Part shown: one piece after another, positions 1 to 64,000 of the stretch | Position numbering within the stretch: the first letter of the stretch is position 1 | How the letters are laid out: each line of letters starts with the position of its first letter | Virus record (IMG/VR): IMGVR_UViG_3300008116_000054 | Coordinates: 1-64,000 of that record | Length of the DNA: 64,000 nucleotides | Reading direction: 5' to 3' (one strand) | Origin: a virus | The notes under the pieces: generated by a model | What the model was told of the DNA's origin: nothing | The model's input: the letters and a program-made list of their open reading frames with translations, nothing else | Databases searched by the model: none | Position numbers and translations under genes: made by a program

Positions 1-240
1 ATCAAGGATGGTATTGAAGTTTGTCGGTTTGAAAATAAGGCTACAGCTTCAAAAGAGTTAGGGATATGTCAGTCAAACATATCTTCCGTCTTAGCGGGCA
101 GAAGAAAGTCTGCTGGCGGTTATGTCTTCAAATATATTTCCGAATCTAATGATCCTCAAACCGGAGGTCCAACATATGTCTCAAGCTCAGCCCAGCACAG
201 TGACGAAGAAGGCCGCACTCCAGAAAGCGATCAAGGATGA
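1..240 (+). CDS. HNH-type homing endonuclease, C-terminal fragment (NUMOD1-like tail)
   Basis: Only the 3' end of this gene is in the window; frame 1 is open from base 1 to the TGA at 238-240. The visible 79 residues begin with a NUMOD1-like DNA-binding motif of the kind found at the C-terminus of HNH and GIY-YIG homing endonucleases: a V..F.....A...LGI..SNIS.VL.G.RKSAGGY pattern in residues 6-47. The tail overlaps the first 65 bases of the next gene, which has its own Shine-Dalgarno at 163-167, so the endonuclease gene sits directly on the start of the VWA gene. The nuclease domain itself lies outside the window, so its class is inferred from the tail. Confidence 0.6.
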   Translation: MKDGIEVCRFENKATASKELGICQSNISSVLAGRRKSAGGYVFKYISESNDPQTGGPTYVSSSAQHSDEEGRTPESDQG

Positions 241-1972
241 TGTGCCGGCGGACGTGATGCAGCAGTGCCTCAATACGGCTTTGTACGAGCTGACGCGACA
301 GCATCCGTTTGTAGGGTCTACGCTTCAGATCATGAATATTATGTACTCGTACATGGTGCCGACTGCCGGTGTGACGTTCAATGCAGACATGAAACGCTAT
401 GAGATGTACATCAACCCGTCGTTCTTTTGTCGGTCCCTAAGCGACAAACAGCGCGTCGCCGTCTTGATCCACGAGATGTATCACATCCTCAACAAGCACC
501 TCATCCGTGTTCCGTTCATGTCCGTGTCAGATCACAAGCGCATGCTACTCAACTTTGCAGGCGATCTTTCGATCAATCAGACAATCCAGAACCTTCCGCG
601 CGGCTGCAGCCAATGCCCTCCTGTCGAACTTCAGAAACAAGGTGAAGCCTGCGAGAACCCTCAGTGCCCCGGCATGTGCCTCGACGTGTCCGACTACTAC
701 GACACGAGCGAGAGCACCGGCAAGAAAACGCCGTGGCCCAAGAACAAGCCCATGGAGTACTACTTCGAGAAGCTCATGGAACACTACGACGAGCCCGAGG
801 AAGATCCAGACAACAAGAGCATCCTCGTGTCCGTCGCGACCACCGACAACCTCGACGTCGTGCCCAGTGGATCAAAGCGCGGCAAGACCCTGACGTTCAA
901 CGCAGACGGCGAGCAGACCATCGACGGCAGGACCTTAGGTGTCGGCCAGAACATCCTCGTCAAGGATCAGACCGATCTCAAGGACAACGGCATATACGTC
1001 GTGTCAGATCCGGGGTCGCAGACCTCGCCGGTCGTGTTGACTCGTCTCGAGGCCCACGACGGCCACGACGACGCCGGCATCGTGAAGCGCGGCGACGGTG
1101 CGGTCCCCCGCTACGGCACCGCGAACAAGGGCAAGGCCTGGGCCATCCAGGGCGAGGCCGGCAAGAAGCTCGACGTCGACGTCGACGACATGGAGTGGGT
1201 GCCCGCAAAAGGCAAGAGCAGCGGCAAGGGCAAGGGGCTCCCACGCCAGTTCGACGTGCACGACTGGCACGCCAACGCCGAGGAGAGCGAGATCCTAGAC
1301 GCGACCGAGGAGCTGGTCAAGCGGGCCATGGTGAAGCAAGGCCTAAGCTACGACGATCTCCCCGGCTCGGTCAAAGAGCTTCTAGACTCGATCAAGACGA
1401 GGCGCGCCGAGCTCAACTACCGCGCGCTGATACTGTCCGCCATCAAGCGGTCGGCCTCCGGCCACGATCGCGCCCACACGTGGTCCAGAAGATCCCGCAG
1501 GTACGGCAATATGTCGCCGGGCACCCGCGAAGGCGAGCTCCCTAAGCTGAGCCTCTTCCTCGACACGTCGGGCTCGATCTCGATCGAGGAGCTGAACGTC
1601 TTCCTAGACATCGTCGACCAGTTCCTGAAGGTCGGCTCCAGGAAGTGCGAGATCAACCTCTTCAGCGACGTCAACTACCACACGGCAAAGTACAAGCTCG
1701 GAGACCGGTCTACGCAGGAGCAGATCAAGAAAGCCGTGAGCATGGGCGGCACGCACCTCGGCTCGTCACTCAAGCGCATACTCGAGACAAGCCCGGACCT
1801 CTCGCTGATAATAACGGACGGCTGCTACTCCGACGTCGATATCGAAGCCTCGATGAGGCCCGGTCAGAAGTTCCCACAGACCCTGTGGATCATATCCGAA
1901 GGCGGGCACGCCGACCACCCGCTCGCGAGGATCGGTAGCACCATCAAGATCCCTAAGAAAGGCTTAACATGA
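176..1972 (+). CDS. DUF2201-like metallopeptidase / VWA-domain protein
   Basis: 598 residues from the ATG at 176, chosen because GGAGG lies at 163-167; an upstream ATG at 122 has no such site. Residues 99-103 are HEMYH, a zincin HExxH motif, followed by a cysteine-rich stretch (residues 143-168). The C-terminal part is a VWA-like domain with a DTSGS MIDAS motif at 463-467 and an ITDG strand further on. This pairing of a metallopeptidase-like half and a VWA-like half is typical of the DUF2201 family, which in bacteria is usually found beside a MoxR-type AAA ATPase; none is visible here. Residues of about 214-345 form an extra domain unlike the rest. Its role in the phage is unknown; a chaperone or protease function is possible. 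Confidence 0.82.
   Translation: MSQAQPSTVTKKAALQKAIKDDVPADVMQQCLNTALYELTRQHPFVGSTLQIMNIMYSYMVPTAGVTFNADMKRYEMYINPSFFCRSLSDKQRVAVLIHEMYHILNKHLIRVPFMSVSDHKRMLLNFAGDLSINQTIQNLPRGCSQCPPVELQKQGEACENPQCPGMCLDVSDYYDTSESTGKKTPWPKNKPMEYYFEKLMEHYDEPEEDPDNKSILVSVATTDNLDVVPSGSKRGKTLTFNADGEQTIDGRTLGVGQNILVKDQTDLKDNGIYVVSDPGSQTSPVVLTRLEAHDGHDDAGIVKRGDGAVPRYGTANKGKAWAIQGEAGKKLDVDVDDMEWVPAKGKSSGKGKGLPRQFDVHDWHANAEESEILDATEELVKRAMVKQGLSYDDLPGSVKELLDSIKTRRAELNYRALILSAIKRSASGHDRAHTWSRRSRRYGNMSPGTREGELPKLSLFLDTSGSISIEELNVFLDIVDQFLKVGSRKCEINLFSDVNYHTAKYKLGDRSTQEQIKKAVSMGGTHLGSSLKRILETSPDLSLIITDGCYSDVDIEASMRPGQKFPQTLWIISEGGHADHPLARIGSTIKIPKKGLT
815..1210 (+). other. Phage tail-surface type domain inserted in the VWA protein
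   Basis: Residues of about 214-345 of the VWA protein match a module common in phage tail-fibre and tail-surface proteins: an ATT.NLD strand, then QTIDG, then a VLVKDQTD...NGIYVV core, then L.R....D and a GKAW.IQ strand. The module is more GC-rich and Asp/Gly-rich than the flanks. It separates the metallopeptidase half from the VWA half. Assignment is from memory of the motif. Confidence 0.6.
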
Positions 1973-2043
1973 CCAGACTAAAAGAGAAGATCAAGCTCGT
2001 TGTGTACAAGATATGCCAGATCCTTTACAGAACGTTTCCGTGA
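1969..2043 (+). CDS. Small ORF, 24 aa
   Basis: ATG at 1969 overlaps the TGA of the VWA gene (ATGA) and the frame ends at 2041-2043, just before the deformylase ribosome site. The peptide is basic and partly hydrophobic (MTRLKEKIKLVVYKICQIL start). The translational coupling supports it, but at 24 residues it could be a chance frame. Confidence 0.35.
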   Translation: MTRLKEKIKLVVYKICQILYRTFP

Positions 2044-2051
2044 GGTGAGAC

Positions 2052-2570
2052 GTGATTCTCAAGATAAGAAAATGGCCAGACCCTATGCTACGAACGCGCT
2101 GCCTAGCGGTGTCGGTGTTCGACGACGACCTCGAGCGGCTCGCTCGGGACATGATCGAGACGATGCGGGCCGAGGGCGGCATCGGCCTTTCGGCCAACCA
2201 GGTCGGCGACTCCAGGAGGGTGGCGGTCACCGAGGTCCCTAGGCTACTCGGCGACATGTCGGAGCCCTACCACAACATCCCGATCGTGCTCGTCAACCCG
2301 ATCCTGCTGGAGGCAGAGGTCGACGTCATGTCCCGCGAGGGGTGCCTGTCGCTGCCGGACGTCATCGACGTCGTCAAGCGCTTCGACCAGGTCACGGTGC
2401 GATACCAGAACCTGTCCGGCGAGCACAAAGAGATCAGAGCCACAGGGCTGATGGCCGCGTGCCTCCAGCACGAGATCGACCACCTCGACGGCAAGACCCT
2501 GGTCGAGAAGGCCTCAAGGATCAAGAAAGACATGATAATGAGAAGACTCAAGAAGACGAGAAACGCATGA
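2052..2570 (+). CDS. def: Peptide deformylase
   Basis: 172 residues. Deformylase removes the formyl group from the N-terminal methionine of nascent proteins in the cytoplasm, using a metal ion. All three family motifs are present: GIGLSANQVG at 43-52, EGCLS at 96-100 (metal-binding cysteine) and QHEIDH at 139-144 (two metal-binding histidines and the catalytic glutamate). Length is typical. Start is GTG at 2052 behind GAGGTGA at 2042-2048. Phage deformylases are usually thought to keep protein maturation going late in infection. Next gene overlaps its stop as ATGA. Confidence 0.95.
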   Translation: MILKIRKWPDPMLRTRCLAVSVFDDDLERLARDMIETMRAEGGIGLSANQVGDSRRVAVTEVPRLLGDMSEPYHNIPIVLVNPILLEAEVDVMSREGCLSLPDVIDVVKRFDQVTVRYQNLSGEHKEIRATGLMAACLQHEIDHLDGKTLVEKASRIKKDMIMRRLKKTRNA

Positions 2571-2713
2571 ACGAGATCCGCAGCCTCGGGTCCTACAGGA
2601 CCGTGCTACTCGCAGCATCCACGCTCATCCAGCTCAAGATCGTGTCTCGCCAGACGATGTACGACCTTCAGACAAGGATGATCGATTCCTTCTCTCCGAC
2701 AGAGGTAAGCTGA
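2567..2713 (+). CDS. Small protein of unknown function, 48 aa
   Basis: ATG at 2567 overlaps the deformylase stop; the TGA at 2711-2713 overlaps the next ATG. The protein contains a short hydrophobic helix (TVLLAASTLIQLKIV) and a C-terminal RMIDSFSPTEVS. It shares a helix-rich, LIQLKI-type pattern with the protein encoded next (LFKLKIADANLIRRLQI), so the two may be diverged duplicates. No family recognised. Confidence 0.55.
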   Translation: MNEIRSLGSYRTVLLAASTLIQLKIVSRQTMYDLQTRMIDSFSPTEVS

Positions 2714-2853
2714 TGATCAGCGAGGACGTGCTCATCGGTGCGTCTAGGGTTCTCTTCAAGCTCAAGATCGCCGACGCAAACCTCATACGTAGGCTTCAGA
2801 TCAGGCAGATTAAACTCTTGATACAAGAGATAAAAAGCATACAGACCATCTAG
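2713..2853 (+). CDS. Small helical protein of unknown function, 46 aa
   Basis: Start ATG 2713 within TGATG, stop TAG 2851-2853. Predicted to be one or two amphipathic helices rich in Ile, Leu, Lys and Arg. The tight stop-start coupling on its 5' side is the main support. It ends the first small operon; an AT-rich stretch (2867-2882) that could hold a promoter follows. Confidence 0.5.
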   Translation: MISEDVLIGASRVLFKLKIADANLIRRLQIRQIKLLIQEIKSIQTI

Positions 2854-2905
2854 AGCACACTCTTGGGGTAAAATATTATAGCACCGATCTTGCCCGAGGG
2901 ATAAA

Positions 2906-3418
2906 ATGAGCGATCTAGACGAAAGAATATGGGACTTGGTAGAGGAACTCGTTAAGTCTAAGTGCGTCCGCTGCGGTACCGAAGTTTCCGGCGGATCTAA
3001 GGGCTCGCGCTGCAAGTCGTGCATGGACAAGCTCACAAGACTGCGCCACACTGCTGGTACAAAAGAGCGTGCCTGGCGTAAGGCCGACGACGCCACCCGA
3101 CGCCAGAAGGGCAAGAACGGCACCGCACCTGGGACCTCCAAAGGAAACGGAGACTGGAGCGACATATCCGATCGCCACCAGAGGGCCGAGAAGAAGAACG
3201 GACAGAAACTTTCGCCGGACCGCAAGGACAACTCAGAGGGCTACAGCTGCAAGAACACTAGAGCCATTCCTGAGCACCTAAACAGAGGCCGCCACAACGC
3301 CGACGAGAAGAAGATCAAGGAATGGAAGAAGCGCCTGAAGAAGGCCGAGATCACCGAAGACGAGCTCGCAGCTCTGCTGTATGTAAGGTTTGAAGAAAAC
3401 TCAAGCAACGGAGATTAA
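2906..3418 (+). CDS. Zinc-ribbon HNH-like endonuclease
   Basis: 170 residues. N-terminal CVRCG...CKSC zinc ribbon at about residues 20-39, a very basic middle, and a C-terminal S.DR.DNS.GY...N...IP..LNRGRHN pattern at about 103-131. That pattern resembles the second half of a class of phage HNH nucleases (SLDRIDNSKGY...N). The usual His-Asn-His core is not complete by eye, so it may be a DNA-binding protein only. SD is GAGG at 2897-2900, ATG 2906. Unlike the other HNH genes here it has base composition like its neighbours, and may be a resident gene. Confidence 0.6.
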   Translation: MSDLDERIWDLVEELVKSKCVRCGTEVSGGSKGSRCKSCMDKLTRLRHTAGTKERAWRKADDATRRQKGKNGTAPGTSKGNGDWSDISDRHQRAEKKNGQKLSPDRKDNSEGYSCKNTRAIPEHLNRGRHNADEKKIKEWKKRLKKAEITEDELAALLYVRFEENSSNGD

Positions 3419-3419
3419 C

Positions 3420-3704
3420 ATGGAGTACGCAGGAGTCGCTTCTCTGATAGTGCTGACTATGTGCATCGGTGTTTCGGCCTACGTCGCCGGATATCTTATC
3501 GCAAGCATACGCGCCAGGAAGCAGATCGCCAAGATGTACGACGTCGCCATGAAGGAGATCGAGAAGACCCACCGCACGTACCTCGAGTACATCGCAGGCT
3601 CCGCAAAAGACTTCACCGTAGCGGGCTCGTCTGCCAAGAAGCATAAACGCTCCAACCTTAAGATCATCCGATCCGATAAAGATCAAGAAACTCCTCCAAA
3701 ATAA
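3420..3704 (+). CDS. Small membrane-anchored protein, 94 aa
   Basis: Start at ATG 3420 behind GGAG (3410-3413); an in-frame ATG at 3390 lies inside the previous gene and lacks a ribosome site. Residues of about 4-27 form one hydrophobic segment (VASLIVLTMCIGVSAYVAGYL), then a basic helical tail ends in a lysine-rich stretch. Probably an inner-membrane protein with a cytoplasmic tail. Function unknown. Confidence 0.65.
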   Translation: MEYAGVASLIVLTMCIGVSAYVAGYLIASIRARKQIAKMYDVAMKEIEKTHRTYLEYIAGSAKDFTVAGSSAKKHKRSNLKIIRSDKDQETPPK

Positions 3705-3718
3705 TCGAGGGACACATC

Positions 3719-3997
3719 GTGAAGTACGACAACAAAGCCATGCTCGGCATGGCCACCGAGTTCCTATTCTCCAAGAAGTACGGTATATGGATCCGCAAGA
3801 TCGCCACCAAGGAAGCGAGATGTTTCTCGATCTTCAACGAGCGCGACGAAGTTCTCTATCCTGACCTTGAGTTCTGCACGATGCCTAGTGTCGTGTACCG
3901 AAACGAAGATTTCAAACGAAGCACGAGGATGACGCTCGATCAAGCGTTTCAGGTCGCGCATCTCTACGTCGAAAAGATCAACAGCAAAGGAGAGTGA
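3719..3997 (+). CDS. Hypothetical protein, 92 aa
   Basis: GTG start at 3719 with CGAGGGA at 3706-3712. Soluble, mixed alpha/beta composition, with a central CFSIFNERDEVLYP strand-turn-strand region. No family recognised. Lies in a head-to-tail run of small genes (2906-5155) with short spacers and probably shares their transcript. Confidence 0.6.
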   Translation: MKYDNKAMLGMATEFLFSKKYGIWIRKIATKEARCFSIFNERDEVLYPDLEFCTMPSVVYRNEDFKRSTRMTLDQAFQVAHLYVEKINSKGE

Positions 3998-3998
3998 T

Positions 3999-4283
3999 AT
4001 GTCACCGTTGCACGCTCAGCTTATTCTTCTGGACCGTCGGCGCGAAGAGATCAAGCGATTCTTCGACGACTACAAGACCGCTGTCGAGGCTTTGGTCAAG
4101 GAGTACGGCGTCAACCACGCTTTTCAGGACGATCAGGGCATCGTCTACCAGCTCGTCGAGCTAGATGGCAAGTGGGTGAACTTCGAGCGCTACGGCGTGG
4201 AGCGCACCAAGCGCCCAGGTGAGGCTCGCGGGTCGCTGTCGGTCAAGAAGGCCAAGGAGCTTGGCTTCAGCGTGCCGGAGTGA
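3999..4283 (+). CDS. Hypothetical protein, 94 aa
   Basis: ATG at 3999, one base after the previous stop; AAAGGAGAG at 3987-3993 is the ribosome site. The first half is a charged helix (LDRRREEIKRFFDDYKTAVEALVKEYG), the second half has GIVYQLVELDGKWVNFERYG beta strands and a basic tail with KKAKELG. Could be a small nucleic-acid or protein-binding factor; no family recognised. Confidence 0.65.
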   Translation: MSPLHAQLILLDRRREEIKRFFDDYKTAVEALVKEYGVNHAFQDDQGIVYQLVELDGKWVNFERYGVERTKRPGEARGSLSVKKAKELGFSVPE

Positions 4284-4286
4284 ATC

Positions 4287-4727
4287 ATGGAAATTAAAAA
4301 GATTCTATCTACTTGGAGTCAGATGGACTGCGTTAAGTTTGCGGTATGGTGCGCTAAGAGGGTACAGCATATAAACACTGACCCTAGGGTCGCAGCAGCT
4401 ATACAAGCAGCAGAGAAGTGGATACTAGATCCTAGCGAGGCTGCTTATGCTGCTAATGCTGCTAATGCTGCTAATGCTGCTTATGCTGCTTATGCTGATG
4501 CTTATGCTGCTGCTGCTGCTTATGCTGCTGCTGATGCTGCTGCTGATGCTGCTGATGATGCTGCTGCTGATGATGCTGTTGCTGATGCTGCTTATGCTGC
4601 TTATGCTTATGCTGATGCTGCTGCTGCTGCTTATGCTGCTTATGCTGCAAAATATGACCTCACACCTTACGATCTACTCAACATCTATCTCAGCGAGATG
4701 ATCATCGACGCGACTGTTAGTGTGTAA
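4287..4727 (+). CDS. Alanine-rich Imm5-like helical repeat protein
   Basis: 146 residues. The N-terminus (CVKFAVWCAKRVQHINTDPR, about 12-31) matches the start of phage and bacterial proteins related to the Imm5 immunity fold, and is followed by about 70 residues made almost only of Ala with Tyr, Asp and Asn spacers (AAYAANAANAA, AADAADD). The tail (YDLTPYDLLNIYLSEM) is ordinary. Nearly every alanine in the repeat uses GCT, unlike the GCC/GCG usage of neighbours, so the DNA is a near-microsatellite. Function in phage unknown; an immunity or anti-host role is only a family-level guess. Confidence 0.7.
   Translation: MEIKKILSTWSQMDCVKFAVWCAKRVQHINTDPRVAAAIQAAEKWILDPSEAAYAANAANAANAAYAAYADAYAAAAAYAAADAAADAADDAAADDAVADAAYAAYAYADAAAAAYAAYAAKYDLTPYDLLNIYLSEMIIDATVSV
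4440..4646 (+). repeat. GCT/GAT/TAT codon microsatellite
   Basis: About 207 bases of GCT codons interrupted by TAT, GAT, AAT and one GTT, with short perfect runs of 9 to 15 bases. It is in frame with the Imm5-like gene. Such a tract is prone to slippage; changes of 3n keep the frame, any other change would truncate the protein. Confidence 0.85.
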
Positions 4728-4759
4728 ACGACACCGCGAACCCTAGATAAGGCAAGACC

Positions 4760-5155
4760 ATGAATCCCAACTTATCAGAGATCTGTTGGATAGTCAACAA
4801 GCGAAACATCTGGGCCTCCAGAAGAGGAAAGATACGCAGCAAGATCTACTATTACGAGACCTTAAAGGGGTGGAGCCCCTGGTCAAGCAGGATCAGACTC
4901 CTCAAGGAGCAGTTTCGCGCCGTCAACTCCGAGAAGGAAGCGCTCAATGTCTACACCAAAAGACTGAGACAGCTCCTAAAGCTAGAGAACGCCCGCCTGA
5001 TCAGCGACAAGAATGCAGGCTACGACTTGATAGTGGTGGCCCTCAAAGACAGGCACTTTCTGATGATCAACAAACATGACATCACTCTGATGGCCGAGAC
5101 GCACGAGGCCGATATCGCGATCCAAGCGCTGATAAGCGGCGATATCACTGCCTGA
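4760..5155 (+). CDS. Hypothetical protein, 131 aa
   Basis: ATG 4760. Basic, tryptophan-containing N-terminal half (KIYYYETLKGWSPWSSRIR) and an alpha/beta second half (YDLIVVALKDRHFLMINKHD). The spacing and codon use are those of its neighbours. No family recognised. It ends the first long operon; 140 non-coding bases follow. Confidence 0.6.
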   Translation: MNPNLSEICWIVNKRNIWASRRGKIRSKIYYYETLKGWSPWSSRIRLLKEQFRAVNSEKEALNVYTKRLRQLLKLENARLISDKNAGYDLIVVALKDRHFLMINKHDITLMAETHEADIAIQALISGDITA

Positions 5156-5295
5156 CTCTCGGTCAATCCCGATCCTATTCGATGATGCAGCCTATACGTC
5201 ATAATGACCAATATAGTGATCATAAGCGTGCATTTTGTCCATCGCAATGGACAAAATAGCGATCGTGTCACTTTCACCCGATCCACGGAGGAGCC
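5156..5295 (+). promoter_or_regulatory. Non-coding leader with a perfect inverted repeat
   Basis: The only sizeable gap in the early region. It holds AT-rich candidates (for example TATAGT near 5211-5216), and an 11-bp perfect inverted repeat with a 4-base loop at 5232-5242 / 5247-5257 (ATTTTGTCCAT and its complement). No T-run follows the stem, so it is more likely an operator or a leader hairpin than a terminator. A ribosome site (GGAGGAG) lies at 5287-5293. Confidence 0.4.
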
Positions 5296-6042
5296 ATGGT
5301 TGCCTTGTTCGCCGACGAGACATACGACAGTCTAGACCCAATATCGCAGATGGTCGAGCCGTTCCAGTGCCCGGTGTTAGACGAGCTCTCTAAACTCGAC
5401 CAGTCGTTCGTCCTGACCAGAGACCAGGTAAGACCCTTCATGACCAAGATGTGTAAATCCGGCTCATTCTACTTAGGCCTAGACAAGCTGATAGCACACG
5501 TGATGTACGGTCGAAACGAGATCTTCGAGGAAGATAGTACGACAATTTGCTCTGCCTACAGGTCCATGTTCAACAGATCCCTGAAGGTCGATCTCAGCGA
5601 CGGATGCTTCTCGTACAACACGAACAAAGGCGCAGTGGTCAAAGAGTCCGACATCTTGATCTCCAAGCTCGACACAAGCGAGTCCAAGATCATCGACTAC
5701 GTCTTAGAAAAAGCGTGCGATAACATATACACACCGTCTGAGCTGGACACAGAAGATATTCAGCGATTATCAGACCTTGCAGATCTCCTGGACGTACCGT
5801 GCGAGCGACGCCGCAAGGGCCAAAAGTACTGGCGAGATCTTATCTGTGGGGCCCTAGAGACCAAGATCAGGTCGAACCAGTGGCGCATCCGATCCTCGGA
5901 AGCGATGTTCGACGTGGCGAGCCTGGTGTCGCAGGTCGCGTCCGGCAGCGGGTCGAACTACCATCTCGCCAAGATAAATCTCATACACATCAAAGCCATA
6001 GCCAGAAGCAACAAACCCATATACAAGATATCGAGGTTGTGA
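5296..6042 (+). CDS. Hypothetical protein, 248 aa
   Basis: ATG 5296 with a strong GGAGGAG. Predicted mostly helical and acidic; a central DILISKLDTSESKIIDYVLE helix pair and a C-terminal basic end. No motif recognised. First gene after the 5156-5295 regulatory gap, and followed at once by another unknown gene at 6044, so the two may act together. Confidence 0.65.
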   Translation: MVALFADETYDSLDPISQMVEPFQCPVLDELSKLDQSFVLTRDQVRPFMTKMCKSGSFYLGLDKLIAHVMYGRNEIFEEDSTTICSAYRSMFNRSLKVDLSDGCFSYNTNKGAVVKESDILISKLDTSESKIIDYVLEKACDNIYTPSELDTEDIQRLSDLADLLDVPCERRRKGQKYWRDLICGALETKIRSNQWRIRSSEAMFDVASLVSQVASGSGSNYHLAKINLIHIKAIARSNKPIYKISRL

Positions 6043-6043
6043 C

Positions 6044-6547
6044 ATGGTATCGTCTATGATCGAGGCAATCAGGTACGTAGAGAGCCAAACGCTCGAGCAG
6101 GAAAATATCGCGACCATCATCTTCCACGAATACTTCGGCGATCTGCGCTTGTCTCACTCTTACACGCCGTGGCTCAAAGAGTTCAGCGAGGTCGACGACG
6201 GGTCCCTCTACGTGAAGGTGATCTACGATCATTTCGCCTCCAACTCCGAGGTCAAGACATCTATGTACGATCTGGTCAAGTTCTTCGTGGAGCTGGCCGG
6301 AGATCGCATCCTCATGAGATGGATGGACCTCAAGAGAAGCTCAAGCAAGACAAAGAAGGTCAAGGAACAGAAACAGGCGTTCAAGAACCTCCTGAGACGC
6401 GATAACGTGTTCAGGATCGCGACATCGGACGAGAGGCTCTCCGAGCTCATACTGCGCGCCGGTCTGATCGATCCTGACAAGCTCAACGAAGAGACCATAA
6501 ACGTAGTCTTCGGCAAGATCGCCGCCTTCGAGGCGAAGAAGACATGA
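6044..6547 (+). CDS. Hypothetical protein, 167 aa
   Basis: ATG 6044, one base after the previous stop. All-helical in appearance, with a lysine-rich linker (SSSKTKKVKEQKQAFKNLL) in the middle. The TGA at 6545-6547 overlaps the ATG of the HNH gene. Before that HNH gene arrived, this stop may have overlapped the start of the sigma-like gene, since CATGAC occurs at both edges of the HNH gene. Confidence 0.6.
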   Translation: MVSSMIEAIRYVESQTLEQENIATIIFHEYFGDLRLSHSYTPWLKEFSEVDDGSLYVKVIYDHFASNSEVKTSMYDLVKFFVELAGDRILMRWMDLKRSSSKTKKVKEQKQAFKNLLRRDNVFRIATSDERLSELILRAGLIDPDKLNEETINVVFGKIAAFEAKKT

Positions 6548-7116
6548 CCAGGTGCCTCTACTGCGACCGGGTCGAGTCGTCGAGATGGTACAAGAACAAG
6601 ACCCAGTGCGCCGGATGCAACAAGAAAGAGTGGTACGCCAAGAACAAAGAAAAAGCCAAGCAAAGCTCTGCGGAGTGGCATGCAAAAAACAGCGACAGGG
6701 TCGCAGAGACCAAGGCGAGATGGTTCCAGAGAAACAAGCAGGACCTCTACGAGAAGCGGCGCCAGAAGCTCGAGTCGGACCTAAGCTTCAAGATCTCCTG
6801 CAACCTCAGGAGCAGGCTCGCCAACGCGATCAGAAACCGATCCAAAGACGGATCTGCCGTAGCCGATCTTGGGTGCTCGATCGAGGAGCTCAGGTCTCAT
6901 CTAGAGAAACTGTGGGAACCAGGCATGTCCTGGGAGAACTACGGCAAAGGCAAAGACAGATGGAACATAGACCACGCCGTGCCGCTGTGCAGCTTCGATC
7001 TCTCGGTGCATGAGCAGCTCAGGCAAGCGTGTCACTACACGAACCTTCGACCGTTGTGGGAAAAAGACAACCTCTTAAAGGTGAAGCATGACAAAGATAA
7101 AAAGAACTCTAACTGA
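6544..7116 (+). CDS. Free-standing HNH homing endonuclease
   Basis: 190 residues. N-terminal CxxC...CxxC zinc ribbon (C4, C7, C22, C25), a basic coiled linker, then the phage HNH block: SAV.DLGCSIEELR.HLE at about 104-120, PGMSWENYG at about 126-134, WNIDHAVPL (catalytic region) at about 140-148 and HYTNLRPLW at about 163-171. Same family as the genes at 30895 and 43236. Its stop lies 29 bases inside the sigma-like gene and that gene's ribosome site (AAAGGTGAAG) is inside its coding sequence, so translation of the two is coupled. Probably mobile rather than needed by the phage. Confidence 0.9.
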   Translation: MTRCLYCDRVESSRWYKNKTQCAGCNKKEWYAKNKEKAKQSSAEWHAKNSDRVAETKARWFQRNKQDLYEKRRQKLESDLSFKISCNLRSRLANAIRNRSKDGSAVADLGCSIEELRSHLEKLWEPGMSWENYGKGKDRWNIDHAVPLCSFDLSVHEQLRQACHYTNLRPLWEKDNLLKVKHDKDKKNSN

Positions 7117-7474
7117 CGAAGACATCAAGAAGTACATGCCGATGGTCGACTCGTACATACGAAAGTCGGTGCTCAAAAACTGGAACGAGGCCTCGCTCTC
7201 ACCCCACAAGCAGGACGTGGCCCTCGGCAACACCGGTATGAGCATACGCGACATCCGCCAGTACCTCCTCATGGAGGTCTGCGTCGCGCTCAGCAACTAC
7301 AACCCAGACTACCGCACCGAGGACGGTCGCTCGGTGAAAGAGTCCACCTTCATATTCACGCACATCTACAACCGCGGCGGTCAGATCTTAAAGAAACTCA
7401 CGAAGCGCCGCTACGGGTACGGCGTCTGGACCTCCCAGATCGAGCAAGCCGTAGGCGACCTAAGCGATGAATAA
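7088..7474 (+). CDS. Putative phage sigma factor (region-2-like, gp55-type)
   Basis: 128 residues. A central DIRQYLLMEVCVALSNYNP helix followed by ESTFIFTHIYNR resembles sigma-70 region 2 (the helix that contacts the RNA polymerase clamp and the -10 element), as in T4 late sigma gp55. The C-terminus is short and there is no region-4-like helix-turn-helix. GTATAATA/TATAAATA boxes upstream of late genes in this window fit a T4-style late sigma. Start ATG 7088 overlaps the HNH gene. Assignment is by pattern, not by alignment. Confidence 0.45.
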   Translation: MTKIKRTLTDEDIKKYMPMVDSYIRKSVLKNWNEASLSPHKQDVALGNTGMSIRDIRQYLLMEVCVALSNYNPDYRTEDGRSVKESTFIFTHIYNRGGQILKKLTKRRYGYGVWTSQIEQAVGDLSDE

Positions 7475-7613
7475 AGCTTGCGCAGTGTGCGGCCTTAGCT
7501 TTATCGCAAAGCAGTCTAACTACAAGACATGCTCAGAGCTGTGTAGGATGCAGCGCTATAAGCAGAGTATGCGTAGTTTTTACGAAAACATAAAGAAGGG
7601 AGGAAGACTGTGA
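7467..7613 (+). CDS. Small zinc-finger protein, 48 aa
   Basis: ATG 7467 overlaps the end of the sigma-like gene by 8 bases; stop TGA 7611-7613 overlaps the next GTG. Four cysteines in a CAVCG...KTCSELC layout (residues 5, 8, 22, 26) form a likely zinc knuckle, followed by a basic helix. A small nucleic-acid-binding or adaptor protein; no family named. Confidence 0.65.
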   Translation: MNKACAVCGLSFIAKQSNYKTCSELCRMQRYKQSMRSFYENIKKGGRL

Positions 7614-7825
7614 AGGTCATAGTGCTCTTTATAGCGATAAATCTGCCCAAGAGACCCGACGACGAGGCCAAGTATCGTGTCGCGGTGGTCGATCTCAAGA
7701 CGCTTAAGAAATCGCTGATACTCAGCAACGACCACGCGATGAGAGGTGTGGACGTAGGCGACTGCCTGATCCTCGTGCCGAAAGACGGCAACGACAGGAT
7801 GAAGATCGTGGGTCGATGCAACTAG
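7610..7825 (+). CDS. Hypothetical protein, 71 aa
   Basis: GTG start at 7610 overlapping the previous TGA; GGGAGGAAG at 7598-7606 is a strong ribosome site. Beta-rich, with KVIVLFIAINL, YRVAVVDLKT and DCLILVPKDG strands. No family recognised. Confidence 0.6.
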   Translation: MKVIVLFIAINLPKRPDDEAKYRVAVVDLKTLKKSLILSNDHAMRGVDVGDCLILVPKDGNDRMKIVGRCN

Positions 7826-7837
7826 ACGAGGTTAGAG

Positions 7838-8347
7838 ATGCTGCTGAGAAAGAAGACCGCAGAGGCAAAAGCATGGCACAGACTGATGTGCATGTCGCTC
7901 GGAATCGCTCCTGCAGAGGTCGTGGTCGTCGACCGCTGGCCGAGCTGGTGCAAGCGAAGCCTCGACACGACCGGGGTAATATTCTTCGACAAGGAGCTGA
8001 TCGTTGTAAAACTGGGTCCCCATACGACGGATCGCGAGCTTGTAAAGACAGTCGCGCACGAGACGTACCACCTCTACCAGGTCCGCAGCGGGGCCATACG
8101 CCGCACCAGCTCCGGGTGGACCTACAAGAACAAGAAGCTGAGCAGCATAAACAAGATGCCCTGGAGCCGAAGGCCGCACGAGAGAGCGGCCATAAGATAC
8201 TCAAACAAGATCGCAGACTCACTTGATGGAGCACAGCATGACAAGCGAATCCCTGGTGTCAAAGGTGAACCTGATCGCGAACCGACTGAACCACAAGCTC
8301 TACGTGCAGCCGTCGGAGGACAACGGGGCCAACGTCTTTCACAGTGA
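7838..8347 (+). CDS. Zincin-type metallopeptidase-like protein
   Basis: 169 residues. HETYH at 74-78 is a zincin HExxH motif, preceded by TDRELVKTVA and followed by a PHERAA segment that could supply the third zinc ligand. SprT-like or related fold is likely; substrate unknown. The last 40 or so residues (after ADSLDGA) lie over the next gene in another frame and look unlike natural protein. In the +1 frame a TGA occurs at that point (8224), so the true protein may end near 8226 and a one-base indel, real or an assembly error, may have extended it. Confidence 0.65.
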   Translation: MLLRKKTAEAKAWHRLMCMSLGIAPAEVVVVDRWPSWCKRSLDTTGVIFFDKELIVVKLGPHTTDRELVKTVAHETYHLYQVRSGAIRRTSSGWTYKNKKLSSINKMPWSRRPHERAAIRYSNKIADSLDGAQHDKRIPGVKGEPDREPTEPQALRAAVGGQRGQRLSQ

Positions 8348-8456
8348 GTACGGCTACGTGCTCACGCTGTACGCCGAAGACGCAGGAAACGAGCTCTCGT
8401 ACATCCGAGAGGCGCTGACCTTCATAAGCGAGAAACACGGCAACAACGCCATCTAA
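8238..8456 (+). CDS. Hypothetical protein, 72 aa
   Basis: ATG 8238 with GGAG at 8228-8231. Overlaps the preceding zincin frame by 110 bases, which is unusual here. Alpha/beta, with a YGYVLTLYAED strand and a helical tail. The regular ribosome site and composition favour it over the overlapping zincin tail. No family recognised. Confidence 0.6.
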   Translation: MTSESLVSKVNLIANRLNHKLYVQPSEDNGANVFHSEYGYVLTLYAEDAGNELSYIREALTFISEKHGNNAI

Positions 8457-8467
8457 CAGAGGCAAAC

Positions 8468-8710
8468 ATGACACTCAGAGACATCGGCAAGGTCCAGGAA
8501 ATGCTCAGCGAGATCATCCCGGCGATCAAGGACCACATCGAGCGAGACGACATCGACAGCATGATGCTGATAATCAACGGCAAGAACGACAGCGGTATAC
8601 ATCAGTACAAGTTCATCCCTGCGGGCACCAACTACCTCGAGTGGATCGGCATACTCGAGTTCCTGAAGCAGGAGATGATGATGCGGGCCGACGACGAACT
8701 ATACGAGTGA
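8468..8710 (+). CDS. Hypothetical protein, 80 aa
   Basis: ATG 8468 after AGAGGC at 8459-8464. Helix, strand (MMLIINGKND), strand, helix order, acidic. No family recognised; part of a run of small genes leading to the dCMP hydroxymethylase-like gene. Confidence 0.6.
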   Translation: MTLRDIGKVQEMLSEIIPAIKDHIERDDIDSMMLIINGKNDSGIHQYKFIPAGTNYLEWIGILEFLKQEMMMRADDELYE

Positions 8711-8720
8711 GGATAAAGCG

Positions 8721-8948
8721 ATGTCTGACTCTGAGAGCAAGATCAACATCCCGTACTCGCCGGGCTACACCTGGTACCTGGACGAGCTGGACCGCGACAC
8801 CGGCCACGGCAGCTCCCCCATGGACCAGTACTTCTCCAAGTACTGGAAAGAAGGCGACGCCGAGGTCTGCAAGCACGAGTGGGTGAACGTCTCCTTCAAC
8901 TTTGTTAAAGAAGCCTGCAAGCACTGCGGGATCGACAGGAAGGAGTGA
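8721..8948 (+). CDS. Small zinc-binding protein, 75 aa
   Basis: ATG 8721 with GAGGAT upstream. The last 28 residues hold CKHEW...CKHCG, a C-x-H / C-x-x-C arrangement seen in many small phage zinc proteins. The first half (PYSPGYTWYLDELDRDTG) is acidic. Role unknown. Confidence 0.65.
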   Translation: MSDSESKINIPYSPGYTWYLDELDRDTGHGSSPMDQYFSKYWKEGDAEVCKHEWVNVSFNFVKEACKHCGIDRKE

Positions 8949-8951
8949 GCG

Positions 8952-9722
8952 ATGAAGATCTACGGCAACATCCATGAAGCGTACCTAGGCACCATAGAAG
9001 ACGTGCTCGAGAACCCAGACTTCGTGTGTGCCCCGCGCGGGCAGAAGATCCTCGAGAAGACCGACTACACGTTCAGGGTCACGTCTCCTGTCTCAGAGCC
9101 CGTCGTCACCAGAGACCCAGAGCGCAACCGAGTGATCGCCGAGTACACGGCAAAAGAGATGGATCTGTACGATTCCTGCTCTAACTCGGTCGAGGACTTC
9201 GCCAAGGCTTCTAAGTTCTGGGAGAAGATCGCTAACCCAGACGGGACGATCAACTCTGCTTACGGGTACCTGATCTGGAAGAACGCCAGTCAAGGCAACG
9301 CACTCTACGAGTTCGGCGATCCGTATGACGGGAAGTTTCCGCTGTTCAGCGAAGCGCACCGTACTCCCTGGGAATGGGCCAAGCAGGCCCTCATCGCCGA
9401 CAAAGACACGCGGCAAGCCGTTATGGCATTCGCTCTACCTGAGCACCGCTGGGTGGGCAACAAGGACCAGGTCTGCACGCTCCACGGCAACTGGCTTATT
9501 CGCGAAGATCGCCTGAGTTTATCGATAGTTATGAGGAGTAACGATTTGTCCAAGGGGTTGGTGTATGACCTGTCGTGGTTCGTCGGCCTGATGGATCGAC
9601 TGGTTCAAGAGCTCAAACCAACGTACCCTAACTTAACCAAAGGCACCTACACCCACACTGCGCACTCCATGCACATCTACGAGCGCGATCTTCCTCAGAT
9701 GAAGAAGATGCTTGGCATTTAG
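8952..9722 (+). CDS. dCMP hydroxymethylase-like enzyme (thymidylate synthase family)
   Basis: 256 residues, thymidylate synthase fold. C175 (QVCTLHGNW) is the expected nucleophile; R195-S196-N197-D198 matches the RS.D phosphate/substrate motif; THTAHSMHIYE at 234-244 matches the HxY substrate loop. Thymidylate synthases have Asn eight residues after that Asp (Asn177 in E. coli); here the residue is D206. Asp at this place is the known signature of T4-type dCMP hydroxymethylase, which makes 5-hydroxymethyl-dCMP with methylene-tetrahydrofolate. A dCMP deaminase is encoded at 15793. The gene's 3' end is the left copy of a 34-bp direct repeat: an HNH gene was inserted there, changing the end from ...MLGWP to ...MLGI. 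Confidence 0.8.
   Translation: MKIYGNIHEAYLGTIEDVLENPDFVCAPRGQKILEKTDYTFRVTSPVSEPVVTRDPERNRVIAEYTAKEMDLYDSCSNSVEDFAKASKFWEKIANPDGTINSAYGYLIWKNASQGNALYEFGDPYDGKFPLFSEAHRTPWEWAKQALIADKDTRQAVMAFALPEHRWVGNKDQVCTLHGNWLIREDRLSLSIVMRSNDLSKGLVYDLSWFVGLMDRLVQELKPTYPNLTKGTYTHTAHSMHIYERDLPQMKKMLGI
9682..9715 (+). repeat. 34-bp direct repeat, left copy
   Basis: Identical to 10604-10637. It encodes the last residues of the hydroxymethylase-like protein (RDLPQMKKMLG region). Flanking bases differ on both sides. The 922-base distance between copies contains the HNH gene and its control region. Confidence 0.95.
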
Positions 9723-9735
9723 GTCTAATGATCTG

Positions 9736-9781
9736 ATATAATATCATTAGATCTCATGGAGAAAATCTAATGATATTATAT
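9736..9781 (+). promoter_or_regulatory. 17-bp hairpin over the HNH start, with a late-type promoter box in its 5' arm
   Basis: Arms 9736-9752 and 9765-9781 are perfect reverse complements (17 bp), with a 12-base loop that contains the Shine-Dalgarno GGAG (9758-9761). The start codon ATG (9770-9772) is inside the 3' arm. The 5' arm holds TATAATAT (9737-9744); a transcript begun about 6 bases after it would lack the 5' arm and leave the start codon free. A third copy of the arm core (TCTAATGAT, 9724-9732) could pair with the middle segment 9743-9751 instead. This is the design of the hairpin that restricts T4 I-TevI to late transcripts. Confidence 0.7.
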
Positions 9782-10624
9782 GAAAAGACAGTAGAAGTAA
9801 AAGGATATGATGTCAAGGAAGCTAGAGCTTATGACAAGATATGTGTTAAATGCGATGAATGCGACAAAGAATACGAAAAGATAAGTCGCGATCTTCCTGC
9901 CTGGAACGGAAGATGCGCGTCGTGTATAGGTAAGATTCGCGGCAAGATGATGGGCGATAAGTTCGGTAAGACCCAGAAGGTAAAGGGCAAATGCGCCTCA
10001 TGCGGAGATCCGGTAAGAACTTCATTAAAATACTGCAGCAAAGATTCGTGCCAGATCCTCAAGGCTGAGCGTATGTCAGCTAGATCTAGAGGCTCTTCTA
10101 ATCCTGCTTGGACCGGTAAGCATGTATGCGAATGCGGCAAAAAGAAATCACATGGCGCAAAGATGTGCAGATCATGCTCCTTTAGTTCAGGCCTACGTAG
10201 CAGTGTCAAAAACGGCAGGTTCATAAGCAACGATAGGGATTTTTATTTAGAATGCGTCAAGGCTAGAAAGATGCTCTCTGGCATTATGGCCAATGTATGT
10301 AAGTCAGGCGGCATCACTAAGAATAAAAATAAAACCACAGAGATGCTCGGATACTCTTGGAAAGAGTTTAAAGAGCACATAGAGGCCCAGTTCAATGAAG
10401 ACATGTCTTGGAGCAACTATGGACGTGAAGGTTGGTCGATAGACCATATCCTGCCTGTTGACTGGTTTATAAAAAACAAAGTATTTGATGTAAAAATAGT
10501 GAACAGTCTTAGAAACTTACGCCCTTTGAATCATAAAGTCAACATGCGTAAAAGCAATCAAATTGAGATTGAAGATCCTTGGCTGCTGTACGAAGAGCTT
10601 AAAAGCGCGATCTTCCTCAGATGA
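9770..10624 (+). CDS. HNH homing endonuclease inserted at the end of the hydroxymethylase-like gene
   Basis: 284 residues. Several zinc-ribbon pairs in order: CVKCDECD (about 25-32), CASC, CASCGD, a C..DSC, then CECGKKK and CRSC; followed by a helical region and an HNH block (DMSWSNYG at about 222-229, GWSIDHILP at about 232-240, NLRPLNHKVNM near 262-272). The final codons and stop lie inside the right copy of the 34-bp repeat. AT-richer than its neighbours. It carries its own late-type promoter box and start-codon hairpin, so it behaves as a self-contained cassette. Confidence 0.9.
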   Translation: MILYEKTVEVKGYDVKEARAYDKICVKCDECDKEYEKISRDLPAWNGRCASCIGKIRGKMMGDKFGKTQKVKGKCASCGDPVRTSLKYCSKDSCQILKAERMSARSRGSSNPAWTGKHVCECGKKKSHGAKMCRSCSFSSGLRSSVKNGRFISNDRDFYLECVKARKMLSGIMANVCKSGGITKNKNKTTEMLGYSWKEFKEHIEAQFNEDMSWSNYGREGWSIDHILPVDWFIKNKVFDVKIVNSLRNLRPLNHKVNMRKSNQIEIEDPWLLYEELKSAIFLR

Positions 10625-10637
10625 AGAAGATGCTTGG
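10604..10637 (+). repeat. 34-bp direct repeat, right copy
   Basis: Identical to 9682-9715. Continuing in the hydroxymethylase frame past this copy gives MLGWP then TGA (10645-10647), which is presumably the ancestral end of that gene. Recombination between copies would remove the cassette cleanly. Confidence 0.95.
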
Positions 10638-10667
10638 TTGGCCTTGAGCAAAGTTAAATAAAGCGAG

Positions 10668-10703
10668 TATAACCATCCTTTAGGTGCTTTTACTAAAGGA
10701 TGG
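10668..10703 (+). promoter_or_regulatory. Late-type box plus hairpin masking the ribosome site of the ClpP-like gene
   Basis: TATAACCA at 10668-10675 follows AG, like the other late-type boxes. Arms 10673-10683 and 10693-10703 are perfect 11-bp reverse complements (CCATCCTTTAG) with a 9-base loop. The 3' arm includes AAGGATGG, continuous with the Shine-Dalgarno GGAG (10702-10705) for the ATG at 10711. A start near 10682 would remove almost the whole 5' arm and unmask the site. Confidence 0.6.
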
Positions 10704-10710
10704 AGAAGTC

Positions 10711-11481
10711 ATGAAGAAATTAAGATTGTTTGTAATGCTTGTGGCCAGTCTTGTGGCTTCTTCGGCGCTTGCCGATAAGCACAAGGGACCGACGTACCTC
10801 AAGGTGCCTAGCGGAGAAAGAACCGTAGCCGTCATCGGTGCGATAGGCGGCAACGCTATAGATCTGGCTCACAAGATCGAGCGTCTTTCGGCAAAGTCTA
10901 AGGACCCGATCTACGTGATCATCAACTCGCCCGGTGGATCCGTCTTCGCGGGATATCAGCTGACTCAAGCGCTTGATATCGCAAGAGCAAGAGACGTTCC
11001 GGTGATCTGCGCCGTAGGCACGATGGCGGCTTCCATGGCCTTCCAGCTTCTGCCGCACTGCACCGAGCGGTACGCCATGCCGAACTCGCTGCTTCTGTTT
11101 CACCCGTCGAGGGTGTTCGTGATGCAGGCAGTTATCACCGCAGACATGGCAGAGATCCTGGCCAGAGAGATGCGCAAGATCGACCGCAGAGGACTGGACG
11201 AGATCTCTGTGATGATCGCAGGAAGAAGGTTCGATGCCCTAAGCGAAAACGGAAAGAAGTGGTTTAAGCTCCATTTCGACCAGGAGACCATGTGGATCGC
11301 CTCCGATCTCGTTTCCGAAACGAACGATGGGTGGCTCAAGATCGTCGACGTGATCGATGCACCAGACGGGATCTTCAGCGAAGAAGTCAGCAGACAGAGC
11401 ATCAAGGCAAGCAAAGAGAAGCAGGCAGAGCTGGATCTTAAGGAAAGACCCGACAAAGCTGACTACATCATAATCAACTGA
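10711..11481 (+). CDS. Secreted ClpP-like serine protease
   Basis: 256 residues from ATG 10711 (GGAG at 10702). Residues 1-21 are a Sec signal peptide (basic MKKLR, hydrophobic core, ASSALA then D). The mature part has the ClpP/SppA crotonase-like fold: INSPGGSVFAGYQL at 71-84, TMAASMAFQL at 104-113 with the nucleophile S108, and LLLFHPSR at 127-134 with the catalytic H131. ClpP is normally cytoplasmic and works with an unfoldase; an exported version cannot use ATP there, so it may cut periplasmic or membrane peptides, as SppA does. Role in envelope remodelling, lysis or superinfection exclusion is inference. Confidence 0.85.
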   Translation: MKKLRLFVMLVASLVASSALADKHKGPTYLKVPSGERTVAVIGAIGGNAIDLAHKIERLSAKSKDPIYVIINSPGGSVFAGYQLTQALDIARARDVPVICAVGTMAASMAFQLLPHCTERYAMPNSLLLFHPSRVFVMQAVITADMAEILAREMRKIDRRGLDEISVMIAGRRFDALSENGKKWFKLHFDQETMWIASDLVSETNDGWLKIVDVIDAPDGIFSEEVSRQSIKASKEKQAELDLKERPDKADYIIIN

Positions 11482-11494
11482 CAAGAGGCTGCAC

Positions 11495-12001
11495 GTGGGC
11501 ACAGACGTACATTTCTTCCTGGAGAAACGCACGAACAAAGGTCCATGGCAGCTCGAGGACGGCAAGAAAAGCCCAGAAAGCGATCACTACGGCTCGGTCA
11601 TCTCCCTCGAAGGAAGATCTTACGTCTTCTTCGGTCTCCTTTCCGGCGTAAGATCCTACCACAGCCCCATATATCCAGCAAGAGGCATACCTGAAGGCAC
11701 GTGCGAGTTCGTGAGCGAGCTGTGGGCCGACTCCCACGAGTGCGGCTTCCACAGCTCGTCGTGGCTGACGCCTAAGGAGCTTAAGCGCGTGCTCGACCGA
11801 TACTTCAAGATCGTCAAAAAAGATCCCGAGTGGTCTGACACCGTACCGCTTGACATCGGCCCCTTCGACCAACCCTGGAGGATCGACTACTCGGCCATCG
11901 ACTACGTCAACAAGCTCATCGACTGGGAGAAGGCAGAGAACCTTCTTCTGGGCTGCAGCAACAAGACCGAGTTCAGGTTCGTGTTCTGGTTCGACTCCTA
12001 G
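11495..12001 (+). CDS. Conserved phage protein of the MG(C/T)D(I/V)H type, 168 aa
   Basis: GTG start at 11495. N-terminus MGTDVHFFLEKR, an R.Y.FFGLLSGVR segment and ECGFHSSSWLTPKEL follow the pattern of a protein family common in phages (MGCDIH...; HS.SWL..EL) whose function is unknown. Length normal for the family. Lies directly after the exported protease, but no functional link is visible. Confidence 0.65.
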   Translation: MGTDVHFFLEKRTNKGPWQLEDGKKSPESDHYGSVISLEGRSYVFFGLLSGVRSYHSPIYPARGIPEGTCEFVSELWADSHECGFHSSSWLTPKELKRVLDRYFKIVKKDPEWSDTVPLDIGPFDQPWRIDYSAIDYVNKLIDWEKAENLLLGCSNKTEFRFVFWFDS

Positions 12002-12079
12002 ATCCACCACATCTCCGTATCAAGACATCAACGTTTTGTATATAACGTTAGACCAATCGCAAACGATCAAGAGGTCAAG

Positions 12080-12460
12080 ATGAACGACTCGTCAGAACGC
12101 ACTTTTGTACCTCAGGTAGAGAGCATGGACCTACGAGGTCTGTACGACAAGACCTTCATCGTCGCCGTGTCTACCGGTGCCAGGGACGACGGCAGGCTGT
12201 TGGCCAAGACCATACACGGCCCATACGACTTCGACGAGATGATCGGCGAAGTCAGCAGGATGTGGATAGAGGACCAGAACAACGCGAAGGTCTACGTCCT
12301 AGACAAGAACCCCAAGAACAAGCCGAAGTGGCTAGACAGCAACACGATCGACTACATACAGATCCGCTGCGCTGACATCGTGATGGACCGTATCCTCTCT
12401 AAAGAGCAGGAGTACACATGCGAGGCGGGTCTACTTGATCAAGAGAAGGAGTGGACATGA
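12080..12460 (+). CDS. Hypothetical protein, 126 aa
   Basis: ATG 12080 after AAGAGG. The 78-base gap before it contains TATATAAC between two AACGTT palindromes (12031-12050), a possible promoter or operator. Alpha/beta protein with KTFIVAVSTGARDDGRLL and AKVYVLDKNPKN strands. No family recognised. Its stop overlaps the next ATG. Confidence 0.6.
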   Translation: MNDSSERTFVPQVESMDLRGLYDKTFIVAVSTGARDDGRLLAKTIHGPYDFDEMIGEVSRMWIEDQNNAKVYVLDKNPKNKPKWLDSNTIDYIQIRCADIVMDRILSKEQEYTCEAGLLDQEKEWT

Positions 12461-13263
12461 ACCGAGAGTACGTAGAGGGCATCCCGTGCAAAGGCGGACA
12501 AGACGACGGAGACTCGCTTCTGTGGGGTGCGCTGATGTACGCCTCAGGCGAAGACGTCTCTAGCGGCATCTTGGGCTGCGAGGGCAAGGACGGTGCTTTC
12601 TTCAGGTCTCCGCTCAAGCGAGAGCAGGCCGACAAAGGCATGCGCCATATCAACTCGTTCAGCCGAGACATGGCCACCGGCCTCAGCCTTGCGGCAGTAA
12701 AAGCGAACACGACCCAGTTCGGCTCCAGCGTTCTTGGCGCTTACCATCGCTGGGTCCAGCACACGCTCGACAACGGCTGCAAAGCCTGCAACGACGACAC
12801 GGACGGTCGCTGCGTCATGACGCCCGGCGTCTACTGGATGGCCATCGAGGCAGGCGTGCGGATCGTGCCGCTCGTCTACAGACTCACCAAGTTCCTACAC
12901 GTCCCGTACGTGTACGTCTCTGCGAGATTCAACCCGCTGGGATACACGCTTCACCTGGTGGGTGTGACGCTCTTGTCGCTTGTGATCGCTAGAAGAGGCC
13001 GGTCGAAGATCTCGTGGCTCGCAAAGAAAGCAGCCAAGAAGCTCACTTCTCGTCAGCCCGAGAACGCCTTCTTTGCATGGCTTGCCGGAGACGACGCGAG
13101 GGCCTCTGCGCTACTTGCCATCGTAAAAGGCCACATCGCCGTCAGCGGTCAGGGCAGCATGCGGCAGTGGGCGTGGGAGCGCGAGGACGCAGAGCATGCA
13201 TGGAAAGACTCGTGCGGCCACGACGTGGCTTTCATGGAAAACCTTCTCAAGAGCGATCTATGA
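12457..13263 (+). CDS. Conserved phage protein of unknown function, 268 aa
   Basis: ATG 12457 chosen over the GTG at 12451 because AAGGAG is at 12446-12451. The DGDSLLWGALMYASGE start, FFRSPL segment and SFSRDMATGLSLAAV segment match a phage family I recognise by pattern but whose function is unknown. A hydrophobic stretch (about 167-184, GYTLHLVGVTLLSLVIARR) may be a membrane segment. A CKACNDDTDGRC region could bind metal. Confidence 0.6.
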   Translation: MNREYVEGIPCKGGQDDGDSLLWGALMYASGEDVSSGILGCEGKDGAFFRSPLKREQADKGMRHINSFSRDMATGLSLAAVKANTTQFGSSVLGAYHRWVQHTLDNGCKACNDDTDGRCVMTPGVYWMAIEAGVRIVPLVYRLTKFLHVPYVYVSARFNPLGYTLHLVGVTLLSLVIARRGRSKISWLAKKAAKKLTSRQPENAFFAWLAGDDARASALLAIVKGHIAVSGQGSMRQWAWEREDAEHAWKDSCGHDVAFMENLLKSDL

Positions 13264-13520
13264 GACCTACAGGAATGTTCAAGCACGTCAACAACAAAGA
13301 CGTCGCGCTGAAGGTCTTGAAGTGCTTCTACGCGAAAGAGAAGCGACTCCTGAAGATGAAGGTGGAGTGGTGGAACATCGGCGAACGCCACAGACCATGG
13401 CCGATGGACATCACTCAGAGCGTGAGAATCCCGGTAGACGACTGGATCGCTTACTGGAAACCCTACGAGTACAAGGAGCCGAGCGATGATGGTGCCGGCG
13501 ATAAAGTGCCTGAAGTGTAA
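13260..13520 (+). CDS. Hypothetical protein, 86 aa
   Basis: ATG 13260 overlaps the previous TGA (ATGA). Basic, with KVEWWNIGERHRPWP and DDWIAYWKPYEY aromatic segments. No family recognised. The last 35 bases overlap the next gene. Confidence 0.55.
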   Translation: MRPTGMFKHVNNKDVALKVLKCFYAKEKRLLKMKVEWWNIGERHRPWPMDITQSVRIPVDDWIAYWKPYEYKEPSDDGAGDKVPEV

Positions 13521-13683
13521 CGACATAGTGTGGTCTCGGCATCGCCACGACTGTCGCTGGTGCAAGTGTAAGTCGTGCTTCATCGACGGCGGGGGAGACT
13601 ACGCGAGATACGGCGTCTCTGGCAGCGAGTACGAGATGCTTGATATAGAGGTCGAAAATGGCAACATGGATAATGGAAGATGA
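13486..13683 (+). CDS. Small zinc-binding protein (DUF7695-like), 65 aa
   Basis: ATG 13486 with AAGGAG at 13474-13479. The pattern IKCLKCNDIVWSRHRHD..WCKC..C.IDGG.DYARYG matches a widespread small phage/bacterial family (DUF7695 as I recall it): C8, C11, H-x-H, C25, C27, then a DGG-DY motif. Probably a zinc protein; function unknown. Confidence 0.75.
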   Translation: MMVPAIKCLKCNDIVWSRHRHDCRWCKCKSCFIDGGGDYARYGVSGSEYEMLDIEVENGNMDNGR

Positions 13684-13879
13684 GGAAGAAGATCTTGAGG
13701 CTCTGGAGCTCTTCAAGGAAGCTCGCCGACAGATCGACGACGATGTCCCGCGAGGAGACCGCCAGGAGTGGCTTCTGTCTAGGATACAGTCGGACACTAG
13801 GCAGGCCCAAAGATGGTTCGTCGCGCACATGATCATGTTCGAGCTTGAACGTAATCTGGACTACGGAGATCAACAGTGA
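13658..13879 (+). CDS. Hypothetical acidic helical protein, 73 aa
   Basis: ATG 13658 overlaps the end of the previous gene by 26 bases; stop overlaps the next GTG. An EDEEEDLEALELFKEARRQ helix and a second long helix make it likely to be a small helical hairpin. No family recognised. Confidence 0.55.
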   Translation: MATWIMEDEEEDLEALELFKEARRQIDDDVPRGDRQEWLLSRIQSDTRQAQRWFVAHMIMFELERNLDYGDQQ

Positions 13880-14649
13880 GAATCGTAATGGCACTCATGC
13901 TCATCGCCGGATCGGCACGCGCCGAGAACTTCAAGGAACCCGCCTGTCTCGCCAAGGCGGTAGACTTCTGGTACGACGTCTACACGAAGTACGACGAGGA
14001 CAAGGGCATCGTCTTCGAGAAAGAGACGCTCGAGATCATGGAGATCGTGGATCTTCCAGATGACGACAAGAAGAGGACAGAACTCGTTAAGGCCATAAAG
14101 GCAAAGTACGAGAAAAAAGGCGTCAAGATCCGCGTCCAGAAGGGCGTGAAATCGATGTTCGAGGAAGGGATCACGCGCTACAAGACCCACAAGAAGATGG
14201 TCGTCAAGAACATAAAGGCCAAAGGCATCCCGCTCGAGATCAAGGTCTTGCCGCACGTCGAGTCCGGATACAATCCCAAGGCACGGTCCAAGGTCGGTGC
14301 AGTGGGCATGTGGCAGGTCATGCCCGGTACCGCAAAGATGTACGGCTTTGACCCCAAGAAGCTCAAAGATCCCGAGTACAACACCAAGGTCGGCATCCAC
14401 GTCCTCGTAGAGAAATACAGAGTGCTGAAGTCTTGGCCGCTTGCCATAACGGCATACAACCACGGCCTAAGGGGCGTGCAGCGAGCGGTAGAGGAGACGG
14501 GCAGCCGCGACATATGTACCATCATAGAGCAGTATGACGGCCCACGGTTCGGCGTCGCCAGCAGAAACTTCTACGCCAACTTTCTCACCGTGCTCAAGAT
14601 CCTAAGAGAACGAGGACTCATCGATGAGCGAAAGAACAAAGCTAAATAG
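13876..14649 (+). CDS. Secreted lytic transglycosylase (SLT family)
   Basis: 257 residues from GTG 13876, overlapping the previous stop. Residues 1-16 form a short signal peptide (hydrophobic MRIVMALMLIAG, then SARA and E). The SLT domain has the catalytic E129 in HVESGYNP, then GAVGMWQVMPGTAKMYG (141-157) and AITAYNHGL near 196-204. These enzymes cleave the MurNAc-GlcNAc bond of peptidoglycan to a 1,6-anhydro end. A signal peptide on a phage murein hydrolase suggests export by the host Sec system, so it could serve lysis without a classic holin, or local wall remodelling. An alternative is a virion-borne enzyme, but the early-type location argues against that. Confidence 0.88.
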   Translation: MRIVMALMLIAGSARAENFKEPACLAKAVDFWYDVYTKYDEDKGIVFEKETLEIMEIVDLPDDDKKRTELVKAIKAKYEKKGVKIRVQKGVKSMFEEGITRYKTHKKMVVKNIKAKGIPLEIKVLPHVESGYNPKARSKVGAVGMWQVMPGTAKMYGFDPKKLKDPEYNTKVGIHVLVEKYRVLKSWPLAITAYNHGLRGVQRAVEETGSRDICTIIEQYDGPRFGVASRNFYANFLTVLKILRERGLIDERKNKAK

Positions 14650-15199
14650 ACTGCCTGTTCTAGACCACGGCTACGTGTCGCTGATGTCGTGCTCGCCGTC
14701 CTACAGCGACCATCTAGAGATAAGATCCTCGATGTTCAGGAACAGGCTCACGTCGCAGGCCATAGACATGATATACGTCCACCTACAGGTAAAGTGCCCG
14801 TACTTCATCCTTATCCCGATGGTGTCGTCCGGCATACGGTGCACGTCGTCCGTGAGCCAGGCCAGCGACGCTTTCTGCCCCACCGTGGACATGATCGCGT
14901 CAGGGTCTACTGCTAACGATCGCGACATCTCGGAGTCGATGAAGATGACGGTCGAGTCGCTGATGCTTAATCAGAAATCTTACGTACACGACGGCTGCAA
15001 CGCTTTTGTGGCGTCCGTCACTACGCCTGTTTCCGCTTACTGGGAAGGCGTGATGTACGCGAGCATGGGCGAGTGGTCCAGGTTCATGTTTGCCAAGGAC
15101 CTTCATCCGATAGTCAAGCAATATCAAAGAGCCGTGCACGACGCGGTCTCGATAGAATACAAGAATCTTGAAGACATAAAGAGGTTCATACAGAGATGA
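14624..15199 (+). CDS. Hypothetical protein, 191 aa
   Basis: ATG 14624, overlapping the transglycosylase by 26 bases. Mixed fold; a C-terminal half with YWEGVMYASMGEWSRFMFAKD followed by two helices. No catalytic signature recognised. Its stop overlaps the next ATG. Confidence 0.6.
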   Translation: MSERTKLNRLPVLDHGYVSLMSCSPSYSDHLEIRSSMFRNRLTSQAIDMIYVHLQVKCPYFILIPMVSSGIRCTSSVSQASDAFCPTVDMIASGSTANDRDISESMKMTVESLMLNQKSYVHDGCNAFVASVTTPVSAYWEGVMYASMGEWSRFMFAKDLHPIVKQYQRAVHDAVSIEYKNLEDIKRFIQR

Positions 15200-15396
15200 G
15201 AAGAAAGAAGGAAGAACCGAAGAAAGACGAAGTCGAGTCTACGTACTACGAAGACATATCGTACGTGTGCCCTAAGCGAGGCAAAGTAACAGAGCGCGTC
15301 AAGGTCAAGAGACTCAAGACACAGAAAGCGCCTGATAAAACTTCAGCTTACGAACTAGAGATCTTAAAGACGGAATCATCAGATGAACTATCTTGA
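15196..15396 (+). CDS. Hypothetical protein, 66 aa
   Basis: ATG 15196 (ATGA overlap). Lysine-rich start, then YYEDISYVCPKRGKVTERVKVKR, a strand-turn-strand region with a single cysteine, as in half a zinc ribbon. A small conserved-looking phage protein without known function. Confidence 0.6.
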   Translation: MRRKKEEPKKDEVESTYYEDISYVCPKRGKVTERVKVKRLKTQKAPDKTSAYELEILKTESSDELS

Positions 15397-15796
15397 GGAG
15401 ATGTTCGAGAGGTACGGGATAGACTGGGTCGACATCCAGTTCCTCAACGCTAGGGATTTTGACTTCGTGCGACGGTGCGTGATGTTCGGCATCCCAAACA
15501 CAAACACCACGGGCTTCAGCAAAGGCGACTACGTCGTAAGAAGACTGAAGCAATCTAACTCTATAGAAAAGAACGCCTTAGGCATAAACGTGCGCTACAA
15601 GGTCGAGTCGGTCATGTTCAACATGATACTCGCCAGACGGGTGAGGGGGCGCAACAAGTACGGGGTCCTAAGGTCTATAAACTCGCTATCGTACATCGCC
15701 ATAGAGATGGACCAGCATTATCTGGATTCTCTGATAATCGGCAGGGAATTCTTCGACGAGTATCCTGCGCAAAGAAAACCCAAGGAAAAGAAATGA
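15383..15796 (+). CDS. Hypothetical protein, 137 aa
   Basis: ATG 15383 overlapping the previous gene by 14 bases. KGDYVVRRLKQ and YKVESVMFNMILARRVRGR suggest a small beta-barrel or SH3-like fold, and the C-terminus is basic. The stop overlaps the dCMP deaminase start, so the two are translationally coupled. No family recognised. Confidence 0.6.
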   Translation: MNYLEEMFERYGIDWVDIQFLNARDFDFVRRCVMFGIPNTNTTGFSKGDYVVRRLKQSNSIEKNALGINVRYKVESVMFNMILARRVRGRNKYGVLRSINSLSYIAIEMDQHYLDSLIIGREFFDEYPAQRKPKEKK

Positions 15797-16245
15797 AGCC
15801 TTCTAAGATAGAGACCTACATGATGATGGCCGAAGCTGCCTCTCAGAGATCACACGACTCAGAGACAAAGGTGGGATCCGTCCTGATCAAAGAATCGACG
15901 GGTGCAATACTTGCGACCGGCTGCAACGGCTTCGTACGAGGGGCAGACGACGACTCTCTTCCGAGCACTCGTCCAGACAAGTACGACTACATCGTTCACA
16001 GTGAGATGAACCTGATCGCCAACTGCGCCCGCCACGGCATCTCGATGGAGAACTGCTTCGTTGTGTGCACGATGACGCCGTGCAAGGTGTGCATGAGGCT
16101 TCTGTGGCAGAGCGGCGTGACGCGCGTAGTGGCTAAGACAAGGTACCGGGACTTCGACGACATACTCGCCATGAGGGACCTAAAGATCGATATCCGAAAC
16201 GAGGGTCAATACATAGACCTCATATACAAGGTGAAGCATGATTGA
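15793..16245 (+). CDS. Deoxycytidylate (dCMP) deaminase
   Basis: 150 residues. Cytidine deaminase fold with the zinc and catalytic motifs HSEMN (H69, E71) and PCKVC (C97, C100), spaced as in dCMP deaminases. The enzyme converts dCMP to dUMP, feeding dTMP synthesis. In T4-like phages it belongs to the dNTP-synthesising complex. It competes for dCMP with the hydroxymethylase-like enzyme at 8952. Start ATG 15793 overlaps the previous stop. Confidence 0.93.
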   Translation: MKPSKIETYMMMAEAASQRSHDSETKVGSVLIKESTGAILATGCNGFVRGADDDSLPSTRPDKYDYIVHSEMNLIANCARHGISMENCFVVCTMTPCKVCMRLLWQSGVTRVVAKTRYRDFDDILAMRDLKIDIRNEGQYIDLIYKVKHD

Positions 16246-16507
16246 TACCATTATGATAGACATATGCGGCAGGATTCTGGTCATCGCCATGAACCCGGTG
16301 TACGTCTGCAGACCCGAGATATCGGACAGCAGATGCCACGCAAAGATCACGTGCGACACCGGAAGATCCAACTTCGACCGAGACAGCGGGACAATAAGCC
16401 CGTATATAGAGTCCATAGAGCTTGTGTGCAGTGAAAAAACACCGTCCGGTCAAGTTTCGTTCAGCCACGGCGGGGAGCTGTGGATGAGCCTCACGTGCAG
16501 GAGATGA
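16238..16507 (+). CDS. Hypothetical protein, 89 aa
   Basis: ATG 16238, overlapping the deaminase by 8 bases, with AAGGTGAAG upstream. Beta-rich and cysteine-containing (C10, C24, C33, C39). It has an MNPVYVCRPEI start segment. No family recognised. Confidence 0.55.
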   Translation: MIDTIMIDICGRILVIAMNPVYVCRPEISDSRCHAKITCDTGRSNFDRDSGTISPYIESIELVCSEKTPSGQVSFSHGGELWMSLTCRR

Positions 16508-16511
16508 TCAT

Positions 16512-16838
16512 ATGTCCTTGTCTCTGATGTTTTTCAAAGGCTGGTTCGTCATACAGAGCGCGACCCCGTCTGCTGCGGGTATCGAGTATCTTCTGCTCGA
16601 GCCCAGAAGAAACGTATACGTGACCGTGTCTCTTCCGGGCGACAGGGCTCTCGGGCTCGTGAGCACAGGCGAGATCTACGGCGAGAACCAGCAGGTGAAG
16701 ATCCAGGTCTGGGCAAGGTGCGATCAGAATCAGACCGAAACAAGAGTATTTATCTGCGACGCCGAACCAGACAAGCTCAGGGAGCTGCCGTGCAGACCCA
16801 ACGAGGGAATTTGGATCAACGGCGTTCAGTACTGCTGA
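16512..16838 (+). CDS. Hypothetical protein, 108 aa
   Basis: ATG 16512, four bases after the previous stop. Beta-strand rich with a RNVYVTVSLPGD strand pair and QQVKIQVWARCDQ. No family recognised. Composition and spacing match the operon. Confidence 0.6.
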   Translation: MSLSLMFFKGWFVIQSATPSAAGIEYLLLEPRRNVYVTVSLPGDRALGLVSTGEIYGENQQVKIQVWARCDQNQTETRVFICDAEPDKLRELPCRPNEGIWINGVQYC

Positions 16839-16845
16839 GGCTAAC

Positions 16846-17028
16846 ATGAAGACTTACAGACTCTCACCACGAATAGTGATCACGTACGCGCATTACCTTT
16901 TGACGCCTTCGATCGACATATGGCGACCCAGACACATAAAGTCCGCGTGCGGGTGCAAGATCTTCACCGCAGGCCCGTTCATGCTAGAGATCGTAAGCAA
17001 AAAATGCCTCCTTAACCAAGGAGAATAA
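16846..17028 (+). CDS. Hypothetical protein, 60 aa
   Basis: ATG 16846 with TGAGGC at 16838-16843. Basic, with two adjacent cysteines (CGCK). No family recognised; support is spacing and ribosome site only. Confidence 0.5.
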   Translation: MKTYRLSPRIVITYAHYLLTPSIDIWRPRHIKSACGCKIFTAGPFMLEIVSKKCLLNQGE

Positions 17029-17029
17029 G

Positions 17030-17455
17030 ATGAGCACAGTGAACGTAGTGAACGTAGTGTTCGTAGGCTCGAACCCCAGCTCGTCTAGTCCAGACTCCTC
17101 TCCTTTCCACGTCTCAGTCAGATCAAGAAAAACGCTCGAAAGCTGGATCGAGAACTTAAACGCCAACTTCACGTTCATCAACGTCTGCGACGACAAGACC
17201 GAAGGAAACAAACCTTTGTCCGTAGCTCAGATAAGAGAGGCCAGAGACTCCCTTATCGCAAAGCTCGCGCAGCATCCAGACGCCAAGATGGTCTCGCTGG
17301 GCAAGACCGCAGCCAGAGCTTTAGCAGAAGCAGGCGTAAGCGTCTTTCTGGCACTTCCGCATCCCAGCGGGATGAACCGAAAGCTCAACGATCCTGATAC
17401 TGTGCGCAACACCAAGGAATCACTGACGAAATATATAAACGAGGGTATAATATGA
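17030..17455 (+). CDS. Uracil-DNA glycosylase superfamily protein
   Basis: 141 residues. Two superfamily motifs: FVGSNPS at 11-17 (G-x-NP, the active-site loop) and HPSGMNR at 111-117 (the minor-groove HPSx-type loop), separated by the usual MVSLGKTAARALAEAG strand-helix near 87-102. Shorter than full UDGs, near the small phage versions. It may excise uracil or another damaged or modified base, or act on host DNA. ATG 17030 has AAGGAG upstream. Confidence 0.75.
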   Translation: MSTVNVVNVVFVGSNPSSSSPDSSPFHVSVRSRKTLESWIENLNANFTFINVCDDKTEGNKPLSVAQIREARDSLIAKLAQHPDAKMVSLGKTAARALAEAGVSVFLALPHPSGMNRKLNDPDTVRNTKESLTKYINEGII

Positions 17456-17601
17456 TCACAGGCGCAACATGTACCTGCAAGTTCATGTATATACCGGGCT
17501 CTCCGTCTTTGCAGAGATGTCGGACCTGGTTGAGGCTGAAAAAGGGGATGGAGATCGACCGGCGTCCCCACCACAACATCCACAACGCCGAAAGGCAATA
17601 A
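17452..17601 (+). CDS. Small basic protein, 49 aa
   Basis: ATG 17452 overlaps the previous TGA as ATGA, with GAGGG upstream. Three cysteines (C7, C9, C23) and many Arg/Lys/His residues (KKGMEIDRRPHHNIHN). Could bind nucleic acid or a metal. No family recognised. Confidence 0.45.
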   Translation: MITGATCTCKFMYIPGSPSLQRCRTWLRLKKGMEIDRRPHHNIHNAERQ

Positions 17602-17612
17602 AAGGAGCATCT

Positions 17613-17915
17613 ATGACCCTGTCTACAGTAACCTCAGTCGTATCCGTCAAGTTCACGAAGAAGTCCGCCAACGACAAGTACCCAACCGTAACGCTCGCTC
17701 GTCTGACCGAGAAGTTCGGCAAGGTCTCAGTCAAGAACGGATACGTAACACTGTTCATCTCCAGCAAGAGCAACATCAACACGACCTACCAAGTCAAGTT
17801 CCGCCAGAACCGCACAGGATCAGGCCCTACGCTGATCGCCACCGAATGGCCGCAGGGTCTGCGTAAGCCGAGCGTAGGCCGATCGATCGAGTTCGTGGTA
17901 AAGAACGTGATCTAA
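17613..17915 (+). CDS. Hypothetical beta-rich protein, 100 aa
   Basis: ATG 17613 chosen for its AAAGGAG at 17601-17607; a longer frame from 17469 runs through the preceding gene. Alternating polar/hydrophobic strands (VSVKNGYVTLFISSKSN) suggest a small beta-barrel. No cysteine. Unknown function. Confidence 0.65.
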   Translation: MTLSTVTSVVSVKFTKKSANDKYPTVTLARLTEKFGKVSVKNGYVTLFISSKSNINTTYQVKFRQNRTGSGPTLIATEWPQGLRKPSVGRSIEFVVKNVI

Positions 17916-17933
17916 CGTAAAAGGAGTTTCGTC

Positions 17934-18422
17934 GTGAACATCTTCTTCACATCAAACGATCCGGTAGAATGTGCTAGAGCGCTGGACGACAAGCGCCTGG
18001 TAAAGATGCCGATCGAGTCCGTGCAGATGCTGTCGTCCGCGATCGCCCGCCACGGCGGAACTCCCGTGTATCGAGTCGCCTGGACCAAGCATCCTTGCAC
18101 GCTCTGGTCCGGCGACTCCCTCGAGAACTTCGAGTGGCACCTCGAGCACCTAAAGGCGATGAACGATGAGTTTGTGCACAGGTACAAGAAAGATCACGCG
18201 TCGTTTCTTGCAGGCTACGCATCGCTTAAGGCTCAGGTGCACATACTCCCGAGCCTGGGACTTCAGCAGTTTCCCAACTGCTCGCTAAGAAAGGACATAA
18301 GCGATGTCATCGAAGCTTACCGACTCGGCTTCCACATCAAGTGGGCAAACGACAAGCGAGAGCCAAAGTGGACAAACCGTGGCCACCCAGCTTGGTTCTC
18401 TGCAGTCGTCGCTGCTGTATGA
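17934..18422 (+). CDS. Pyrimidine-dimer-glycosylase-like conserved phage protein, 162 aa
   Basis: GTG 17934 with AAAGGAG at 17920-17926. N-terminus MNIFFTSNDPVECARALDDK, then RLVKMPIESVQMLSSA, TKHPCTLWS and NFEWHLEHLKAMNDEFVHRY follow a phage family (DKH.VKM..E..Q...) often placed near the endonuclease V/pyrimidine dimer glycosylase group. Assignment to a DNA-repair function is uncertain. Confidence 0.55.
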   Translation: MNIFFTSNDPVECARALDDKRLVKMPIESVQMLSSAIARHGGTPVYRVAWTKHPCTLWSGDSLENFEWHLEHLKAMNDEFVHRYKKDHASFLAGYASLKAQVHILPSLGLQQFPNCSLRKDISDVIEAYRLGFHIKWANDKREPKWTNRGHPAWFSAVVAAV

Positions 18423-18426
18423 GTTC

Positions 18427-18621
18427 ATGGAACTTCTCCGTGTACTCAAGCTTCAGGACATGCCTGACAATCACATAAACGGCTACGAGATCGCCTGCTT
18501 CAACGGCTACAGCGTAAAGGTCACGTGCTGCGGCATGCTGGAGCCTTCAGACAACGAAGACATCTGCTGCGGCGTGTTTGTCCTTAGATGGCAAGGATGT
18601 GGATCATGCGCGAAAAGATAA
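18427..18621 (+). CDS. Hypothetical cysteine-rich protein, 64 aa
   Basis: Several starts are possible: ATG 18427 has a weak ribosome site, while ATG 18304 has AAGGA but would overlap the previous gene by 118 bases. Seven cysteines (CCG, CCG, GCGSC patterns) suggest metal binding. No family recognised. Confidence 0.45.
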   Translation: MELLRVLKLQDMPDNHINGYEIACFNGYSVKVTCCGMLEPSDNEDICCGVFVLRWQGCGSCAKR

Positions 18622-18797
18622 TCAACAAGATAAACATGCTCAGCTCTGAGGCTTGGGCGATATCAGAGAAGATCGAGGTTCTGAAGGGCGAGATCTCAAG
18701 CTTCGAGACGAGACTCTCGCAGATCACGGGGGCTATTCAGGCTCTAGACGAGATCTTAAAAGAAGAGGGCGCAGAAGACGCCCTCCCGGTCGATTAG
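18606..18797 (+). CDS. Coiled-coil protein, 63 aa
   Basis: Start taken as ATG 18606 because AAGGA is at 18593-18597; ATG 18588 and 18597 are alternatives. Heptad-like pattern throughout (INKINMLSSEAWAISEKI...), with an acidic end. Last gene of the plus-strand block; its TAG (18795-18797) overlaps the stop of the opposing gene. Confidence 0.55.
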   Translation: MREKIINKINMLSSEAWAISEKIEVLKGEISSFETRLSQITGAIQALDEILKEEGAEDALPVD

Positions 18798-19084
18798 ACC
18801 AGACGAAGAGCGATGTAGAGGTCGCCTATCACTGCAGCAGCAGGAGCGGTTCCGTCTGCTACGCAGACATCGAACAGAGCGCCGCCGGTTGCGCCAGCCT
18901 TGATGCGAACCAAGAAATCACCGACCTTGAGGGCGCCGAAGTCTACGGTCGTAGAGGTGCTGGTCGCTACAACGCAGAGAACGACTGCGTGCGAGCCGAA
19001 GGCAGAGACCATCTCGTTCTTGGCAACGCGGTTTGCGAGGGCAACTTCCAGGATTCTTTTTGTCTTAGAGGACATGAGTGACAT
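18794..19084 (-). CDS. Small virion-type protein, 96 aa
   Basis: ATG at 19084 with GGAG nine bases upstream; a longer frame from 19117 lacks a ribosome site. N-terminal KTKRILEVALANRVAKNEM helix, then a beta-rich body ending AAAVIGDLYIALRLV, a layout shared by small phage structural or adaptor proteins. First gene of the minus-strand block at the convergence point; it is the last in its transcript. Confidence 0.6.
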   Translation of the reverse strand: MSLMSSKTKRILEVALANRVAKNEMVSAFGSHAVVLCVVATSTSTTVDFGALKVGDFLVRIKAGATGGALFDVCVADGTAPAAAVIGDLYIALRLV

Positions 19085-19153
19085 AGTGTATCTCCATGAT
19101 TCTTCAGGGCGCGGCATTATTACCGCGTCACTATATGCTTATATTATCATCTG

Positions 19154-19573
19154 CTACAGCTTCAAGACGTAGATCTCGTACAAGAATTTTGCAAACCCTG
19201 CCAACGCTGCAACCACGGCGGCAATCTTAGCAATGAGAATCATCATCGTTTTACGCTGCGTGTATGAACTTTCAAGCGGCTGCAATCTTTGATCTAATCT
19301 TAGACTGATGTTCTTGAGCTCGCTGATGCTCATCTCGTTTATGTCTGTGCGACGCATGTGCTCGACCAGGGAGTCGGTGTTCTTCTCTAGGATGCGGCCT
19401 ATGCGTGCGATCTCTACGTTCATCTGACGGTCTGTGGCTATGTGCTCGTGAAAGTCCCTAGAGAACTGGCCAGTAGCCTCCTCTAGGCTAGAGACGCGAC
19501 GGCTAGTGTCTTGAACGATGTCCTTGACAAACTCGATGTCTTTACTGATCAAATCGATCTTATCGTCGCGCAT
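19154..19573 (-). CDS. Coiled-coil protein with C-terminal membrane anchor (XhlA/holin-like)
   Basis: 139 residues. A long coiled coil (about 1-105, with a DSLVEHMRRTDINE segment), then KTMMILIAKIAAVVAALAGFA as one transmembrane helix near the C-terminus. This order resembles XhlA-type lysis helpers and membrane-anchored tail-associated proteins. It lies downstream of the adhesin gene. A lysis role is possible but not shown; no separate holin is recognised in the window. Confidence 0.55.
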   Translation of the reverse strand: MRDDKIDLISKDIEFVKDIVQDTSRRVSSLEEATGQFSRDFHEHIATDRQMNVEIARIGRILEKNTDSLVEHMRRTDINEMSISELKNISLRLDQRLQPLESSYTQRKTMMILIAKIAAVVAALAGFAKFLYEIYVLKL

Positions 19574-19610
19574 ATAGGCCCTCTCACTCGGAGTCTACAT
19601 CCATTATATC

Positions 19611-22600
19611 CTAATCGACGTCTATGTTCCAGTTGTTAGCGTTCATTATGAACGATGCCGGAACCGTGACGAAGTTGTTGTTGGCGTCTTCTACGATGAC
19701 CTTGTGCACAGCGAAAATCTCAGCGTTTTTGGCTCTGAAGGTCCCCAGCATCTGAGAGAAGTCCGTGATCGAGACGACGACACGCTTGGCCGACGTGGTT
19801 GATTTGTAGATGATGTGGACCTTTGCCCAGTTACGCGGCTTAGACAGCGTAGGGTTTGACACAACCTGAGGCAGAGTCTTGATCTTGTCTATGGAGCTCT
19901 CGACCACTACGGCCTGGTTTACGGCAACCGGAGTGCTCGGGACCTCGACGACGTCGTTTCTGGTTCTCTGGGTCTTGGTCGCGTATATGGACTTGTTGCC
20001 TTTGGCGTCTTTTACTATGACGTTGAAGTAGTAGGTCTCGCCTGAGTTTAGCCCGCTCACCGTAGCGTACGTGAGAGACGAGTACGCGCTCACGATGGTC
20101 CCGTTTGCCTCCGCGCTCACCACGGTCGAGATGTTGTTCAGCGAAGATATCCTGACCTGGTACTGAAGGTTAGGCGGCGACGAGGCGTTGTCTACGGCAG
20201 GGTTCCAGCTGAGTATCATCCCTGTCAGGCCTACGTTGCTTGCGGTTATTACGCCGGATCCGCCCGGAACAGGAGCTTCGATGTCCTCGAGCGTCGTGGC
20301 CTGAACCGTGCTGTAGCAAGACCTGTTACCGGCAGAGTCTCTGATCATCACGTTGAAGTAGTACGTCTCGTCTGAGTCTAGGCCCGTTACGGTCTGTACC
20401 GCTATGTCTCTTGAGAAAGGTCTCGCAAGCGTGCCGTTGGCGTCGATGTCTGCGATGGTGGAGATGTTGTTGAGCTTGGAGTAGTATACGCCGTACATCA
20501 GGAAGCCTGCGTCCGTTACGTTGTCGGTTCCCTTTGTCCAAGATACGGTCACGGTGCTAGGCGTAACGAGACTTGCACCCAGTACGCCGGATCCGCCCGG
20601 AGAAGGTACGGACGTGTCGGAGACCGTTGTCACTTTTGCTGTAGAGTACGCTGCCTTGTTTCCGGCCTCGTCCCTTGCTAGGACATTGAAGTAGTACGTG
20701 TAAGACGGAGTAAGATCCGAGATCTCAAGCTCCAGAACGTCTGCCGCCCAGTCCATTATCTTGGTGCCGTTCGTCTCTGTCTGGTTGACGGTGGTCATGT
20801 TGTTGGACATAGATCTGTACACAGCGTACATCATGTCCTGCTCTTCTGTTACGTTGTCTACGGCCTTGAACCATCTCAGCGTCACGCTGCTGGTGGTGGT
20901 GTCGTTCGGCAGTATGGTTCCGGAGTTGTCTGGAACCGGTGCCGTGACGTCTGGAAGCATAGACACGTTAGACATCGAGTACGCAGACTTGTTGCCCTGC
21001 TCGTCTCGCGCGATGACGTTGAAGTAGTACGTCGTGCCCGGTGTCAGGTCCGTCATAGGATACGGGCTCGCGTAGAGATCGTAGTCCATCACCAGCGTAC
21101 CGTTCGTCTCTGCACCGGCTACGGTTGAGATGTTGGGAGAAGTGCTATAATATAGCGCGTACTCGAGATCCTCGAAGTATGTCGCCTCGTCTGATGCTCT
21201 TGCCCAGCTGACGACAGTTTCTTGAAGAGTGGTTCCGGTGAAGCTGATGAGACCAGAGTTTCCAGGAGTCGGTCCTTGTGCGTCGACCAGCGTCGTTGCG
21301 TTGGCCATCGAGTATACGGCCCTGTTTCCGAAAGCGTCCATGACCAGCACGTTGAAGTAGTACTGAGTGTTCGGCAGAAGGCCTTCTACAGACACGGTGT
21401 TTATGTCGGTCGTGAAAGCTCTGACAACCGTACCGTTCCTGAAGGTGGCGACCGTTCCTATGTTGTTGGACGTCGACCTTCTGACCTCGTACCTTAGACC
21501 AGACTGAGCGGTGTGGTTGTCGACCGCTTTTGTCCACGAAAGTACGAGACTTGATTTAGTAACGTAGCTTACTGATATTGTTCCAGAAGATCCCGGAACC
21601 GGTGGCGTGATGTCTGCCTGAGTCATGGCGCTGGAAGGAACGTAAGCTGACTTGTTGCCGGTCGCGTCGCGTACGACAACGTTGAAGAAGTAAGACGTAG
21701 CAGGAACTAGACCGGATGCTGTGAAGCTGGTCGTGTTGGCGGTGTAGTTCATGACGACAACGCCGTTCGTCTCTGCGTCTGCCACGGTCGAGATGTTGTT
21801 GGAAGTAGATCTGTAGAGAGCGTACTGAAGGCTGGCTGTCGCAGTGATGTTGTCAGAGGCTGCTGCCCAAGACACGTTGATGCTCGATACGGTGATGCCA
21901 GACGTAGACACATTGCCCGAACCACCAGGAGTTGGTGCTTGGGCGTCGGTTGCGGTCGTTGCGTTCACCGACGAGTACAGCGACTTGTTGCCCGACGAGT
22001 CCGACACGATCACGTTGAAGTAGTACGTGGTCGCCGGCGTAAGTCCGGTAACGTTGAAGGTCTCTATGTTTATGCCGGTTCCTATCAGTGTACCGTTGGT
22101 CTCTGTCTGGTTGATCGACGTAAGAACGTTGCTGGTGGATCTGTAGACCTTGTAGACCAGCGCGGTAGAGATGTCGTAGTTGTCGCTCGACCTGTTCCAG
22201 CTTAGCGTGAGCGAGATGTCGGCAAGGTTCGTGACGGCGATGCTGGTCGGCGAGCCGAGGACCGGTACGGTCGTATCTGCCTGCGTGGTCGCGTTGGTCA
22301 TCGAGTACGCTGCCTTGTTTCCGGCCACGTCGCGCACCATAACGTTGAAGTAGTACTGTGTGTCTTTTGTGAGACTGCCGACCATCTTGTACGTGGTGTC
22401 GGCAGTGAAGTCCATCACCTTGGTTCCGTTAGACTCCATGTTGGCGACGGTCGAGATGTTGTTGGAGCTTGACAGATACACAGCATACTCTAGCGCAGAA
22501 GCAGCAACAAGGTTGTCTGTAGCTGCGGTCCACGAGAGATCGATGCGACGCTCGGACATCGGCGTTGCGGCTATCGTTCCCGAGTTGCCTGGAACAGGCG

Positions 22601-25166
22601 AACCGGAGTCGCCCAAGGTAGACTCGCTAGCTGAAGTGTAGACTGCTTTGTTTCCGTACTGATCCTTGACTATCACGTTGAAGTAGTACTGCGTGTTGTA
22701 CGACAAACCCGTCGCCGAGTAGGTGGTGGTGTTCGCGGTGTAGCCCATTATAAGCGTACCGTTCGTCTCCGCGTTTGCCACGGTCGAGATGTTGTTGGAT
22801 GTCGAGCGGTACACAGCGTACGTCACGTTGCTGCCGGTAGAGTAGTTGTCTGTCGCTGCTGTCCACGAAACCTCGATCTCGGTCTCTGACACTGCTACGG
22901 CAGATATTATGCCAGAGTTTCCAGGAACAGGCGCCGAAGTGTCTGCGATCGTCTTCTGGCTTATCGCAGAGTAGGCGACCTTGTTGCCGTACTCGTCTTT
23001 GGCCACCACGTTGAAGTAGTAGGTCGTGTCTGGCACAAGGCCGGTAAGCTGGTAGGTTCTAGGAGTGTTCGCGTAGTCTCTGATCAGCGTGCCGTTCGTC
23101 TCTGCGTCTGCTACGGTAGAGATGTTGTCGGAGGTCGAGTAGTAGACCGCGTAGGATATGTTCAGCGATGTGCTGTAGTTGTCTGTCGCGGCGGTCCACG
23201 ACACGGAGATCTGCGTGAGATTTAAAGCAGAGACCGACAGGACGCCCGGCGAAGGAGCGGATGTGTCTGCCTGAGTAGAGGTGCTGGACGAAACGTACGC
23301 GGCCTTTACTGCGAACTCGTCCTGGGCCACCACGTTGAAGTAGTATGTCGTATCTGGCACAAGGTCGTTTATGGTGTGGCTGCTTATGTCTGCCGTAAAA
23401 TTGAGCGCTCGCGTACCGTTGGCCGCGGCGTTGGCAGCGGTGCCGATGTTGTTGGATGTAGAGTAGTAGACCGCGTAGGATATGAGGTCGCCTGTGCTGT
23501 AGTTGTCGGTGGCTTTCTGCCAGTTTACTGTCACAGACGATACGCCGACGTTCGAGAAACTGAGGGCACCAGATCCGCCTGGAACAGGAGCGGTTGTGTC
23601 TGCCTGAGCGCCGGTGTTCCTGGTCGTGTACAGCGTCTTGTTTCCTGCGGCGTCTTTTACGGCCACGTTTATGTGGTACTGACGACCTGGGTAGAGGTTC
23701 GTTATGGTGTACGAGCTTACGTCGGCCGTGTAAGCCATGGCGATCGTGCCGTTTGCCTCAAAGTCTTCTACGGTCGAAACGTTGGCGAGGGTCGAGTAGC
23801 GCACCTCGTACTGAAGGCCAGAAGGAAGACTGATGTTGTCGATGGCTTTTTCCCAGGACACGGAGATCGACGTCATGGTTGATGCTGTGACGGTTATGGT
23901 CTTGCTCGAGATCACGAGCGGACTGTACACGTCAGAAGCGGTCAGAGCAACCGAGTACGAGTAGATGTTTCCGGCGTTCGACGAAGGGACGTCGCTGCTG
24001 TAAGGTGCGGTCACGACCATGCTCGAAAGGTTCGAAGCGAGCGCGACCGAGTAGCCGAAGTATGTCGCAAGATCTGCATCAGAAGGAACGATCCTCTGCG
24101 CCTGAGACCATGTGCCTGATGATCTTCTGAAAACGTAGGCCGAACCAGACTCCGCCGATGCGACCGTGTCGCCTTCCCACACGCCTACTAGGACCGTGTC
24201 GCCGTCGAAGGACGTGGACACTGCGTGCGCCATGTACTCGGCAGTAGAGCCAGAAGAGGACTTAAGGAGACCTCCCTCTACCGACCACGTGGTCGACGTG
24301 CGCTTCAGCACACAGAGCGCAGAGAGATTTGCGGTGTTGCTGTCGTCGGCCGACGAGGCTCCGACGGCCAGAGTGGTGCCGTCAGATGACATCGACACCG
24401 AGTAGCCAAAGTAGTTTCCTGAAGAAGCCTGAACCGCCGTTATCTTCTGCTGCTGAGCCCATGTCCCAGAGGACCTGAGATAAACATACACAGCGCCCTG
24501 AGGGTTTGAGCCCGTGAACTCGCCTATCGCTCCCACCGCTATGTAGTTTCCGTCGTACGACATCGATATAGAGTGACCGAAGACGTCGCCGAAAGATGAG
24601 TCGGATCCGTTCAGTTTCTGAGCGTAAGCATACGAGGTGCCGTTGTGCACGTACGTGTAGACCGTGCCCGAGTCTGGGTTTACGCCGGACTTGTCGCCCC
24701 TGGTCGCGCCGACAGCGATAATGTCGCCTGTGCCAGATACGGCAACGCTGATGCCGAAGTTGTCGTCTGCGCCTTCGTCAGGATTAGAGATTGCCTGCAC
24801 GAGCGACCATGTTCCGCCTGAGAGCTTGTAGACGTAAGCCGCGCCTTGGTCCGCAGCGGCGCCGTCGACAGACATAACACCTACGACCAGCGTGGTTCCG
24901 TCGTATGACAGAGCGACCGCGTAGTCTAGGTAATCGTCGTTGCTGCTGCTTGGGGTGATTATGGACGCGCTCTGGGACCATGCTCCACCAGACTTGGTGA
25001 GTATCCTTACTGCGCCGTTTGCTTGGTTTGAGGAACTTGAAACGTACGATACGGCCGCAGCCATCGTGTTTCCGTCTGCAGATATCGCGACCGAGCTTCC
25101 GTAATGGTTTCCGCCGACAGAGTTTGAAGCCGATATCTTCTCGAGGTAGGTGGCCGTGAAGCTCAT
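19611..25166 (-). CDS. Giant adhesin / tail fibre: beta-propeller plus 12 fibronectin-III domains
   Basis: 1851 residues. Residues 1 to about 405 hold seven FG-GAP-like repeats (pattern Y.GYSVSMS.DGTTLAVGA...G.VYVY), consistent with one seven-bladed propeller. Then 12 FN3 domains of about 110 residues each, every one starting with a P.PG.SG linker and containing ISVSW..ATDN, AVY.STSNNIST and TTYYFNV..KD..GNK. A final domain of about 135 residues has no recognised fold. Probably a virion receptor-binding or attachment protein; the propeller may be the tip or the base. A terminator lies between it and the upstream tail-fibre gene. Confidence 0.85.
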   Translation of the reverse strand: MSFTATYLEKISASNSVGGNHYGSSVAISADGNTMAAAVSYVSSSSNQANGAVRILTKSGGAWSQSASIITPSSSNDDYLDYAVALSYDGTTLVVGVMSVDGAAADQGAAYVYKLSGGTWSLVQAISNPDEGADDNFGISVAVSGTGDIIAVGATRGDKSGVNPDSGTVYTYVHNGTSYAYAQKLNGSDSSFGDVFGHSISMSYDGNYIAVGAIGEFTGSNPQGAVYVYLRSSGTWAQQQKITAVQASSGNYFGYSVSMSSDGTTLAVGASSADDSNTANLSALCVLKRTSTTWSVEGGLLKSSSGSTAEYMAHAVSTSFDGDTVLVGVWEGDTVASAESGSAYVFRRSSGTWSQAQRIVPSDADLATYFGYSVALASNLSSMVVTAPYSSDVPSSNAGNIYSYSVALTASDVYSPLVISSKTITVTASTMTSISVSWEKAIDNISLPSGLQYEVRYSTLANVSTVEDFEANGTIAMAYTADVSSYTITNLYPGRQYHINVAVKDAAGNKTLYTTRNTGAQADTTAPVPGGSGALSFSNVGVSSVTVNWQKATDNYSTGDLISYAVYYSTSNNIGTAANAAANGTRALNFTADISSHTINDLVPDTTYYFNVVAQDEFAVKAAYVSSSTSTQADTSAPSPGVLSVSALNLTQISVSWTAATDNYSTSLNISYAVYYSTSDNISTVADAETNGTLIRDYANTPRTYQLTGLVPDTTYYFNVVAKDEYGNKVAYSAISQKTIADTSAPVPGNSGIISAVAVSETEIEVSWTAATDNYSTGSNVTYAVYRSTSNNISTVANAETNGTLIMGYTANTTTYSATGLSYNTQYYFNVIVKDQYGNKAVYTSASESTLGDSGSPVPGNSGTIAATPMSERRIDLSWTAATDNLVAASALEYAVYLSSSNNISTVANMESNGTKVMDFTADTTYKMVGSLTKDTQYYFNVMVRDVAGNKAAYSMTNATTQADTTVPVLGSPTSIAVTNLADISLTLSWNRSSDNYDISTALVYKVYRSTSNVLTSINQTETNGTLIGTGINIETFNVTGLTPATTYYFNVIVSDSSGNKSLYSSVNATTATDAQAPTPGGSGNVSTSGITVSSINVSWAAASDNITATASLQYALYRSTSNNISTVADAETNGVVVMNYTANTTSFTASGLVPATSYFFNVVVRDATGNKSAYVPSSAMTQADITPPVPGSSGTISVSYVTKSSLVLSWTKAVDNHTAQSGLRYEVRRSTSNNIGTVATFRNGTVVRAFTTDINTVSVEGLLPNTQYYFNVLVMDAFGNRAVYSMANATTLVDAQGPTPGNSGLISFTGTTLQETVVSWARASDEATYFEDLEYALYYSTSPNISTVAGAETNGTLVMDYDLYASPYPMTDLTPGTTYYFNVIARDEQGNKSAYSMSNVSMLPDVTAPVPDNSGTILPNDTTTSSVTLRWFKAVDNVTEEQDMMYAVYRSMSNNMTTVNQTETNGTKIMDWAADVLELEISDLTPSYTYYFNVLARDEAGNKAAYSTAKVTTVSDTSVPSPGGSGVLGASLVTPSTVTVSWTKGTDNVTDAGFLMYGVYYSKLNNISTIADIDANGTLARPFSRDIAVQTVTGLDSDETYYFNVMIRDSAGNRSCYSTVQATTLEDIEAPVPGGSGVITASNVGLTGMILSWNPAVDNASSPPNLQYQVRISSLNNISTVVSAEANGTIVSAYSSLTYATVSGLNSGETYYFNVIVKDAKGNKSIYATKTQRTRNDVVEVPSTPVAVNQAVVVESSIDKIKTLPQVVSNPTLSKPRNWAKVHIIYKSTTSAKRVVVSITDFSQMLGTFRAKNAEIFAVHKVIVEDANNNFVTVPASFIMNANNWNIDVD
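19960..23920 (-). repeat. Twelve tandem FN3-coding repeats
   Basis: About 330 bases per unit. The units keep the motifs STSNNIST, ETNGT and YYFNV but differ at many silent and coding positions, so they are old duplications. FN3 repeats in phage proteins are known to be exchanged between phages. Confidence 0.85.
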
Positions 25167-25260
25167 CTCAGGTTCCTTTTATTTATAAGCCATGGAACTG
25201 GCAGATGCAACAATCCACGGCGTATAGTTCTGTTTAACGCGTGCGGTCTTTAAACTGGTG

Positions 25261-25293
25261 TAAAAATGGGGCACCCCGCGCAGGGGTACCCCA
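25261..25293 (-). terminator. Rho-independent terminator after the repeat tail fibre
   Basis: Read on the minus strand: an 11-bp GC-rich stem with one mismatch (TGGGGTACCCC / GGGGTGCCCCA), a 5-base loop, then TTTTTA. It separates the 25301-28513 fibre gene from the adhesin gene. Confidence 0.85.
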
Positions 25294-25300
25294 CTAAGGG

Positions 25301-28300
25301 TTACGAGTAGCGGTACATCACGCGAACGACGTCGCCTGCGACCAGCTCTTCTTCTTCACCTACGACAAGGCTTCCTGCGAAGGTGATGCGAGTTACGCCA
25401 CCTACAACCGATACTGTGTAGTCGTCACCTGCGTGAGCGACCAGACGATCAACGGTCATCAGGATGGATTTCTCGATCGCCTGATGAGAGAGGTTGATGT
25501 ATCCGTTGGTGATGTTTGTCGAGCTGAGGACGAACTTCTCTTTCTCGTGTACGATCGCTTCGAGTGCGTCGATCGCGCTCTGGAGAGCGGCGTCGGCGGT
25601 CGAGCGGGTCGAAGCTTCGGCTGCAACTTCTGAATCGGTGTATGCTTTAGCATCTTTGAGTGCTTTAGCAACCGAACCAGCGACGTTGTCTGCACCTTCG
25701 AGGACGTCTAAACGGCCATCAAGAGCGTTGTCAGCAGCGATACGGGCAGATTCTTCGGCGGTGACTTCTGAATCGGTGTAAGCCTTAGCATCTTTGAGTG
25801 CCTTAGCAACCGAGCCAGCGACAGTGTCTGCGCCTTCGAGGATGTCTAAGCGGCCGTCGAGGGCGTCGATGTTGCTCTGAAGCACGCCGTCAGCAGCGAT
25901 GCGGGCGGTCTCTTCTGCGGAGACTTCCTGATCGGTGTAGGCTTTGGCATCTTTGAGCGCTTTGGCTACGGAGCCAACGACGTTGTCTGCGCCTTCGAGG
26001 ACATCAAGTCTTCCGTCGAGGGCGTTATCTGCAGCGATACGAGCAGATTCTTCTGCGTCGATGTTGCCTTGCAGCGTGCCGTCTGCCGCGATGCGAGCAG
26101 ATTCTTCAGCAGAAACCTCAGAGTCGGTGTATGCTTTGGCATCTTTCAATGCTTTGGCTACAGAACCAACTACTGTATCAGCGCCTTCGAGGACGTCAAG
26201 TCTTCCATCGAGTGCGTTATCGGCGGCGATGCGAGCAGATTCTTCAGCGGAGACAGCGGCGATACGTGCAGAGGTCTCTACGTCGGTGTAGTCTTTGGCG
26301 TCTTTGAGTGCCTTAGCAACGGAACCAACTACTGTATCAGCGCCTTCGAGGACGTCTAAGCGACCGTCGAGAGCGTTGTCGGCGGCGATACGTGCGGATT
26401 CTTCTGCGGAGACTGCAGCGATACGAGCAGATTCTTCTGCGTCGATGTCACCCTGAAGGGCATTGTCGGCAGCGATTCGTGCGGACTCTTCTGCGGTGAC
26501 TTCCTGGTCAGTGTAAGCTTTGGCGTCTTTCAAGGCCTTAGCTACGGAACCGACTACGGTATCAGCGCCTTCGAGGACGTCTAAGCGACCATCGAGGGCA
26601 TTGTCAGCCGCGATACGAGCAGATTCTTCGGCGTCGATGTCACCCTGAAGGGCATTGTCGGCAGCGATACGGGCGGACTGCTCGCTGGCGATGTTGTTTG
26701 CAACGGTGACTGCAAAGTTCTCGTCTTCGTTGATGGCGTCAGCGAGTTCTTTGAGTGTGTCGAGCAGAGCAGGAGCACCGTTTACTAGAGCTGAAACTTC
26801 AGAGTCAGTGTAAGCCTTAGCATCTTTCAGTGCTTTGGCTACGGAACCGACTACGGTGTCTGCACCTTCAAGGACGTCGAGGCGGCCATCAAGAGCGTTG
26901 TCGGCAGCGATACGTGCGGACTCTTCTGCAGAGACAGCTGCGATACGTGCGGATTCTTCTGCGGAAACCTCAGAGTCGGTGTAGTCTTTGGCATCTTTGA
27001 GGGCTTTGGCTACGGAACCTGCTACGGTATCGGCACCTTCAAGGATGTCTAAGCGGCCATCGAGGGCATTGTCAGCAGCGATGCGGGCGCTTTCTTCTGC
27101 GTCTACTTCCTGGTCTGTGTAAGCCTTAGCATCCTTGAGGGCCTTAGCTACGGAACCAACTACAGTATCGGCACCTTCAAGGGTGTCAAGACGACCGTCG
27201 AGGGCGTTATCGGCTGCGATACGAGCAGATTCTTCAGCAGAGACTGCAGCGATGCGGTCGCTGATCTCTTGGTCGAGGTCGCCGCGGAGGTCGAGGGTGT
27301 AGCCGTCCAAGGAGTCGATCTGACCCTGAAGGTCGGTGTCGATGGCGTCTGCGTATGCTTTGGCATCTTTCAGTGCTTTGGCGATAGAGCCAACTACCGT
27401 GTCGGCACCTTCGATGATGTCGAGGCGGCCGTCGAGGGAGTTATCAGCTGCGATACGGGCAGATTCTTCAGCAGAGACTGCAGCGATACGGGCGGACTCT
27501 TCTGCGGAAACCTCAGAGTCGGTGTAGTCTTTGGCATCTTTCAAGGCCTTAGCTACGGAGCCGGCTACGGTATCAGCGCCTTCGAGGATGTCAAGTCTTC
27601 CGTCGAGGGCGTTGTCGGCTGCGATACGGGCAGATTCTTCGGCAGTGACTTCTTGATCGGTGTAGTCTTTGGCATCTTTCAATGCCTTAGCTACGGAACC
27701 AGCAGTACTGTCGTTGCCTTCGAGGATGTCTAGGCGTCCGTCAAGGGCGTTGTCTGCGGCGATACGAGCGCTTTGCTCGGCGTCGTCGGCTGCGACACGT
27801 GCAGATTCTTCGGCAGAGACCTCAGAGTCGGTATAAGCCTTAGCGTCTTTCAGCGCTTTGGCTACAGAACCTACTACAGTATCAGCACCTTCAAGGATGT
27901 CTAAGCGACCGTCAAGGGCGTTGTCAGCGGCGATACGGGCTGATTCTTCTGCGTCGAGGTCTAAGCCGCTTGCGTTTTGAAGGGCGGTGATGTCGCCGCT
28001 TAGTCCTGCGATCTGGTTAGCAATCGAAGTTGCGAAGCTCTCGTCGTCGCCGATAGCTGCAGCCAGCTCGTTCAGCGTGTCGAGGAGGCCTGGGGCTCCA
28101 TCAACGAGGTCTGAGATCTTTTGGTCAGCGTAGGCTTTGGCATCTTTAAGCGCTTTGGCTACGGAACCAGAAGTACTGTCGTTGCCTTCGAGGACGTCTA
28201 AGCGACCATCAAGTGCATTGTCGGCTGCGATACGGGCAGATTCTTCTGCGGCGATCGCTGCTGCACGAGCAGATTCTTCGGCGTTGATCTCGTCGTCTAC

Positions 28301-28513
28301 GTACTTCTTGCGAACGAGGTCGTTCTGTGCGCTTGGGTCAACAGACAACTTAGGAGCGATGCTGAACTGCCACTCGTTGCTGCTGTTGAAATGAAAAAGG
28401 GTACGGTCTGAACCGTCAGTGTTCTTTACTCTAAACCCCTGACCGTTCAACAGTTGAAGCTTAAGGCCGTCTATGGCATTATCTTCAATAAACTTCTTTT
28501 TAATTTGTGACAT
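25301..28513 (-). CDS. Tail fibre with 14 tandem coiled-coil repeats
   Basis: 1070 residues from ATG 28513 (GGGAG upstream; a GTG at 28543 is less likely). N-terminal about 75 residues (EDNAIDGLKLQLLNGQGFR..., SSNEWQFSIAPKLS) resemble phage fibre proteins that present a decorated core. The body is 14 copies of a roughly 45-65 residue unit with AEESARIAADNALDGRLD, LEGADT and GSVAKALKDAKAYTD, forming a long triple coiled coil. The C-terminus (about 85 residues, ending VAGDVVRVMYRYS) is a beta domain like that of the next protein. Probably a long virion fibre; the tip domain would bind the receptor. Confidence 0.85.
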   Translation of the reverse strand: MSQIKKKFIEDNAIDGLKLQLLNGQGFRVKNTDGSDRTLFHFNSSNEWQFSIAPKLSVDPSAQNDLVRKKYVDDEINAEESARAAAIAAEESARIAADNALDGRLDVLEGNDSTSGSVAKALKDAKAYADQKISDLVDGAPGLLDTLNELAAAIGDDESFATSIANQIAGLSGDITALQNASGLDLDAEESARIAADNALDGRLDILEGADTVVGSVAKALKDAKAYTDSEVSAEESARVAADDAEQSARIAADNALDGRLDILEGNDSTAGSVAKALKDAKDYTDQEVTAEESARIAADNALDGRLDILEGADTVAGSVAKALKDAKDYTDSEVSAEESARIAAVSAEESARIAADNSLDGRLDIIEGADTVVGSIAKALKDAKAYADAIDTDLQGQIDSLDGYTLDLRGDLDQEISDRIAAVSAEESARIAADNALDGRLDTLEGADTVVGSVAKALKDAKAYTDQEVDAEESARIAADNALDGRLDILEGADTVAGSVAKALKDAKDYTDSEVSAEESARIAAVSAEESARIAADNALDGRLDVLEGADTVVGSVAKALKDAKAYTDSEVSALVNGAPALLDTLKELADAINEDENFAVTVANNIASEQSARIAADNALQGDIDAEESARIAADNALDGRLDVLEGADTVVGSVAKALKDAKAYTDQEVTAEESARIAADNALQGDIDAEESARIAAVSAEESARIAADNALDGRLDVLEGADTVVGSVAKALKDAKDYTDVETSARIAAVSAEESARIAADNALDGRLDVLEGADTVVGSVAKALKDAKAYTDSEVSAEESARIAADGTLQGNIDAEESARIAADNALDGRLDVLEGADNVVGSVAKALKDAKAYTDQEVSAEETARIAADGVLQSNIDALDGRLDILEGADTVAGSVAKALKDAKAYTDSEVTAEESARIAADNALDGRLDVLEGADNVAGSVAKALKDAKAYTDSEVAAEASTRSTADAALQSAIDALEAIVHEKEKFVLSSTNITNGYINLSHQAIEKSILMTVDRLVAHAGDDYTVSVVGGVTRITFAGSLVVGEEEELVAGDVVRVMYRYS
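25600..28310 (-). repeat. Tandem repeat array in the fibre gene
   Basis: Fourteen units recognisable by the AKALKDAKAYTD-coding block. Synonymous positions vary between units, which limits recombination between them, but adjacent units remain similar enough for unequal exchange that would change fibre length. Confidence 0.85.
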
Positions 28514-28542
28514 ATCGGAGACTCTCCCAGTGAGGTTGTGCA

Positions 28543-28944
28543 CTAGGAGTATTCTATCACGAGACTATCGCCTTCCTCTAAAAGACCGTCTAATCCCATT
28601 CCGCCCCATGTTATGGTCGCGGGAGATACTACTGTGAAATCTTGAGCGTAGATCTGGGCTGGTCCGCCCTGAGGAAAAATCTTAGTTCTTGAAGGGTACT
28701 GGATCATCTTTGAAACTGTTAGAGTTTTTGTAAGAAGATTTGCTGCAGTAACGACAACAGTCTCTGAGAAAGACGTATCGTTCAAGCGTATGATCCCGCC
28801 TGTTCTAGCGATGTTTATTGAGTTGGTGTTTACATTGATCCACAGCTGGTTCTCAGCAGGAGAAGATGGATCTGTTGTGCGGATCTGTAGGGCCTTCTCA
28901 GACACGCCGTCTTCTTGCTTTGTTAAATGTACTTTCCTAGTCAT
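28543..28944 (-). CDS. Fibre-associated virion protein, 133 aa
   Basis: Begins MTRKVHLTKQEDG and has an RTTDPSSPAENQLWINVNT segment typical of fibre-linked proteins. Its last 75 residues (ETVVVTAANL..., ITWGGMGLDGLLEEGDSLVIEYS) follow the same strand order as the C-terminus of the 1070-aa fibre. Likely a homologous tip or connector domain. A TATAAATA box lies about 105 bases upstream inside the previous gene. Confidence 0.65.
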   Translation of the reverse strand: MTRKVHLTKQEDGVSEKALQIRTTDPSSPAENQLWINVNTNSINIARTGGIIRLNDTSFSETVVVTAANLLTKTLTVSKMIQYPSRTKIFPQGGPAQIYAQDFTVVSPATITWGGMGLDGLLEEGDSLVIEYS

Positions 28945-29657
28945 GATATGACCAACCCGCCAGTGCTAAAGTATCTCCAAGCGGTACCGTCGTAGAAAGC
29001 CGGCTGACTGGTTTCGCCGTCTTTAACGAAGACCCACGGTAACGTATTATTTATACTCACAGGGCTCGTAGGTAAGCTGTTCTTCTCGTACACTGACATA
29101 TAACTAAGCGAACCTGAGTCCTGCTGCTGAACAGTGCTGAAAAGTACGTCGTCCTGCTGGTTGACGATCTTGAACGCTGGAAACGGTGTTGAAGCCGTTT
29201 CGGTGTAGAACTCGCCAGCGTCGGTTACGCCCAGACCAAACATATACCCGCTGTCGCTTGCCACGAAGATCTTGCTTATGTCTACGCCTTCGGAGCTGGG
29301 TGGACTTACCATGATCAGCTCTCCGTCGGAGTTCACCTCTATAGATGCTATGGAGTCGTCTGGCCTGGTGAACTGCCAGTACGTCACTATGCCTGACTCT
29401 TCTTCGTCCATGAGCCTAGTGTAGAGCTCGCCTTCGTCGGTCGCCTTAACCTCCCAGCGCCCTACGGGACTAGACAGTATCACCGAGGTCGGTGAGGCGC
29501 CGATCCTTAGGACGATGTCTCCGTCCTGGTTCAGAAGGTTAGACGCCTGCGTCAGGAACGCGAGCTTCTTTAACGCGTCTAGCACGTTCAATGAACCAAG
29601 ACCGCTTCCGGATACCGGAATAGACTCAGCGGTCGGTGTAAAGAACGTGTTAAACAT
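28941..29657 (-). CDS. Virion/tail protein of unknown function, 238 aa
   Basis: Stop and start overlap both neighbours by 4 and 1 bases. Beta-rich with repeated ...F.ASDSGYMFGLGVTDAGEFYTET-type strands and a C-terminal PAFYDGTAWRYFST segment, commonly found at the end of phage tail proteins. Context (between fibre genes) suggests a baseplate or fibre component. Confidence 0.6.
   Translation of the reverse strand: MFNTFFTPTAESIPVSGSGLGSLNVLDALKKLAFLTQASNLLNQDGDIVLRIGASPTSVILSSPVGRWEVKATDEGELYTRLMDEEESGIVTYWQFTRPDDSIASIEVNSDGELIMVSPPSSEGVDISKIFVASDSGYMFGLGVTDAGEFYTETASTPFPAFKIVNQQDDVLFSTVQQQDSGSLSYMSVYEKNSLPTSPVSINNTLPWVFVKDGETSQPAFYDGTAWRYFSTGGLVIS
29048..29055 (-). promoter_or_regulatory. 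T4-like late promoter box TATAAATA
   Basis: TATAAATA preceded by G on the minus strand, internal to the 238-aa gene and about 105 bases upstream of the 28543-28944 gene. Identical to the T4 late consensus. Promoter activity is not shown. Confidence 0.45.
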
Positions 29658-30406
29658 TAACCGACCTCCCAGATCCTAGCTTCAGCACTTCCTGAGTGGT
29701 TGTGCACGAGCCATATGCTCATCTGAGCGGTGGCAGGGATATAGATCATCTGGTTTATGAAGATCGGCATGCCGTTGACGACAGTCACAGCGTTGCTGAA
29801 TCCCATGTACATGTTCTTGTCTATGGGCATGATGAAGAGGCCCTTGCGAGTGGCAAGCGCGGTAGCGCCGCCTTTAGCCTCTATGGGGCTGTTGCCTACG
29901 CTTATAGCCTGCCCCTGAGCGTTGCCCTGCAGCGAGTCTGATACCCTTGCCTCGTTGAACGTGGTGAAGGTAAGGTTGTCTACGTTTACCGCCATGCTCT
30001 TAGCCTGGCCCGGTGCAGATCTCACGAACTTCAGGATATTGCCCGCTTCGTCGACGGGTATGGTCCTGCGAGCAACGGTCGGCTCTTCCTCGTAGGTCCA
30101 GCGATCGATCTCCTGGATGGGGATCGACGGCCTAGGCTGCTCCGGCGCACTTATGGTCGAGCTGGTTCCGTAGGAAGAGAAATCTATGCGCATGTTGGGG
30201 TTTGGCCCCTGAGGCCCGATGGCAATCTGCGTCTCGGACAGTATCGCCTTTATCTCGCCGACTATGGACGGAAGACTCGGGTTAAGCACGACCACGAACT
30301 GCTTGATCTTGAACGGTGAGGTCGCAGCAACGGTCACAACGCCGTCCGATGTTCCGGTGGCGGTAAAGAACTGCGATGGCACCTCTTTCCAGAATTTCTC
30401 TAGCAT
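29657..30406 (-). CDS. Virion protein of unknown function, 249 aa
   Basis: ATG 30406 (MLEKFWKEVPSQFF) chosen because the longer frame from 30556 covers the previous gene. Beta-rich: repeated small-residue strands with PFKIKQFVVVLNP and a C-terminal MIYIPATAQMSIWLVHNHSG. Likely tail or fibre attachment. No family recognised. Confidence 0.6.
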   Translation of the reverse strand: MLEKFWKEVPSQFFTATGTSDGVVTVAATSPFKIKQFVVVLNPSLPSIVGEIKAILSETQIAIGPQGPNPNMRIDFSSYGTSSTISAPEQPRPSIPIQEIDRWTYEEEPTVARRTIPVDEAGNILKFVRSAPGQAKSMAVNVDNLTFTTFNEARVSDSLQGNAQGQAISVGNSPIEAKGGATALATRKGLFIMPIDKNMYMGFSNAVTVVNGMPIFINQMIYIPATAQMSIWLVHNHSGSAEARIWEVG

Positions 30407-30407
30407 A

Positions 30408-30902
30408 TCAGTATCCGAACTCTTCCTCTGGTTGTTTGACTTGAGCTTGCTGTGCTTGCTCGATTCTTCTATGGTTGTACTCAAGCAGCATGGCGATCTC
30501 GCTGTCGGACGGCTGACGCATAGACACATGGCGCATAAGATCTGCAGCCTCTGCATCTGTGAGAGTCTTGTGCAGCTCTGCCTTGGAAGCGTACTTTGCC
30601 TTTATAGACTCCAGTTCCTCAGAAGTCATGTCTTTCATGGTCTTGACGGGGTTTTCCTTGGAGCGCTTCTTGTCTGCTTTTGCCTGGGCGGACGCCTGCT
30701 GGCTAGCGGTACCCTGCAGAGCAGAAGTGTACTCGCGGACGCCTTTGTTCTGCCCTACGTGCTCCAGCTCTTCGCCGGTCCTGGTCTGCTTGCGCTTGAT
30801 GTTGTCTACAGGGTTGTAGAGACCCATGTCCTTGGGGCCGTAGTTGGATTTAACAAGAGACCATTGGCCATTTGGCGATGTGATTATTTTTTCATTAGAC
30901 AT
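30408..30902 (-). CDS. Virion-associated protein with NGQW motif, 164 aa
   Basis: Starts MSNEKIITSPNGQWSLVKSNYG. The NGQW(S/A)LxK motif recurs in two other proteins nearby (31521 and 32517). The rest is charged and helical, with a Gln/Ala-rich end. Its ATG (30902) is overlapped by the end of the HNH gene at 30895. Confidence 0.6.
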   Translation of the reverse strand: MSNEKIITSPNGQWSLVKSNYGPKDMGLYNPVDNIKRKQTRTGEELEHVGQNKGVREYTSALQGTASQQASAQAKADKKRSKENPVKTMKDMTSEELESIKAKYASKAELHKTLTDAEAADLMRHVSMRQPSDSEIAMLLEYNHRRIEQAQQAQVKQPEEEFGY

Positions 30903-31476
30903 ATTTATTACTCTTTATAAGATTGTCTTTCGCCCACATTGGTTGCAAATTAGTATAATGACATGCTTTTCTTAGTTGATCTGAATCGGTTAGATCAAAT
31001 TTACTTAATGGAACTATATGATCTATGTGCCAGCCAGTTAGCGACCAATTTTCCCATGTCATGCCAGGTTGAAATTTAGACTCCAAATAAGTCTTTAATT
31101 CCTCAATTGTACACCCAACATCTCTAACAGCAGAGCCTGATTTAGCTTTGTTCTTTATGGCGCTATTTAATCTTTTTCTTAACAATTTAGTCAACTTATA
31201 TTGTATATCAGAGCGCCTTCTTTCAAGAGATCTTAACCTACATGCCTCTTGGTGTTTGAGCTTATTTTCTAAATAATACTGTTTGTTTTTAAGTAAATGA
31301 TTTTCTCTATTTGCTTTATAATGCTCTTTTGCATATTCTGATCTTTTGTCTTTGTTCGCAGCATGATATGCTTTTTGATATTCAGAAAAACAAGCTTTAC
31401 ATTTAGTTAAACTATAACTATAGAAACAATCTATAGATTTTGTATTTTTACAATTGTTGCAAACAATTACCTGCAT
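30895..31476 (-). CDS. Free-standing HNH homing endonuclease
   Basis: 193 residues. Zinc ribbon CNNCKNTKS...CKACF (C6, C9, C31, C34 approximately), a lysine-rich linker and the HNH block: SAVRDVGCTIEELKTYLE, PGMTWENW, WHIDHIVPL and HYTNLQPMW. Strongly AT-rich compared with the flanking genes, a sign of recent arrival. It stops 8 bases inside the next gene. A TATAAATA box 46 bases upstream of its ATG and AAGGA give it its own expression. Confidence 0.92.
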   Translation of the reverse strand: MQVIVCNNCKNTKSIDCFYSYSLTKCKACFSEYQKAYHAANKDKRSEYAKEHYKANRENHLLKNKQYYLENKLKHQEACRLRSLERRRSDIQYKLTKLLRKRLNSAIKNKAKSGSAVRDVGCTIEELKTYLESKFQPGMTWENWSLTGWHIDHIVPLSKFDLTDSDQLRKACHYTNLQPMWAKDNLIKSNKYV

Positions 31477-31520
31477 ATTTAGAAATCCTTAAGCCACTAT
31501 TAGCTCTTAATAAGACAATA

Positions 31521-31841
31521 TTATTTATATCTTAATTTAGACTTACCCAACGACCACTGGCCGTTTGTCTCTACCTTGAGGACCTCGTCGTCTTTCTTGA
31601 TCGGCTGACATGAGCCCTTCTCGTAAGGCTTCTTACCTGGGGTGGGCTCGTAGCCTTCCCAGCAGCGCTCTTTCTTGGCCATCATCTCTTTAAGTTCTTT
31701 TAGCTGACGCTTGGCTTCGTCGATCTGCTCTTTTTTAGAGCCAGAACGAAGTACGCCGACCAGTCGCTTATGCTCTTCGATAAGCTCCGGCTTTGCCTTG
31801 TAAAGGGCCATCAACTCTTCCTTAACGGTCAGCATCGCCAT
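31521..31841 (-). CDS. Virion-associated protein with C-terminal NGQW motif, 106 aa
   Basis: Helical first half (VKEELMALYKAKPELIEEHKR), then CWEGYEPTPGKKPYEKGSC, a motif I recognise from structural-region proteins of several large phages, then TNGQWSLGKSKLRYK at the very end. The NGQW motif is C-terminal here and N-terminal in the two related proteins. Confidence 0.6.
   Translation of the reverse strand: MAMLTVKEELMALYKAKPELIEEHKRLVGVLRSGSKKEQIDEAKRQLKELKEMMAKKERCWEGYEPTPGKKPYEKGSCQPIKKDDEVLKVETNGQWSLGKSKLRYK
31522..31529 (-). promoter_or_regulatory. T4-like late promoter box TATAAATA
   Basis: TATAAATA on the minus strand inside the last codons of the 106-aa gene, about 46 bases upstream of the HNH start. 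Spacing leaves a leader with the ribosome site AAGGA intact. Confidence 0.5.
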
Positions 31842-32506
31842 CTCCTAAGTGCTAGAGCTTTGCGGGTCGGTCTACCTTTTTTGTCCTTCATCGGCCCCGG
31901 CATGCCGGACATCCTGGCGCAGAAAGATCTCCTGCGCTTGGCCCGCTTGCCCTTTGGGTTCTTCTCTGAGACCGCGGTCTGAAGCTTTGATCCTGGATTC
32001 TCGCGGCGGTAAGCCTTTACTCCAGCAGCGGTCATGCCGCCTTTGGGGCTCTTGTGCTCTGCCTTAAGGCCTTTGTCCAGTATCTCCTCGTAACCTTGAG
32101 ACCTTATATATTCTACAGCGGACTTTTCTAAGACTTCTGAAACGTCAGGACCGAACTCTAGATCCACGGTACCGTCTGAGTAAGCTATTATGTTTATTGA
32201 AGAATCGTCTAAGGACTTGTTCATGGGTCTGTCTTTGGCGTGGTCCCCGCCGCCTGTGAGGTACCGATCGCTTAGCTGCCCAGCGTCCTGTATGTTACCC
32301 GAGCCGATCAGAAAGTTTACGTGAGAGACCATCGCCGCGTGATCGGGATGATCTTTTGGTATGGTGTCTTTCCATTTGGTGCCCATCTGCTGCAGCTGGC
32401 CTTGGCTCAAGCTCTTCCACTGAGAAGGAGTAGGCTTGCGGACGTTAGGCTGGTCGCTCCTAAGCATCGCTTTCAGTAGATCCGCTATCTTTTCGACTTC
32501 TGACAT
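31829..32506 (-). CDS. Virion-region protein with DUF6321-like C-terminus, 225 aa
   Basis: ATG 32506 with AAGGACAG upstream. Helical N-terminal half. The last 70 residues follow the phage pattern KGGMTAAG..AYRRENPGS...KRAKRRRSFCARMSGM.GPMKD.KGRPTRKALALRRW (DUF6321-like as I recall it), very basic. Possibly DNA-binding or an internal head protein. Function unknown. Confidence 0.65.
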   Translation of the reverse strand: MSEVEKIADLLKAMLRSDQPNVRKPTPSQWKSLSQGQLQQMGTKWKDTIPKDHPDHAAMVSHVNFLIGSGNIQDAGQLSDRYLTGGGDHAKDRPMNKSLDDSSINIIAYSDGTVDLEFGPDVSEVLEKSAVEYIRSQGYEEILDKGLKAEHKSPKGGMTAAGVKAYRRENPGSKLQTAVSEKNPKGKRAKRRRSFCARMSGMPGPMKDKKGRPTRKALALRRWRC

Positions 32507-32516
32507 GTTGCTGTCC

Positions 32517-32867
32517 TTACTTCTTCGCGGCTTTCTCGCCCTGGATGTAGTGCGCGACGTCTGACAACTGCTTGGCCGCTTCTGTGATCTTGGCATCAAC
32601 CCAGTCCGGAGCATCTTCCTCAGGAGACATCGCTTCTCTTATTTCTTTGATATGGTGCATGATCGCCTCGAGCTGTGAGAAGAGCATCTTCGAGTCGTGG
32701 TCTTCTTCCTTTGCCATAGCAGCGGTGCAGACAGCATGCGGGCTCTCTACTTTACCTTCTGCCTTGACGTCTTCTACGCAGCGATCCCATTTTTCTTTGT
32801 TTACGCCCTTTGGTGCCGCTTTTACCAGCGCCCACTGGCCGTTGTCTGACTTGATAAGCTTTTCCAT
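32517..32867 (-). CDS. Virion-region protein with N-terminal NGQW motif, 116 aa
   Basis: ATG 32867 with AGGTGAG upstream. Starts MEKLIKSDNGQWALVKAAPKG, then a KWDRCVEDVKAEGKVESPHAVCTAAM segment and DWVDAKITEAAKQLSDVAHYI, both patterns seen in phage structural-region proteins. Third member of the NGQW group. Confidence 0.6.
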   Translation of the reverse strand: MEKLIKSDNGQWALVKAAPKGVNKEKWDRCVEDVKAEGKVESPHAVCTAAMAKEEDHDSKMLFSQLEAIMHHIKEIREAMSPEEDAPDWVDAKITEAAKQLSDVAHYIQGEKAAKK

Positions 32868-32868
32868 A

Positions 32869-33729
32869 TCACTCACCTTTAGATCTGTTCTTGAGGTTCT
32901 CAACTTTTGATTTGAGCTCTTCCTCTAGATATTTAAGTCTCATCTCTTTCTCGCGCTTGGCGTGGTCGTGCTCCAGGTCTGCCATGCGCTTTGCGTGGTC
33001 GAGCTTTAAGTCGCTCTCGCTGCGGCTGTGATCCATCTTGTGGTCATGCTTCTCCTGCTCGCGCGCCTGCTCAAGATCCATCTGCTGCGCGGCTGGGTCT
33101 TGCACCGGTGTGTGGCCGTGGACGATGTGGGCAATCTCTGCTGGAGAGTACCCTTCCTGCTCTAGGAGCTGGGCGAGTTCCTCTTCACCGAGTAGGTCTG
33201 AACCGGCATCTTGGTCCACTTCGGACCCGCCACTATCCTGAGCGACGCCAGCACCATCCTGAACAGCATCGCCTTGGAGCTGCTGTCCATCATCGCTTCC
33301 TCCCGATACCAGACCATCTTGTCCTCCTAGTTGGCTGGCGTCCACCGCATCTGACGCGTCGTCCACGTCTGGGCCCTTTATGCCAGCCTGCGTAGGTTGG
33401 TCTTGATCTTCCTGAGGCTGCTGATCTTCGTCTTGATCTTCCATGGGCATGAAAGCTTGCTCGTGGCTTATCATCGCCTTTATCATCTCCCACCGCTCGT
33501 GGATGGATTTCTTCATCGGCTTCATGAGCGGTTCTTTGCCAGGGCCTCTCGTGATGGATCCGTCTGGGTTCTTGATCTCGTGCATCTCAGCTTTAGACAT
33601 CTTCACGTCGTCGATGTCTTTGGCGTAAACTTTGCCGTCGATGCCTTCGAGCTGGTATCTGAAGCCGTCTTCGCACTTCTCGATGTCTGAGATATTGTGC
33701 CATTTCTTTTTATGCAGTGCTTTCGGCAT
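32869..33729 (-). CDS. Acidic Gln/Asp-rich and coiled-coil virion-region protein, 286 aa
   Basis: Basic N-terminal domain (about 75 residues), a low-complexity Asp/Gln/Gly middle (about 95-180, DQDEDQQPQEDQDQP type), then a His/Asp/Lys-rich coiled coil to the end. An internal motif LLEQEGYSPAEIAHIVHGH is repeated in spirit in the 453-aa protein upstream (LIQEGYHPREAAHLVSKG). Possibly a scaffold or internal head protein. Confidence 0.55.
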   Translation of the reverse strand: MPKALHKKKWHNISDIEKCEDGFRYQLEGIDGKVYAKDIDDVKMSKAEMHEIKNPDGSITRGPGKEPLMKPMKKSIHERWEMIKAMISHEQAFMPMEDQDEDQQPQEDQDQPTQAGIKGPDVDDASDAVDASQLGGQDGLVSGGSDDGQQLQGDAVQDGAGVAQDSGGSEVDQDAGSDLLGEEELAQLLEQEGYSPAEIAHIVHGHTPVQDPAAQQMDLEQAREQEKHDHKMDHSRSESDLKLDHAKRMADLEHDHAKREKEMRLKYLEEELKSKVENLKNRSKGE

Positions 33730-33747
33730 ACGTCGATCCTTGGTGTT

Positions 33748-34563
33748 TCAGATATGGTCGATCAGGAACTTCTTTAAATAGTAGTTTTTAGCCGCATCGG
33801 TCTCTTCTTGAATCTGCTGTTGCAGTTGCTGCAGTCTGGCTGCTAGAAACTGCGGGCCGGGAAGGCCCACATTTTGCCCGGTCCCGTCTAGTGATATCCC
33901 TACCGAACTGTATGGAAACAGTAGATGCCCTATCGTGCTCAAAACCATGTACGCTGCCATCTTCTCTATCAAGCCCGATATCATCGCTGGGACTTTGTTT
34001 GGCTCGAATCCAGCGCGATATTTAACAAGCACCGCACCAGGAAAGTTCCAGATCCCCATGGCGATCAAAGCCATGAACTGCGCGCCCGCGAAAGAAGACA
34101 GAACAAAACCAGACGTAGGCGTTCCTAAAACAGGAACTAAACGAATCGCACCTTCTTGACCGTTGACGTACACGAATTCCAAAGGAAATTCTACCAGCGG
34201 AGGAAGCGGGGTTCCGTTGCCGAAGCTGAGCTGGACCGACTGCACGTCGAGTATGGGCGAGTTGTTCAGTTTAACCCAGGCGTACTGCTGCGTCCAGATC
34301 TCGCGATCGTAGTCGTGTCTCTCCTCGAAGTGCACAGGAGTTATGAACATATTGAGGGTGTGCTCTAGGCTCGAGATCGCTTTAATGATGTACTTATCGA
34401 GCGTGTCGTCTGACAAGGTCTGCCCGGTGAGCGCAGACTTCAGCGGTATGCCGAACAGACTAGTATCCGGAAGCGACAGGTAGCGGGTCACACTCCCTGG
34501 TTCTTTCTCTTCGCCCTCCATGAACGGAAACGGAGGATTGTTCGGCGAGTTGCTGATTGCCAT
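33748..34563 (-). CDS. Putative neck / head-completion protein, 271 aa
   Basis: Beta-rich with a hydrophobic helix pair (GLIEKMAAYMVLSTIGHLLFPYSS, about 200-223) and a C-terminal coiled coil (FLAARLQQLQQQIQEETD). The SVGISLDGTGQNVGLPG loop before the coiled coil recalls connector-type proteins of large myophages. Position between head and tail genes supports neck or adaptor function, but no named family is certain. Confidence 0.5.
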   Translation of the reverse strand: MAISNSPNNPPFPFMEGEEKEPGSVTRYLSLPDTSLFGIPLKSALTGQTLSDDTLDKYIIKAISSLEHTLNMFITPVHFEERHDYDREIWTQQYAWVKLNNSPILDVQSVQLSFGNGTPLPPLVEFPLEFVYVNGQEGAIRLVPVLGTPTSGFVLSSFAGAQFMALIAMGIWNFPGAVLVKYRAGFEPNKVPAMISGLIEKMAAYMVLSTIGHLLFPYSSVGISLDGTGQNVGLPGPQFLAARLQQLQQQIQEETDAAKNYYLKKFLIDHI

Positions 34564-34566
34564 GTC

Positions 34567-35928
34567 TTACCCCTTCTTCTCTGCCATCTTGGCTGCGTCT
34601 ATGCGGGACATTCGCTCGACCTGCTCTGGCGAGGCTCGGCGTCTTATGACTGCTTTCGCTGGCTCAGCCGGCGCTGCGGGTTTCGGCTCTGCCGACACTG
34701 CTACGGGCGCTGCGGGTGCTTGCTGTGCCTGCTTTGCGCGAACCTGAGGAGCAAGCTGGCTCTCGATGAACTTCTTGTGGGCACCGGCAAACTGCATCGC
34801 AGGATCTTTTGTCGTAGCGTACTGCATGCCGCCTTCCTCGTCCTGCTTTAGGCCCATGTGCTCGGCCACCGCGCGACCGGTCATCGGTGCAGATTCGAAC
34901 TCCTCGCCAGACGCAGACTCGACCGGCATGCCGCCGTGAACGAGATGCGCCTTGATCTCGTCGACGTGTTGACGACGAGCGGCCTCAGATTCCTTGAACT
35001 GCTTTCCGGCCTGGTTTACGTCGACTATCGAGGCGTCGTGCTCTGGGTTCTTGGAGCGCCAGTCGGTTTTCCAGGCTTGGACCGCTTTGTGTCGCTCCAT
35101 GGGAGATTTTCCCTTGAGCTCGTCCGAAGCAAGGAAATCTGAGAACTCTTTGTCGAACTTTGCCGATCTGCCCTGGTGAGCTGCCTTCATCTGCGCCGAA
35201 GCGTGCTTGATGGGATTCTTCTCTGGCTCGAGGTATTTTGCCGTCTTGGTGTGGTAGTTGTCGAGCCACTGTCTGGCGACGTCGCGCATCTCGCCCATCA
35301 TCTTGTCTGACATCATGGTTGGCTTTACACCGCTGGTCAGAGCACGCATGAAGTCGCGAGGCTCGCCGCGGCCGCCTAGTCCCTTAGACACAAGATGCGC
35401 TGCCTCGCGAGGATGGTATCCCTCCTGGATCAGCTTGTTCATCTCGGCCATCTCCTGAGGAGTGTGGTTCTTGCTCATCTCCCACTCGCGAGACGATGAC
35501 TTCTTGCTGTCTTTGCGCAGGTCTTCTGCGATCACCTGACGAAGCGCGCTAAGTGCACCATACAGGCCCTCTAGCTCGCGCGCCTTAGCGAGCTTCAAGT
35601 TAGGCTTTGGCTTGTTCTTTGCGGTCTTGATGTCCGCTAAAGCCTGATGCTGCTCATGTGTGAGCTTCTTTGCATTGTTGTCGTTCCACCACGAGTGAAG
35701 AACCTGATGAACCTCGTCTGGCATGACGGTCTTTTTTCCTTGGCGCTCAAGGGCGCGCTCGATGAGCACGTTCCTGTCCTCGCCCTCGACCTTTGACATG
35801 CCTCCAAGTTCCTTGAAGATGTGCATTATCAAGGGCCACCGCTTTCCTTTGCCCTGCTTCTCTGCGATGTCTTTTGCTCGCTCCCACTTCTTCTCTTGGG
35901 CTTGAGTCTCTACGACACCTTTTGGCAT
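34567..35928 (-). CDS. Large helical virion-region protein, 453 aa
   Basis: Begins MPKGVVETQAQEKKWERAKD, then KQGKGKRWPLIMHIFKELGG, a KW.AK....G..W..I..I.K..GG pattern seen in phage structural-region proteins. Mostly helical and charged, with an LIQEGYHPREAAHLVSKG motif and a Pro/Ala-rich linker before a basic C-terminus. Could be an internal, tape-like or inner-head protein. Function unknown. Confidence 0.55.
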   Translation of the reverse strand: MPKGVVETQAQEKKWERAKDIAEKQGKGKRWPLIMHIFKELGGMSKVEGEDRNVLIERALERQGKKTVMPDEVHQVLHSWWNDNNAKKLTHEQHQALADIKTAKNKPKPNLKLAKARELEGLYGALSALRQVIAEDLRKDSKKSSSREWEMSKNHTPQEMAEMNKLIQEGYHPREAAHLVSKGLGGRGEPRDFMRALTSGVKPTMMSDKMMGEMRDVARQWLDNYHTKTAKYLEPEKNPIKHASAQMKAAHQGRSAKFDKEFSDFLASDELKGKSPMERHKAVQAWKTDWRSKNPEHDASIVDVNQAGKQFKESEAARRQHVDEIKAHLVHGGMPVESASGEEFESAPMTGRAVAEHMGLKQDEEGGMQYATTKDPAMQFAGAHKKFIESQLAPQVRAKQAQQAPAAPVAVSAEPKPAAPAEPAKAVIRRRASPEQVERMSRIDAAKMAEKKG

Positions 35929-35929
35929 A

Positions 35930-37003
35930 TCATTTACCTCCGAGCAACGCGCGTGCGGCGGGTGAAAGCTTGGACATATCGACGTCGCCGGACGGAGTCA
36001 CGGCTGAACCGGCGGATCTGCGAACGACAGGCGCCTGGGCTGGAGCCGGTTGCGCTGGTGCTGGAACCGGTTGTGCTGGCGCCGGTGTTTTTTCACCGTG
36101 GACCGGTGCGCCGAACGTACGGCCTCTTCCCTCGAGCTGACCAGAGCCGTGAAGATCTTCTTGGTGCTGAAGATGGCGTCCGACATGCTCAGAGTCCATA
36201 TACGCGTCTCTTTGAGAGACATACTGAGAGTCTCGCTCAGGAGAGCGGCTCTTGCTAGACTCGTTGTAGTGAGACATTATAGGGTGATGGTCGAACGGAT
36301 GGTTGAAATTTCCGTCGTGAATCTCTGACACGTCTTCTATGGGAATGTGTTTTCCGTTGATCTTGGTCCGCTCCATCGGGTATGCGCCGGTGTGGCCTGT
36401 CTTGAGCGTCTCGCCTGCGTACGCCTCGTGAGGGTTGCCCTGAAGGAAGGACCAGTCGTTTCCTTTAGGCTTGAAGGAGAAGCCTTCTGTGTCGTTGACG
36501 AACTGGTGCGGTTTTTTCTTGCCGCGAGTGACCGGGTTGTCTTTGGCGTACTCAGGATCGCGTGCTATGCGCTGCGCGAAAGTCTCGGACTTAGAGGAAT
36601 GCGTTCGCTCCCACGGCTTTATGTCTACAGCGTCGGCGTGAAGTTTTCCGCCAGAGTGAGGCTGAAGCTTGTGCACCATGTCCAGTAGTTTAAAGAACTG
36701 CTCGGCGTGCTTGTTTGCCATGCCCTGATTTTCGCCCTGCAGCGCAGCTTTGTAGCGAGACGCGTGGTGCCCGAGCGCTTCGCGTATCATCGCTGGCTCG
36801 AGCTCTGGGTCCATCTGCGAACCCAGATCCCGGATCGCGGCGTTCGCGTGAGATCCGGCGCTCTTGTTCGTCGCCATCTTCTCGAGCGACTCGAGAACAT
36901 GATCCGCTATGACTTCGTCTGCGGCCGTCTTTATCAGATACCGTAAATCGTTGTCGTCTGTTTTCCTGAGCAGAAGCTCGCGAAACGAAGCAAGAGTGCG
37001 CAT
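35930..37003 (-). CDS. Virion-region protein with Pro/Ala-rich tail, 357 aa
   Basis: Helical first third (LRYLIKTAADEVIADHVLESLEK), a His-rich middle and a PAPAQPVPAPAQPAPAQAP linker near the end. Its last residues (MSKLSPAARALLGGK) resemble a short binding peptide. Shares the Pro/Ala linker style with the 453-aa protein next to it. No family recognised. Confidence 0.55.
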   Translation of the reverse strand: MRTLASFRELLLRKTDDNDLRYLIKTAADEVIADHVLESLEKMATNKSAGSHANAAIRDLGSQMDPELEPAMIREALGHHASRYKAALQGENQGMANKHAEQFFKLLDMVHKLQPHSGGKLHADAVDIKPWERTHSSKSETFAQRIARDPEYAKDNPVTRGKKKPHQFVNDTEGFSFKPKGNDWSFLQGNPHEAYAGETLKTGHTGAYPMERTKINGKHIPIEDVSEIHDGNFNHPFDHHPIMSHYNESSKSRSPERDSQYVSQRDAYMDSEHVGRHLQHQEDLHGSGQLEGRGRTFGAPVHGEKTPAPAQPVPAPAQPAPAQAPVVRRSAGSAVTPSGDVDMSKLSPAARALLGGK

Positions 37004-37004
37004 G

Positions 37005-37316
37005 TTATGCCCTGTCTACTTCTATGCCTAGTTGGATAAAGCAGTTGCCGCTGACCGTAAGGGTGACGGTGTCTTTCGTGTCGGAGTTCAATCCGCGACC
37101 GCTGTTGAAGATCAGGACCTCTGTGTCCGCCATCGTCGCCGAAAGAACAGAGTCGAACGAGACCGTAAGGCTCGCGATGGCAGACCGCACGCGAACGGCG
37201 CAGTACTTTGGAACCTCGAAGGTGGTCGATCCACCGCCGGACTTGATCTCTTGCCAAACCAGCCCAACGTCTGCGATCCTGCTCGCTCCGGTTGGTAAAT
37301 TTATAGCGCGTGCCAT
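37005..37316 (-). CDS. Small beta-rich virion protein, 103 aa
   Basis: ATG 37316 with AAGGAGAG. Beta-strand rich, with VPKYCAVRVRSAIASLTVSF and DTVTLTVSGNCFIQLGIE. Similar in size and style to the proteins at 37434 and 42734, suggesting decoration or adaptor proteins. It has its own promoter box just upstream. Confidence 0.55.
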   Translation of the reverse strand: MARAINLPTGASRIADVGLVWQEIKSGGGSTTFEVPKYCAVRVRSAIASLTVSFDSVLSATMADTEVLIFNSGRGLNSDTKDTVTLTVSGNCFIQLGIEVDRA

Positions 37317-37342
37317 CTAGGCTCTCCTTATCAAAGCTATAT

Positions 37343-37350
37343 CAATTATA
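37343..37350 (-). promoter_or_regulatory. Late-type promoter box TATAATTG
   Basis: GTATAATTG on the minus strand, about 27 bases before the start of the 103-aa gene, directly after a terminator. Variant of the GTATAATA box. Confidence 0.5.
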
Positions 37351-37384
37351 CTATCAACCGAAGTTAATGACATCGGTAAAAAGC

Positions 37385-37412
37385 AAAAAGGTCCGACCTA
37401 AAGGCCGAACCC
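37385..37412 (-). terminator. Rho-independent terminator after the 122-aa virion gene
   Basis: On the minus strand: a 9-bp stem (GGTTCGGCC / GGTCGGACC with two G-U pairs), loop TTTA, then TTTTTGCTTTTT. Located between the 37434-37802 and 37005-37316 genes. Confidence 0.85.
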
Positions 37413-37433
37413 AAAAGGAGGATCTCACTGCGT

Positions 37434-37802
37434 TCACTCGCCTACGCTTATGTCCAGCGATGAGATGGTAGGTATGGCGGTGGCGAGCGCGGGTCTGCCT
37501 AAGGTGAAGGTCGCGCCGTCGTAGTCGATAAGGGTTATCAGGTCCAGCTGAAACTCGTCGTCCGCCGACAGCGAGAAGAATACATCGGCCTCTGGCTGGG
37601 CGTCTTCTACGTGAAAAGTCAAGATCTTGCGCTGCTTGTTTGCAGCAGACGCGTAGTGGACGAGCACGCGGTCGACGTTGAAGTCGTCCGACCAGTACGG
37701 GTCGCCGGAAACGGGCGATAGTCCAAAAAGTGTAGTCTTGTCCAGGGTCACGACCACGGAACCGCCTTTTGATGCCGATGCTGATAAGGTAACGAGCGCC
37801 AT
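37434..37802 (-). CDS. Small beta-rich virion protein, 122 aa
   Basis: ATG 37802 (MALVTLSASASKGG) with GAGGATC upstream; a longer frame runs into the divergent promoter region. Beta-rich with DVFFSLSADDEFQLDLITL. GTATAAGA lies about 32 bases upstream on the minus strand. Probably a decoration or tail-tube-type protein; unproven. Confidence 0.55.
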   Translation of the reverse strand: MALVTLSASASKGGSVVVTLDKTTLFGLSPVSGDPYWSDDFNVDRVLVHYASAANKQRKILTFHVEDAQPEADVFFSLSADDEFQLDLITLIDYDGATFTLGRPALATAIPTISSLDISVGE

Positions 37803-37887
37803 ACGATCCTCACGTTGCGTTACTACGATCTTATACTTTGTACAAACACGATGTGCACAAACGACGCACATCACCAGGAGACGATGA
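37803..37887 (+). promoter_or_regulatory. Divergent promoter region
   Basis: Separates the minus-strand virion gene from the plus-strand glycosyltransferase. Minus strand: GTATAAGA near 37835-37828. Plus strand: TATACT at 37832-37837 without a clear -35 box. A 7-bp inverted repeat (GATGTGC / GCACATC, 37850-37856 and 37866-37872) precedes the ribosome site AGGAG (37876-37880). Confidence 0.4.
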
Positions 37888-38808
37888 ATGTTCGCCAACA
37901 AGACCGTATACGCACTAAACAGCGCCGCGGTGGGCGATCTCGTGGCGGCCGCACCGACGCTGAAGTACACCATAGACAACTACCACGCCAAGACACCGTA
38001 CCTGGTGGGGATATACGACGACTTCAAGGACCTGTTTCCGTTCGTGCCGGCGGACAGGTTCGTGGCCATAACGCCAGACTATCCCAGCGATTACTCGGTC
38101 CGCTTCCTGAACCCGCCCAGAGACAAAAGCAACGTCTGCAAGATTACGCCGTCCAGGATGAAGCTCGCGCACTACGGGTCGATAAACTTAATGGCCAAGG
38201 TCCTGAACGACGTCGAGCTGCAGTACGTGCCGCTGGAGCCGGTGGACGTCTCGCGCTACGGCGTAGACTTCGATAAAGCAGTAGTCATAATAACGACTTA
38301 CCGCGACAGACAGCGGAGCATCTTGCCGGACGAGATCCTCAAGATCTCGCAGTACGTCGCCTCGAAGGGACTGACGCCGGTGTACGTCGGAAAAACCGGT
38401 GCGATAAGCATATGGAAGAAGAACCTGGCCATATCGGACTTCGAGTATCCAGGATTCGGCGTTGACCTACGGAATCAGACCACGTTCCGCGAGCTGGCCT
38501 CGGTGATGGCAAGGTCGAAAGCCGTCGTCGGCATGGACAGCGGGCCCATACACATCGCCTTCACGACCCAGACCCCGGTGGTGTGCGGATTTACGACGGT
38601 TCGGCCTGAGTATCGCGTACCGTTCAGGGGCAACGCAAAGACAATAGCGGTGGTGCCGAACATTCACTGTAACTTCTGCGAGTCAGACTGGAACCTTAAC
38701 TTCTGGAACTTCAACAACTGCCCGAGGAAGATGGATCTTGCGGAGTGTGTGACCAAGATGACCGCTGCGAGGTTCATAGACGGACTAGACTCGCTTGGGA
38801 TATACTGA
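37888..38808 (+). CDS. GT9-type (ADP-heptosyltransferase-like) glycosyltransferase
   Basis: 306 residues. GT-B fold of the glycosyltransferase 9 family: N-terminal AVGDLVAAAPTLKYTI (sugar-transferase start), LTPVYVGKTG strand, then TTFRELASVMARSKAVVGMDSGPIHIAFTTQTPVVCGF, the family's donor-binding core with a D-SGP-H signature (about 210-245). Bacterial members add heptose to LPS. It is the only plus-strand gene in the late region, set between divergent and convergent neighbours, as expected of an acquired single-gene unit. The acceptor could be host LPS, a virion protein or, given the hydroxymethylase-like enzyme, modified DNA. Confidence 0.8.
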   Translation: MFANKTVYALNSAAVGDLVAAAPTLKYTIDNYHAKTPYLVGIYDDFKDLFPFVPADRFVAITPDYPSDYSVRFLNPPRDKSNVCKITPSRMKLAHYGSINLMAKVLNDVELQYVPLEPVDVSRYGVDFDKAVVIITTYRDRQRSILPDEILKISQYVASKGLTPVYVGKTGAISIWKKNLAISDFEYPGFGVDLRNQTTFRELASVMARSKAVVGMDSGPIHIAFTTQTPVVCGFTTVRPEYRVPFRGNAKTIAVVPNIHCNFCESDWNLNFWNFNNCPRKMDLAECVTKMTAARFIDGLDSLGIY

Positions 38809-38848
38809 GCGAAGGTATGCGAGTACTTCGTCGGAGGTGCTTTTTAAA

Positions 38849-40390
38849 TTAAACACAATACATAACATACTTTGCCTGACCTGCGTCATATAGCCTTGTC
38901 CATCCAAGTTCTTCTGCGTGTTGTTTCTCTGACAGCAGCCTGTCGTCCATATTTGCGCGACAACGCAGTCTATTAAACGTATTATGATTGTCTGTCCACT
39001 GCCATCCTAAGGTCACAGACATCAAATTAAAACCTACAGCCTTTAAGCTGGAACCGTCAGCGTAGCGCAGATCTACAAACGACTGAATGAATCGTGGTTT
39101 AGATAACGTTTCTATACGCTTCAGAAGACGAGACAATCCGCCCTGAATCTGAAAACCAATCTTTGTTGCGACTCTGACCAAGTCTATGCCATCCTTGTGA
39201 CGACGATACGTTATAACCATCATTGGTTCTGAGTTAAGGACCAAAGCAATAGCAGTCGAGCATCTTGCTGAGCCCATAAGATGGTTGCTTTGCATAAAGG
39301 CAGCGGCATCGTCGACCGAGATGCTTTTAACTTCAAGTTTTCTAGCTCCTATCTTTTTGCTTAAACCCAATACATTGGCGACCATAGAACAGACTATGTC
39401 AGGAGTATTCTTTATTTCGTCCTGGCGAAACTGAAGTAGACGCACGTTGTTTTCTTTATATGTATATGCCTTTTTAATGTGGTATTGTTTGTCGCGCATC
39501 GAGTGTGAATATAGTCCGTCTACATCTACATATATAGTTTTATTGTCGTGCTTCAATATGATATCTGGCCTATATCTAATACCTTTTTCCAGCATCTCTG
39601 GGACGCCAAGATTGTAAGCCTCTGCATCTAACCCGCTGTTCTTAAACATGTTTATTGACAGAAGCTCCAAAGAAGAACGATGTTTATGATAATTATCCAA
39701 CCAGTCTTGCGCAGCGTCCCATCCAAGCTCTCTAGCGACATTGCGAAGCGAAGTAGGCCTTACTCCTTTTTCTTTACAGGAATCGACGACTATCCTGCCA
39801 TCTGGAAAAGATTGAATTCCCTTTTCTCTTAGAGTTTGAGATATAGAACTTGCAACCTTCATTGCTACGTCTTTGTTGAGCATAGCATTTTCTACACCGT
39901 AGCGTTCTAAGTTTGTCATAGACATCTTTGCGAACACTTCTTTATTTTGACTTGGAGCAGAAGTTCCGTAGCGGTCAATATTGGTAGACTTGATCTTATC
40001 CTTGATATCAGGGCTGCATGCAGGAGCTGCTCCGCCGTATTTGAGCTGATTAGTGGACTTTCTTTTGTTTTTGGTCTGTTGAGACTTGGAGGCTTCGACT
40101 GCCCTTTTTAAGATCTCTGGTCTGTTAGGATCAGACTTCATAGATTGTCTTACTTTTTCAACAATATCTTCTCTGTACATTGGATTGTTTTCAGAAAAGA
40201 ACTCTGATTTGTAGCAGCCACAAGACTGAGACTTACCGTGAAGAATAGTGTTGGGCGTCTTTATCAATCGCTCTGTTCCACAGTCACACCTACAGATCCA
40301 TCCAACCTGGCGACCGTCGTCTCCAAGTTTCTTTTCTACGAAAGTCCATCTATTGTATTTATCGTTTGCTTTTGCTGTAAGTCTAGACAT
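38849..40390 (-). CDS. Vsr-like homing endonuclease with zinc and NxxRYG repeats
   Basis: 513 residues. N-terminal zinc motif CRCDCG...SCGC (about 33-58), then repeats of (T/S)N..RYG...A (about 134-170), then a Vsr-like PD-(D/E)XK nuclease: YRPDIILK, VDVDGLYSH, LLQFRQDEI (about 270-325), and a C-terminal domain with GARKLEV, F...NHLMGSA and VDLRYADGSSLKAVGF. Same family as the gene at 53235 and as endonucleases reported with split inteins. AT-rich, own promoter box (TATAATAA, 40413-40406). It sits between the glycosyltransferase and the major capsid gene. Confidence 0.85.
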   Translation of the reverse strand: MSRLTAKANDKYNRWTFVEKKLGDDGRQVGWICRCDCGTERLIKTPNTILHGKSQSCGCYKSEFFSENNPMYREDIVEKVRQSMKSDPNRPEILKRAVEASKSQQTKNKRKSTNQLKYGGAAPACSPDIKDKIKSTNIDRYGTSAPSQNKEVFAKMSMTNLERYGVENAMLNKDVAMKVASSISQTLREKGIQSFPDGRIVVDSCKEKGVRPTSLRNVARELGWDAAQDWLDNYHKHRSSLELLSINMFKNSGLDAEAYNLGVPEMLEKGIRYRPDIILKHDNKTIYVDVDGLYSHSMRDKQYHIKKAYTYKENNVRLLQFRQDEIKNTPDIVCSMVANVLGLSKKIGARKLEVKSISVDDAAAFMQSNHLMGSARCSTAIALVLNSEPMMVITYRRHKDGIDLVRVATKIGFQIQGGLSRLLKRIETLSKPRFIQSFVDLRYADGSSLKAVGFNLMSVTLGWQWTDNHNTFNRLRCRANMDDRLLSEKQHAEELGWTRLYDAGQAKYVMYCV

Positions 40391-40405
40391 ATCTCACCTC
40401 TGGTA

Positions 40406-40413
40406 TTATTATA
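40406..40413 (-). promoter_or_regulatory. Late-type promoter box TATAATAA
   Basis: GTATAATAA on the minus strand; a start about 6 bases downstream begins right at the ribosome site GAGGTGAG of the Vsr-like gene. Confidence 0.5.
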
Positions 40414-40482
40414 CACAGAAGATGAATTAAGCAGTGGGAGAAATGGAGATCTTATATGGCACGCTGTTCGTATACTGATAAA

Positions 40483-40510
40483 GAAAAAGGGTACCGTATA
40501 AACGGTACCC
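40483..40510 (-). terminator. Rho-independent terminator after the major capsid gene
   Basis: Minus strand: perfect 9-bp stem GGGTACCGT / ACGGTACCC with a 4-base loop, then TTTTTCTTT. Thirty bases after the capsid stop codon. Confidence 0.9.
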
Positions 40511-40541
40511 TAAAGATCATTTAGTCAACAATCTTAAGAAC

Positions 40542-41996
40542 TTATTTGCCAACGTTTCTCATGACGCCTTGGAAGCGAGGAGCATACACGAAAAGCGCTC
40601 CGTACATCAAGAGCAAGAATTCCAAAGCAGTAGTGACTACCGCTAGGTTCATCTTAGCCAATGGGGCAAGTTGCTTAAACTTCATCGACTCAGCGCCGAG
40701 ATCCAGCAAGAATGCTTCGCCGAGGCCTGGACGCTTACGACCAGCATCAACGATAGCCGAGATGCCTACGCGGTAGTTACCGATGAACTGAGCCGTGCTA
40801 GCAGCGGCGCCGTTAGCCGAGCGGTACAGCTTGTAGTACTTGGCGGTAGACGGAACCGAGCCGGTGATGGCGATGGTCACGCGTTGGCCAGCCGTTGGGC
40901 TGACAGCCGATGCAGTCAACACTGGAGCAGACTCACCGAAGTCGTTGACGAGGGTCAACGCGTAGTTGTAAGCACCAGCGGCGAGATCAGATCCTGAACC
41001 AGCAGCAGTACCAGCGATGCTGAGGCCTGCGATGCTTGGTGCGCTTGCGTTTACTGCGCTCGAGCGAACCTGCTGACGAGGACGGAGGAAGAGGTTCGGC
41101 TTGAGGTCGATCGCGCCCGCCGTGGTCGTAACCTTAGAAACGTCGTAACCTACGGTCTGACCGGAGAGACCTGGCTCGCTACGGAACTGAGGATAGAACT
41201 GGCGTACGAAGGTCGAGATCGCGAGCGGCTCGGCGTGGAACTGGGTCGGTGCACCGAAGTTCTCGAGTGCTTTTACTGCGAGGTCTTCTACGTCGTCCTG
41301 CGCGAAGCTTGCGCCGGCGAGGTCTTTGACGATCGAGGTCGACTCAGCGCCCCAGCCTTCAAAGTCTTTAGAGATGAACTGGCTGTCGCGGTCACCTTTC
41401 AGGATCTGCTGGAGAAGGCCGGACATCGCGATGCTGTTTACTGGAAGATCGGCGGTTGCACCGGTCTGGTCGCCGTTGGCGTCGGTGAAGTGTGCGTGGC
41501 CCCAGTAGAGTTCGCGCTCGACGTTCTTCAGAAGGTCCATCGTTCCTTCTTTTGCCTGCTGAGCAACTACGTCGCCTACGGAGGTGCGAACGAGTGTCAT
41601 CTGGTGCGAGACCTTACGACGCTTGCTGAAGAAAGCGATCCGTTGGCCGTCGCGTACGTATGTTGAATCTTCTTCTTGTCCGCTGCCGCCTTCGCCGATG
41701 TACGGAGAAGCGTCGGAGCCGTAGCCTACCAAGCGGTTGTACTGCTCGAACAGGTTGTAGGCTTTGTCGATGCTGAGGGCAGGCCACAGCTTCAGGTTCT
41801 TCATGTCGAAGGTCACTACTTTGAGAGTAGATTCCAGCGATTCAGTTTGGATAACGCCACCGTAGGTGAGGTCGGTCGGACGACCAGCGTAGCCGTAGCC
41901 AGCGCTGAGGGCCTTGTTGAGGTTCTCGATCTCAGCCTGGGAGACGAGACCCTGCTCCAAGCCTTGCATAATCTGATTCATTGCGTCTTGATACAT
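40542..41996 (-). CDS. Major capsid protein
   Basis: 484 residues, HK97-type head protein by position, size and content. Residues 27-54 (KALSAGYG, PTDLT, GGVIQTESLE) form a motif also found at the C-terminus of the prohead protease. The core includes LKLWPALSIDKAYNLFEQYNR and ISTFVRQFYPQF. An inserted Ig/FN3-like domain (about 318-430, AGAYNYALTLVNDFGESAP) probably faces outward. The N-terminal 50 or so residues are a likely delta domain removed by the protease. Strong terminator follows. Confidence 0.85.
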   Translation of the reverse strand: MYQDAMNQIMQGLEQGLVSQAEIENLNKALSAGYGYAGRPTDLTYGGVIQTESLESTLKVVTFDMKNLKLWPALSIDKAYNLFEQYNRLVGYGSDASPYIGEGGSGQEEDSTYVRDGQRIAFFSKRRKVSHQMTLVRTSVGDVVAQQAKEGTMDLLKNVERELYWGHAHFTDANGDQTGATADLPVNSIAMSGLLQQILKGDRDSQFISKDFEGWGAESTSIVKDLAGASFAQDDVEDLAVKALENFGAPTQFHAEPLAISTFVRQFYPQFRSEPGLSGQTVGYDVSKVTTTAGAIDLKPNLFLRPRQQVRSSAVNASAPSIAGLSIAGTAAGSGSDLAAGAYNYALTLVNDFGESAPVLTASAVSPTAGQRVTIAITGSVPSTAKYYKLYRSANGAAASTAQFIGNYRVGISAIVDAGRKRPGLGEAFLLDLGAESMKFKQLAPLAKMNLAVVTTALEFLLLMYGALFVYAPRFQGVMRNVGK

Positions 41997-42014
41997 CTCT
42001 CATATCTCCCTTAG

Positions 42015-42713
42015 TTACTTGATGCCGTACTTGTTAGCGATGTCTTGAAGCTCGCCGGCTCCGCCGATCTCAGCCTTCAGGACGTCCTCGATAGAAACTT
42101 CTTTTCCAGATTTCTTGAGTGTGATCAGTTCGTTCAGGACCTGGGCCTTGTTGAGCGGCTCTTCTTCTACTGCACCTTTAGCCAAGGCTTGAACGTGCTT
42201 GTAGGTTGCGCCGCGAGCAGGAACAGGCGCTTCCGCCAGCTGCTTTACCGCGCTAAGAAGCTCAGAGATCTGACTTTGGATAGGAGCGATCTTGGCGTCG
42301 ATCGACTTGGAAAGCTCGTCCTTGTCTTCTTTCTTGTCTTCTTTGTCGTCCTTGTCGTCCTTGTCTTCTTTCTTGCCCATGTATTTGTCGCACTCAGCCT
42401 TGCACATCTCGCGCTTCTTCATAGCTTCTTTGTAAGCGTGCTCGGCTTTTTCGCACTCTTCTTCTGCTTTAGAATAAGCTTTTTCAGCTTTCTTGGCTTC
42501 GTCTTCGTGCTCTTCTTCGTCTTCGTGCTCTTCTTCTTTTTCGTCTTCGTCTTCTGCTTTTGCTGCAACTTCTTCAGTGCGCATGTCGCCGTCTGCGTCG
42601 TGGCCCATCTCGATCTCTTCTGCTGCGAAGCGATCGCTCTTCTTAAGGGCCTCGATCTCAGCCAGCGTCTCGTCGATCAGATCGGTGAGACTTTTAGCGA
42701 GATTGTTTTCCAT
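42015..42713 (-). CDS. Prohead scaffold / core protein
   Basis: 232 residues. Very acidic and lysine-rich coiled coil (EDEDEKEEEHEDEEEHEDEA, about 54-73) between an N-terminal helix and a C-terminal IEDVLKAEIGGAGELQDIANKYG. High charge, helix content and position between protease and capsid genes are typical of scaffold proteins. It is probably degraded by the prohead protease. Confidence 0.75.
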   Translation of the reverse strand: MENNLAKSLTDLIDETLAEIEALKKSDRFAAEEIEMGHDADGDMRTEEVAAKAEDEDEKEEEHEDEEEHEDEAKKAEKAYSKAEEECEKAEHAYKEAMKKREMCKAECDKYMGKKEDKDDKDDKEDKKEDKDELSKSIDAKIAPIQSQISELLSAVKQLAEAPVPARGATYKHVQALAKGAVEEEPLNKAQVLNELITLKKSGKEVSIEDVLKAEIGGAGELQDIANKYGIK

Positions 42714-42733
42714 CGGTTTGTTCCTCTTTAACC

Positions 42734-43117
42734 TTATTGGCCCATCATCTTCATATCTGGGTGACCAGCAAGACGAGCGAGTTCGGTCGTCGTGTCACCG
42801 GCTTCGAGGACTACGTCGTTAGTGAAGCGGGTGCAGCAAGCGAGTACTGCAAGGTCTGAGGCGTTCACAAAGATGGCTGCGATGCTGTTTTCGCCGGCTG
42901 CACCTTTGATCTTGATCGTCCCTGGGTTGCCGATGCCGATACCTAGGAAAGGAGATGTTGTGTCGTTGATGCCGCCCATCGGGGACTGGATCGACGCGTC
43001 TGTGTAGCTGATGGTCAAACCAGCTGCTGTAACTGAGGTAGCATTTCGAGTAGCCGCAACGCCTACTGCGTCGAGGTTTCTCTTAATTTTGTCGAGTACT
43101 TGAACTGGATTGCTCAT
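42734..43117 (-). CDS. Small virion protein (decoration-like), 127 aa
   Basis: ATG 43117 with AAAGGAG. Helical start (VQVLDKIKRNLDAVG), then beta-rich (GTIKIKGAAGENSIAAIFVN) and a short C-terminal helix. Directly upstream of the scaffold and capsid genes. Head decoration or minor capsid role is inferred from position. Confidence 0.55.
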   Translation of the reverse strand: MSNPVQVLDKIKRNLDAVGVAATRNATSVTAAGLTISYTDASIQSPMGGINDTTSPFLGIGIGNPGTIKIKGAAGENSIAAIFVNASDLAVLACCTRFTNDVVLEAGDTTTELARLAGHPDMKMMGQ

Positions 43118-43203
43118 TTTTCACTCCTTTAAGTGAATGCATTTAAACATTCGTAATTTACTATATCACGCTGCTGTAGTTAAGCAGCAAACCTATAACC
43201 TCA

Positions 43204-43211
43204 AGATTATA
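43204..43211 (-). promoter_or_regulatory. Late-type promoter box TATAATCT
   Basis: GTATAATCT on the minus strand, about 87 bases upstream of the 127-aa gene and downstream of the HNH gene, so it would drive the decoration-scaffold-capsid unit. An inverted repeat GCTGCT/AGCAGC (43171-43189) lies in the leader. Confidence 0.5.
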
Positions 43212-43235
43212 CTATCGCTAGTAGTATGCTTTATT

Positions 43236-43880
43236 TTAAATTAGTCTGTCTTTCTTGGAAAGATTGTCAAACTCCCACAGCGGTTGTAAGTTTTTATAAT
43301 TGCAGGCTTTGTTGAATTCGTCAGGATTCGACAGGTCGAACGAGCTCAATGGAATGATGTGGTCTATGTTCCATTTTCCATCGCCTTTGCCCCAGTTGTC
43401 CCACGACATACCAGGCTGGAACATCTCGGCCAGGTGCGACTTGAGCTCCTCTATCGAGCAGCCAAGCGAGGACACCGCCGATCCGGTCTTGGCGCAGTTT
43501 TTTATCGCGGAGTTTAAGCGAGACCTTATCACCTTCAACATCCTGAAGTTTAGATCATTTTCATAGCGGTCTTTATAGTACTGCTTGCCGTTCTTCTCGT
43601 ACCAGGCGCGATTCAGCCCTTTTATTGTATCTTTGTTCTCTGATCTCCACTTGGCATGTTTGGCCAGCAGCATATCTTTGTTGTCTTTGTAGTAGTCTGA
43701 TCTTATCTTGCGCTTCTCTTCTTCGGTCATCGGCGTCGGTATGTCGCCCTTGCTGTAGTTTTGCTTATAGAAAGCCCTATTGCACTGCTTGCAGGAAGGG
43801 CGCTTTCCGTCGGATCTTTTGTTGTCTCCTGCAAAACTATCTAAACTCTTAGACTCTTTACACTTACTGCACGTCTTCAT
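43236..43880 (-). CDS. Free-standing HNH homing endonuclease
   Basis: 214 residues. Zinc ribbon CSKCKESKS...CKQC, YYKDN-type linkers, then SAVSSLGCSIEELKSHL, PGMSWDNWG, WNIDHIIPL and NYKNLQPLW. Close relative of the genes at 6544 and 30895. Placed between the prohead protease and the decoration/scaffold/capsid genes. Confidence 0.92.
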   Translation of the reverse strand: MKTCSKCKESKSLDSFAGDNKRSDGKRPSCKQCNRAFYKQNYSKGDIPTPMTEEEKRKIRSDYYKDNKDMLLAKHAKWRSENKDTIKGLNRAWYEKNGKQYYKDRYENDLNFRMLKVIRSRLNSAIKNCAKTGSAVSSLGCSIEELKSHLAEMFQPGMSWDNWGKGDGKWNIDHIIPLSSFDLSNPDEFNKACNYKNLQPLWEFDNLSKKDRLI

Positions 43881-43887
43881 GCTATGA

Positions 43888-44775
43888 TCACTTGTGCGAT
43901 ATAAAGAACTTTGCCAATGTGTCGAACGGCAGACTCTTGCCGCAGGATCGGCATTTCACTTGGTATTTCATGTACGGCTGCTCTTTTCCGCAAGCCGGGC
44001 AGTCGATATACTTGAAAGTCCTTGATCCTTCTACGCTCTCGGTCTGAAACACTCCGCCCCCGGTGAGGCTGGTGGGCGATCCTGCTCCGCCGTAACCAGC
44101 GGTTAGGGCTTTATCTAATCTACTGTTTTTTTTTAAGCCATCAACTATGTCGTGGATCTTCTCGATGTTGCCGCGGATCTTGGCGATCGAGGACCTCTGG
44201 GAAAGGTCGATAAGGGCCGGGACGTTGACTGTAGCATACGGCGCGTAGGATTTGATCAGGTCGATCTCGTCGAGCGTTGGGGCAGACTTAGCGAGGTCTA
44301 GGCCTTCGACTAGGGTGGCGTTGTTTGCCGGCGTAAACGTAAGCGCTAGCCCCCTGATCTTTGTCCTGGCCAGTATACGTTCGTCCTTCTTGCCGCGTTC
44401 GACGATGCCGCCTTCGACCGAGCATTTCATCTTAAGCGGAGAATCAGTTCTGAACTGGTGCTTGATTATAGCGGCAGCGGCTTTGGCAGAGCGATGGTCT
44501 TCGTCGTCGAAGAGTAGACCTTCTGTGTAGATATACGGTGCCTTTATCTTGTTCCAGTAGTATCTGTGACGATCGGTATCGCAGTCTTCTAAACCAAAGA
44601 TCTTCTTTACACCAGTAATACGACCGATTACATCAGGTAACTTATTAGAATGGTTATCATTTATTATGCCACGACCAGCTTCAAGTTCTGAAATATCAGC
44701 GCCTCCAACATCAAGGATCTCGCCTTGTGTATCTCGTAGCTGGGATCCAGCAACTGCATCAAATTTTGTGGCCAC
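43888..44775 (-). CDS. Prohead protease with C-terminal cleavage-like motif and zinc ribbon
   Basis: 295 residues, GTG start 44775. Caudovirus prohead protease fold: H42 in NDNHSNKLPDVIG, and S119 in MKCSVEGGIV as the nucleophile, at the spacing of this family. After a helical linker, residues 222-249 (KALTAGYGGAG, PTSLT, GGVFQTESVE) match the N-terminal region of the major capsid protein, and residues 259-282 form a zinc ribbon (CPACGKE...CRSCGK). The protease matures the prohead by cutting capsid and scaffold. The extra C-terminal region is unusual. Confidence 0.85.
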   Translation of the reverse strand: MATKFDAVAGSQLRDTQGEILDVGGADISELEAGRGIINDNHSNKLPDVIGRITGVKKIFGLEDCDTDRHRYYWNKIKAPYIYTEGLLFDDEDHRSAKAAAAIIKHQFRTDSPLKMKCSVEGGIVERGKKDERILARTKIRGLALTFTPANNATLVEGLDLAKSAPTLDEIDLIKSYAPYATVNVPALIDLSQRSSIAKIRGNIEKIHDIVDGLKKNSRLDKALTAGYGGAGSPTSLTGGGVFQTESVEGSRTFKYIDCPACGKEQPYMKYQVKCRSCGKSLPFDTLAKFFISHK

Positions 44776-44797
44776 TATAGATCTCCCTACCTTACTA

Positions 44798-44805
44798 TCT
44801 TTATA
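44798..44805 (-). promoter_or_regulatory. Possible late-type box TATAAAGA
   Basis: CTATAAAGA on the minus strand at the end of the HNH gene, about 23 bases before the prohead protease GTG. Leaves the ribosome site GGTAGGGAG in the leader. Confidence 0.35.
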
Positions 44806-45583
44806 GATTGTACCACTTAGGTTTATCTATCCACTCTCGCCCCAGAAGTTTTTGGCATATGTCTTCTCCCTCTGGGGTTTTAAAATCATTCTTAGTCCTG
44901 TTATCGATCGCCCACATCGGCCTCAAGTTTGTGTAATGCTGTAACTTTATTAGCTCTTCTTCGTTCTGCGCTTGAGAGCAAGGACATATATGATCGATGT
45001 CCCAGCCATCTGGTCCACGTTTGCCTTTATTTTTCCAACTCATGCCAGGCTGCCACAGCGACTCTATGTGCTTAAGCACTTCGTCTATAGGCATACCAAG
45101 CATATCCGCGGATTTTTGAGTTTTCTTATATTGCTTGCCTATAGCCATGCCGATGCACGTCCGCAGCGATCTTTTGTAATAGACATGATTCCTAGAGACC
45201 GGTCTACAACACGACGATATGCCGCCGCACTTAAAGGATGACTCGTTGAAGCTTTTCTCGCTGCCGCAAACTTCGCAGCGACAATTGTACGTGCGACCAG
45301 AATAAGAGAAAACCACCCATGAACCGTTAGCAAGACCGACTACAGTAGAGCCGCGGGTTGAGTTGTGTCGTTCTATTGTTTCTCTTATTTTTAAGCAGCC
45401 GCAAGATTTAGACTTGCCGTATCGCAGGCAGGCATAGCTTGTTTCGTGTTCTTTTCCGCAGTCGCATAAGCATTTAAAGCGTCTATTTTGACGATCGGTA
45501 CTTGTTTCTTCTACGACAACCAGTTGACCAAATCTAGTGCCAGCTTCTATCTCTACGTAGTTCCAAGCTTTCCTCATATACAC
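44801..45583 (-). CDS. Free-standing HNH homing endonuclease with CDCG domain
   Basis: 260 residues. N-terminal zinc motif FKCLCDCGKEHE...SKSCGC (about 37-64), as found with AP2-type mobile genes, a second Cys cluster, then an HNH block PGMSWKNKG, GWDIDHICPCSQAQNEEEL and HYTNLRPMW. Its last 60 residues closely match the HNH gene at 54977. Own promoter box TATAATAA upstream. Sits directly upstream of the prohead protease. Confidence 0.9.
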   Translation of the reverse strand: MYMRKAWNYVEIEAGTRFGQLVVVEETSTDRQNRRFKCLCDCGKEHETSYACLRYGKSKSCGCLKIRETIERHNSTRGSTVVGLANGSWVVFSYSGRTYNCRCEVCGSEKSFNESSFKCGGISSCCRPVSRNHVYYKRSLRTCIGMAIGKQYKKTQKSADMLGMPIDEVLKHIESLWQPGMSWKNKGKRGPDGWDIDHICPCSQAQNEEELIKLQHYTNLRPMWAIDNRTKNDFKTPEGEDICQKLLGREWIDKPKWYNL

Positions 45584-45615
45584 CTCAATAATAAAAATAG
45601 CCTAAATAGGCATCT

Positions 45616-45623
45616 TTATTATA
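45616..45623 (-). promoter_or_regulatory. Late-type promoter box TATAATAA
   Basis: GTATAATAAAG on the minus strand, about 33 bases before the HNH start at 45583, with GAGGTG in the leader. Confidence 0.5.
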
Positions 45624-45650
45624 CCATATCAAAGCCTTACGCTGACACTG

Positions 45651-46064
45651 CTACTCGCAGTATATGCTGTCGTCGCTTATCGATGAGTCCTCTATGACGC
45701 TCTCGTCGTTGAACAATGACTTCAGCTCTGCCACGCTGGTCTTGTCTTGAAGCTTAGCGATTGATTTCTCTGATGTTTTCTTGACGGTGTCTACGGAGAT
45801 CTGCAGGAGCGCGGCGATGTCGAGGTCGGACGAGGGTGAGTCGTACATGAAGTGGGCCTCGTACTTGAACCAGCAGTATCCTGAAAGTTGGTGCGCGATG
45901 GCCCAGGGGCAGCCCGGCATCCTTGCCTCTTCGTCTTCTGTGGGTTCACGACCAAGTGCCTTTATGGTCTTCAGCCTAAGCACGGCCAAAGGGCACCACG
46001 TGTCCGGCAGCGCCTTAAGCTGCCTCGGGCATCTGGCCTTGAATCTTTTGTCCAGATCACCCAC
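45651..46064 (-). CDS. Possible sigma-region-4-like regulator, 137 aa
   Basis: GTG 46064. N-terminal half has a CP..WCPLAVLRLK, then MPGCPWAIAHQL and YCWFKY, possibly zinc binding. The C-terminal part SDLDIAALLQISVDTVKKTSE (about 88-108) resembles the helix-turn-helix of sigma region 4.2. T4 uses a separate sigma4-like co-activator (gp33) with gp55, so this could be the partner of the region-2-like protein at 7088. That is inference. Its start is preceded by an HNH gene whose own first codons copy it. Confidence 0.45.
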   Translation of the reverse strand: MGDLDKRFKARCPRQLKALPDTWCPLAVLRLKTIKALGREPTEDEEARMPGCPWAIAHQLSGYCWFKYEAHFMYDSPSSDLDIAALLQISVDTVKKTSEKSIAKLQDKTSVAELKSLFNDESVIEDSSISDDSIYCE

Positions 46065-46065
46065 T

Positions 46066-46716
46066 TTAAGTTCCCTCTCTTTTGTTTTCTTGTGAGGTTT
46101 TTAATAAGTGGTCGTTTTCCCAAATAGGCTGAGTATTCTTATAGTTATGCAAATCTAAATTACTATAATCTGTACTTAATGGAATTATATGATCTATGTG
46201 CCATCCATTTATACCATAGTTTTCCCAAGTCATGCCGGGTAAGAATTTAGATTCTAAGTATTTTATATAAAAATCCATAGAGCAACCTAAGTATTCAACA
46301 ATAGACATAGACTTATTGCTTTTTAATGCTCTTTTGAGTCTACTTTTAATATTTTCACGAATCTTTGAGGGTGTGTGAGTTTTCTTTCTATTGTTTTGAT
46401 ATTTTATTTTCTTAGTTCTTCTATTTTCTTTCGAGCAGGTTTCACACAATACACGCCTAGATCCTTTTAGAGCAACGTTTCCGCATGCACATTTTTTAGG
46501 CACTTTAGGTCTAAGGACCTTAAGTTCTTTATATTTATTTGATTTTGCTTCCGATATTTTGCGAACTCTATCTGGATCATTTGCTCTACGAATTTGTTCG
46601 TTTATTTTCCAATCTTGTTTTCTTTTATCTTTATAGCAATTGCTACACAGCCTATATCTTTTATGAGATACAGGCTGTCCGCATGTGCATTGCTGATTAA
46701 ATTCTAGATCGCCCAC
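46066..46716 (-). CDS. Free-standing HNH homing endonuclease
   Basis: 216 residues, GTG 46716. Zinc ribbons CTCGQ...CSNC and CACGN...CETC, then SIVEYLGCSMDFYIKYLE, PGMTWENYG, WHIDHIIPL and NYKNTQPIW. AT-rich. Its first codons, GTGGGCGATCTAGA, copy the start of the downstream gene (GTGGGTGATCTGGA at 46064), and both are preceded by similar purine-rich sequence. The stop is one base from the next start codon. Confidence 0.92.
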   Translation of the reverse strand: MGDLEFNQQCTCGQPVSHKRYRLCSNCYKDKRKQDWKINEQIRRANDPDRVRKISEAKSNKYKELKVLRPKVPKKCACGNVALKGSRRVLCETCSKENRRTKKIKYQNNRKKTHTPSKIRENIKSRLKRALKSNKSMSIVEYLGCSMDFYIKYLESKFLPGMTWENYGINGWHIDHIIPLSTDYSNLDLHNYKNTQPIWENDHLLKTSQENKREGT

Positions 46717-46756
46717 TGAATCCTCACTTTACGTCTGCTTTTTTGCGCAGTCAGCA

Positions 46757-46764
46757 AAGTTATA
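46757..46764 (-). promoter_or_regulatory. Possible late-type box TATAACTT
   Basis: GTATAACTT on the minus strand, about 41 bases before the HNH gene at 46716 and just after the zinc-ribbon gene stop. Confidence 0.35.
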
Positions 46765-46765
46765 C

Positions 46766-46930
46766 TCACGAAAGGTCTATCGGACCCCCGCAGCACGGGC
46801 ACTCCAGCGTCTTTGTTCCTGTTTTCCATATTGTTATCTGCTGATGGCGGCAGGATCGGCATTCGAGAAAACCGACGCACCATATGCGTCGGTAGTCGTC
46901 TAGGTTGAAGAGGTTCTCTTCGTCAGACAT
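46766..46930 (-). CDS. Small zinc-ribbon protein, 54 aa
   Basis: Read from sequence: ATG 46930, TGA 46768-46766. Cysteines at CVGFLECRSC and CPCCGG form a typical two-knuckle zinc ribbon (C-x2-C and C-x2-C). MSDEENLFNLDDY is the acidic start. The ribosome site is weak. Could bind DNA, RNA polymerase or another protein. Confidence 0.65.
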   Translation of the reverse strand: MSDEENLFNLDDYRRIWCVGFLECRSCRHQQITIWKTGTKTLECPCCGGPIDLS

Positions 46931-46942
46931 CTTTGAAGCCTA

Positions 46943-47146
46943 TCAGGGAAAGAGCTGGTGGCACTTCATCTCGATCAGCGGCAGGGCTTCTGCACCCATG
47001 GTCTGAACGTGCATGTCTACGCAGCGGTCGCGGTAGACGTGGCGGTCTAATCGGTTAAGGACCTCGTCTCCTAGCAGGAACCCGACCACCAGGGCCAGGA
47101 TCGTCGCCGACGCGTATCGCAGTAAAACTTTTAGATCTACTTTCAT
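46943..47146 (-). CDS. Small membrane protein, 67 aa
   Basis: ATG 47146 within TGATG overlapping the previous stop. One hydrophobic helix (ATILALVVGFLLGDEVL, about 14-30), then a basic, two-cysteine tail (C42, C62). N-in membrane anchor likely. Could be a spanin or inhibitor-type protein; no family recognised. Confidence 0.6.
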   Translation of the reverse strand: MKVDLKVLLRYASATILALVVGFLLGDEVLNRLDRHVYRDRCVDMHVQTMGAEALPLIEMKCHQLFP

Positions 47147-47730
47147 CACTGTGCCTCTGCTTGCTGGGTTGTTGCCTTAGGTGCCGACCTGACACCGATA
47201 AGCTCTACGATGTGGCGTGATCCGTTGATGCTCGTCTCGACCGTGTGGCCGACGGACTTGCCCAGGAAACCGTCCACGATGTCCTTGTTAGAGATCTCGC
47301 TCAGCGCGGTCTTTGACCTGAAGATGCCTCTGTCTTCGGGCTCGTCGGGCGTCGTCGACGTGATGATGACGATGTCCTCAGGAGAGGACACGACCGTGGC
47401 GGCTTCCAGTCCGCGAGCGGTGTCGTCTCGGTCCGACGCCGACTGCCAGTCCTCGAGCTTGAACCTGTCTGCCTCTTTTGCTAGTAGGGTCTTGTCTACG
47501 TTCAGCGTAGAGACGATCGCGTTTAGCTTGTACTGGGTGTCGTTCAGCGCCCCGTAGAAGCGGGTAAGATCGTCCTGCATCGGGCGGAGCTGCTCCATCA
47601 GCTGCTTCATCAGCGCCTGATTTACTCTGATGGCCAAGGAAAGGTTCGTGGCCTCTTTCTCGAGGGCTTCGAGTCTCTCCGAGGTGCTCACTACTCGTTT
47701 CTTGTTCTTGTGGTCCATAATTCTCATCAT
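47146..47730 (-). CDS. Coiled-coil protein with GreA-C-like end, 194 aa
   Basis: Residues of about 18-95 form a long coiled coil. The end DIVDGFLGKSVGHTVETSINGSRHIVELIGV resembles the C-terminal (FKBP-like) domain of GreA/GreB (LLGK.VGD.V...G....EI..I). The coiled-coil-plus-FKBP-like order is that of Gre factors, which enter the RNA polymerase secondary channel. The match is weak and a structural role is equally possible. Confidence 0.45.
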   Translation of the reverse strand: MMRIMDHKNKKRVVSTSERLEALEKEATNLSLAIRVNQALMKQLMEQLRPMQDDLTRFYGALNDTQYKLNAIVSTLNVDKTLLAKEADRFKLEDWQSASDRDDTARGLEAATVVSSPEDIVIITSTTPDEPEDRGIFRSKTALSEISNKDIVDGFLGKSVGHTVETSINGSRHIVELIGVRSAPKATTQQAEAQ

Positions 47731-47749
47731 GCCTCCCGGTTTATGTTGA

Positions 47750-48568
47750 TCAAGCTCGCTTCTCGCGGACTCGGTCTGCTAGTGCCTTAAGTATGGCGAT
47801 GTCTTCTGTAGACAGCTGAGGAACGGATCTGCCGGTACCCAGCAGCTGGGCCAGCTCTACGTTCAAGAACTCTCTGATCTTGTTCTCGATGATCTCGTAC
47901 TCGTTGCCCTTGCGCTTGATGATCCTTGACGACAGGATATCGTTGATCGCGTTGGCTTGCTGCAGCTTGAGCTGCTCTGGCGTTAGCTTGGATGTAGTGT
48001 CTATCTTCACGACGTTTGACTCTGGAAGTTTTTCCTGTGCCTGTGCCATATCTTCTACCTTCTCGGGTGTTGACGTCTTGGCTTCATTGAGTATCGGGGC
48101 GATGTCTTGCTTAGTCAGTTTTACGAAACCGTACTTATAGGCAAGCGCATCGTAGAGCTGAATGGCAGAATCAAAGTCTGTTCGCGTCAGGGGCTCGTTG
48201 TTGTCGACGCACCTTTTCCAGTGCGCCTCGATGTTGTCATCGTACATCAGGATGCGGGTGACGTCGTTCTGCTGCTCGATCTCGCGAAGGATCTCTAGAT
48301 CGTCGTCTGAGAGTAGCGGATTTCGCCGGTATACGTAAGGCCACACGCACTCACCGTAGTGCGATCTGTCTAGTACGACATCTTGCCCAGACAATGACAC
48401 TAGGGTATCGATCATATCGTCAAGATATGATGGCCCAGTGTAGCCTGGCTGGTAGTATTTTTTATCAGGAGCGGAGAAATGAATGTAGCGGTAGCCTTGG
48501 GCCTCATATGCTTTCGCAAGCGTACTCTTGCCCGAACGATCGATGCCTTCGATTATGATCAGAGCCAT
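47750..48568 (-). CDS. Deoxynucleoside/nucleotide monophosphate kinase-like protein
   Basis: 272 residues from ATG 48568 (GGAGG five bases upstream; ATG 48580 is an alternative). Walker A GIDRSGKST at 8-16, then a DVVLDRSHYGECVW substrate/Asp-Arg region near 63-76, as in thymidylate-kinase-fold enzymes. The first 160 residues are the kinase; the rest is a helical extension with no recognised domain. Likely supplies dNDPs or dTDP during replication. Confidence 0.75.
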   Translation of the reverse strand: MALIIIEGIDRSGKSTLAKAYEAQGYRYIHFSAPDKKYYQPGYTGPSYLDDMIDTLVSLSGQDVVLDRSHYGECVWPYVYRRNPLLSDDDLEILREIEQQNDVTRILMYDDNIEAHWKRCVDNNEPLTRTDFDSAIQLYDALAYKYGFVKLTKQDIAPILNEAKTSTPEKVEDMAQAQEKLPESNVVKIDTTSKLTPEQLKLQQANAINDILSSRIIKRKGNEYEIIENKIREFLNVELAQLLGTGRSVPQLSTEDIAILKALADRVREKRA

Positions 48569-48585
48569 ATAGACCTCCATGCATC

Positions 48586-48593
48586 ATATTATA
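48586..48593 (-). promoter_or_regulatory. Late-type promoter box TATAATAT
   Basis: GTATAATATGATGC on the minus strand, about 18 bases before ATG 48568; the leader keeps GGAGG. Confidence 0.5.
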
Positions 48594-48619
48594 CACATGG
48601 GATCTATATGTTTGAGATG

Positions 48620-50539
48620 TCACTCTTTTTCGGCTTCTGCGGCGGCGTTTATCGGGTTGCGCATGACCTGGCCTTCTACGCTTCCAGCTCGAGTTGCGCC
48701 GTACTGCTTAGCGGATTCCTGAAGCTGCTGTACAGGAGACTCTTGCTTGCTGTGCCGAACCGCTGCCTGAGCATCTGCTTGTTTTTGTTTTTCCGCTTGG
48801 CCGTCAGCTGCCTGTTGTTGGGATTCTAACTGTTGCTGCTGCATTTCCATCTGTTGCTGCTGTTGATCTTTTGCTTCTTTATGGGCCTGCTTTGTCATAA
48901 GCAGATTTTGAAATTGAAGGAACATAGGATCGCCTGGTAGATATTTTAATTCATTTCTATTTGTTGCTCCAGTATCACCCAGAAAGAACTCACGTTGCTC
49001 TCCCTTGGTCATCATCTTGTCTACAAGAGTCCAGAACGACTGATTAAGAGGAAGATCTGCAATTGGATGACTAAGGGGTTTTTTGTCTTCATTTTTCAGA
49101 AGATCGTTCATAGAAGCAAAAACTGTCTGCTGCGCTTGTCTGAGCGATATATCTGTCTGAGGTGTATCGTCCGTGTAGCCTACGAACTTGAACTTATAGC
49201 GCTCTGCCAGCGTTTTGTCCAGCGCAGGAACGACATCTTGGTTTATCAGGTCCTCGATGAAGAACAGTATCGGCAGCAGACCACGCTCGCGAGAGTACGT
49301 GATCTTGAACTGGCCTGACTCTTTGGCCTGAGAGGCCGCGCGACCGTTCGCCGTGGTAAGGTAGTCGAGGCCGACCTCGATGGGGTCGATCTGGAACTGC
49401 GCGCATATGCTTCGCATGATGTGGGAGTTGAAGTTGATGTACTCCATCTCCTTGGCCGAACCAGACATCGGTATCCACTGCACGTCGTCTAGGCCGGCGA
49501 CTATAGGCGTCCGCCAAGCATTGTTGGATCCTGATATAGTGTTGTAGAACTGACGACGGAAAGATGCAAGAGTGTTCTGAGTAACCGTGCCCTTAAGGTG
49601 TAGTATTCCTCGTGCAGCGTAGCCATGGGTGAAGTAGTTCGCATTGTATGATTCCACGTTAAGGTGGTTCGTGATCATTATCACCGACTGCTCGACCATG
49701 GATATGGCGTAACCGTTCGAGTCTGCAAAGTTCTTGGGATTGAACAGCTTGAAGATCATGTCCTCGTCGCCGAAGACGTTGAGGACTCGGTTGTCGACCG
49801 ACTGCTGGACGTACTTGAAGTACTCGATCTCGGGCGTGTTTACGTGGCCGCGGTTAGACGAGTCGTTGTCGGATCTTTTCTTGTGATACAGGTCTACGGC
49901 GACCTTGGCCTGGCCCTCTACCGTGGCTCGGTTGATGTTGGGGTTTACCTTGTAGACCGTCTCCGCGGGCAGGGGACGGAACCTGTGAAGGCCGCCTTTC
50001 CTGGTCAGGACCTTCTCGCACGCGATGTGGCCGAAGCAGAGCGCGTCCCACACGATGAGCTTGACGAACTCGCCGAAGAGCATCTCCTCGCCGCGAGGCG
50101 TTCCGTCTATGCGACCGCAGTGGTAGACGAAGTCTTCCAGCATGCGGATGTTGTCGATGTCTTCCTGAGACATGGCCGAGTGGTCTGTCTTGACGAACTT
50201 GTATCCCATGTCGAAGCGCTTGTGCTGGGGGCGAGAGAACCTCAGGACCGTATCGCAGCGGATCTGAAGGATCGTGTTCACGAGCCAGTCGCGCATCGAT
50301 ATCTCGCGCAGGGTTCTGTTAGATATGCGAGAGACCCTGCTCTTTGAGAGAAAGTAGTTGTGGACCGCGTGGTCGTAGAACGGGTCGGTCAGTATGGCCT
50401 TGGCGCCTACGAGCTCGCCGGTGCCCGGCTGACTTTGGGATTTGTCTGGCGCGTCGTCTGCGTCGACTTTTGTTAAGTCCTCTATGTCCTTGCGAATCGA
50501 GTCGGTAACCGCTTTCTTGATATCTTCAATCCAAGACAT
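48620..50539 (-). CDS. Portal protein
   Basis: 639 residues, phage portal family by size, context and content: LREISMRDWLVNTILQIRCD near the start, a central FADSNGYAISMVEQSV and FHSHIMRSICAQF-type helix, PIEVGLDY, and SQAKESGQFKITYSRERGLLP. A Gln-rich coiled C-terminus (about 545-600, QQQQQMEMQQQQLESQQQ) probably forms the portal crown. The dodecameric portal is the DNA entry vertex and docking site of the terminase. Own late-type promoter just upstream. Confidence 0.9.
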   Translation of the reverse strand: MSWIEDIKKAVTDSIRKDIEDLTKVDADDAPDKSQSQPGTGELVGAKAILTDPFYDHAVHNYFLSKSRVSRISNRTLREISMRDWLVNTILQIRCDTVLRFSRPQHKRFDMGYKFVKTDHSAMSQEDIDNIRMLEDFVYHCGRIDGTPRGEEMLFGEFVKLIVWDALCFGHIACEKVLTRKGGLHRFRPLPAETVYKVNPNINRATVEGQAKVAVDLYHKKRSDNDSSNRGHVNTPEIEYFKYVQQSVDNRVLNVFGDEDMIFKLFNPKNFADSNGYAISMVEQSVIMITNHLNVESYNANYFTHGYAARGILHLKGTVTQNTLASFRRQFYNTISGSNNAWRTPIVAGLDDVQWIPMSGSAKEMEYINFNSHIMRSICAQFQIDPIEVGLDYLTTANGRAASQAKESGQFKITYSRERGLLPILFFIEDLINQDVVPALDKTLAERYKFKFVGYTDDTPQTDISLRQAQQTVFASMNDLLKNEDKKPLSHPIADLPLNQSFWTLVDKMMTKGEQREFFLGDTGATNRNELKYLPGDPMFLQFQNLLMTKQAHKEAKDQQQQQMEMQQQQLESQQQAADGQAEKQKQADAQAAVRHSKQESPVQQLQESAKQYGATRAGSVEGQVMRNPINAAAEAEKE

Positions 50540-50566
50540 AAAGTCTCCAATAATATGCGCTTTTAT

Positions 50567-50574
50567 TTATTATA
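50567..50574 (-). promoter_or_regulatory. Late-type promoter box TATAATAA
   Basis: GTATAATAAATAAAAG on the minus strand in the 39-base gap between terminase and portal genes; leader of about 21 bases with GGAG. Confidence 0.55.
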
Positions 50575-50578
50575 CTTA

Positions 50579-53242
50579 TCAAAACGTCCAAAGAAATCCA
50601 CCGTCTACAGACTTATCGTCTTCCTCGTCATCGATCTCAGACAGCCTTCCTATTTTACCAAGCTTATCGGCATTAACCTCTGGATTAAACGGCAGGTTGT
50701 TGAGTTTCGCGTACTCTTCTGGAGTGGGCGCCTTGAAGAAATTTCCATTGTTATCAACCAGTTTTGCCATATCGACGTCCAAACCGGCAGATGAAAGCAC
50801 GATCTGGTTCTTGCCGAAAAGGTTCGTCAGCGGGTATCGTAAAGCATCCAGCCAGTGATCGTGCTCGCTGTCTGGAGTGTCTGATATCTGGCCAGCGGCA
50901 TCGGTTTTGTAGTGGTAGAGCTGGAACTCCCTTATCAGAGCCTGACATGTCTCCTGAGCAATGAAAAGCTTAGACTCGGCAGTGCCTGGAATCTTGAGCC
51001 ACTTCTTTATGATCTGTATGCCGGTGTTGATGTTTCCCTTGTCTGTGTTTGTCGAAGTCGGAAGGCCAAGCTTCCTCATCTCTACTGCGTCACCAGGATC
51101 CGCTTGGTCAGGAAAGTAGAGTTGGATACGGTATGGCTGATGCCACTTGTTCTTGATGTGGTGCATCCACGTGGGCCTTGATATATACGTCATGCCGTCG
51201 CATCTTACGACGTATATGTTCTCTTTTGCGTCCACGAAAAATACCACGAGCGTGTGCGGGTTTGACCATCCCCAGTCGATGCCGGCGTACGCTGGAAGAC
51301 CCATGTTGTGACAGTTGCCGCTCAGCGATATTACTCCGTTGCGGCGAACAAATAACCTAGACGAGGGCATCGTTACACAATAGACCATTCCATCGTAGTC
51401 TACTTCACCTATGTTTCCTTGTGTTTTATTAGAATATTCGCTCTTGTTGGTTCCGTTGTTGATGTAGTACGAACGATCTGCTGGCTTGTTGTTTGTCTTA
51501 AAGTGAAAATTAACTCTAAAACGTCTTAGGTACTCAGTCCCTGTGTTCTTGTGCGTTTTGCCTTGATTACCCTGCATTGAAAGAGAACTCTTATATCCCA
51601 ATCTAAAGCATAGCTCTTGAACATCGTTGGCAAGCTGCTCAGAGCCTGTTGAATAATAAGGCTGTTGCCTTGATCCGTCGAACATGTACGAGCCGTCCCC
51701 GAAGCATAGCCACTCCAAAAGGATCGATAGCTGCCTGCGGGAAGCTTGTTCAAGTATGTTCCTAGATATCAACTTGTTGACGGCAAACTTTAAAGGCTTT
51801 AAGTAATTATATAGTTCTTTGTTGTATACGGACCAGTTTGTCGTATAGTCAACCTGATCCCGAGCATCAGACTCTCTGTGAAGCTTGTTGGGCCAAGCTA
51901 TCGATGCCATAAGCCGCTCAACCTTGTCAGAGGCGTCTCTGCTCTTAGACTGAGAAACCTCTACCTTGTTGTGCCCCCACTCGTCGTTTGCTCTTGTCGA
52001 ACTCATAGAGCCTTCGCTCAGCCAAAGCCCCATGAAGGCCATAAACTGATCGCCGGTCATGAAGCTTATAGGAGATTTTATGTCCATGTTGTTTGCTGTA
52101 GAGCCGGAAAGCCAGGTAGCCGGTATGTAAAAATCGTTCAGCTCGTCAAGAGAGTCTGCTCGCTGCTTCAAAAGCTTTATCTCTTGCTTCTTTCTGAAGT
52201 TTCTACCGTGAAGGTACTCGACATCGTGGTTGGGAGTAACCAGAAGGTCGAGATGGTGCTTGCCTCCGCCTATCTCATTGTAAAGGTTTACCATCTTTCC
52301 CTTATAGTGATACGAGATGTGCTCTATCGGTTTCTGGTAGTTTAACACACCACCGTTGTCTAGGGTGGCTAGAGTGTCATACTCAGTAAGATCTTTAAAA
52401 AGCTTAAAGCCGTTGTTCGTCAAAACCTCAGTGTCGTCACTGAAGCATTTCTTGACGAATATATCGTGGTTGCACTCGCCAGGAAACTCTTTTCCGGTCA
52501 GCGACAACCACATCTGGTTCCAGGTCTTGACGTGCATGCGCTCGTCGAACTCTTTGTAGATGATCCCCTCGACCGACGGCTTTAGATTCATCAGCTGGGA
52601 CATCGCCCAGTCAGGACCCTCTGACAAGACCTTCTGCGCGAGCTCGTCTATAGACTTGAGCATCGGCGATTCTGAGACTTGATTCTTGGCGTCGCCGAGG
52701 CATATAGGAGCGAGTGGGCATTTCCCGCAGCCTATGTACATCTCGTATCTCTCGTACTCTTTCTTCCTCTGCTCGCCGAGCTTCTCGAACTCTGACGGAG
52801 ATCTCACGTCGAACGACTGCTGATCGATGTAGTATTCTTGGCGCTGCGTTCCAGATCGTGAGTCTGGGCATCGCTCGGTGAACTCAAATGCGGTCCAGCG
52901 ACGAACATGTCTGCCCTGCTTCTCGGCGTTCTCGATGGCTTGGTTCATGAGACCGTATCGCGACTTTCTGGTCGATATGCCCACGCGCAGCGGCTTACGG
53001 CCGCGCTTGGAGTCGAGCATACCGGAGATTTCTTTGTAGGCGCGTAGGCCCTCACCGGAGACTGTATCAATCTCGTCCACCACGACCAGCGGCACGTGTG
53101 GTCCATTGCAGTTGTGGTTGATGGTGCCGTCAGCTGTAACAAACGAATTTGACATCGGATTGGTCGGATCGTCGCTTGAACGAACCTCCAATTTCGCTAT
53201 TTGCTTTATGCCCGTGCGCTCGATTTTCGTTACCTTAGCCAT
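50579..53242 (-). CDS. Terminase large subunit, C-terminal gene, with split-intein C-half and a full intein
   Basis: 887 residues from ATG 53242 (AGAGG upstream; a TTG at 53257 is less likely). Order: residues 1-44 IntC of a split intein ending NHN; C45 begins the extein with LVVVDEID (Walker B, 52-59) and the ATPase end; C266-N643 a LAGLIDADG-type intein; C644 onward the RNase H-fold nuclease (YAGIDWGWSN, PDSEHDHWLDALRYPL). Without splicing neither ATPase nor nuclease is intact, so production of working terminase depends on trans-splicing with the 55755-58010 product. The terminase packages DNA through the portal. Extein length from this gene: about 465 residues. Confidence 0.93.
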   Translation of the reverse strand: MAKVTKIERTGIKQIAKLEVRSSDDPTNPMSNSFVTADGTINHNCNGPHVPLVVVDEIDTVSGEGLRAYKEISGMLDSKRGRKPLRVGISTRKSRYGLMNQAIENAEKQGRHVRRWTAFEFTERCPDSRSGTQRQEYYIDQQSFDVRSPSEFEKLGEQRKKEYERYEMYIGCGKCPLAPICLGDAKNQVSESPMLKSIDELAQKVLSEGPDWAMSQLMNLKPSVEGIIYKEFDERMHVKTWNQMWLSLTGKEFPGECNHDIFVKKCFSDDTEVLTNNGFKLFKDLTEYDTLATLDNGGVLNYQKPIEHISYHYKGKMVNLYNEIGGGKHHLDLLVTPNHDVEYLHGRNFRKKQEIKLLKQRADSLDELNDFYIPATWLSGSTANNMDIKSPISFMTGDQFMAFMGLWLSEGSMSSTRANDEWGHNKVEVSQSKSRDASDKVERLMASIAWPNKLHRESDARDQVDYTTNWSVYNKELYNYLKPLKFAVNKLISRNILEQASRRQLSILLEWLCFGDGSYMFDGSRQQPYYSTGSEQLANDVQELCFRLGYKSSLSMQGNQGKTHKNTGTEYLRRFRVNFHFKTNNKPADRSYYINNGTNKSEYSNKTQGNIGEVDYDGMVYCVTMPSSRLFVRRNGVISLSGNCHNMGLPAYAGIDWGWSNPHTLVVFFVDAKENIYVVRCDGMTYISRPTWMHHIKNKWHQPYRIQLYFPDQADPGDAVEMRKLGLPTSTNTDKGNINTGIQIIKKWLKIPGTAESKLFIAQETCQALIREFQLYHYKTDAAGQISDTPDSEHDHWLDALRYPLTNLFGKNQIVLSSAGLDVDMAKLVDNNGNFFKAPTPEEYAKLNNLPFNPEVNADKLGKIGRLSEIDDEEDDKSVDGGFLWTF
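51314..52447 (-). mobile_element. Intein 3 (LAGLIDADG-type) in the terminase, before the nuclease domain
   Basis: 378 residues, C266 to N643 of the C-terminal terminase protein. Block A CFSDDTEVLT, block B VTPNHDVEY (T-x-N-H), endonuclease motifs FMGLWLSEGS and LEWLCFGDGS, block F MVYCVTMPSSRLFVRRNG, and the end ISLSGN followed by C. The penultimate residue is Gly rather than the usual His. The extein junctions are KK/C and C at the +1 position. Confidence 0.9.
53111..53242 (-). mobile_element. Split intein 2, C-terminal half (IntC)
   Basis: 44 residues starting at its own ATG: MAKVTKIERTGIKQIAKLEV, then SNSFVTADGTINHN followed by C45. This is the block F and G region of an intein (..D.EV...F...G.I.HN/C). 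Length is close to known natural split-intein C-halves. Partner is 55755-56054. Confidence 0.93.
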
Positions 53243-54893
53243 CTGAACCTCTGTCAACGCTTAAGACCATCTTCGCCTGACCCGCGTCGTAGATCTTGAC
53301 CAAGCCAAGCTCTTTGGCGTACTCTTTCTGTGTCAATTTTCTCTCGTCCATGTTAGCCTTGCAGAACAGACGATTGTAGGTCTTGTCGTAGTCGGTCCAC
53401 TTCCATCCCAGCGTGGTGCCGACGTGCACGAAGCCCATGTCCTTGAGCGAGGCGACGTCGCCGTACCGCAGGTCGACGAACGTGTAGATCTTATCTATAT
53501 CGAACGTCTTTATAGCATACTTGAGCAGCTTGGAGTAACCGCCAACGACCACGGTGCTCAGCGCAGAAGCGAACCTTACTATTTTTACTTGACTGCCCTC
53601 GAACCTTAAGGAGAGCAGGACTTTTATCTGATCTACGTCCTTGAGGGCCAGATACACGGAAGCGGACGCGAACCCCATGAGATGGTTGGCCTTGAGGAAG
53701 GTCTTCGCCTCCGGTGCGGTCACTTGTCTTATATCAAGCTTCCTGGCATGGAGTTTATCTTTCACCGCGCCAGCCTTTACCGCTATCATAGAGTCGACGA
53801 TCGACCGCTTGTAGATCACCTCGTCTGCCCTGAACTGCAGGAGCCTTAAGTTAAACTCTTCTGCTTTTAGCCTTGCCTTCAGGTGGTATTTCTTGTGTAA
53901 TGTTTTGTCCGAGTGCCAGTATAGACCGTCGACGTTGACGTAGACGCGATCGGAGACCTTGAAGTCAGGTCTTATGTTGCATCCTTTTGCCGGGAACTTA
54001 TCGAACCTTGATAACATAGGATTTGAGCTCATTAGCGTTTCTATGTCGCTCATGGTAAAGTGCTCTTCGACTAGGCTGATAAAATCGCTCTCCGTAGCTG
54101 GTAGGTGCTTGGCATAGATCTTGCACACGAACGAGTAGCTTATCTTGTCTGCGAAGTTGAGCTTCCATATATCTTTGATGGATCTTCCGTCTAAGCTCTT
54201 AGCTACGCCGATCTCTTGAAGTTTTCGTAGCCTATCCGCTGGATCCGCCTTTGTCCTTTTAGATCTCTTTCTCTCGTTTAGTCTTAATCTTCTTTCGGCT
54301 CTGGTCTCTTCTTTCTTCTTCAAGGCCTCAGGGCTAAGGAAGCGGGACCTGTTCTTGTCTATCGTCTCTGGCAGGAGCAGCGGAGTGGACACGCCGTACC
54401 GCTGGAGGTTCGTGCTCGCTATGTCGTGGTATTTTTCCTTTATCCTCTGACTCATCTTTGCCCTGAAGTCGTCTGTGGTGTGGGTCGACGCACGGCTGTC
54501 CGACAGCTTCTTAGACTTTCTTCCAGGATGAGACTGACCGTAGAAAGCAACCTTGTACACCGGAGCCCACCACTCTCCGTGGTCTACGTCGATGAACTTG
54601 GCTTTCTTGTTGGAGGAAGAGTACGAGCTTGGGTCTATAAAAACTAGACCTTGATGGTTTGTATCGAGTGCGGCGATTATGTCCGCAAGCGATATCTTTC
54701 TTCTATTGGGGTGCTTTTGGCCGCATGTGACCACCTTCGTAGGCGTCGCCCACCACTCTCCGTGGTCTACGTCGATGAACTTGGCTTTCTTGTTCATGCC
54801 GCAGAAGGTTGAGACGTCTATAGACACTAGGCCGCCGTGCTTCTCCAGCAGAAGCTGCCGTATCTTGTCTGGTGATGTCCTGACGTTAGACAA
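53235..54893 (-). CDS. Vsr-like homing endonuclease in the fractured terminase gene
   Basis: About 552 residues from TTG 54893, chosen because AAGGGG is six bases upstream and a TATAATCC box lies at 54923-54916; an in-frame TTG at 54938 would lie upstream of that box. Two copies of a KKAKFIDVDHGEWWA module near the N-terminus, then a basic linker and the Vsr-like nuclease (IRPDFKVSD, VNVDGLYWHS, LLQFRADEV) and the same C-terminal domain as the 38849 gene (HARKLDI, F...NHLMGFA, VDLRYGDVASLKDMGF). Its stop lies 8 bases inside the IntC gene. The natural target is probably the uninterrupted terminase gene. Confidence 0.88.
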   Translation of the reverse strand: MSNVRTSPDKIRQLLLEKHGGLVSIDVSTFCGMNKKAKFIDVDHGEWWATPTKVVTCGQKHPNRRKISLADIIAALDTNHQGLVFIDPSSYSSSNKKAKFIDVDHGEWWAPVYKVAFYGQSHPGRKSKKLSDSRASTHTTDDFRAKMSQRIKEKYHDIASTNLQRYGVSTPLLLPETIDKNRSRFLSPEALKKKEETRAERRLRLNERKRSKRTKADPADRLRKLQEIGVAKSLDGRSIKDIWKLNFADKISYSFVCKIYAKHLPATESDFISLVEEHFTMSDIETLMSSNPMLSRFDKFPAKGCNIRPDFKVSDRVYVNVDGLYWHSDKTLHKKYHLKARLKAEEFNLRLLQFRADEVIYKRSIVDSMIAVKAGAVKDKLHARKLDIRQVTAPEAKTFLKANHLMGFASASVYLALKDVDQIKVLLSLRFEGSQVKIVRFASALSTVVVGGYSKLLKYAIKTFDIDKIYTFVDLRYGDVASLKDMGFVHVGTTLGWKWTDYDKTYNRLFCKANMDERKLTQKEYAKELGLVKIYDAGQAKMVLSVDRGSDG

Positions 54894-54915
54894 TATAATC
54901 CCCTTAGTGCCATAG

Positions 54916-54923
54916 GGATTATA
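54916..54923 (-). promoter_or_regulatory. Late-type promoter box TATAATCC
   Basis: GTATAATCCC on the minus strand; a start about 6 bases on gives a short leader with AAGGGG before TTG 54893. Would transcribe the endonuclease and the downstream IntC-terminase gene. Confidence 0.5.
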
Positions 54924-54976
54924 CCCGATATTTATCAATTAGCCTTGATTACGGTGCATTTTTTTTACAAAGCAGC

Positions 54977-55774
54977 TCATGGACCAATCCACCCCCTTCC
55001 CAGAAGCCTACTGCACGATGCTATTGCTTGCTCCGTAGCAGTGTCACGCTTTGCGAAGTTCTCGTCTTTCCACATCGGGCTAAGGTTGGTGTAGTGCTGC
55101 AGCTTTATGAGCTCTTCTTCGTTCTGAGCCTGAGAACAAGGACATATGTGGTCGATGTGCCAGCTACCAAAGTTGTCCCACGACATCCCCGGCTGGAACA
55201 AGGACTCCAGGTGTCTTCTAACTCCCTCTATGTTGAGCCCCAACAGCTTCTCGGCCTTGTCGTTCTTCTTGTAGCGCCTGTTGATCGAGTTGGTTATCCT
55301 CACCCTTATGCCGCGCACGAAAGCCGTTTCTGGATCGAATATCTTCCAGTGTGAAAAACAAAGTTTATGCTTGAAGGCATTGTTGTCGCATGAAGCATGG
55401 GAGCATTTCTTTTTAGGTTGCCTAATTCGCCACGCTTGATAATGCGTGCCACATAAGCCTTTTTTCTCAACCTTCTTTGTGCACCCAGAAATTGAGCACT
55501 CTGGGGCCTGTTTTAGTTTGTTGGCGTTGTAGTGCACAGAACAAAGCCCGTTGTGCTTTGCATTTTCTTTGCAGTCATATTCGGAGCATCTAGGTCGAGT
55601 TGCAAATCTATCTTTATCGTAATGGGACCTACACATGCCCCTGCGAAAGATAGAGGAACCACACTTGGTGCAGCCTTTATCTAGGCGGCATTCCTTGCAC
55701 GTCGTGTAGACATTCTTGTAGAGAGGCTTCTGGCAGGATTCACAGTAGTCGGCTTTACGCTTTAACTTCTGCAT
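54977..55774 (-). CDS. HNH homing endonuclease with four GxCxxHY zinc modules, in the fractured terminase gene
   Basis: 265 residues from ATG 55774, overlapping the IntN stop by 20 bases; a longer frame from 55897 lies over the IntN sequence. N-terminal CESCQK...CKECR, then four modules of the form C....C....(9-10)GxCxxHY/W (CTKCGSSIFRRGMCRSHY and so on). The HNH block is PGMSWDNFG, WHIDHICPCSQAQNEEEL and HYTNLSPMW, and the end is nearly that of the 44801 gene. Composition is less AT-rich than some other HNH genes here. Confidence 0.88.
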   Translation of the reverse strand: MQKLKRKADYCESCQKPLYKNVYTTCKECRLDKGCTKCGSSIFRRGMCRSHYDKDRFATRPRCSEYDCKENAKHNGLCSVHYNANKLKQAPECSISGCTKKVEKKGLCGTHYQAWRIRQPKKKCSHASCDNNAFKHKLCFSHWKIFDPETAFVRGIRVRITNSINRRYKKNDKAEKLLGLNIEGVRRHLESLFQPGMSWDNFGSWHIDHICPCSQAQNEEELIKLQHYTNLSPMWKDENFAKRDTATEQAIASCSRLLGRGWIGP

Positions 55775-56054
55775 GCGCTCGCGTTGAGGTGCTTTCCAAG
55801 GATGAGATCTCGTCGGCGTCGGTGAGGTGCTGAAGCTCGATCCATCCGCGCTGGGTCCAGACTTTGTGGTCGAGGGTTCCTTCGATGACTCTTCCATCTT
55901 CTAGCTCTATCCTTATGCACTCGGCGTCTTCTAGCTCGTTGCCGAGGACCTCGACGAAGCCGGTGGTGTCTTTGATAAAATCGCCTGGCTTGAAATCTGC
56001 CAATGATCTTATTGTACCATGCACATCGGTTGACGTAGCGGAGGAAACCAGGCA
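55755..56054 (-). mobile_element. Split intein 2, N-terminal half (IntN)
   Basis: 99 residues, C653 to the stop. Block A CLVSSATSTDVHGTIRSLAD, FKPGDFI, and block B EGTLDHKVWTQRGWIEL (T-x-x-H). The last dozen residues (SSLESTSTRAHAEVKA) are likely a disordered end. The preceding extein residue is A652. Fits the length of natural IntN parts. Confidence 0.93.
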
Positions 56055-58010
56055 CGCTCGCAGCGTGCACGGGAGCACTTCAAGTGTGACTTTCTCACTC
56101 TTGATGTTGAACACTGACTTCTCCATCGTCATCTTCTCTAGGATCTTGTTCTCTTCGCTGACCTTCGGTGGGTTCACTATCGGCTTTATTCGGTCTGAAA
56201 GAAGGAATTTCTGCTGATACTCGTAGCATCGTTTTGCCTGAGAAAGGATCGCGCCCACGTGCACCACATCGCGCTGATCGTGCATCAGCACTAGAAGCTC
56301 AGCTATGGCCATGCCGAGGGTGTTGTGGCTGATGAAGCCGTTCGACCAGTACGCGTGATCGACGTCTACTTCAAGATCGTAGAAGTAATGTTTGCCAAAG
56401 GCAACTGAATCTACGGTCTCGTAACACCCCCTCCTGACGAAGGAAAGGTAGTCGGCCCAATCATATTCCTCTAGGCGTTTCGCTAGATCTATGAAATAAT
56501 CGATCTTGTAACCGTAGACATAAAGCTCCTTAGCCTTCTCGCCAGATCCCCAAAGATCTTTAGAATACTTTATATCGGAGTGGGTCTTTTTTCCCGCCTC
56601 GAGACGCCAGTATCCATTCGCGATCTCATACTTGTCTTTTATAAAAGATGCAAAGGGTTTCAACAATTTAGACGGATAGCGAAACTGCTCGTTCATCTTA
56701 GCGCTGTAGATCTTGAAGGCCTCGCGCTTAGAGAACAATGGCATCAAATATTCTGGTAGAGCGGTTTTATAATCGACGCAGTGATACTCCACTACGTGGT
56801 CTTTAACAAACTTAGTTGTAGAAGGCTTGCGTCGTTTTTTGTTGATGACGGCATGAACACCGAATAAATTCAAAATCTGAGCTATTTGTTTTATGAGCTC
56901 TGGATTGGCTAACGTTATCGAGTCTTTGGAGCCATCGGTCTCCATCATTCCAGATATAAAACCAGCCAGAAAACTTGGACTATGGTTCAATGTCTTCAGC
57001 TTTTTGAAATAGCAGAGTTCGCCCTCGATAATGGAGTCGCAGTATTCTCTTAAAGCCTTGCTACAGATACCAGCTATACTGAGATTTGGCGATCTTTTGT
57101 CATATTTCACTTTTGGTTCTACGCCAAAATGTTTGACTATAGTATCTATATATATTGCTAATTGATCTTTATCTTTTGCGGCAAAAGATATGGCATTATC
57201 AAAGCGACTAACAGAACCATCTCCGGTTATGCAGCCAACAAGCCATCCTAGTTCGTAATCGTTAGAAGACGTGTCTACTAAGGCACCTAGTGACTCTAAG
57301 GACCTATAGATCAACTGGCCCGGAATAAGATTTTTCATGTAGACCCAGTCGATCTTGCCGGTCTCGGGGTCAAGGGCTTGAACACGATGCTTTAAGGAAC
57401 CAGTCAAAGACCATGCGCCATCTTTGGTAAGATGTTTGGTAGTAATGGTTACGCCATCTTTAATGCCTTCGTCAAAAGTTTCGACCACGGGTTTCCAGGA
57501 CCAGCCGGTCCAAACTAAATCGCCAACCTTAACGTTTTGTACATATTTGGTACCACTATTGGTAATGATTACAGTATCTTGCGAAACGCACTTACCGCTG
57601 CCCCTTCCTGCAACATACAGTAATTCTTGGATATTTTGCGGATTGTTGTTGTTCGTGCATATGTCGTACACGTCCCAAACTGCATGAAAAGGAGTGGTGT
57701 CTGCATACCTGGAGACCTTGCAGTCTGGCAGGTGTAGGTTGAAGAAGTACCGGATAAAGTTCTTGAGGTCTTTCTCCGTGCGGCACGGCGTTAGCAGTAT
57801 ACGCTCCAGCTGCTCTGGCGTAAACTTGGACGCGTTCTCTGAGATCTTGCGGTTTATCACCTCCTGGCGCGCAGCCTTGGTCTCCTCGATCTTCTTCTGC
57901 TTGATCTTTGGTCGGTCGATTATAGACTTATAGTGCCCGGTGCAGTAGCCTCTGGACTTCAACGGTTTGCTGCAGCCTTCTACGGTGCATGTCCTGTTCT
58001 TACTGTCCAT
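55755..58010 (-). CDS. Terminase large subunit, N-terminal gene, with Walker A intein and split-intein N-half
   Basis: 751 residues. Order: 1-30 a small zinc module (CTVEGC...GYCTGHY); helical region; Walker A LLYVAGRGSGK ending at K140; C141-N563 a LAGLIDADG intein; T564 resumes the extein (TLGMAIAELLVL); then ATPase residues to A652; C653-A751 the N-half of a split intein. The Walker A threonine of GK(T) is therefore only joined to the lysine after splicing. Start ATG at 58010, overlapping the small subunit-like gene by 11 bases. Extein from this gene: about 229 residues; total with the partner about 694. Confidence 0.93.
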   Translation of the reverse strand: MDSKNRTCTVEGCSKPLKSRGYCTGHYKSIIDRPKIKQKKIEETKAARQEVINRKISENASKFTPEQLERILLTPCRTEKDLKNFIRYFFNLHLPDCKVSRYADTTPFHAVWDVYDICTNNNNPQNIQELLYVAGRGSGKCVSQDTVIITNSGTKYVQNVKVGDLVWTGWSWKPVVETFDEGIKDGVTITTKHLTKDGAWSLTGSLKHRVQALDPETGKIDWVYMKNLIPGQLIYRSLESLGALVDTSSNDYELGWLVGCITGDGSVSRFDNAISFAAKDKDQLAIYIDTIVKHFGVEPKVKYDKRSPNLSIAGICSKALREYCDSIIEGELCYFKKLKTLNHSPSFLAGFISGMMETDGSKDSITLANPELIKQIAQILNLFGVHAVINKKRRKPSTTKFVKDHVVEYHCVDYKTALPEYLMPLFSKREAFKIYSAKMNEQFRYPSKLLKPFASFIKDKYEIANGYWRLEAGKKTHSDIKYSKDLWGSGEKAKELYVYGYKIDYFIDLAKRLEEYDWADYLSFVRRGCYETVDSVAFGKHYFYDLEVDVDHAYWSNGFISHNTLGMAIAELLVLMHDQRDVVHVGAILSQAKRCYEYQQKFLLSDRIKPIVNPPKVSEENKILEKMTMEKSVFNIKSEKVTLEVLPCTLRACLVSSATSTDVHGTIRSLADFKPGDFIKDTTGFVEVLGNELEDAECIRIELEDGRVIEGTLDHKVWTQRGWIELQHLTDADEISSLESTSTRAHAEVKA
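56322..57590 (-). mobile_element. Intein 1 (LAGLIDADG) at the terminase Walker A lysine
   Basis: 423 residues, C141 to N563. Block A CVSQDTVIITNSGT, block B SLKHRVQALD (the conserved His), LAGLIDADG motifs LGWLVGCITGDGS and LAGFISGMMETDGS, block F YFYDLEVDVDHAYWSNG and end FISHN followed by T. A complete splicing and homing intein. The site, between K and T of GxxxxGK(T), is a common intein position because the nucleotide-binding loop is highly conserved. Confidence 0.95.
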
Positions 58011-58611
58011 CGTCGTCTACCTGCACGAGCTGCTCAAGGAGCATGGCCTCTTCTGACTTTGGCAGAAGCTTCTTCGTCGACTTAGTCTTTACCACCCTCG
58101 CCTCCTGCTGCGCGTTCGGGTTGGTGAGCGAGCGGACCGAGTCGGTGACCTTGGCCAAGGTGTCGATGACCTGCTGGTACTCTTTGAAGTTCTTTATGCG
58201 CATGTTCGGCAGCGGGTTGTTCTTGGGATCGTCAAGGAACTTCCTTATCTCGTCCGCGTTCTCGACCGACGAAACGGTTATCATGTCGGTCAGGAACTCG
58301 ACCTGCTCTACGGTGGACCTGATTATCCTGGCCCTGATGCGGTCGTATATCGAGCTCGCCAGCCTTTCCTTGTCCTTCACCCATCCGCCGGCGGCAGCCG
58401 TGTACAGTATGCGCGACTTGGAGTACTGCGGAAATCGAGCGGCAAGTTCCTCGGTGCTGTAGCCGATCAGGAACAGCTCGTATATCGGTGATGCTTCTTG
58501 TTTGTCTATCGCGCCTGACGCAGTCGGCTGACGAAGGTAACGCTCGATCTCTGCGATCTGTTCACCGGTCAGCCCGTGCTTCTGCTCCGAGCTTAGCTTT
58601 TTCTTCGACAC
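58000..58611 (-). CDS. Putative terminase small subunit
   Basis: 203 residues, GTG 58611 with GGGAG upstream. N-terminal YELFLIGYSTEELAARFPQYSKSRILY (about 44-70) is a helix-turn-helix of the type used by small terminase subunits to bind pac/cos DNA; helical middle and an acidic C-terminus for large-subunit contact. Position directly upstream of and overlapping the large subunit gene supports this. No full-family match can be shown by eye. Confidence 0.6.
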   Translation of the reverse strand: MSKKKLSSEQKHGLTGEQIAEIERYLRQPTASGAIDKQEASPIYELFLIGYSTEELAARFPQYSKSRILYTAAAGGWVKDKERLASSIYDRIRARIIRSTVEQVEFLTDMITVSSVENADEIRKFLDDPKNNPLPNMRIKNFKEYQQVIDTLAKVTDSVRSLTNPNAQQEARVVKTKSTKKLLPKSEEAMLLEQLVQVDDDGQ

Positions 58612-58996
58612 GCAAGGTCTCCCACACTGGGTGCAAAGAGATGTTGTGCAGCGTCTGATTTAGACGCAGCAACCCTATCATCTTATACCTTGATATCTGC
58701 TCGTTGGATAGACCTAAAAGGATGAGAACTATGATTGAGCGCTCTAGGTCGGTGAAATTACTGAGTATATTCTGAACAAAGCCGACCTTAAGCGTTGAGG
58801 TGTAGAGGTTCACTATGTCGTCGGCGATCCTGTCTCTTATAGAGTTTCTGAAGCTTATGTCTTCGATATTACTGTATAAATCAGAGTCAGGGTTTTCTAG
58901 GTATCGCACCCAAAGATCCTGACGATCGTCCTCGTTGGTCGAAAGTCTATCGATCTTTTCCTTTATCATCATTATCTTTGGATCTTTGTTCCTCAT
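58562..58996 (-). CDS. Hypothetical protein with possible region-4-like helices, 144 aa
   Basis: Overlaps both neighbours by 50 bases. Helical; LSNFTDLERSIIVLILLGLS, NEQISRYKMIG and LRLNQTLHNIS have a vague sigma region 4 look, but the turn residues are not convincing. Function unknown. Confidence 0.55.
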   Translation of the reverse strand: MRNKDPKIMMIKEKIDRLSTNEDDRQDLWVRYLENPDSDLYSNIEDISFRNSIRDRIADDIVNLYTSTLKVGFVQNILSNFTDLERSIIVLILLGLSNEQISRYKMIGLLRLNQTLHNISLHPVWETLRVEEKAKLGAEARADR

Positions 58997-59372
58997 ACTC
59001 AGAACTCTTCTTTAACTCCATTGATGTGGCCCATCCCGGGCCACAATACGACCGCACAAACGTCGACAGCAACTGCTGAAACTCAAGGTTTCCGTTATTG
59101 CTAAGGATACGTCTTGTTCTCCACATAGCCCATACAGAGCCTAGACTCTTGAGCTCTTGATACTTATTATAAGCTTTGACCAAGGATGGGGCCGCATACA
59201 AGACGTAGTGTACGCGCTTATTGTCTGGATCTATCGATAGTTCCAGTGCTGTAATGTGCTTGTTGACGATGCTGCCGTACATGAAAAGCGTGTCTTTGGC
59301 GTTGTCGGTGAAGAGGCCGCTGTTCATAAGCCAGCGCTGCTGGTCTAGGTACTCGCTGGATACCGTGCTCAT
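58947..59372 (-). CDS. Hypothetical protein, 141 aa
   Basis: ATG 59372 overlaps the gp47-like gene's stop by 4 bases. Helical, with YLDQQRWLMNSGLFTDNAKD and NKYQELKSLGSVWAMWRTRR, and a charged C-terminal end. Translationally coupled to the gp47 gene; no family recognised. Confidence 0.6.
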   Translation of the reverse strand: MSTVSSEYLDQQRWLMNSGLFTDNAKDTLFMYGSIVNKHITALELSIDPDNKRVHYVLYAAPSLVKAYNKYQELKSLGSVWAMWRTRRILSNNGNLEFQQLLSTFVRSYCGPGWATSMELKKSSEYEEQRSKDNDDKGKDR

Positions 59373-60361
59373 CGATCCGTCCTCGTGTAGTGTCTCAGGG
59401 TTGACTTAAGGGTGTCCCTGTCGATTCCTCCAGCGTAGACCTTGTCTACGTACTGGTCGGTCATAGTCTCGATCGTAGGAGCCGATATAGAGACCCTGGA
59501 TGATCTTGCCGTGTCCGTGAACTCGGTCTTGAAGGTCACGTGGGCCACTTTCTTGAGTTCCTTGATCTCTTTGGACTCGAGCATGGCCTTGACCTCTGCC
59601 CTTGGCCCTATAAGTTTTACTATCCACATGTCTGTCGAGTTTATGTTCATAGCAGAATCTTTGCCGACCTCGAAGTCTAGGGTCCGCCACATAGGAAAGG
59701 GTGACTCTATGAACTCCTGGGACATATCGGATATGTCTAGTATGGTGAGTCCTTTGGTCTGTCCCGCATCGCCTGCAGATAGACACATAGGCGTACCTGG
59801 GTATAGAACTCTGCCAGATCCCATCGGTCCATACTCGAGAACCTGCTTCTTGTGAATATGCCCAGATGCGACAAGGTCGCAATCCAAGACATCAGTTGAG
59901 ATTCCGTCAGTAGCCGTCTTGAAGCCATAGTCTGCGCCTATGAATGTGTTGTGCGTTATCGCGACGCTGGTTGAGATCTTAGGCCAGTCTCTTGGGTCAT
60001 GGACGTAGGGGACATACGTTATGCCGTCTGCCACGGTGACGACGTCGGCCACTATCAGGTTTTTACTCTCGAAAGGCTCGAGCGCGTGATACTCGCTTGA
60101 GTTGGGTTTATGCATGTCGTGGTTGCCTAGGAGAAGCACGGTCGGGATCTTGAGCTCGAGGAGACGGTCGAGATGCCTAGAGACCGTACACATCACCTCT
60201 GCTCGGATAATGGCGTGGGTGTCGAACGTGTCGCCTAGGTTTACGATCAAGTCTGGCTTCTTGGTCTCGGCGATAAACTCCACCCACTCCAGTAGGGCCT
60301 TGCCCTCTGAAAGATGGGTGTGGCGGATATGTGGGTCGCCGATGAGCAGGATTCTAGTCAT
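59369..60361 (-). CDS. Recombination nuclease subunit, gp47 / SbcD / Mre11 family
   Basis: 330 residues. Metallophosphoesterase motifs in order: IGDPHIR (D8, H10), NLGDTFD, LGNHDMHKP, ITHNTF and SGHIHKK. Length and spacing match T4 gp47. It would work with a gp46/SbcC/Rad50-type ATPase to resect DNA ends for recombination and degrade host DNA. No gp46 gene is in the window. AAGGAAAG precedes ATG 60361. Confidence 0.93.
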   Translation of the reverse strand: MTRILLIGDPHIRHTHLSEGKALLEWVEFIAETKKPDLIVNLGDTFDTHAIIRAEVMCTVSRHLDRLLELKIPTVLLLGNHDMHKPNSSEYHALEPFESKNLIVADVVTVADGITYVPYVHDPRDWPKISTSVAITHNTFIGADYGFKTATDGISTDVLDCDLVASGHIHKKQVLEYGPMGSGRVLYPGTPMCLSAGDAGQTKGLTILDISDMSQEFIESPFPMWRTLDFEVGKDSAMNINSTDMWIVKLIGPRAEVKAMLESKEIKELKKVAHVTFKTEFTDTARSSRVSISAPTIETMTDQYVDKVYAGGIDRDTLKSTLRHYTRTDR

Positions 60362-60370
60362 ATCTTTCCT

Positions 60371-60508
60371 TCAGATCTTGAAGCTGAGATTTATCGAGTC
60401 GATGCTCTTGACTATCTTGAGTCGCTCTATGGCTCGTATGAAGCACACATACACCATGTATGCCTCAAACGAGTCTAGATCATAGTCGTCGTCAGGATCA
60501 CGCATCAT
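60371..60508 (-). CDS. Small acidic helical protein, 45 aa
   Basis: Read from sequence: ATG 60508 overlaps the previous TGA (ATGA), stop 60373-60371. MMRDPDDDYDLDSFEAYM start, then IRAIERLKIVKSIDSINL. Looks like a pair with the next small gene; both have an I.RL..V pattern. Lies between UvsX and gp47. Confidence 0.55.
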   Translation of the reverse strand: MMRDPDDDYDLDSFEAYMVYVCFIRAIERLKIVKSIDSINLSFKI

Positions 60509-60669
60509 AGACCGCGACTTCCTGCTATCGAAAGCAGTCGCTCTATCTCTGGATCCGATATAGCGATGCTTCTACTCATCTTGAGTCTGCAGAACGCGTA
60601 CACAACCCTGACAATCAGGAAACGGCCCTTTACTAATCGTCTTAGGTTGTGGTTCGCTAAGGTGTTCAT
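60505..60669 (-). CDS. Small basic helical protein, 54 aa
   Basis: Read from sequence: ATG 60669 overlaps the UvsX stop, TGA 60507-60505. MNTLANHNLRRLVKGRFLI, then VVYAFCRLKMSRS, then an acidic end. Tight coupling in a recombination operon suggests a recombination accessory factor, but no family is recognised. Confidence 0.55.
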   Translation of the reverse strand: MNTLANHNLRRLVKGRFLIVRVVYAFCRLKMSRSIAISDPEIERLLSIAGSRGL

Positions 60670-61754
60670 ACGTCGTCTTCCACAAACCCAGACGAGTCGA
60701 TCTCGACCTTGGCGTCCTGATGCTCGTAGCAGGCACTTAGGATACGGTTCTGGAGATCTTTGTCCCCTATCACCATGTTCTTGATGTTCTGCTCGCCGCG
60801 AACCGGTGCCTCGTTTGCGAAGCACCACATCTGCGGGTTCTCTCTGCCTGTGTCTGGGTTTGTAGGATGCTTGATGACACCCAATGCTTTAGCGAGCTCG
60901 AAGATCTCGCCTCCCGTGTCGATGACGCCTAGGTCGTAGTGGAACGTGAACTCTGCCTGGCGAGCAGGCGCGCCCATCCGGTTCTTCTTCACCTTTACGC
61001 GAACCTTGTGGCCTACTTGAGCCGCTGCGCCGGTTATGGTCTCGCCTGACTCGATCACGCCCTTCTTAGAGTCAACGCGTGTGATCTCAAGCATAAGATC
61101 TGCCGCGTGCTTGAGCGCGTGGCCTTCTGAGATGACGTACGGGTTGCGCAGTGCCTTCATCGGGTCCATTTGCGCCGTAACTTGTTGAATAAACAGGGTT
61201 AATAGTTTATGTTCTGCAACTACGGGGACCACGAGTTTCAACGCAGAGCCGAGGTACTGGGATCCACTACCACCCATAATTTGGTCAGTGGTCTGCTTGC
61301 GTACGTCCTTAGGATATCTGATCGACTTAATCGAATCGATCACAATGGCCTTGATCGGTGCGCCATCCTGAATCAGCTCAAGCATCTCACCGCCGATATA
61401 GTCGAAGATCTTAACCGGATCGTTTGATTTCCTTACGACAAGACGATCTGCGTCGCCGCCTAGTTTGATGAACATCTGTGAATTGAAGGAGTACTCGGCA
61501 TCAAACCAGATCGCTAAAGCCTCTTTATCAAGCCTCTGAAGCTCGATCAGCGCCATCATAGCGAGCATCGATTTTCCAGAGCTCTCTGGACCATATAAAA
61601 TATTCACTTTGCCTGGGATAAAGCCGCCTTGGCACGTGGCCCAATTTAAAGACGGAGACCAAGTAGGAATAGCCGAGGGTGTTTGAGATCTTAACTTAGA
61701 TACAGCAACGCCTATATCGCTTGTTAGTTTAGACATCCATTTGTTTGTCGACAT
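60666..61754 (-). CDS. uvsX: UvsX/RecA-like strand-exchange recombinase
   Basis: 362 residues. RecA fold: Walker A GPESSGKS (55-62), LQRLDKEALAIWFDAEYSF, Walker B AIVIDSIKSI (about 136-145), a GGSGSQYLGSALKL region, LFIQQVTAQMDP, then the GHALKHAADLMLEI substrate loop region and an acidic C-terminus. As in T4, UvsX would form filaments on ssDNA after SSB is displaced and drive recombination-dependent replication. Its ATG is overlapped by the HNH gene at 61729. Confidence 0.92.
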   Translation of the reverse strand: MSTNKWMSKLTSDIGVAVSKLRSQTPSAIPTWSPSLNWATCQGGFIPGKVNILYGPESSGKSMLAMMALIELQRLDKEALAIWFDAEYSFNSQMFIKLGGDADRLVVRKSNDPVKIFDYIGGEMLELIQDGAPIKAIVIDSIKSIRYPKDVRKQTTDQIMGGSGSQYLGSALKLVVPVVAEHKLLTLFIQQVTAQMDPMKALRNPYVISEGHALKHAADLMLEITRVDSKKGVIESGETITGAAAQVGHKVRVKVKKNRMGAPARQAEFTFHYDLGVIDTGGEIFELAKALGVIKHPTNPDTGRENPQMWCFANEAPVRGEQNIKNMVIGDKDLQNRILSACYEHQDAKVEIDSSGFVEDDV

Positions 61755-62412
61755 TTTTATGCTCCTTAAATTCTAAATATTGCTCTTTGGTGTTTAAGAT
61801 CTTCTTATTTCTTTGCGTTCTACCGTGTCTGACATGAAATTCTTTATGGCATGTTTCGCAAAGACATACCAGATTGCTTAACTCGTTCAAAAGGTGAGGA
61901 TGATTTGCATAATCGTATAGATGATGAGCATTCAATGCCACACCTCTTTTAGAGCAACAATCACAAGTATAGTCTGCTAACTCAAAACACTGCTTACGAA
62001 GTTTAATATCAAACTGCTGTTTTCTAACGGCTTCCTGCTTCCAGCCAAAGTCATCAAACTCATCTAGTGATATTCCACGAACCTTGCAACTAATCTTTAT
62101 CTTTGTTTCTTCTGAGACGCTCTGTCCCTTGTTAGGGGGAGACTTTCCTAGATTTGCTTTGCGAAGCTTTTGCTTCATATCTTCACTCATTGGCTTGCCC
62201 TTGTTGGTAGGGACTCTACCAATTGAAGCTAGACCAACCACTTTATCTCTGCATTTTTTACATGGCCTATCAGCAGAAGAGATATCACTCATCTTAGAGT
62301 AGACAATATATCCCCTATCTAAACCACATTTATCACAATAGTGTCTGTAGAGCTTTTGTCTTTTGCCGCTATTTTGAATCCTTATTTGAAAATCTGTTTT
62401 ATCCACAGACAC
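61729..62412 (-). CDS. HNH homing endonuclease with NUMOD3 motifs
   Basis: 227 residues, GTG 62412. A CDKCG...CKKC zinc ribbon, two NUMOD3-like NKG..(M/V)SE.....IR/IK motifs (about 75-120), and a C-terminal HNH core: YTCDCCSKRG, LNAHHLYDY, NLVCLCETCHKEFH. Different HNH subfamily from the other free-standing genes here. AT-rich. Stop lies 26 bases inside uvsX. Its first residues (MSVDK) recall those of UvsX (MSTNK), a possible trace of target copying. Confidence 0.92.
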   Translation of the reverse strand: MSVDKTDFQIRIQNSGKRQKLYRHYCDKCGLDRGYIVYSKMSDISSADRPCKKCRDKVVGLASIGRVPTNKGKPMSEDMKQKLRKANLGKSPPNKGQSVSEETKIKISCKVRGISLDEFDDFGWKQEAVRKQQFDIKLRKQCFELADYTCDCCSKRGVALNAHHLYDYANHPHLLNELSNLVCLCETCHKEFHVRHGRTQRNKKILNTKEQYLEFKEHKNVDKQMDV

Positions 62413-62418
62413 TACACT

Positions 62419-62892
62419 TCATCCTTTCATGCCTTCCCAAGGCGTCATGTATCCATCTTCTGACAGTTTCTTTACCGCATCGATCGCGAACCTAAATTCT
62501 TGCACCTTGTTCCTCATCAGGAGGGACATGGCTTGTGCCCTGGCGTGAACTTCCTTGGCGTGCTGAACGTCAGGGTCCAGTGCCACGTACGCCTTACGGG
62601 ACTCGACCGTGGGCTTCTCGTTTCTTTGCCTGAAGAAGTCTGGTGCTCTGTCTAGGTATGCGATCGCTTCTGCTGTATCTACTGCTGATTTTGCGTTGAG
62701 CTCTGCCTGAACCGCTTTAGCGTGCATCACTGACGTGACGTCATACGCGATGATGAACTCCCGCAGATACACGGGAGCCATCATCTTGTTGAAGCCTTGT
62801 CCGATGTCGCTGAGCTTTCTGGTGAACTCGGCGATCTTCTTTAGGTCGATCGCCTCCAGCGTAGACTCTATCGTTGCAAGGTCTACAGACAC
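62419..62892 (-). CDS. Possible UvsY-like recombination mediator, 157 aa
   Basis: All-helical. Position between SSB and UvsX, near UvsY length, and a C-terminal ALDPDVQHAKEVHARAQAMS then FRFAIDAVKKL pattern that resembles the end of T4 UvsY (V..D.DV..., ALDAIK). UvsY helps UvsX load on SSB-covered DNA. The match is by eye only. Confidence 0.45.
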   Translation of the reverse strand: MSVDLATIESTLEAIDLKKIAEFTRKLSDIGQGFNKMMAPVYLREFIIAYDVTSVMHAKAVQAELNAKSAVDTAEAIAYLDRAPDFFRQRNEKPTVESRKAYVALDPDVQHAKEVHARAQAMSLLMRNKVQEFRFAIDAVKKLSEDGYMTPWEGMKG

Positions 62893-62900
62893 GGTTCACC

Positions 62901-63950
62901 TCAGTTGTCGAGGAGTGATTCTGCGTAAGAGAAGATATCGTCGTCGGACGAAGCGCGAGCTTTGCTGGCTGGTGCCGGTGTAGGCTTTTTGGCTTGCGTT
63001 TGTGCCTGAGCTTGCGCTACGGGCTTCTTGGCTTCCCAAGGAGGAGTCTCTTCATCGTCTGCGTCGTCGAAGCGGGTCGTGATCTTCTTTGCGGCTGGAG
63101 CCTGAGCCTTCTTGATGGGTGTAGGCGCTGGAAGCTCGTCTTCCTCGACCAAGAAGCCGTCTACCGCTGCGTCTGGGTTCTGCTGGTAGATCACGGAAAG
63201 ATTTGCCATCAAGACATCTTTGAGCTCCTCGTACGACATGCGCTTGTAGAGGGTCGTAAGATCGTAGCCCAGATTGTCGTAGTTGTCTACGACGTTCTGC
63301 GGCAGAGGATCACGGTCGTCGATGTAGCTGATGCCTTTGGCAGTTTTCTCTTTGGCCTGACTCTTAGAGACCGAGTACTCGGTAGATGTGCCCTCGCCTT
63401 CTCGGCGGATCTTGAACCACACGCCAGAGTCGTCGTCCTCTGACAGGAGAGAGGTAGGATCTTGGCCGTAGTCTGTCACGTACTGCATCATCTGCTTCTT
63501 CATGGCGTCGTGCGCGGTTTTCTTGAGCTCGAGAAGACCGACCTCGCCGGCCTTGTTGCAGGCGTTGTAGACGTACGTTGCTTTTGGCTTGGTGGTCCAG
63601 ATAACGTCGCTGATGGGCTTGAGCTGGTCTCGGATCTCTTCCTTGCTTAGGCCTTGGGCCTTAAGCTCTGTCTCGATGGCTTCGCGCTTCTTCTCGAGGC
63701 GAGCGATGTACTCGGTAACAGGACAGGCATCTTCGCCGAACGATCGTGGAGAAGCGTACGGACGACGACGGCCGGACTGAGGGTCGGTCAGCCATGCTAC
63801 GACCCAGCGGCGATAAGCGTAGCCGTCTGAGTTCTCGCCGAACGGCGGCAGTACGCGGTAGACGTTGTCTCCTTGGTTTACTTCGTGGCGTTTCCAGCCT
63901 TTGCGCTCTTTGAGAGAATCGAGGTTGATCTTGAGTGGTGTCTTTGACAT
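62901..63950 (-). CDS. gp32-like single-stranded DNA-binding protein
   Basis: 349 residues. N-terminal basic arm (LKERKGWKRHEV), OB-fold core with NVYRVLPPFGENSDG near 29-43, a zinc-like C76 region, and TKPKATYVYNACNKAGEV near 119-136; a Pro/Ala/Lys-rich linker and an acidic tail DDDIFSYAESLLDN, which in gp32 binds the replication partners. First gene of the recombination operon. Promoter box TATAATAT about 42 bases upstream; ribosome site AGGAGC. Confidence 0.85.
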   Translation of the reverse strand: MSKTPLKINLDSLKERKGWKRHEVNQGDNVYRVLPPFGENSDGYAYRRWVVAWLTDPQSGRRRPYASPRSFGEDACPVTEYIARLEKKREAIETELKAQGLSKEEIRDQLKPISDVIWTTKPKATYVYNACNKAGEVGLLELKKTAHDAMKKQMMQYVTDYGQDPTSLLSEDDDSGVWFKIRREGEGTSTEYSVSKSQAKEKTAKGISYIDDRDPLPQNVVDNYDNLGYDLTTLYKRMSYEELKDVLMANLSVIYQQNPDAAVDGFLVEEDELPAPTPIKKAQAPAAKKITTRFDDADDEETPPWEAKKPVAQAQAQTQAKKPTPAPASKARASSDDDIFSYAESLLDN

Positions 63951-63991
63951 GTTAAGCTCCTAAGTTTAGTGAATAGACACAATGTCTAATG

Positions 63992-63999
63992 ATATTATA
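63992..63999 (-). promoter_or_regulatory. Late-type promoter box TATAATAT of the SSB operon
   Basis: GTATAATATCATTAGACATT on the minus strand at the window end. The 15 bases TATAATATCATTAGA are identical to those at 9737-9751 upstream of the HNH gene at 9770. Confidence 0.55.
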
Positions 64000-64000
64000 C

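What the first reader, a model, noticed from the sequence alone, without database searches (positions are those of the whole stretch)
53111..56054. Two unrelated endonuclease genes inside one split intein
The gap between IntN and IntC holds a Vsr-like gene (53235-54893) and an HNH gene (54977-55774), each overlapping an intein half by 8 or 20 bases. Reported fractured genes generally hold one endonuclease. Two enzymes could mark successive invasions, or one could have displaced the other as the active homing enzyme.
Basis: partly seen in the sequence, partly recalled or inferred. Interest (0 to 1): 0.75.

Follow-up and report, generated by a model that had tools for sequence, protein, structure and literature searches.

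The report
Split phage gene hosting swappable genes
A phage's DNA-packaging gene is cut in two by a self-splicing protein element whose gap holds two different DNA-cutting-enzyme genes, and related phages fill the same gap with one, two or quite different genes, which suggests that such split elements act as open slots where genes come and go inside an essential gene.

Summary
The terminase large-subunit gene (minus strand) is fractured by a canonically split intein (IntN 55755-56054, IntC 53111-53242) whose gap holds an intact HNH gene and an intact Vsr-like (EDxHD) endonuclease gene. The same gene carries two contiguous LAGLIDADG inteins.

Fetched relatives form 55 clusters spanning this site: 41 empty, 13 split, 1 with a contiguous LAGLIDADG intein. 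The 13 hold HNH only, Vsr-like only in either orientation, HNH plus Vsr-like (window), HNH plus inverted Vsr-like, HNH plus a related nuclease, an EndoVII-type HNH, or no recognised nuclease (Pol-beta-like protein plus an unknown; a trypsin-like protease). Two-nuclease alleles are 3 of 13.

Two phages with flanks 94-95% identical differ at the site, empty versus Pol-beta-bearing, so the element comes or goes. Both window enzymes keep catalytic residues and show purifying selection, so simple displacement is not supported. Independent acquisition is favoured; the order is unresolved. Best reading: a mobile split intein whose gap is a modular cargo slot, HNH beside IntN, EDxHD beside IntC. A new variant of the known fractured-gene arrangement; splicing and cleavage are untested.

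The parts
55755..58010 (-). First TerL half-gene: extein 1 (57591-58010), contiguous LAGLIDADG intein 1 (56322-57590, inside the Walker A GRGSGK|T), extein 2 (56055-56321), IntN
   Evidence: LAGLIDADG_3 1.4e-9
55755..56054 (-). IntN of the split intein (starts CLVSSATSTDVHG..., block B His in GTLDHKV)
   Evidence: profile of 12 IntN sequences matches the gp41-1 intein at 1.7e-6
54977..55897 (-). HNH homing-endonuclease-like gene with Cys/His repeats; start 55774 (reader) or ATG 55897
   Evidence: phrog_5351 HNH endonuclease 2.1e-7 (no Pfam match at 0.1); HIDH...N...NxxK invariant in 4 sequences; open frame from ATG 55897
54918..54924 (-). GTATAAT promoter-like box upstream of the Vsr-like gene
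   Evidence: 10 in the window against 3.16 expected; a box precedes 8 of 8 EDxHD-type genes at this site
53235..54893 (-). Vsr-like (EDxHD) endonuclease gene, 552 aa: N-terminal repeats, nuclease core about residues 279-377, GNAT-like C-terminal domain about 384-552
   Evidence: phrog_3339 homing endonuclease 1.2e-38 (no Pfam match above its cut-off); model vs I-Bth0305I catalytic domain Z 9.8; alignment
53111..53242 (-). IntC of the split intein, ends ...GTINHN followed by +1 Cys
50579..53242 (-). Second TerL half-gene: IntC, extein 3 (52448-53110), contiguous LAGLIDADG intein 3 (51314-52447), extein 4 (50579-51313)
   Evidence: phrog_5653 terminase large subunit 1.2e-20; LAGLIDADG_3 7.2e-7 for intein 3

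Best explanation
This is a mobile split intein in terL whose gap between IntN and IntC is a modular cargo slot. The TerL halves are made as two proteins and rejoined by trans-splicing (inferred from intact splicing motifs). Because the halves need not be contiguous, genes can sit between them without destroying TerL. In the window the slot holds two homing endonucleases of unrelated folds: an HNH gene overlapping IntN and a Vsr-like/EDxHD gene with its own promoter-like box abutting IntC. The Vsr-like gene most likely entered as an autonomous free-standing endonuclease gene. One or both nucleases probably cut terL alleles lacking the element, or lacking that nuclease, so that the unit spreads by repair. 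Shown: anatomy, allele variety at one site, presence/absence between near-identical phages, selection on both genes. Inferred: splicing, cleavage, homing, and the route of entry.
For: Allele survey: 55 clusters span the site, 41 empty, 13 split, 1 contiguous; the contiguous one, L093, has a LAGLIDADG_2 endonuclease. Nuclease content at the site varies: HNH+Vsr (window), HNH+inverted Vsr (L026), HNH+related PHROG-3339-type nuclease (L049), HNH only (L019), EndoVII-type HNH (L085), Vsr only (L010, L020, L021, L146), inverted Vsr only (L032), no recognised nuclease (L008, L013, L046). Presence/absence: L013 (Pol-beta allele) and L022 (empty) share 94.9% nt over 5.8 kb upstream and 94.0% over 7.2 kb downstream, with only 75% in extein 2 beside the site. 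L013 and L019 (HNH) have exteins 2 and 3 at 84 and 90% nt but IntN/IntC at 75/76%; window and L008 have extein 3 at 97% aa (81% nt) but IntN/IntC at 63/59% aa (66/57% nt). This suggests intein halves and cargo move together. +1 residue is Cys in 14 of 14 occupied clusters and Leu in the closest empty ones. pN/pS, window vs L010/L020/L021: Vsr 0.30-0.34; vs L019/L026: HNH 0.19-0.20. Active sites conserved. Vsr core matches I-Bth0305I, Z 9.8.
Against: No cleavage or splicing was measured. Trees of IntN+IntC are too weak to order events. A single origin of all Vsr genes at this site is not rejected (p-AU 0.21). Not every pair shows replaced intein halves: window and L010 have exteins and intein halves equally diverged (72-77% nt). 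Purifying selection would also fit roles other than homing. Three alleles lack a recognised nuclease, so these nucleases are not needed for persistence. The gaps of L008, L013, L046 and L085 show no GTATAAT box. L019, L020, L021, L026, L032, L046, L049 and L093 each rest on one contig.
Confidence: 0.66

Rival explanations
1. The HNH plus EDxHD pair is ancestral to this split intein, and single-nuclease alleles arose by loss of one gene.
For: The more distant L049 already has HNH next to IntN and a PHROG-3339-type nuclease next to IntC. A promoter-like box lies before the next gene, Vsr or IntC, in the HNH-only as well as Vsr-bearing alleles.
Against: The right-hand nucleases differ: forward Vsr, inverted Vsr on another branch of the tree (one clade not rejected), and a protein that the Vsr query matches only over query residues 16-223. 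Replacement in that slot seems to have happened even if the pair is old.
Confidence: 0.25
2. One enzyme displaced the other as the active homing enzyme, and the other is a decaying relic.
For: Homing theory expects decay once an element is fixed (general knowledge, no call).
Against: Both genes are full length with catalytic residues kept; pN well below pS for both, though synonymous sites are mostly saturated; both intact and identical in contigs of other metagenomes.
Confidence: 0.08
3. The nucleases serve the phage rather than homing, for example HNH-assisted packaging by the terminase as described for HK97, or DNA modification by the GNAT/Mom-like domain.
For: A paper passage describes an HNH next to the HK97 terminase acting in cos cleavage (PMC10448857, passage). 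The Vsr C-terminal domain models as GNAT-like, Mom among tied matches.
Against: 41 of 55 clusters have nothing at the site. No Vsr relative was found in 7 of 9 relative records searched, though records may be fragments.
Confidence: 0.12
4. Assembly chimera.
For: Data are metagenomic.
Against: Same arrangement in 4 further contigs of 4 metagenomes spanning the site; overlapping genes and open frames.
Confidence: 0.01

Closest known systems
Fractured genes with split inteins and Vsr-like/EDxHD endonucleases (Dassa et al. 2009; recalled, paper not held)
   Same: Phage gene split by an intein at the canonical endonuclease position, with free nuclease genes between halves; gp41-1-like IntN; EDxHD/Vsr nuclease
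   Different: Two nucleases of different folds in one gap; cargo at one site varies between relatives and includes non-nuclease genes; terL with three inteins
MIJ3 jumbo phage PolB split intein with HNH (PMC6892783, passages read)
   Same: Split intein with an HNH gene in the gap
   Different: One nuclease, other host gene
ICP1 M4 tape-measure intron with two HNH-3 genes (PMC10448857, figure legend and passages)
   Same: Two homing-endonuclease genes in one intervening sequence; nuclease content changes while flanks stay alike
   Different: An RNA intron, not an intein; both genes of one family
Homing endonuclease I-Bth0305I (PDB 3r3p)
   Same: Nuclease core of the Vsr-like protein, Z 9.8 over 92 residues
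   Different: Window protein has a GNAT-like C-terminal domain (only the catalytic domain of I-Bth0305I is in the matched entry)
AceL-TerL and other atypically split TerL inteins (recalled; name seen only in a search listing)
   Same: Split intein in a terminase gene
   Different: Here the split is canonical (99 aa IntN, 44 aa IntC); insertion site not compared

Membership tests
Fractured gene / split intein | Host gene broken exactly at an intein, with IntN on one ORF and IntC on another | tested here: met
   site confirmed by relatives with extein 2 joined directly to extein 3
Fractured gene / split intein | Splicing motifs: Cys1, block B His, C-terminal Asn, +1 Cys/Ser/Thr | tested here: met
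   invariant in alignments of 12 alleles; the meaning of the blocks is recalled
Fractured gene / split intein | Trans-splicing activity | not testable with these tools
   needs protein experiments
Fractured gene / split intein | Free-standing endonuclease gene between halves | tested here: met
   two genes in the window
EDxHD/Vsr-like homing endonuclease | Vsr/I-Bth0305I-like nuclease core with conserved acidic and His residues | tested here: met
   the family label and motif letters are recalled (EDxHD/Vsr is named in a passage of PMC12350094)
EDxHD/Vsr-like homing endonuclease | Site-specific cleavage of the intein-less allele | not testable with these tools
   -
HNH homing endonuclease | HNH motif residues H...N...N/H | tested here: met
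   HIDH, NL, NxxK invariant in 4 sequences; PHROG HNH matches; no Pfam match
HNH homing endonuclease | Homing | not testable with these tools
   -

The most novel reading that the evidence does not exclude
The split intein is a general gene-hosting slot, not just a vehicle for homing enzymes. By restoring TerL through trans-splicing, it makes an essential gene a safe and mobile docking site for accessory genes of any kind (Pol-beta-like protein with an unknown partner, trypsin-like protease, paired nucleases), exchanged between phages as one unit.
Probability: 0.35. Interest if true: 0.78.

Novelty: new variant of a known kind. Interest (0 to 1): 0.58.

Why it matters
Naturally split inteins are usually explained as by-products of homing (my recollection of the field). 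Here one insertion site in one gene shows empty, contiguous, one-nuclease, two-nuclease and non-nuclease states among related phages, including different states in phages 94-95% identical around the site. That makes the origin of split inteins and the turnover of homing endonucleases directly testable: which enzyme cuts which allele, and whether cargo rides along.

Tried and rejected
Order of invasion: trees of IntN+IntC (protein and DNA, 11 alleles) were poorly supported. The DNA tree puts the window allele with Vsr-only alleles (85/82), while pairwise identity puts its IntC nearest to the HNH-only allele L019 (85% nt). I do not claim an order. Codon use: GC3 of window HNH (0.60) and Vsr (0.66) resembles exteins 1, 3 and 4 (0.60-0.72), so gives no sign of recent arrival of either. 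Identity gradients beside the site rest on short bins and are not used beyond the extein 2 drop.

One clade of all Vsr genes at this site: the tree (37 rows, 29 of the 41 Vsr relatives elsewhere) separates the window group from L146/L026/L032, but a single clade is not rejected (p-AU 0.21). The structure of the unknown Pol-beta partner was low confidence (mean pLDDT 52) and was not searched. phmmer of the Vsr protein against PDB sequences found nothing up to E 10. Pfam gave no match above cut-off for either window nuclease. GTATAAT was found near crude starts of only 6 of 34 Vsr relatives elsewhere, so it belongs to these phages, not to the family; one stray copy lies inside the L010 Vsr gene on the other strand. 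The pattern test for IntC downstream of those 34 gave one match, which looks like chance.

Limits of the survey: one search kept the best 80 of 196 relatives; fetched loci that do not span both exteins were dropped before the count; the 148 loci counted include many repeat fetches of the same contigs. The two clusters L020 and L021 are close (93% nt over 3.8 kb).

Novelty searches (open-licence PMC only); I read the listings, and passages. No report of two endonucleases in one split intein was seen there; subscription papers and the founding 2009 paper were not available.
Full report
WHAT IS THERE. The window lies in a 108,514-base virus record. On the minus strand a terminase large-subunit gene (spliced length 694 aa) is spread over two ORFs, 58010-55755 and 53242-50579, and contains three inteins. 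Intein 1 (423 aa, LAGLIDADG) sits inside the Walker A motif. The second is split: IntN of 99 aa at the end of the first ORF and IntC of 44 aa at the start of the second. Intein 3 (378 aa, LAGLIDADG) sits in the C-terminal half. The 2.5-kb gap of the split intein holds an HNH gene and a Vsr-like gene in the same direction as terL, 38 bp apart counted from the longest Vsr ORF.

THE INTEIN. Alignments of 12 alleles keep Cys1, the block B His and the terminal Asn followed by Cys. The IntN profile's best match among solved structures is the gp41-1 intein (E 1.7e-6), with NrdJ-1 also listed (E 0.009). This is a typical split at the endonuclease position, not the atypical kind with a short IntN; that distinction is described in PMC11923092 (passages).

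THE TWO ENZYMES. Pfam has no match above cut-off for either. The HNH protein matches PHROG HNH endonucleases (2.1e-7), has Cys/His repeats and an HNH core whose residues are invariant among the four sequences aligned. The Vsr-like protein matches PHROG homing endonucleases (1.2e-38). An AlphaFold2 model from 8 sequences (mean pLDDT 70) places residues 279-377 on the catalytic domain of I-Bth0305I (Z 9.8, 92 residues, rmsd 3.1) and residues 384-552 on GNAT acetyltransferases (Z up to 10.8), phage Mu Mom being among close matches (Z 9.6). RPD, DGLY.H, YH and QFR..E are invariant in 8 sequences. Both genes show purifying selection: pN/pS 0.30-0.34 for Vsr against L010, L020 and L021 (0.45 against L146), and 0.19-0.20 for HNH against L026 and L019 (0.37 against L049). 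Synonymous sites are mostly saturated, so ratios are approximate.

THE SAME SITE IN RELATIVES. Searches with terminase and intein sequences and with the two nucleases gave 148 loci spanning the site, window included. Many are repeat fetches of the same contigs; they form 55 clusters at 97% identity. One search kept only the best 80 of 196 relatives, so the survey is partial. Empty: 41. Contiguous intein with LAGLIDADG_2 endonuclease: 1 (L093). Split: 13. Contents of the 13: HNH then Vsr (window); HNH then inverted Vsr (L026); HNH then a related PHROG-3339/DUF7487-type protein (L049); HNH only (L019); a different, EndoVII-type HNH (L085); Vsr only (L010, L020, L021, L146); inverted Vsr only (L032); Pol-beta thumb/palm protein plus an unknown protein (L008, L013); trypsin-like protease (L046). 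The window-family HNH is next to IntN in 4 of 4 alleles that have it, and where a second nuclease is present it lies next to IntC in 3 of 3. Full-length HNH relatives were found at this site in 8 of 9 loci, the ninth a 24% match not inspected; the HNH domain alone has relatives elsewhere, up to 55% identical in the same phage. Pol-beta-like relatives found were at this site in 8 of 8 loci. Of 34 Vsr-like relatives elsewhere (of 41) that I inspected, none had a convincing IntC downstream.

EVIDENCE THAT THE UNIT MOVES. L013 and L022 are near-identical phages (94.9% and 94.0% nt on the two sides) differing in that L013 has the split intein with Pol-beta cargo and L022 has an uninterrupted site; L022 instead has intein 1. 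Extein 2, between the two insertion sites, drops to 75%. L019, an HNH-only allele from the same metagenome number as L022, is 92% and 85% identical to it on the two sides. L013 and L019 have intein halves at 75-76% nt while exteins 2 and 3 are 84 and 90%; the window and L008 have extein 3 at 97% aa but IntN 63% and IntC 59%. So intein halves seem to be replaced together with cargo. Against this, window and L010 show no such contrast. The +1 residue is Cys in all 14 occupied clusters. Among the 41 empty clusters it is Cys in 23, Val in 9, Leu in 8 and Thr in 1.

PROMOTER-LIKE BOX. GTATAAT occurs 10 times in the window (3.16 expected, 0 of 100 shuffles as many); 8 of the 10 lie within 50 nt upstream of an ORF start on the same strand (with the Vsr start at 54893). 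It precedes the EDxHD-type gene in 8 of 8 alleles that have one, including both inverted copies, and precedes IntC in L019 and L026; L008, L013, L046 and L085 lack it in the gap. This supports the idea that the Vsr-like gene came as an autonomous unit and that the second TerL half can be transcribed separately; neither is shown.

WHAT IT MOST LIKELY DOES. A mobile split intein restores TerL by trans-splicing while carrying genes between its halves. Two unrelated endonucleases occupy the two ends of that gap. The most likely history is independent acquisition, but an old HNH+EDxHD pair with later loss is a live alternative, and the trees cannot decide. Displacement of one enzyme by the other finds no support.

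LIMITS. No biochemical data. Eight alleles rest on one contig. In record-level searches of nine relatives, the Pol-beta-bearing phage record of 109,902 bases showed no Vsr match and, to the HNH profile, only the terminase zinc-finger match, so its element appears not to be accompanied by these nucleases; records may be fragments.

NOVELTY. Split inteins with an endonuclease gene, and two endonucleases in one intron (ICP1 M4), are known. Two endonucleases of different folds in one split intein, and non-nuclease cargo in the same slot, were not seen in the searches listed under Tried and rejected. I rate it a new variant of a known kind.

Noticed in passing
57933-57989 (TerL N-terminus): TerL begins with a zinc-finger-like segment (CTVEGCSKPLKSRGYCTGH) of the same PHROG family as repeats in the HNH gene (phrog_5351, 2.6e-6 and 2.1e-7). 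A CxxxxC..CxxH pattern is in 19 of 53 terminase representatives scanned, and HNH-profile hits to this part of terL have E 7e-5 to 2.8e-4 in three records. Possibly a domesticated piece of a homing endonuclease.
   Followed up: partly
53238-53762: The Vsr-like nuclease has a C-terminal GNAT/Mom-like fold; the second Vsr-like gene of the window matches the Mom-like DNA modification family weakly (phrog_1384, 1.7e-4), the copies at the intein site did not. A nuclease fused to a possible modifying domain.
   Followed up: partly
38849-40390: A second Vsr-like homing endonuclease gene, 33% identical in the alignment, with its own GTATAAT box at 40408-40414.
   Followed up: partly
56322-57590 and 51314-52447: The two contiguous inteins also look mobile: intein 1 is 94% identical in L022 although extein 1 is 64%, and intein 3 is 91% in L031 although extein 4 is 70%.
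   Followed up: partly
L007 record (134,893 bases): A relative that is 100% identical to the window in the proteins of this locus carries 9 HNH-profile matches and 2 Vsr matches, more than any of the other eight records searched, some of them fragments.
   Followed up: no
L149, L153, L154 (and L151): Other terminase-like ORFs ending in an IntN-like stretch, followed by an HNH gene (HNH_3 2.4e-15, 3.6e-19, 1.6e-17 for L149, L153, L154; L151 by eye), apparently fractured terminases at a different site. IntC not looked for.
   Followed up: partly
L046:7125-7868: A trypsin-like protease gene (PF13365, 1.5e-6) between the intein halves, on a single contig.
   Followed up: partly
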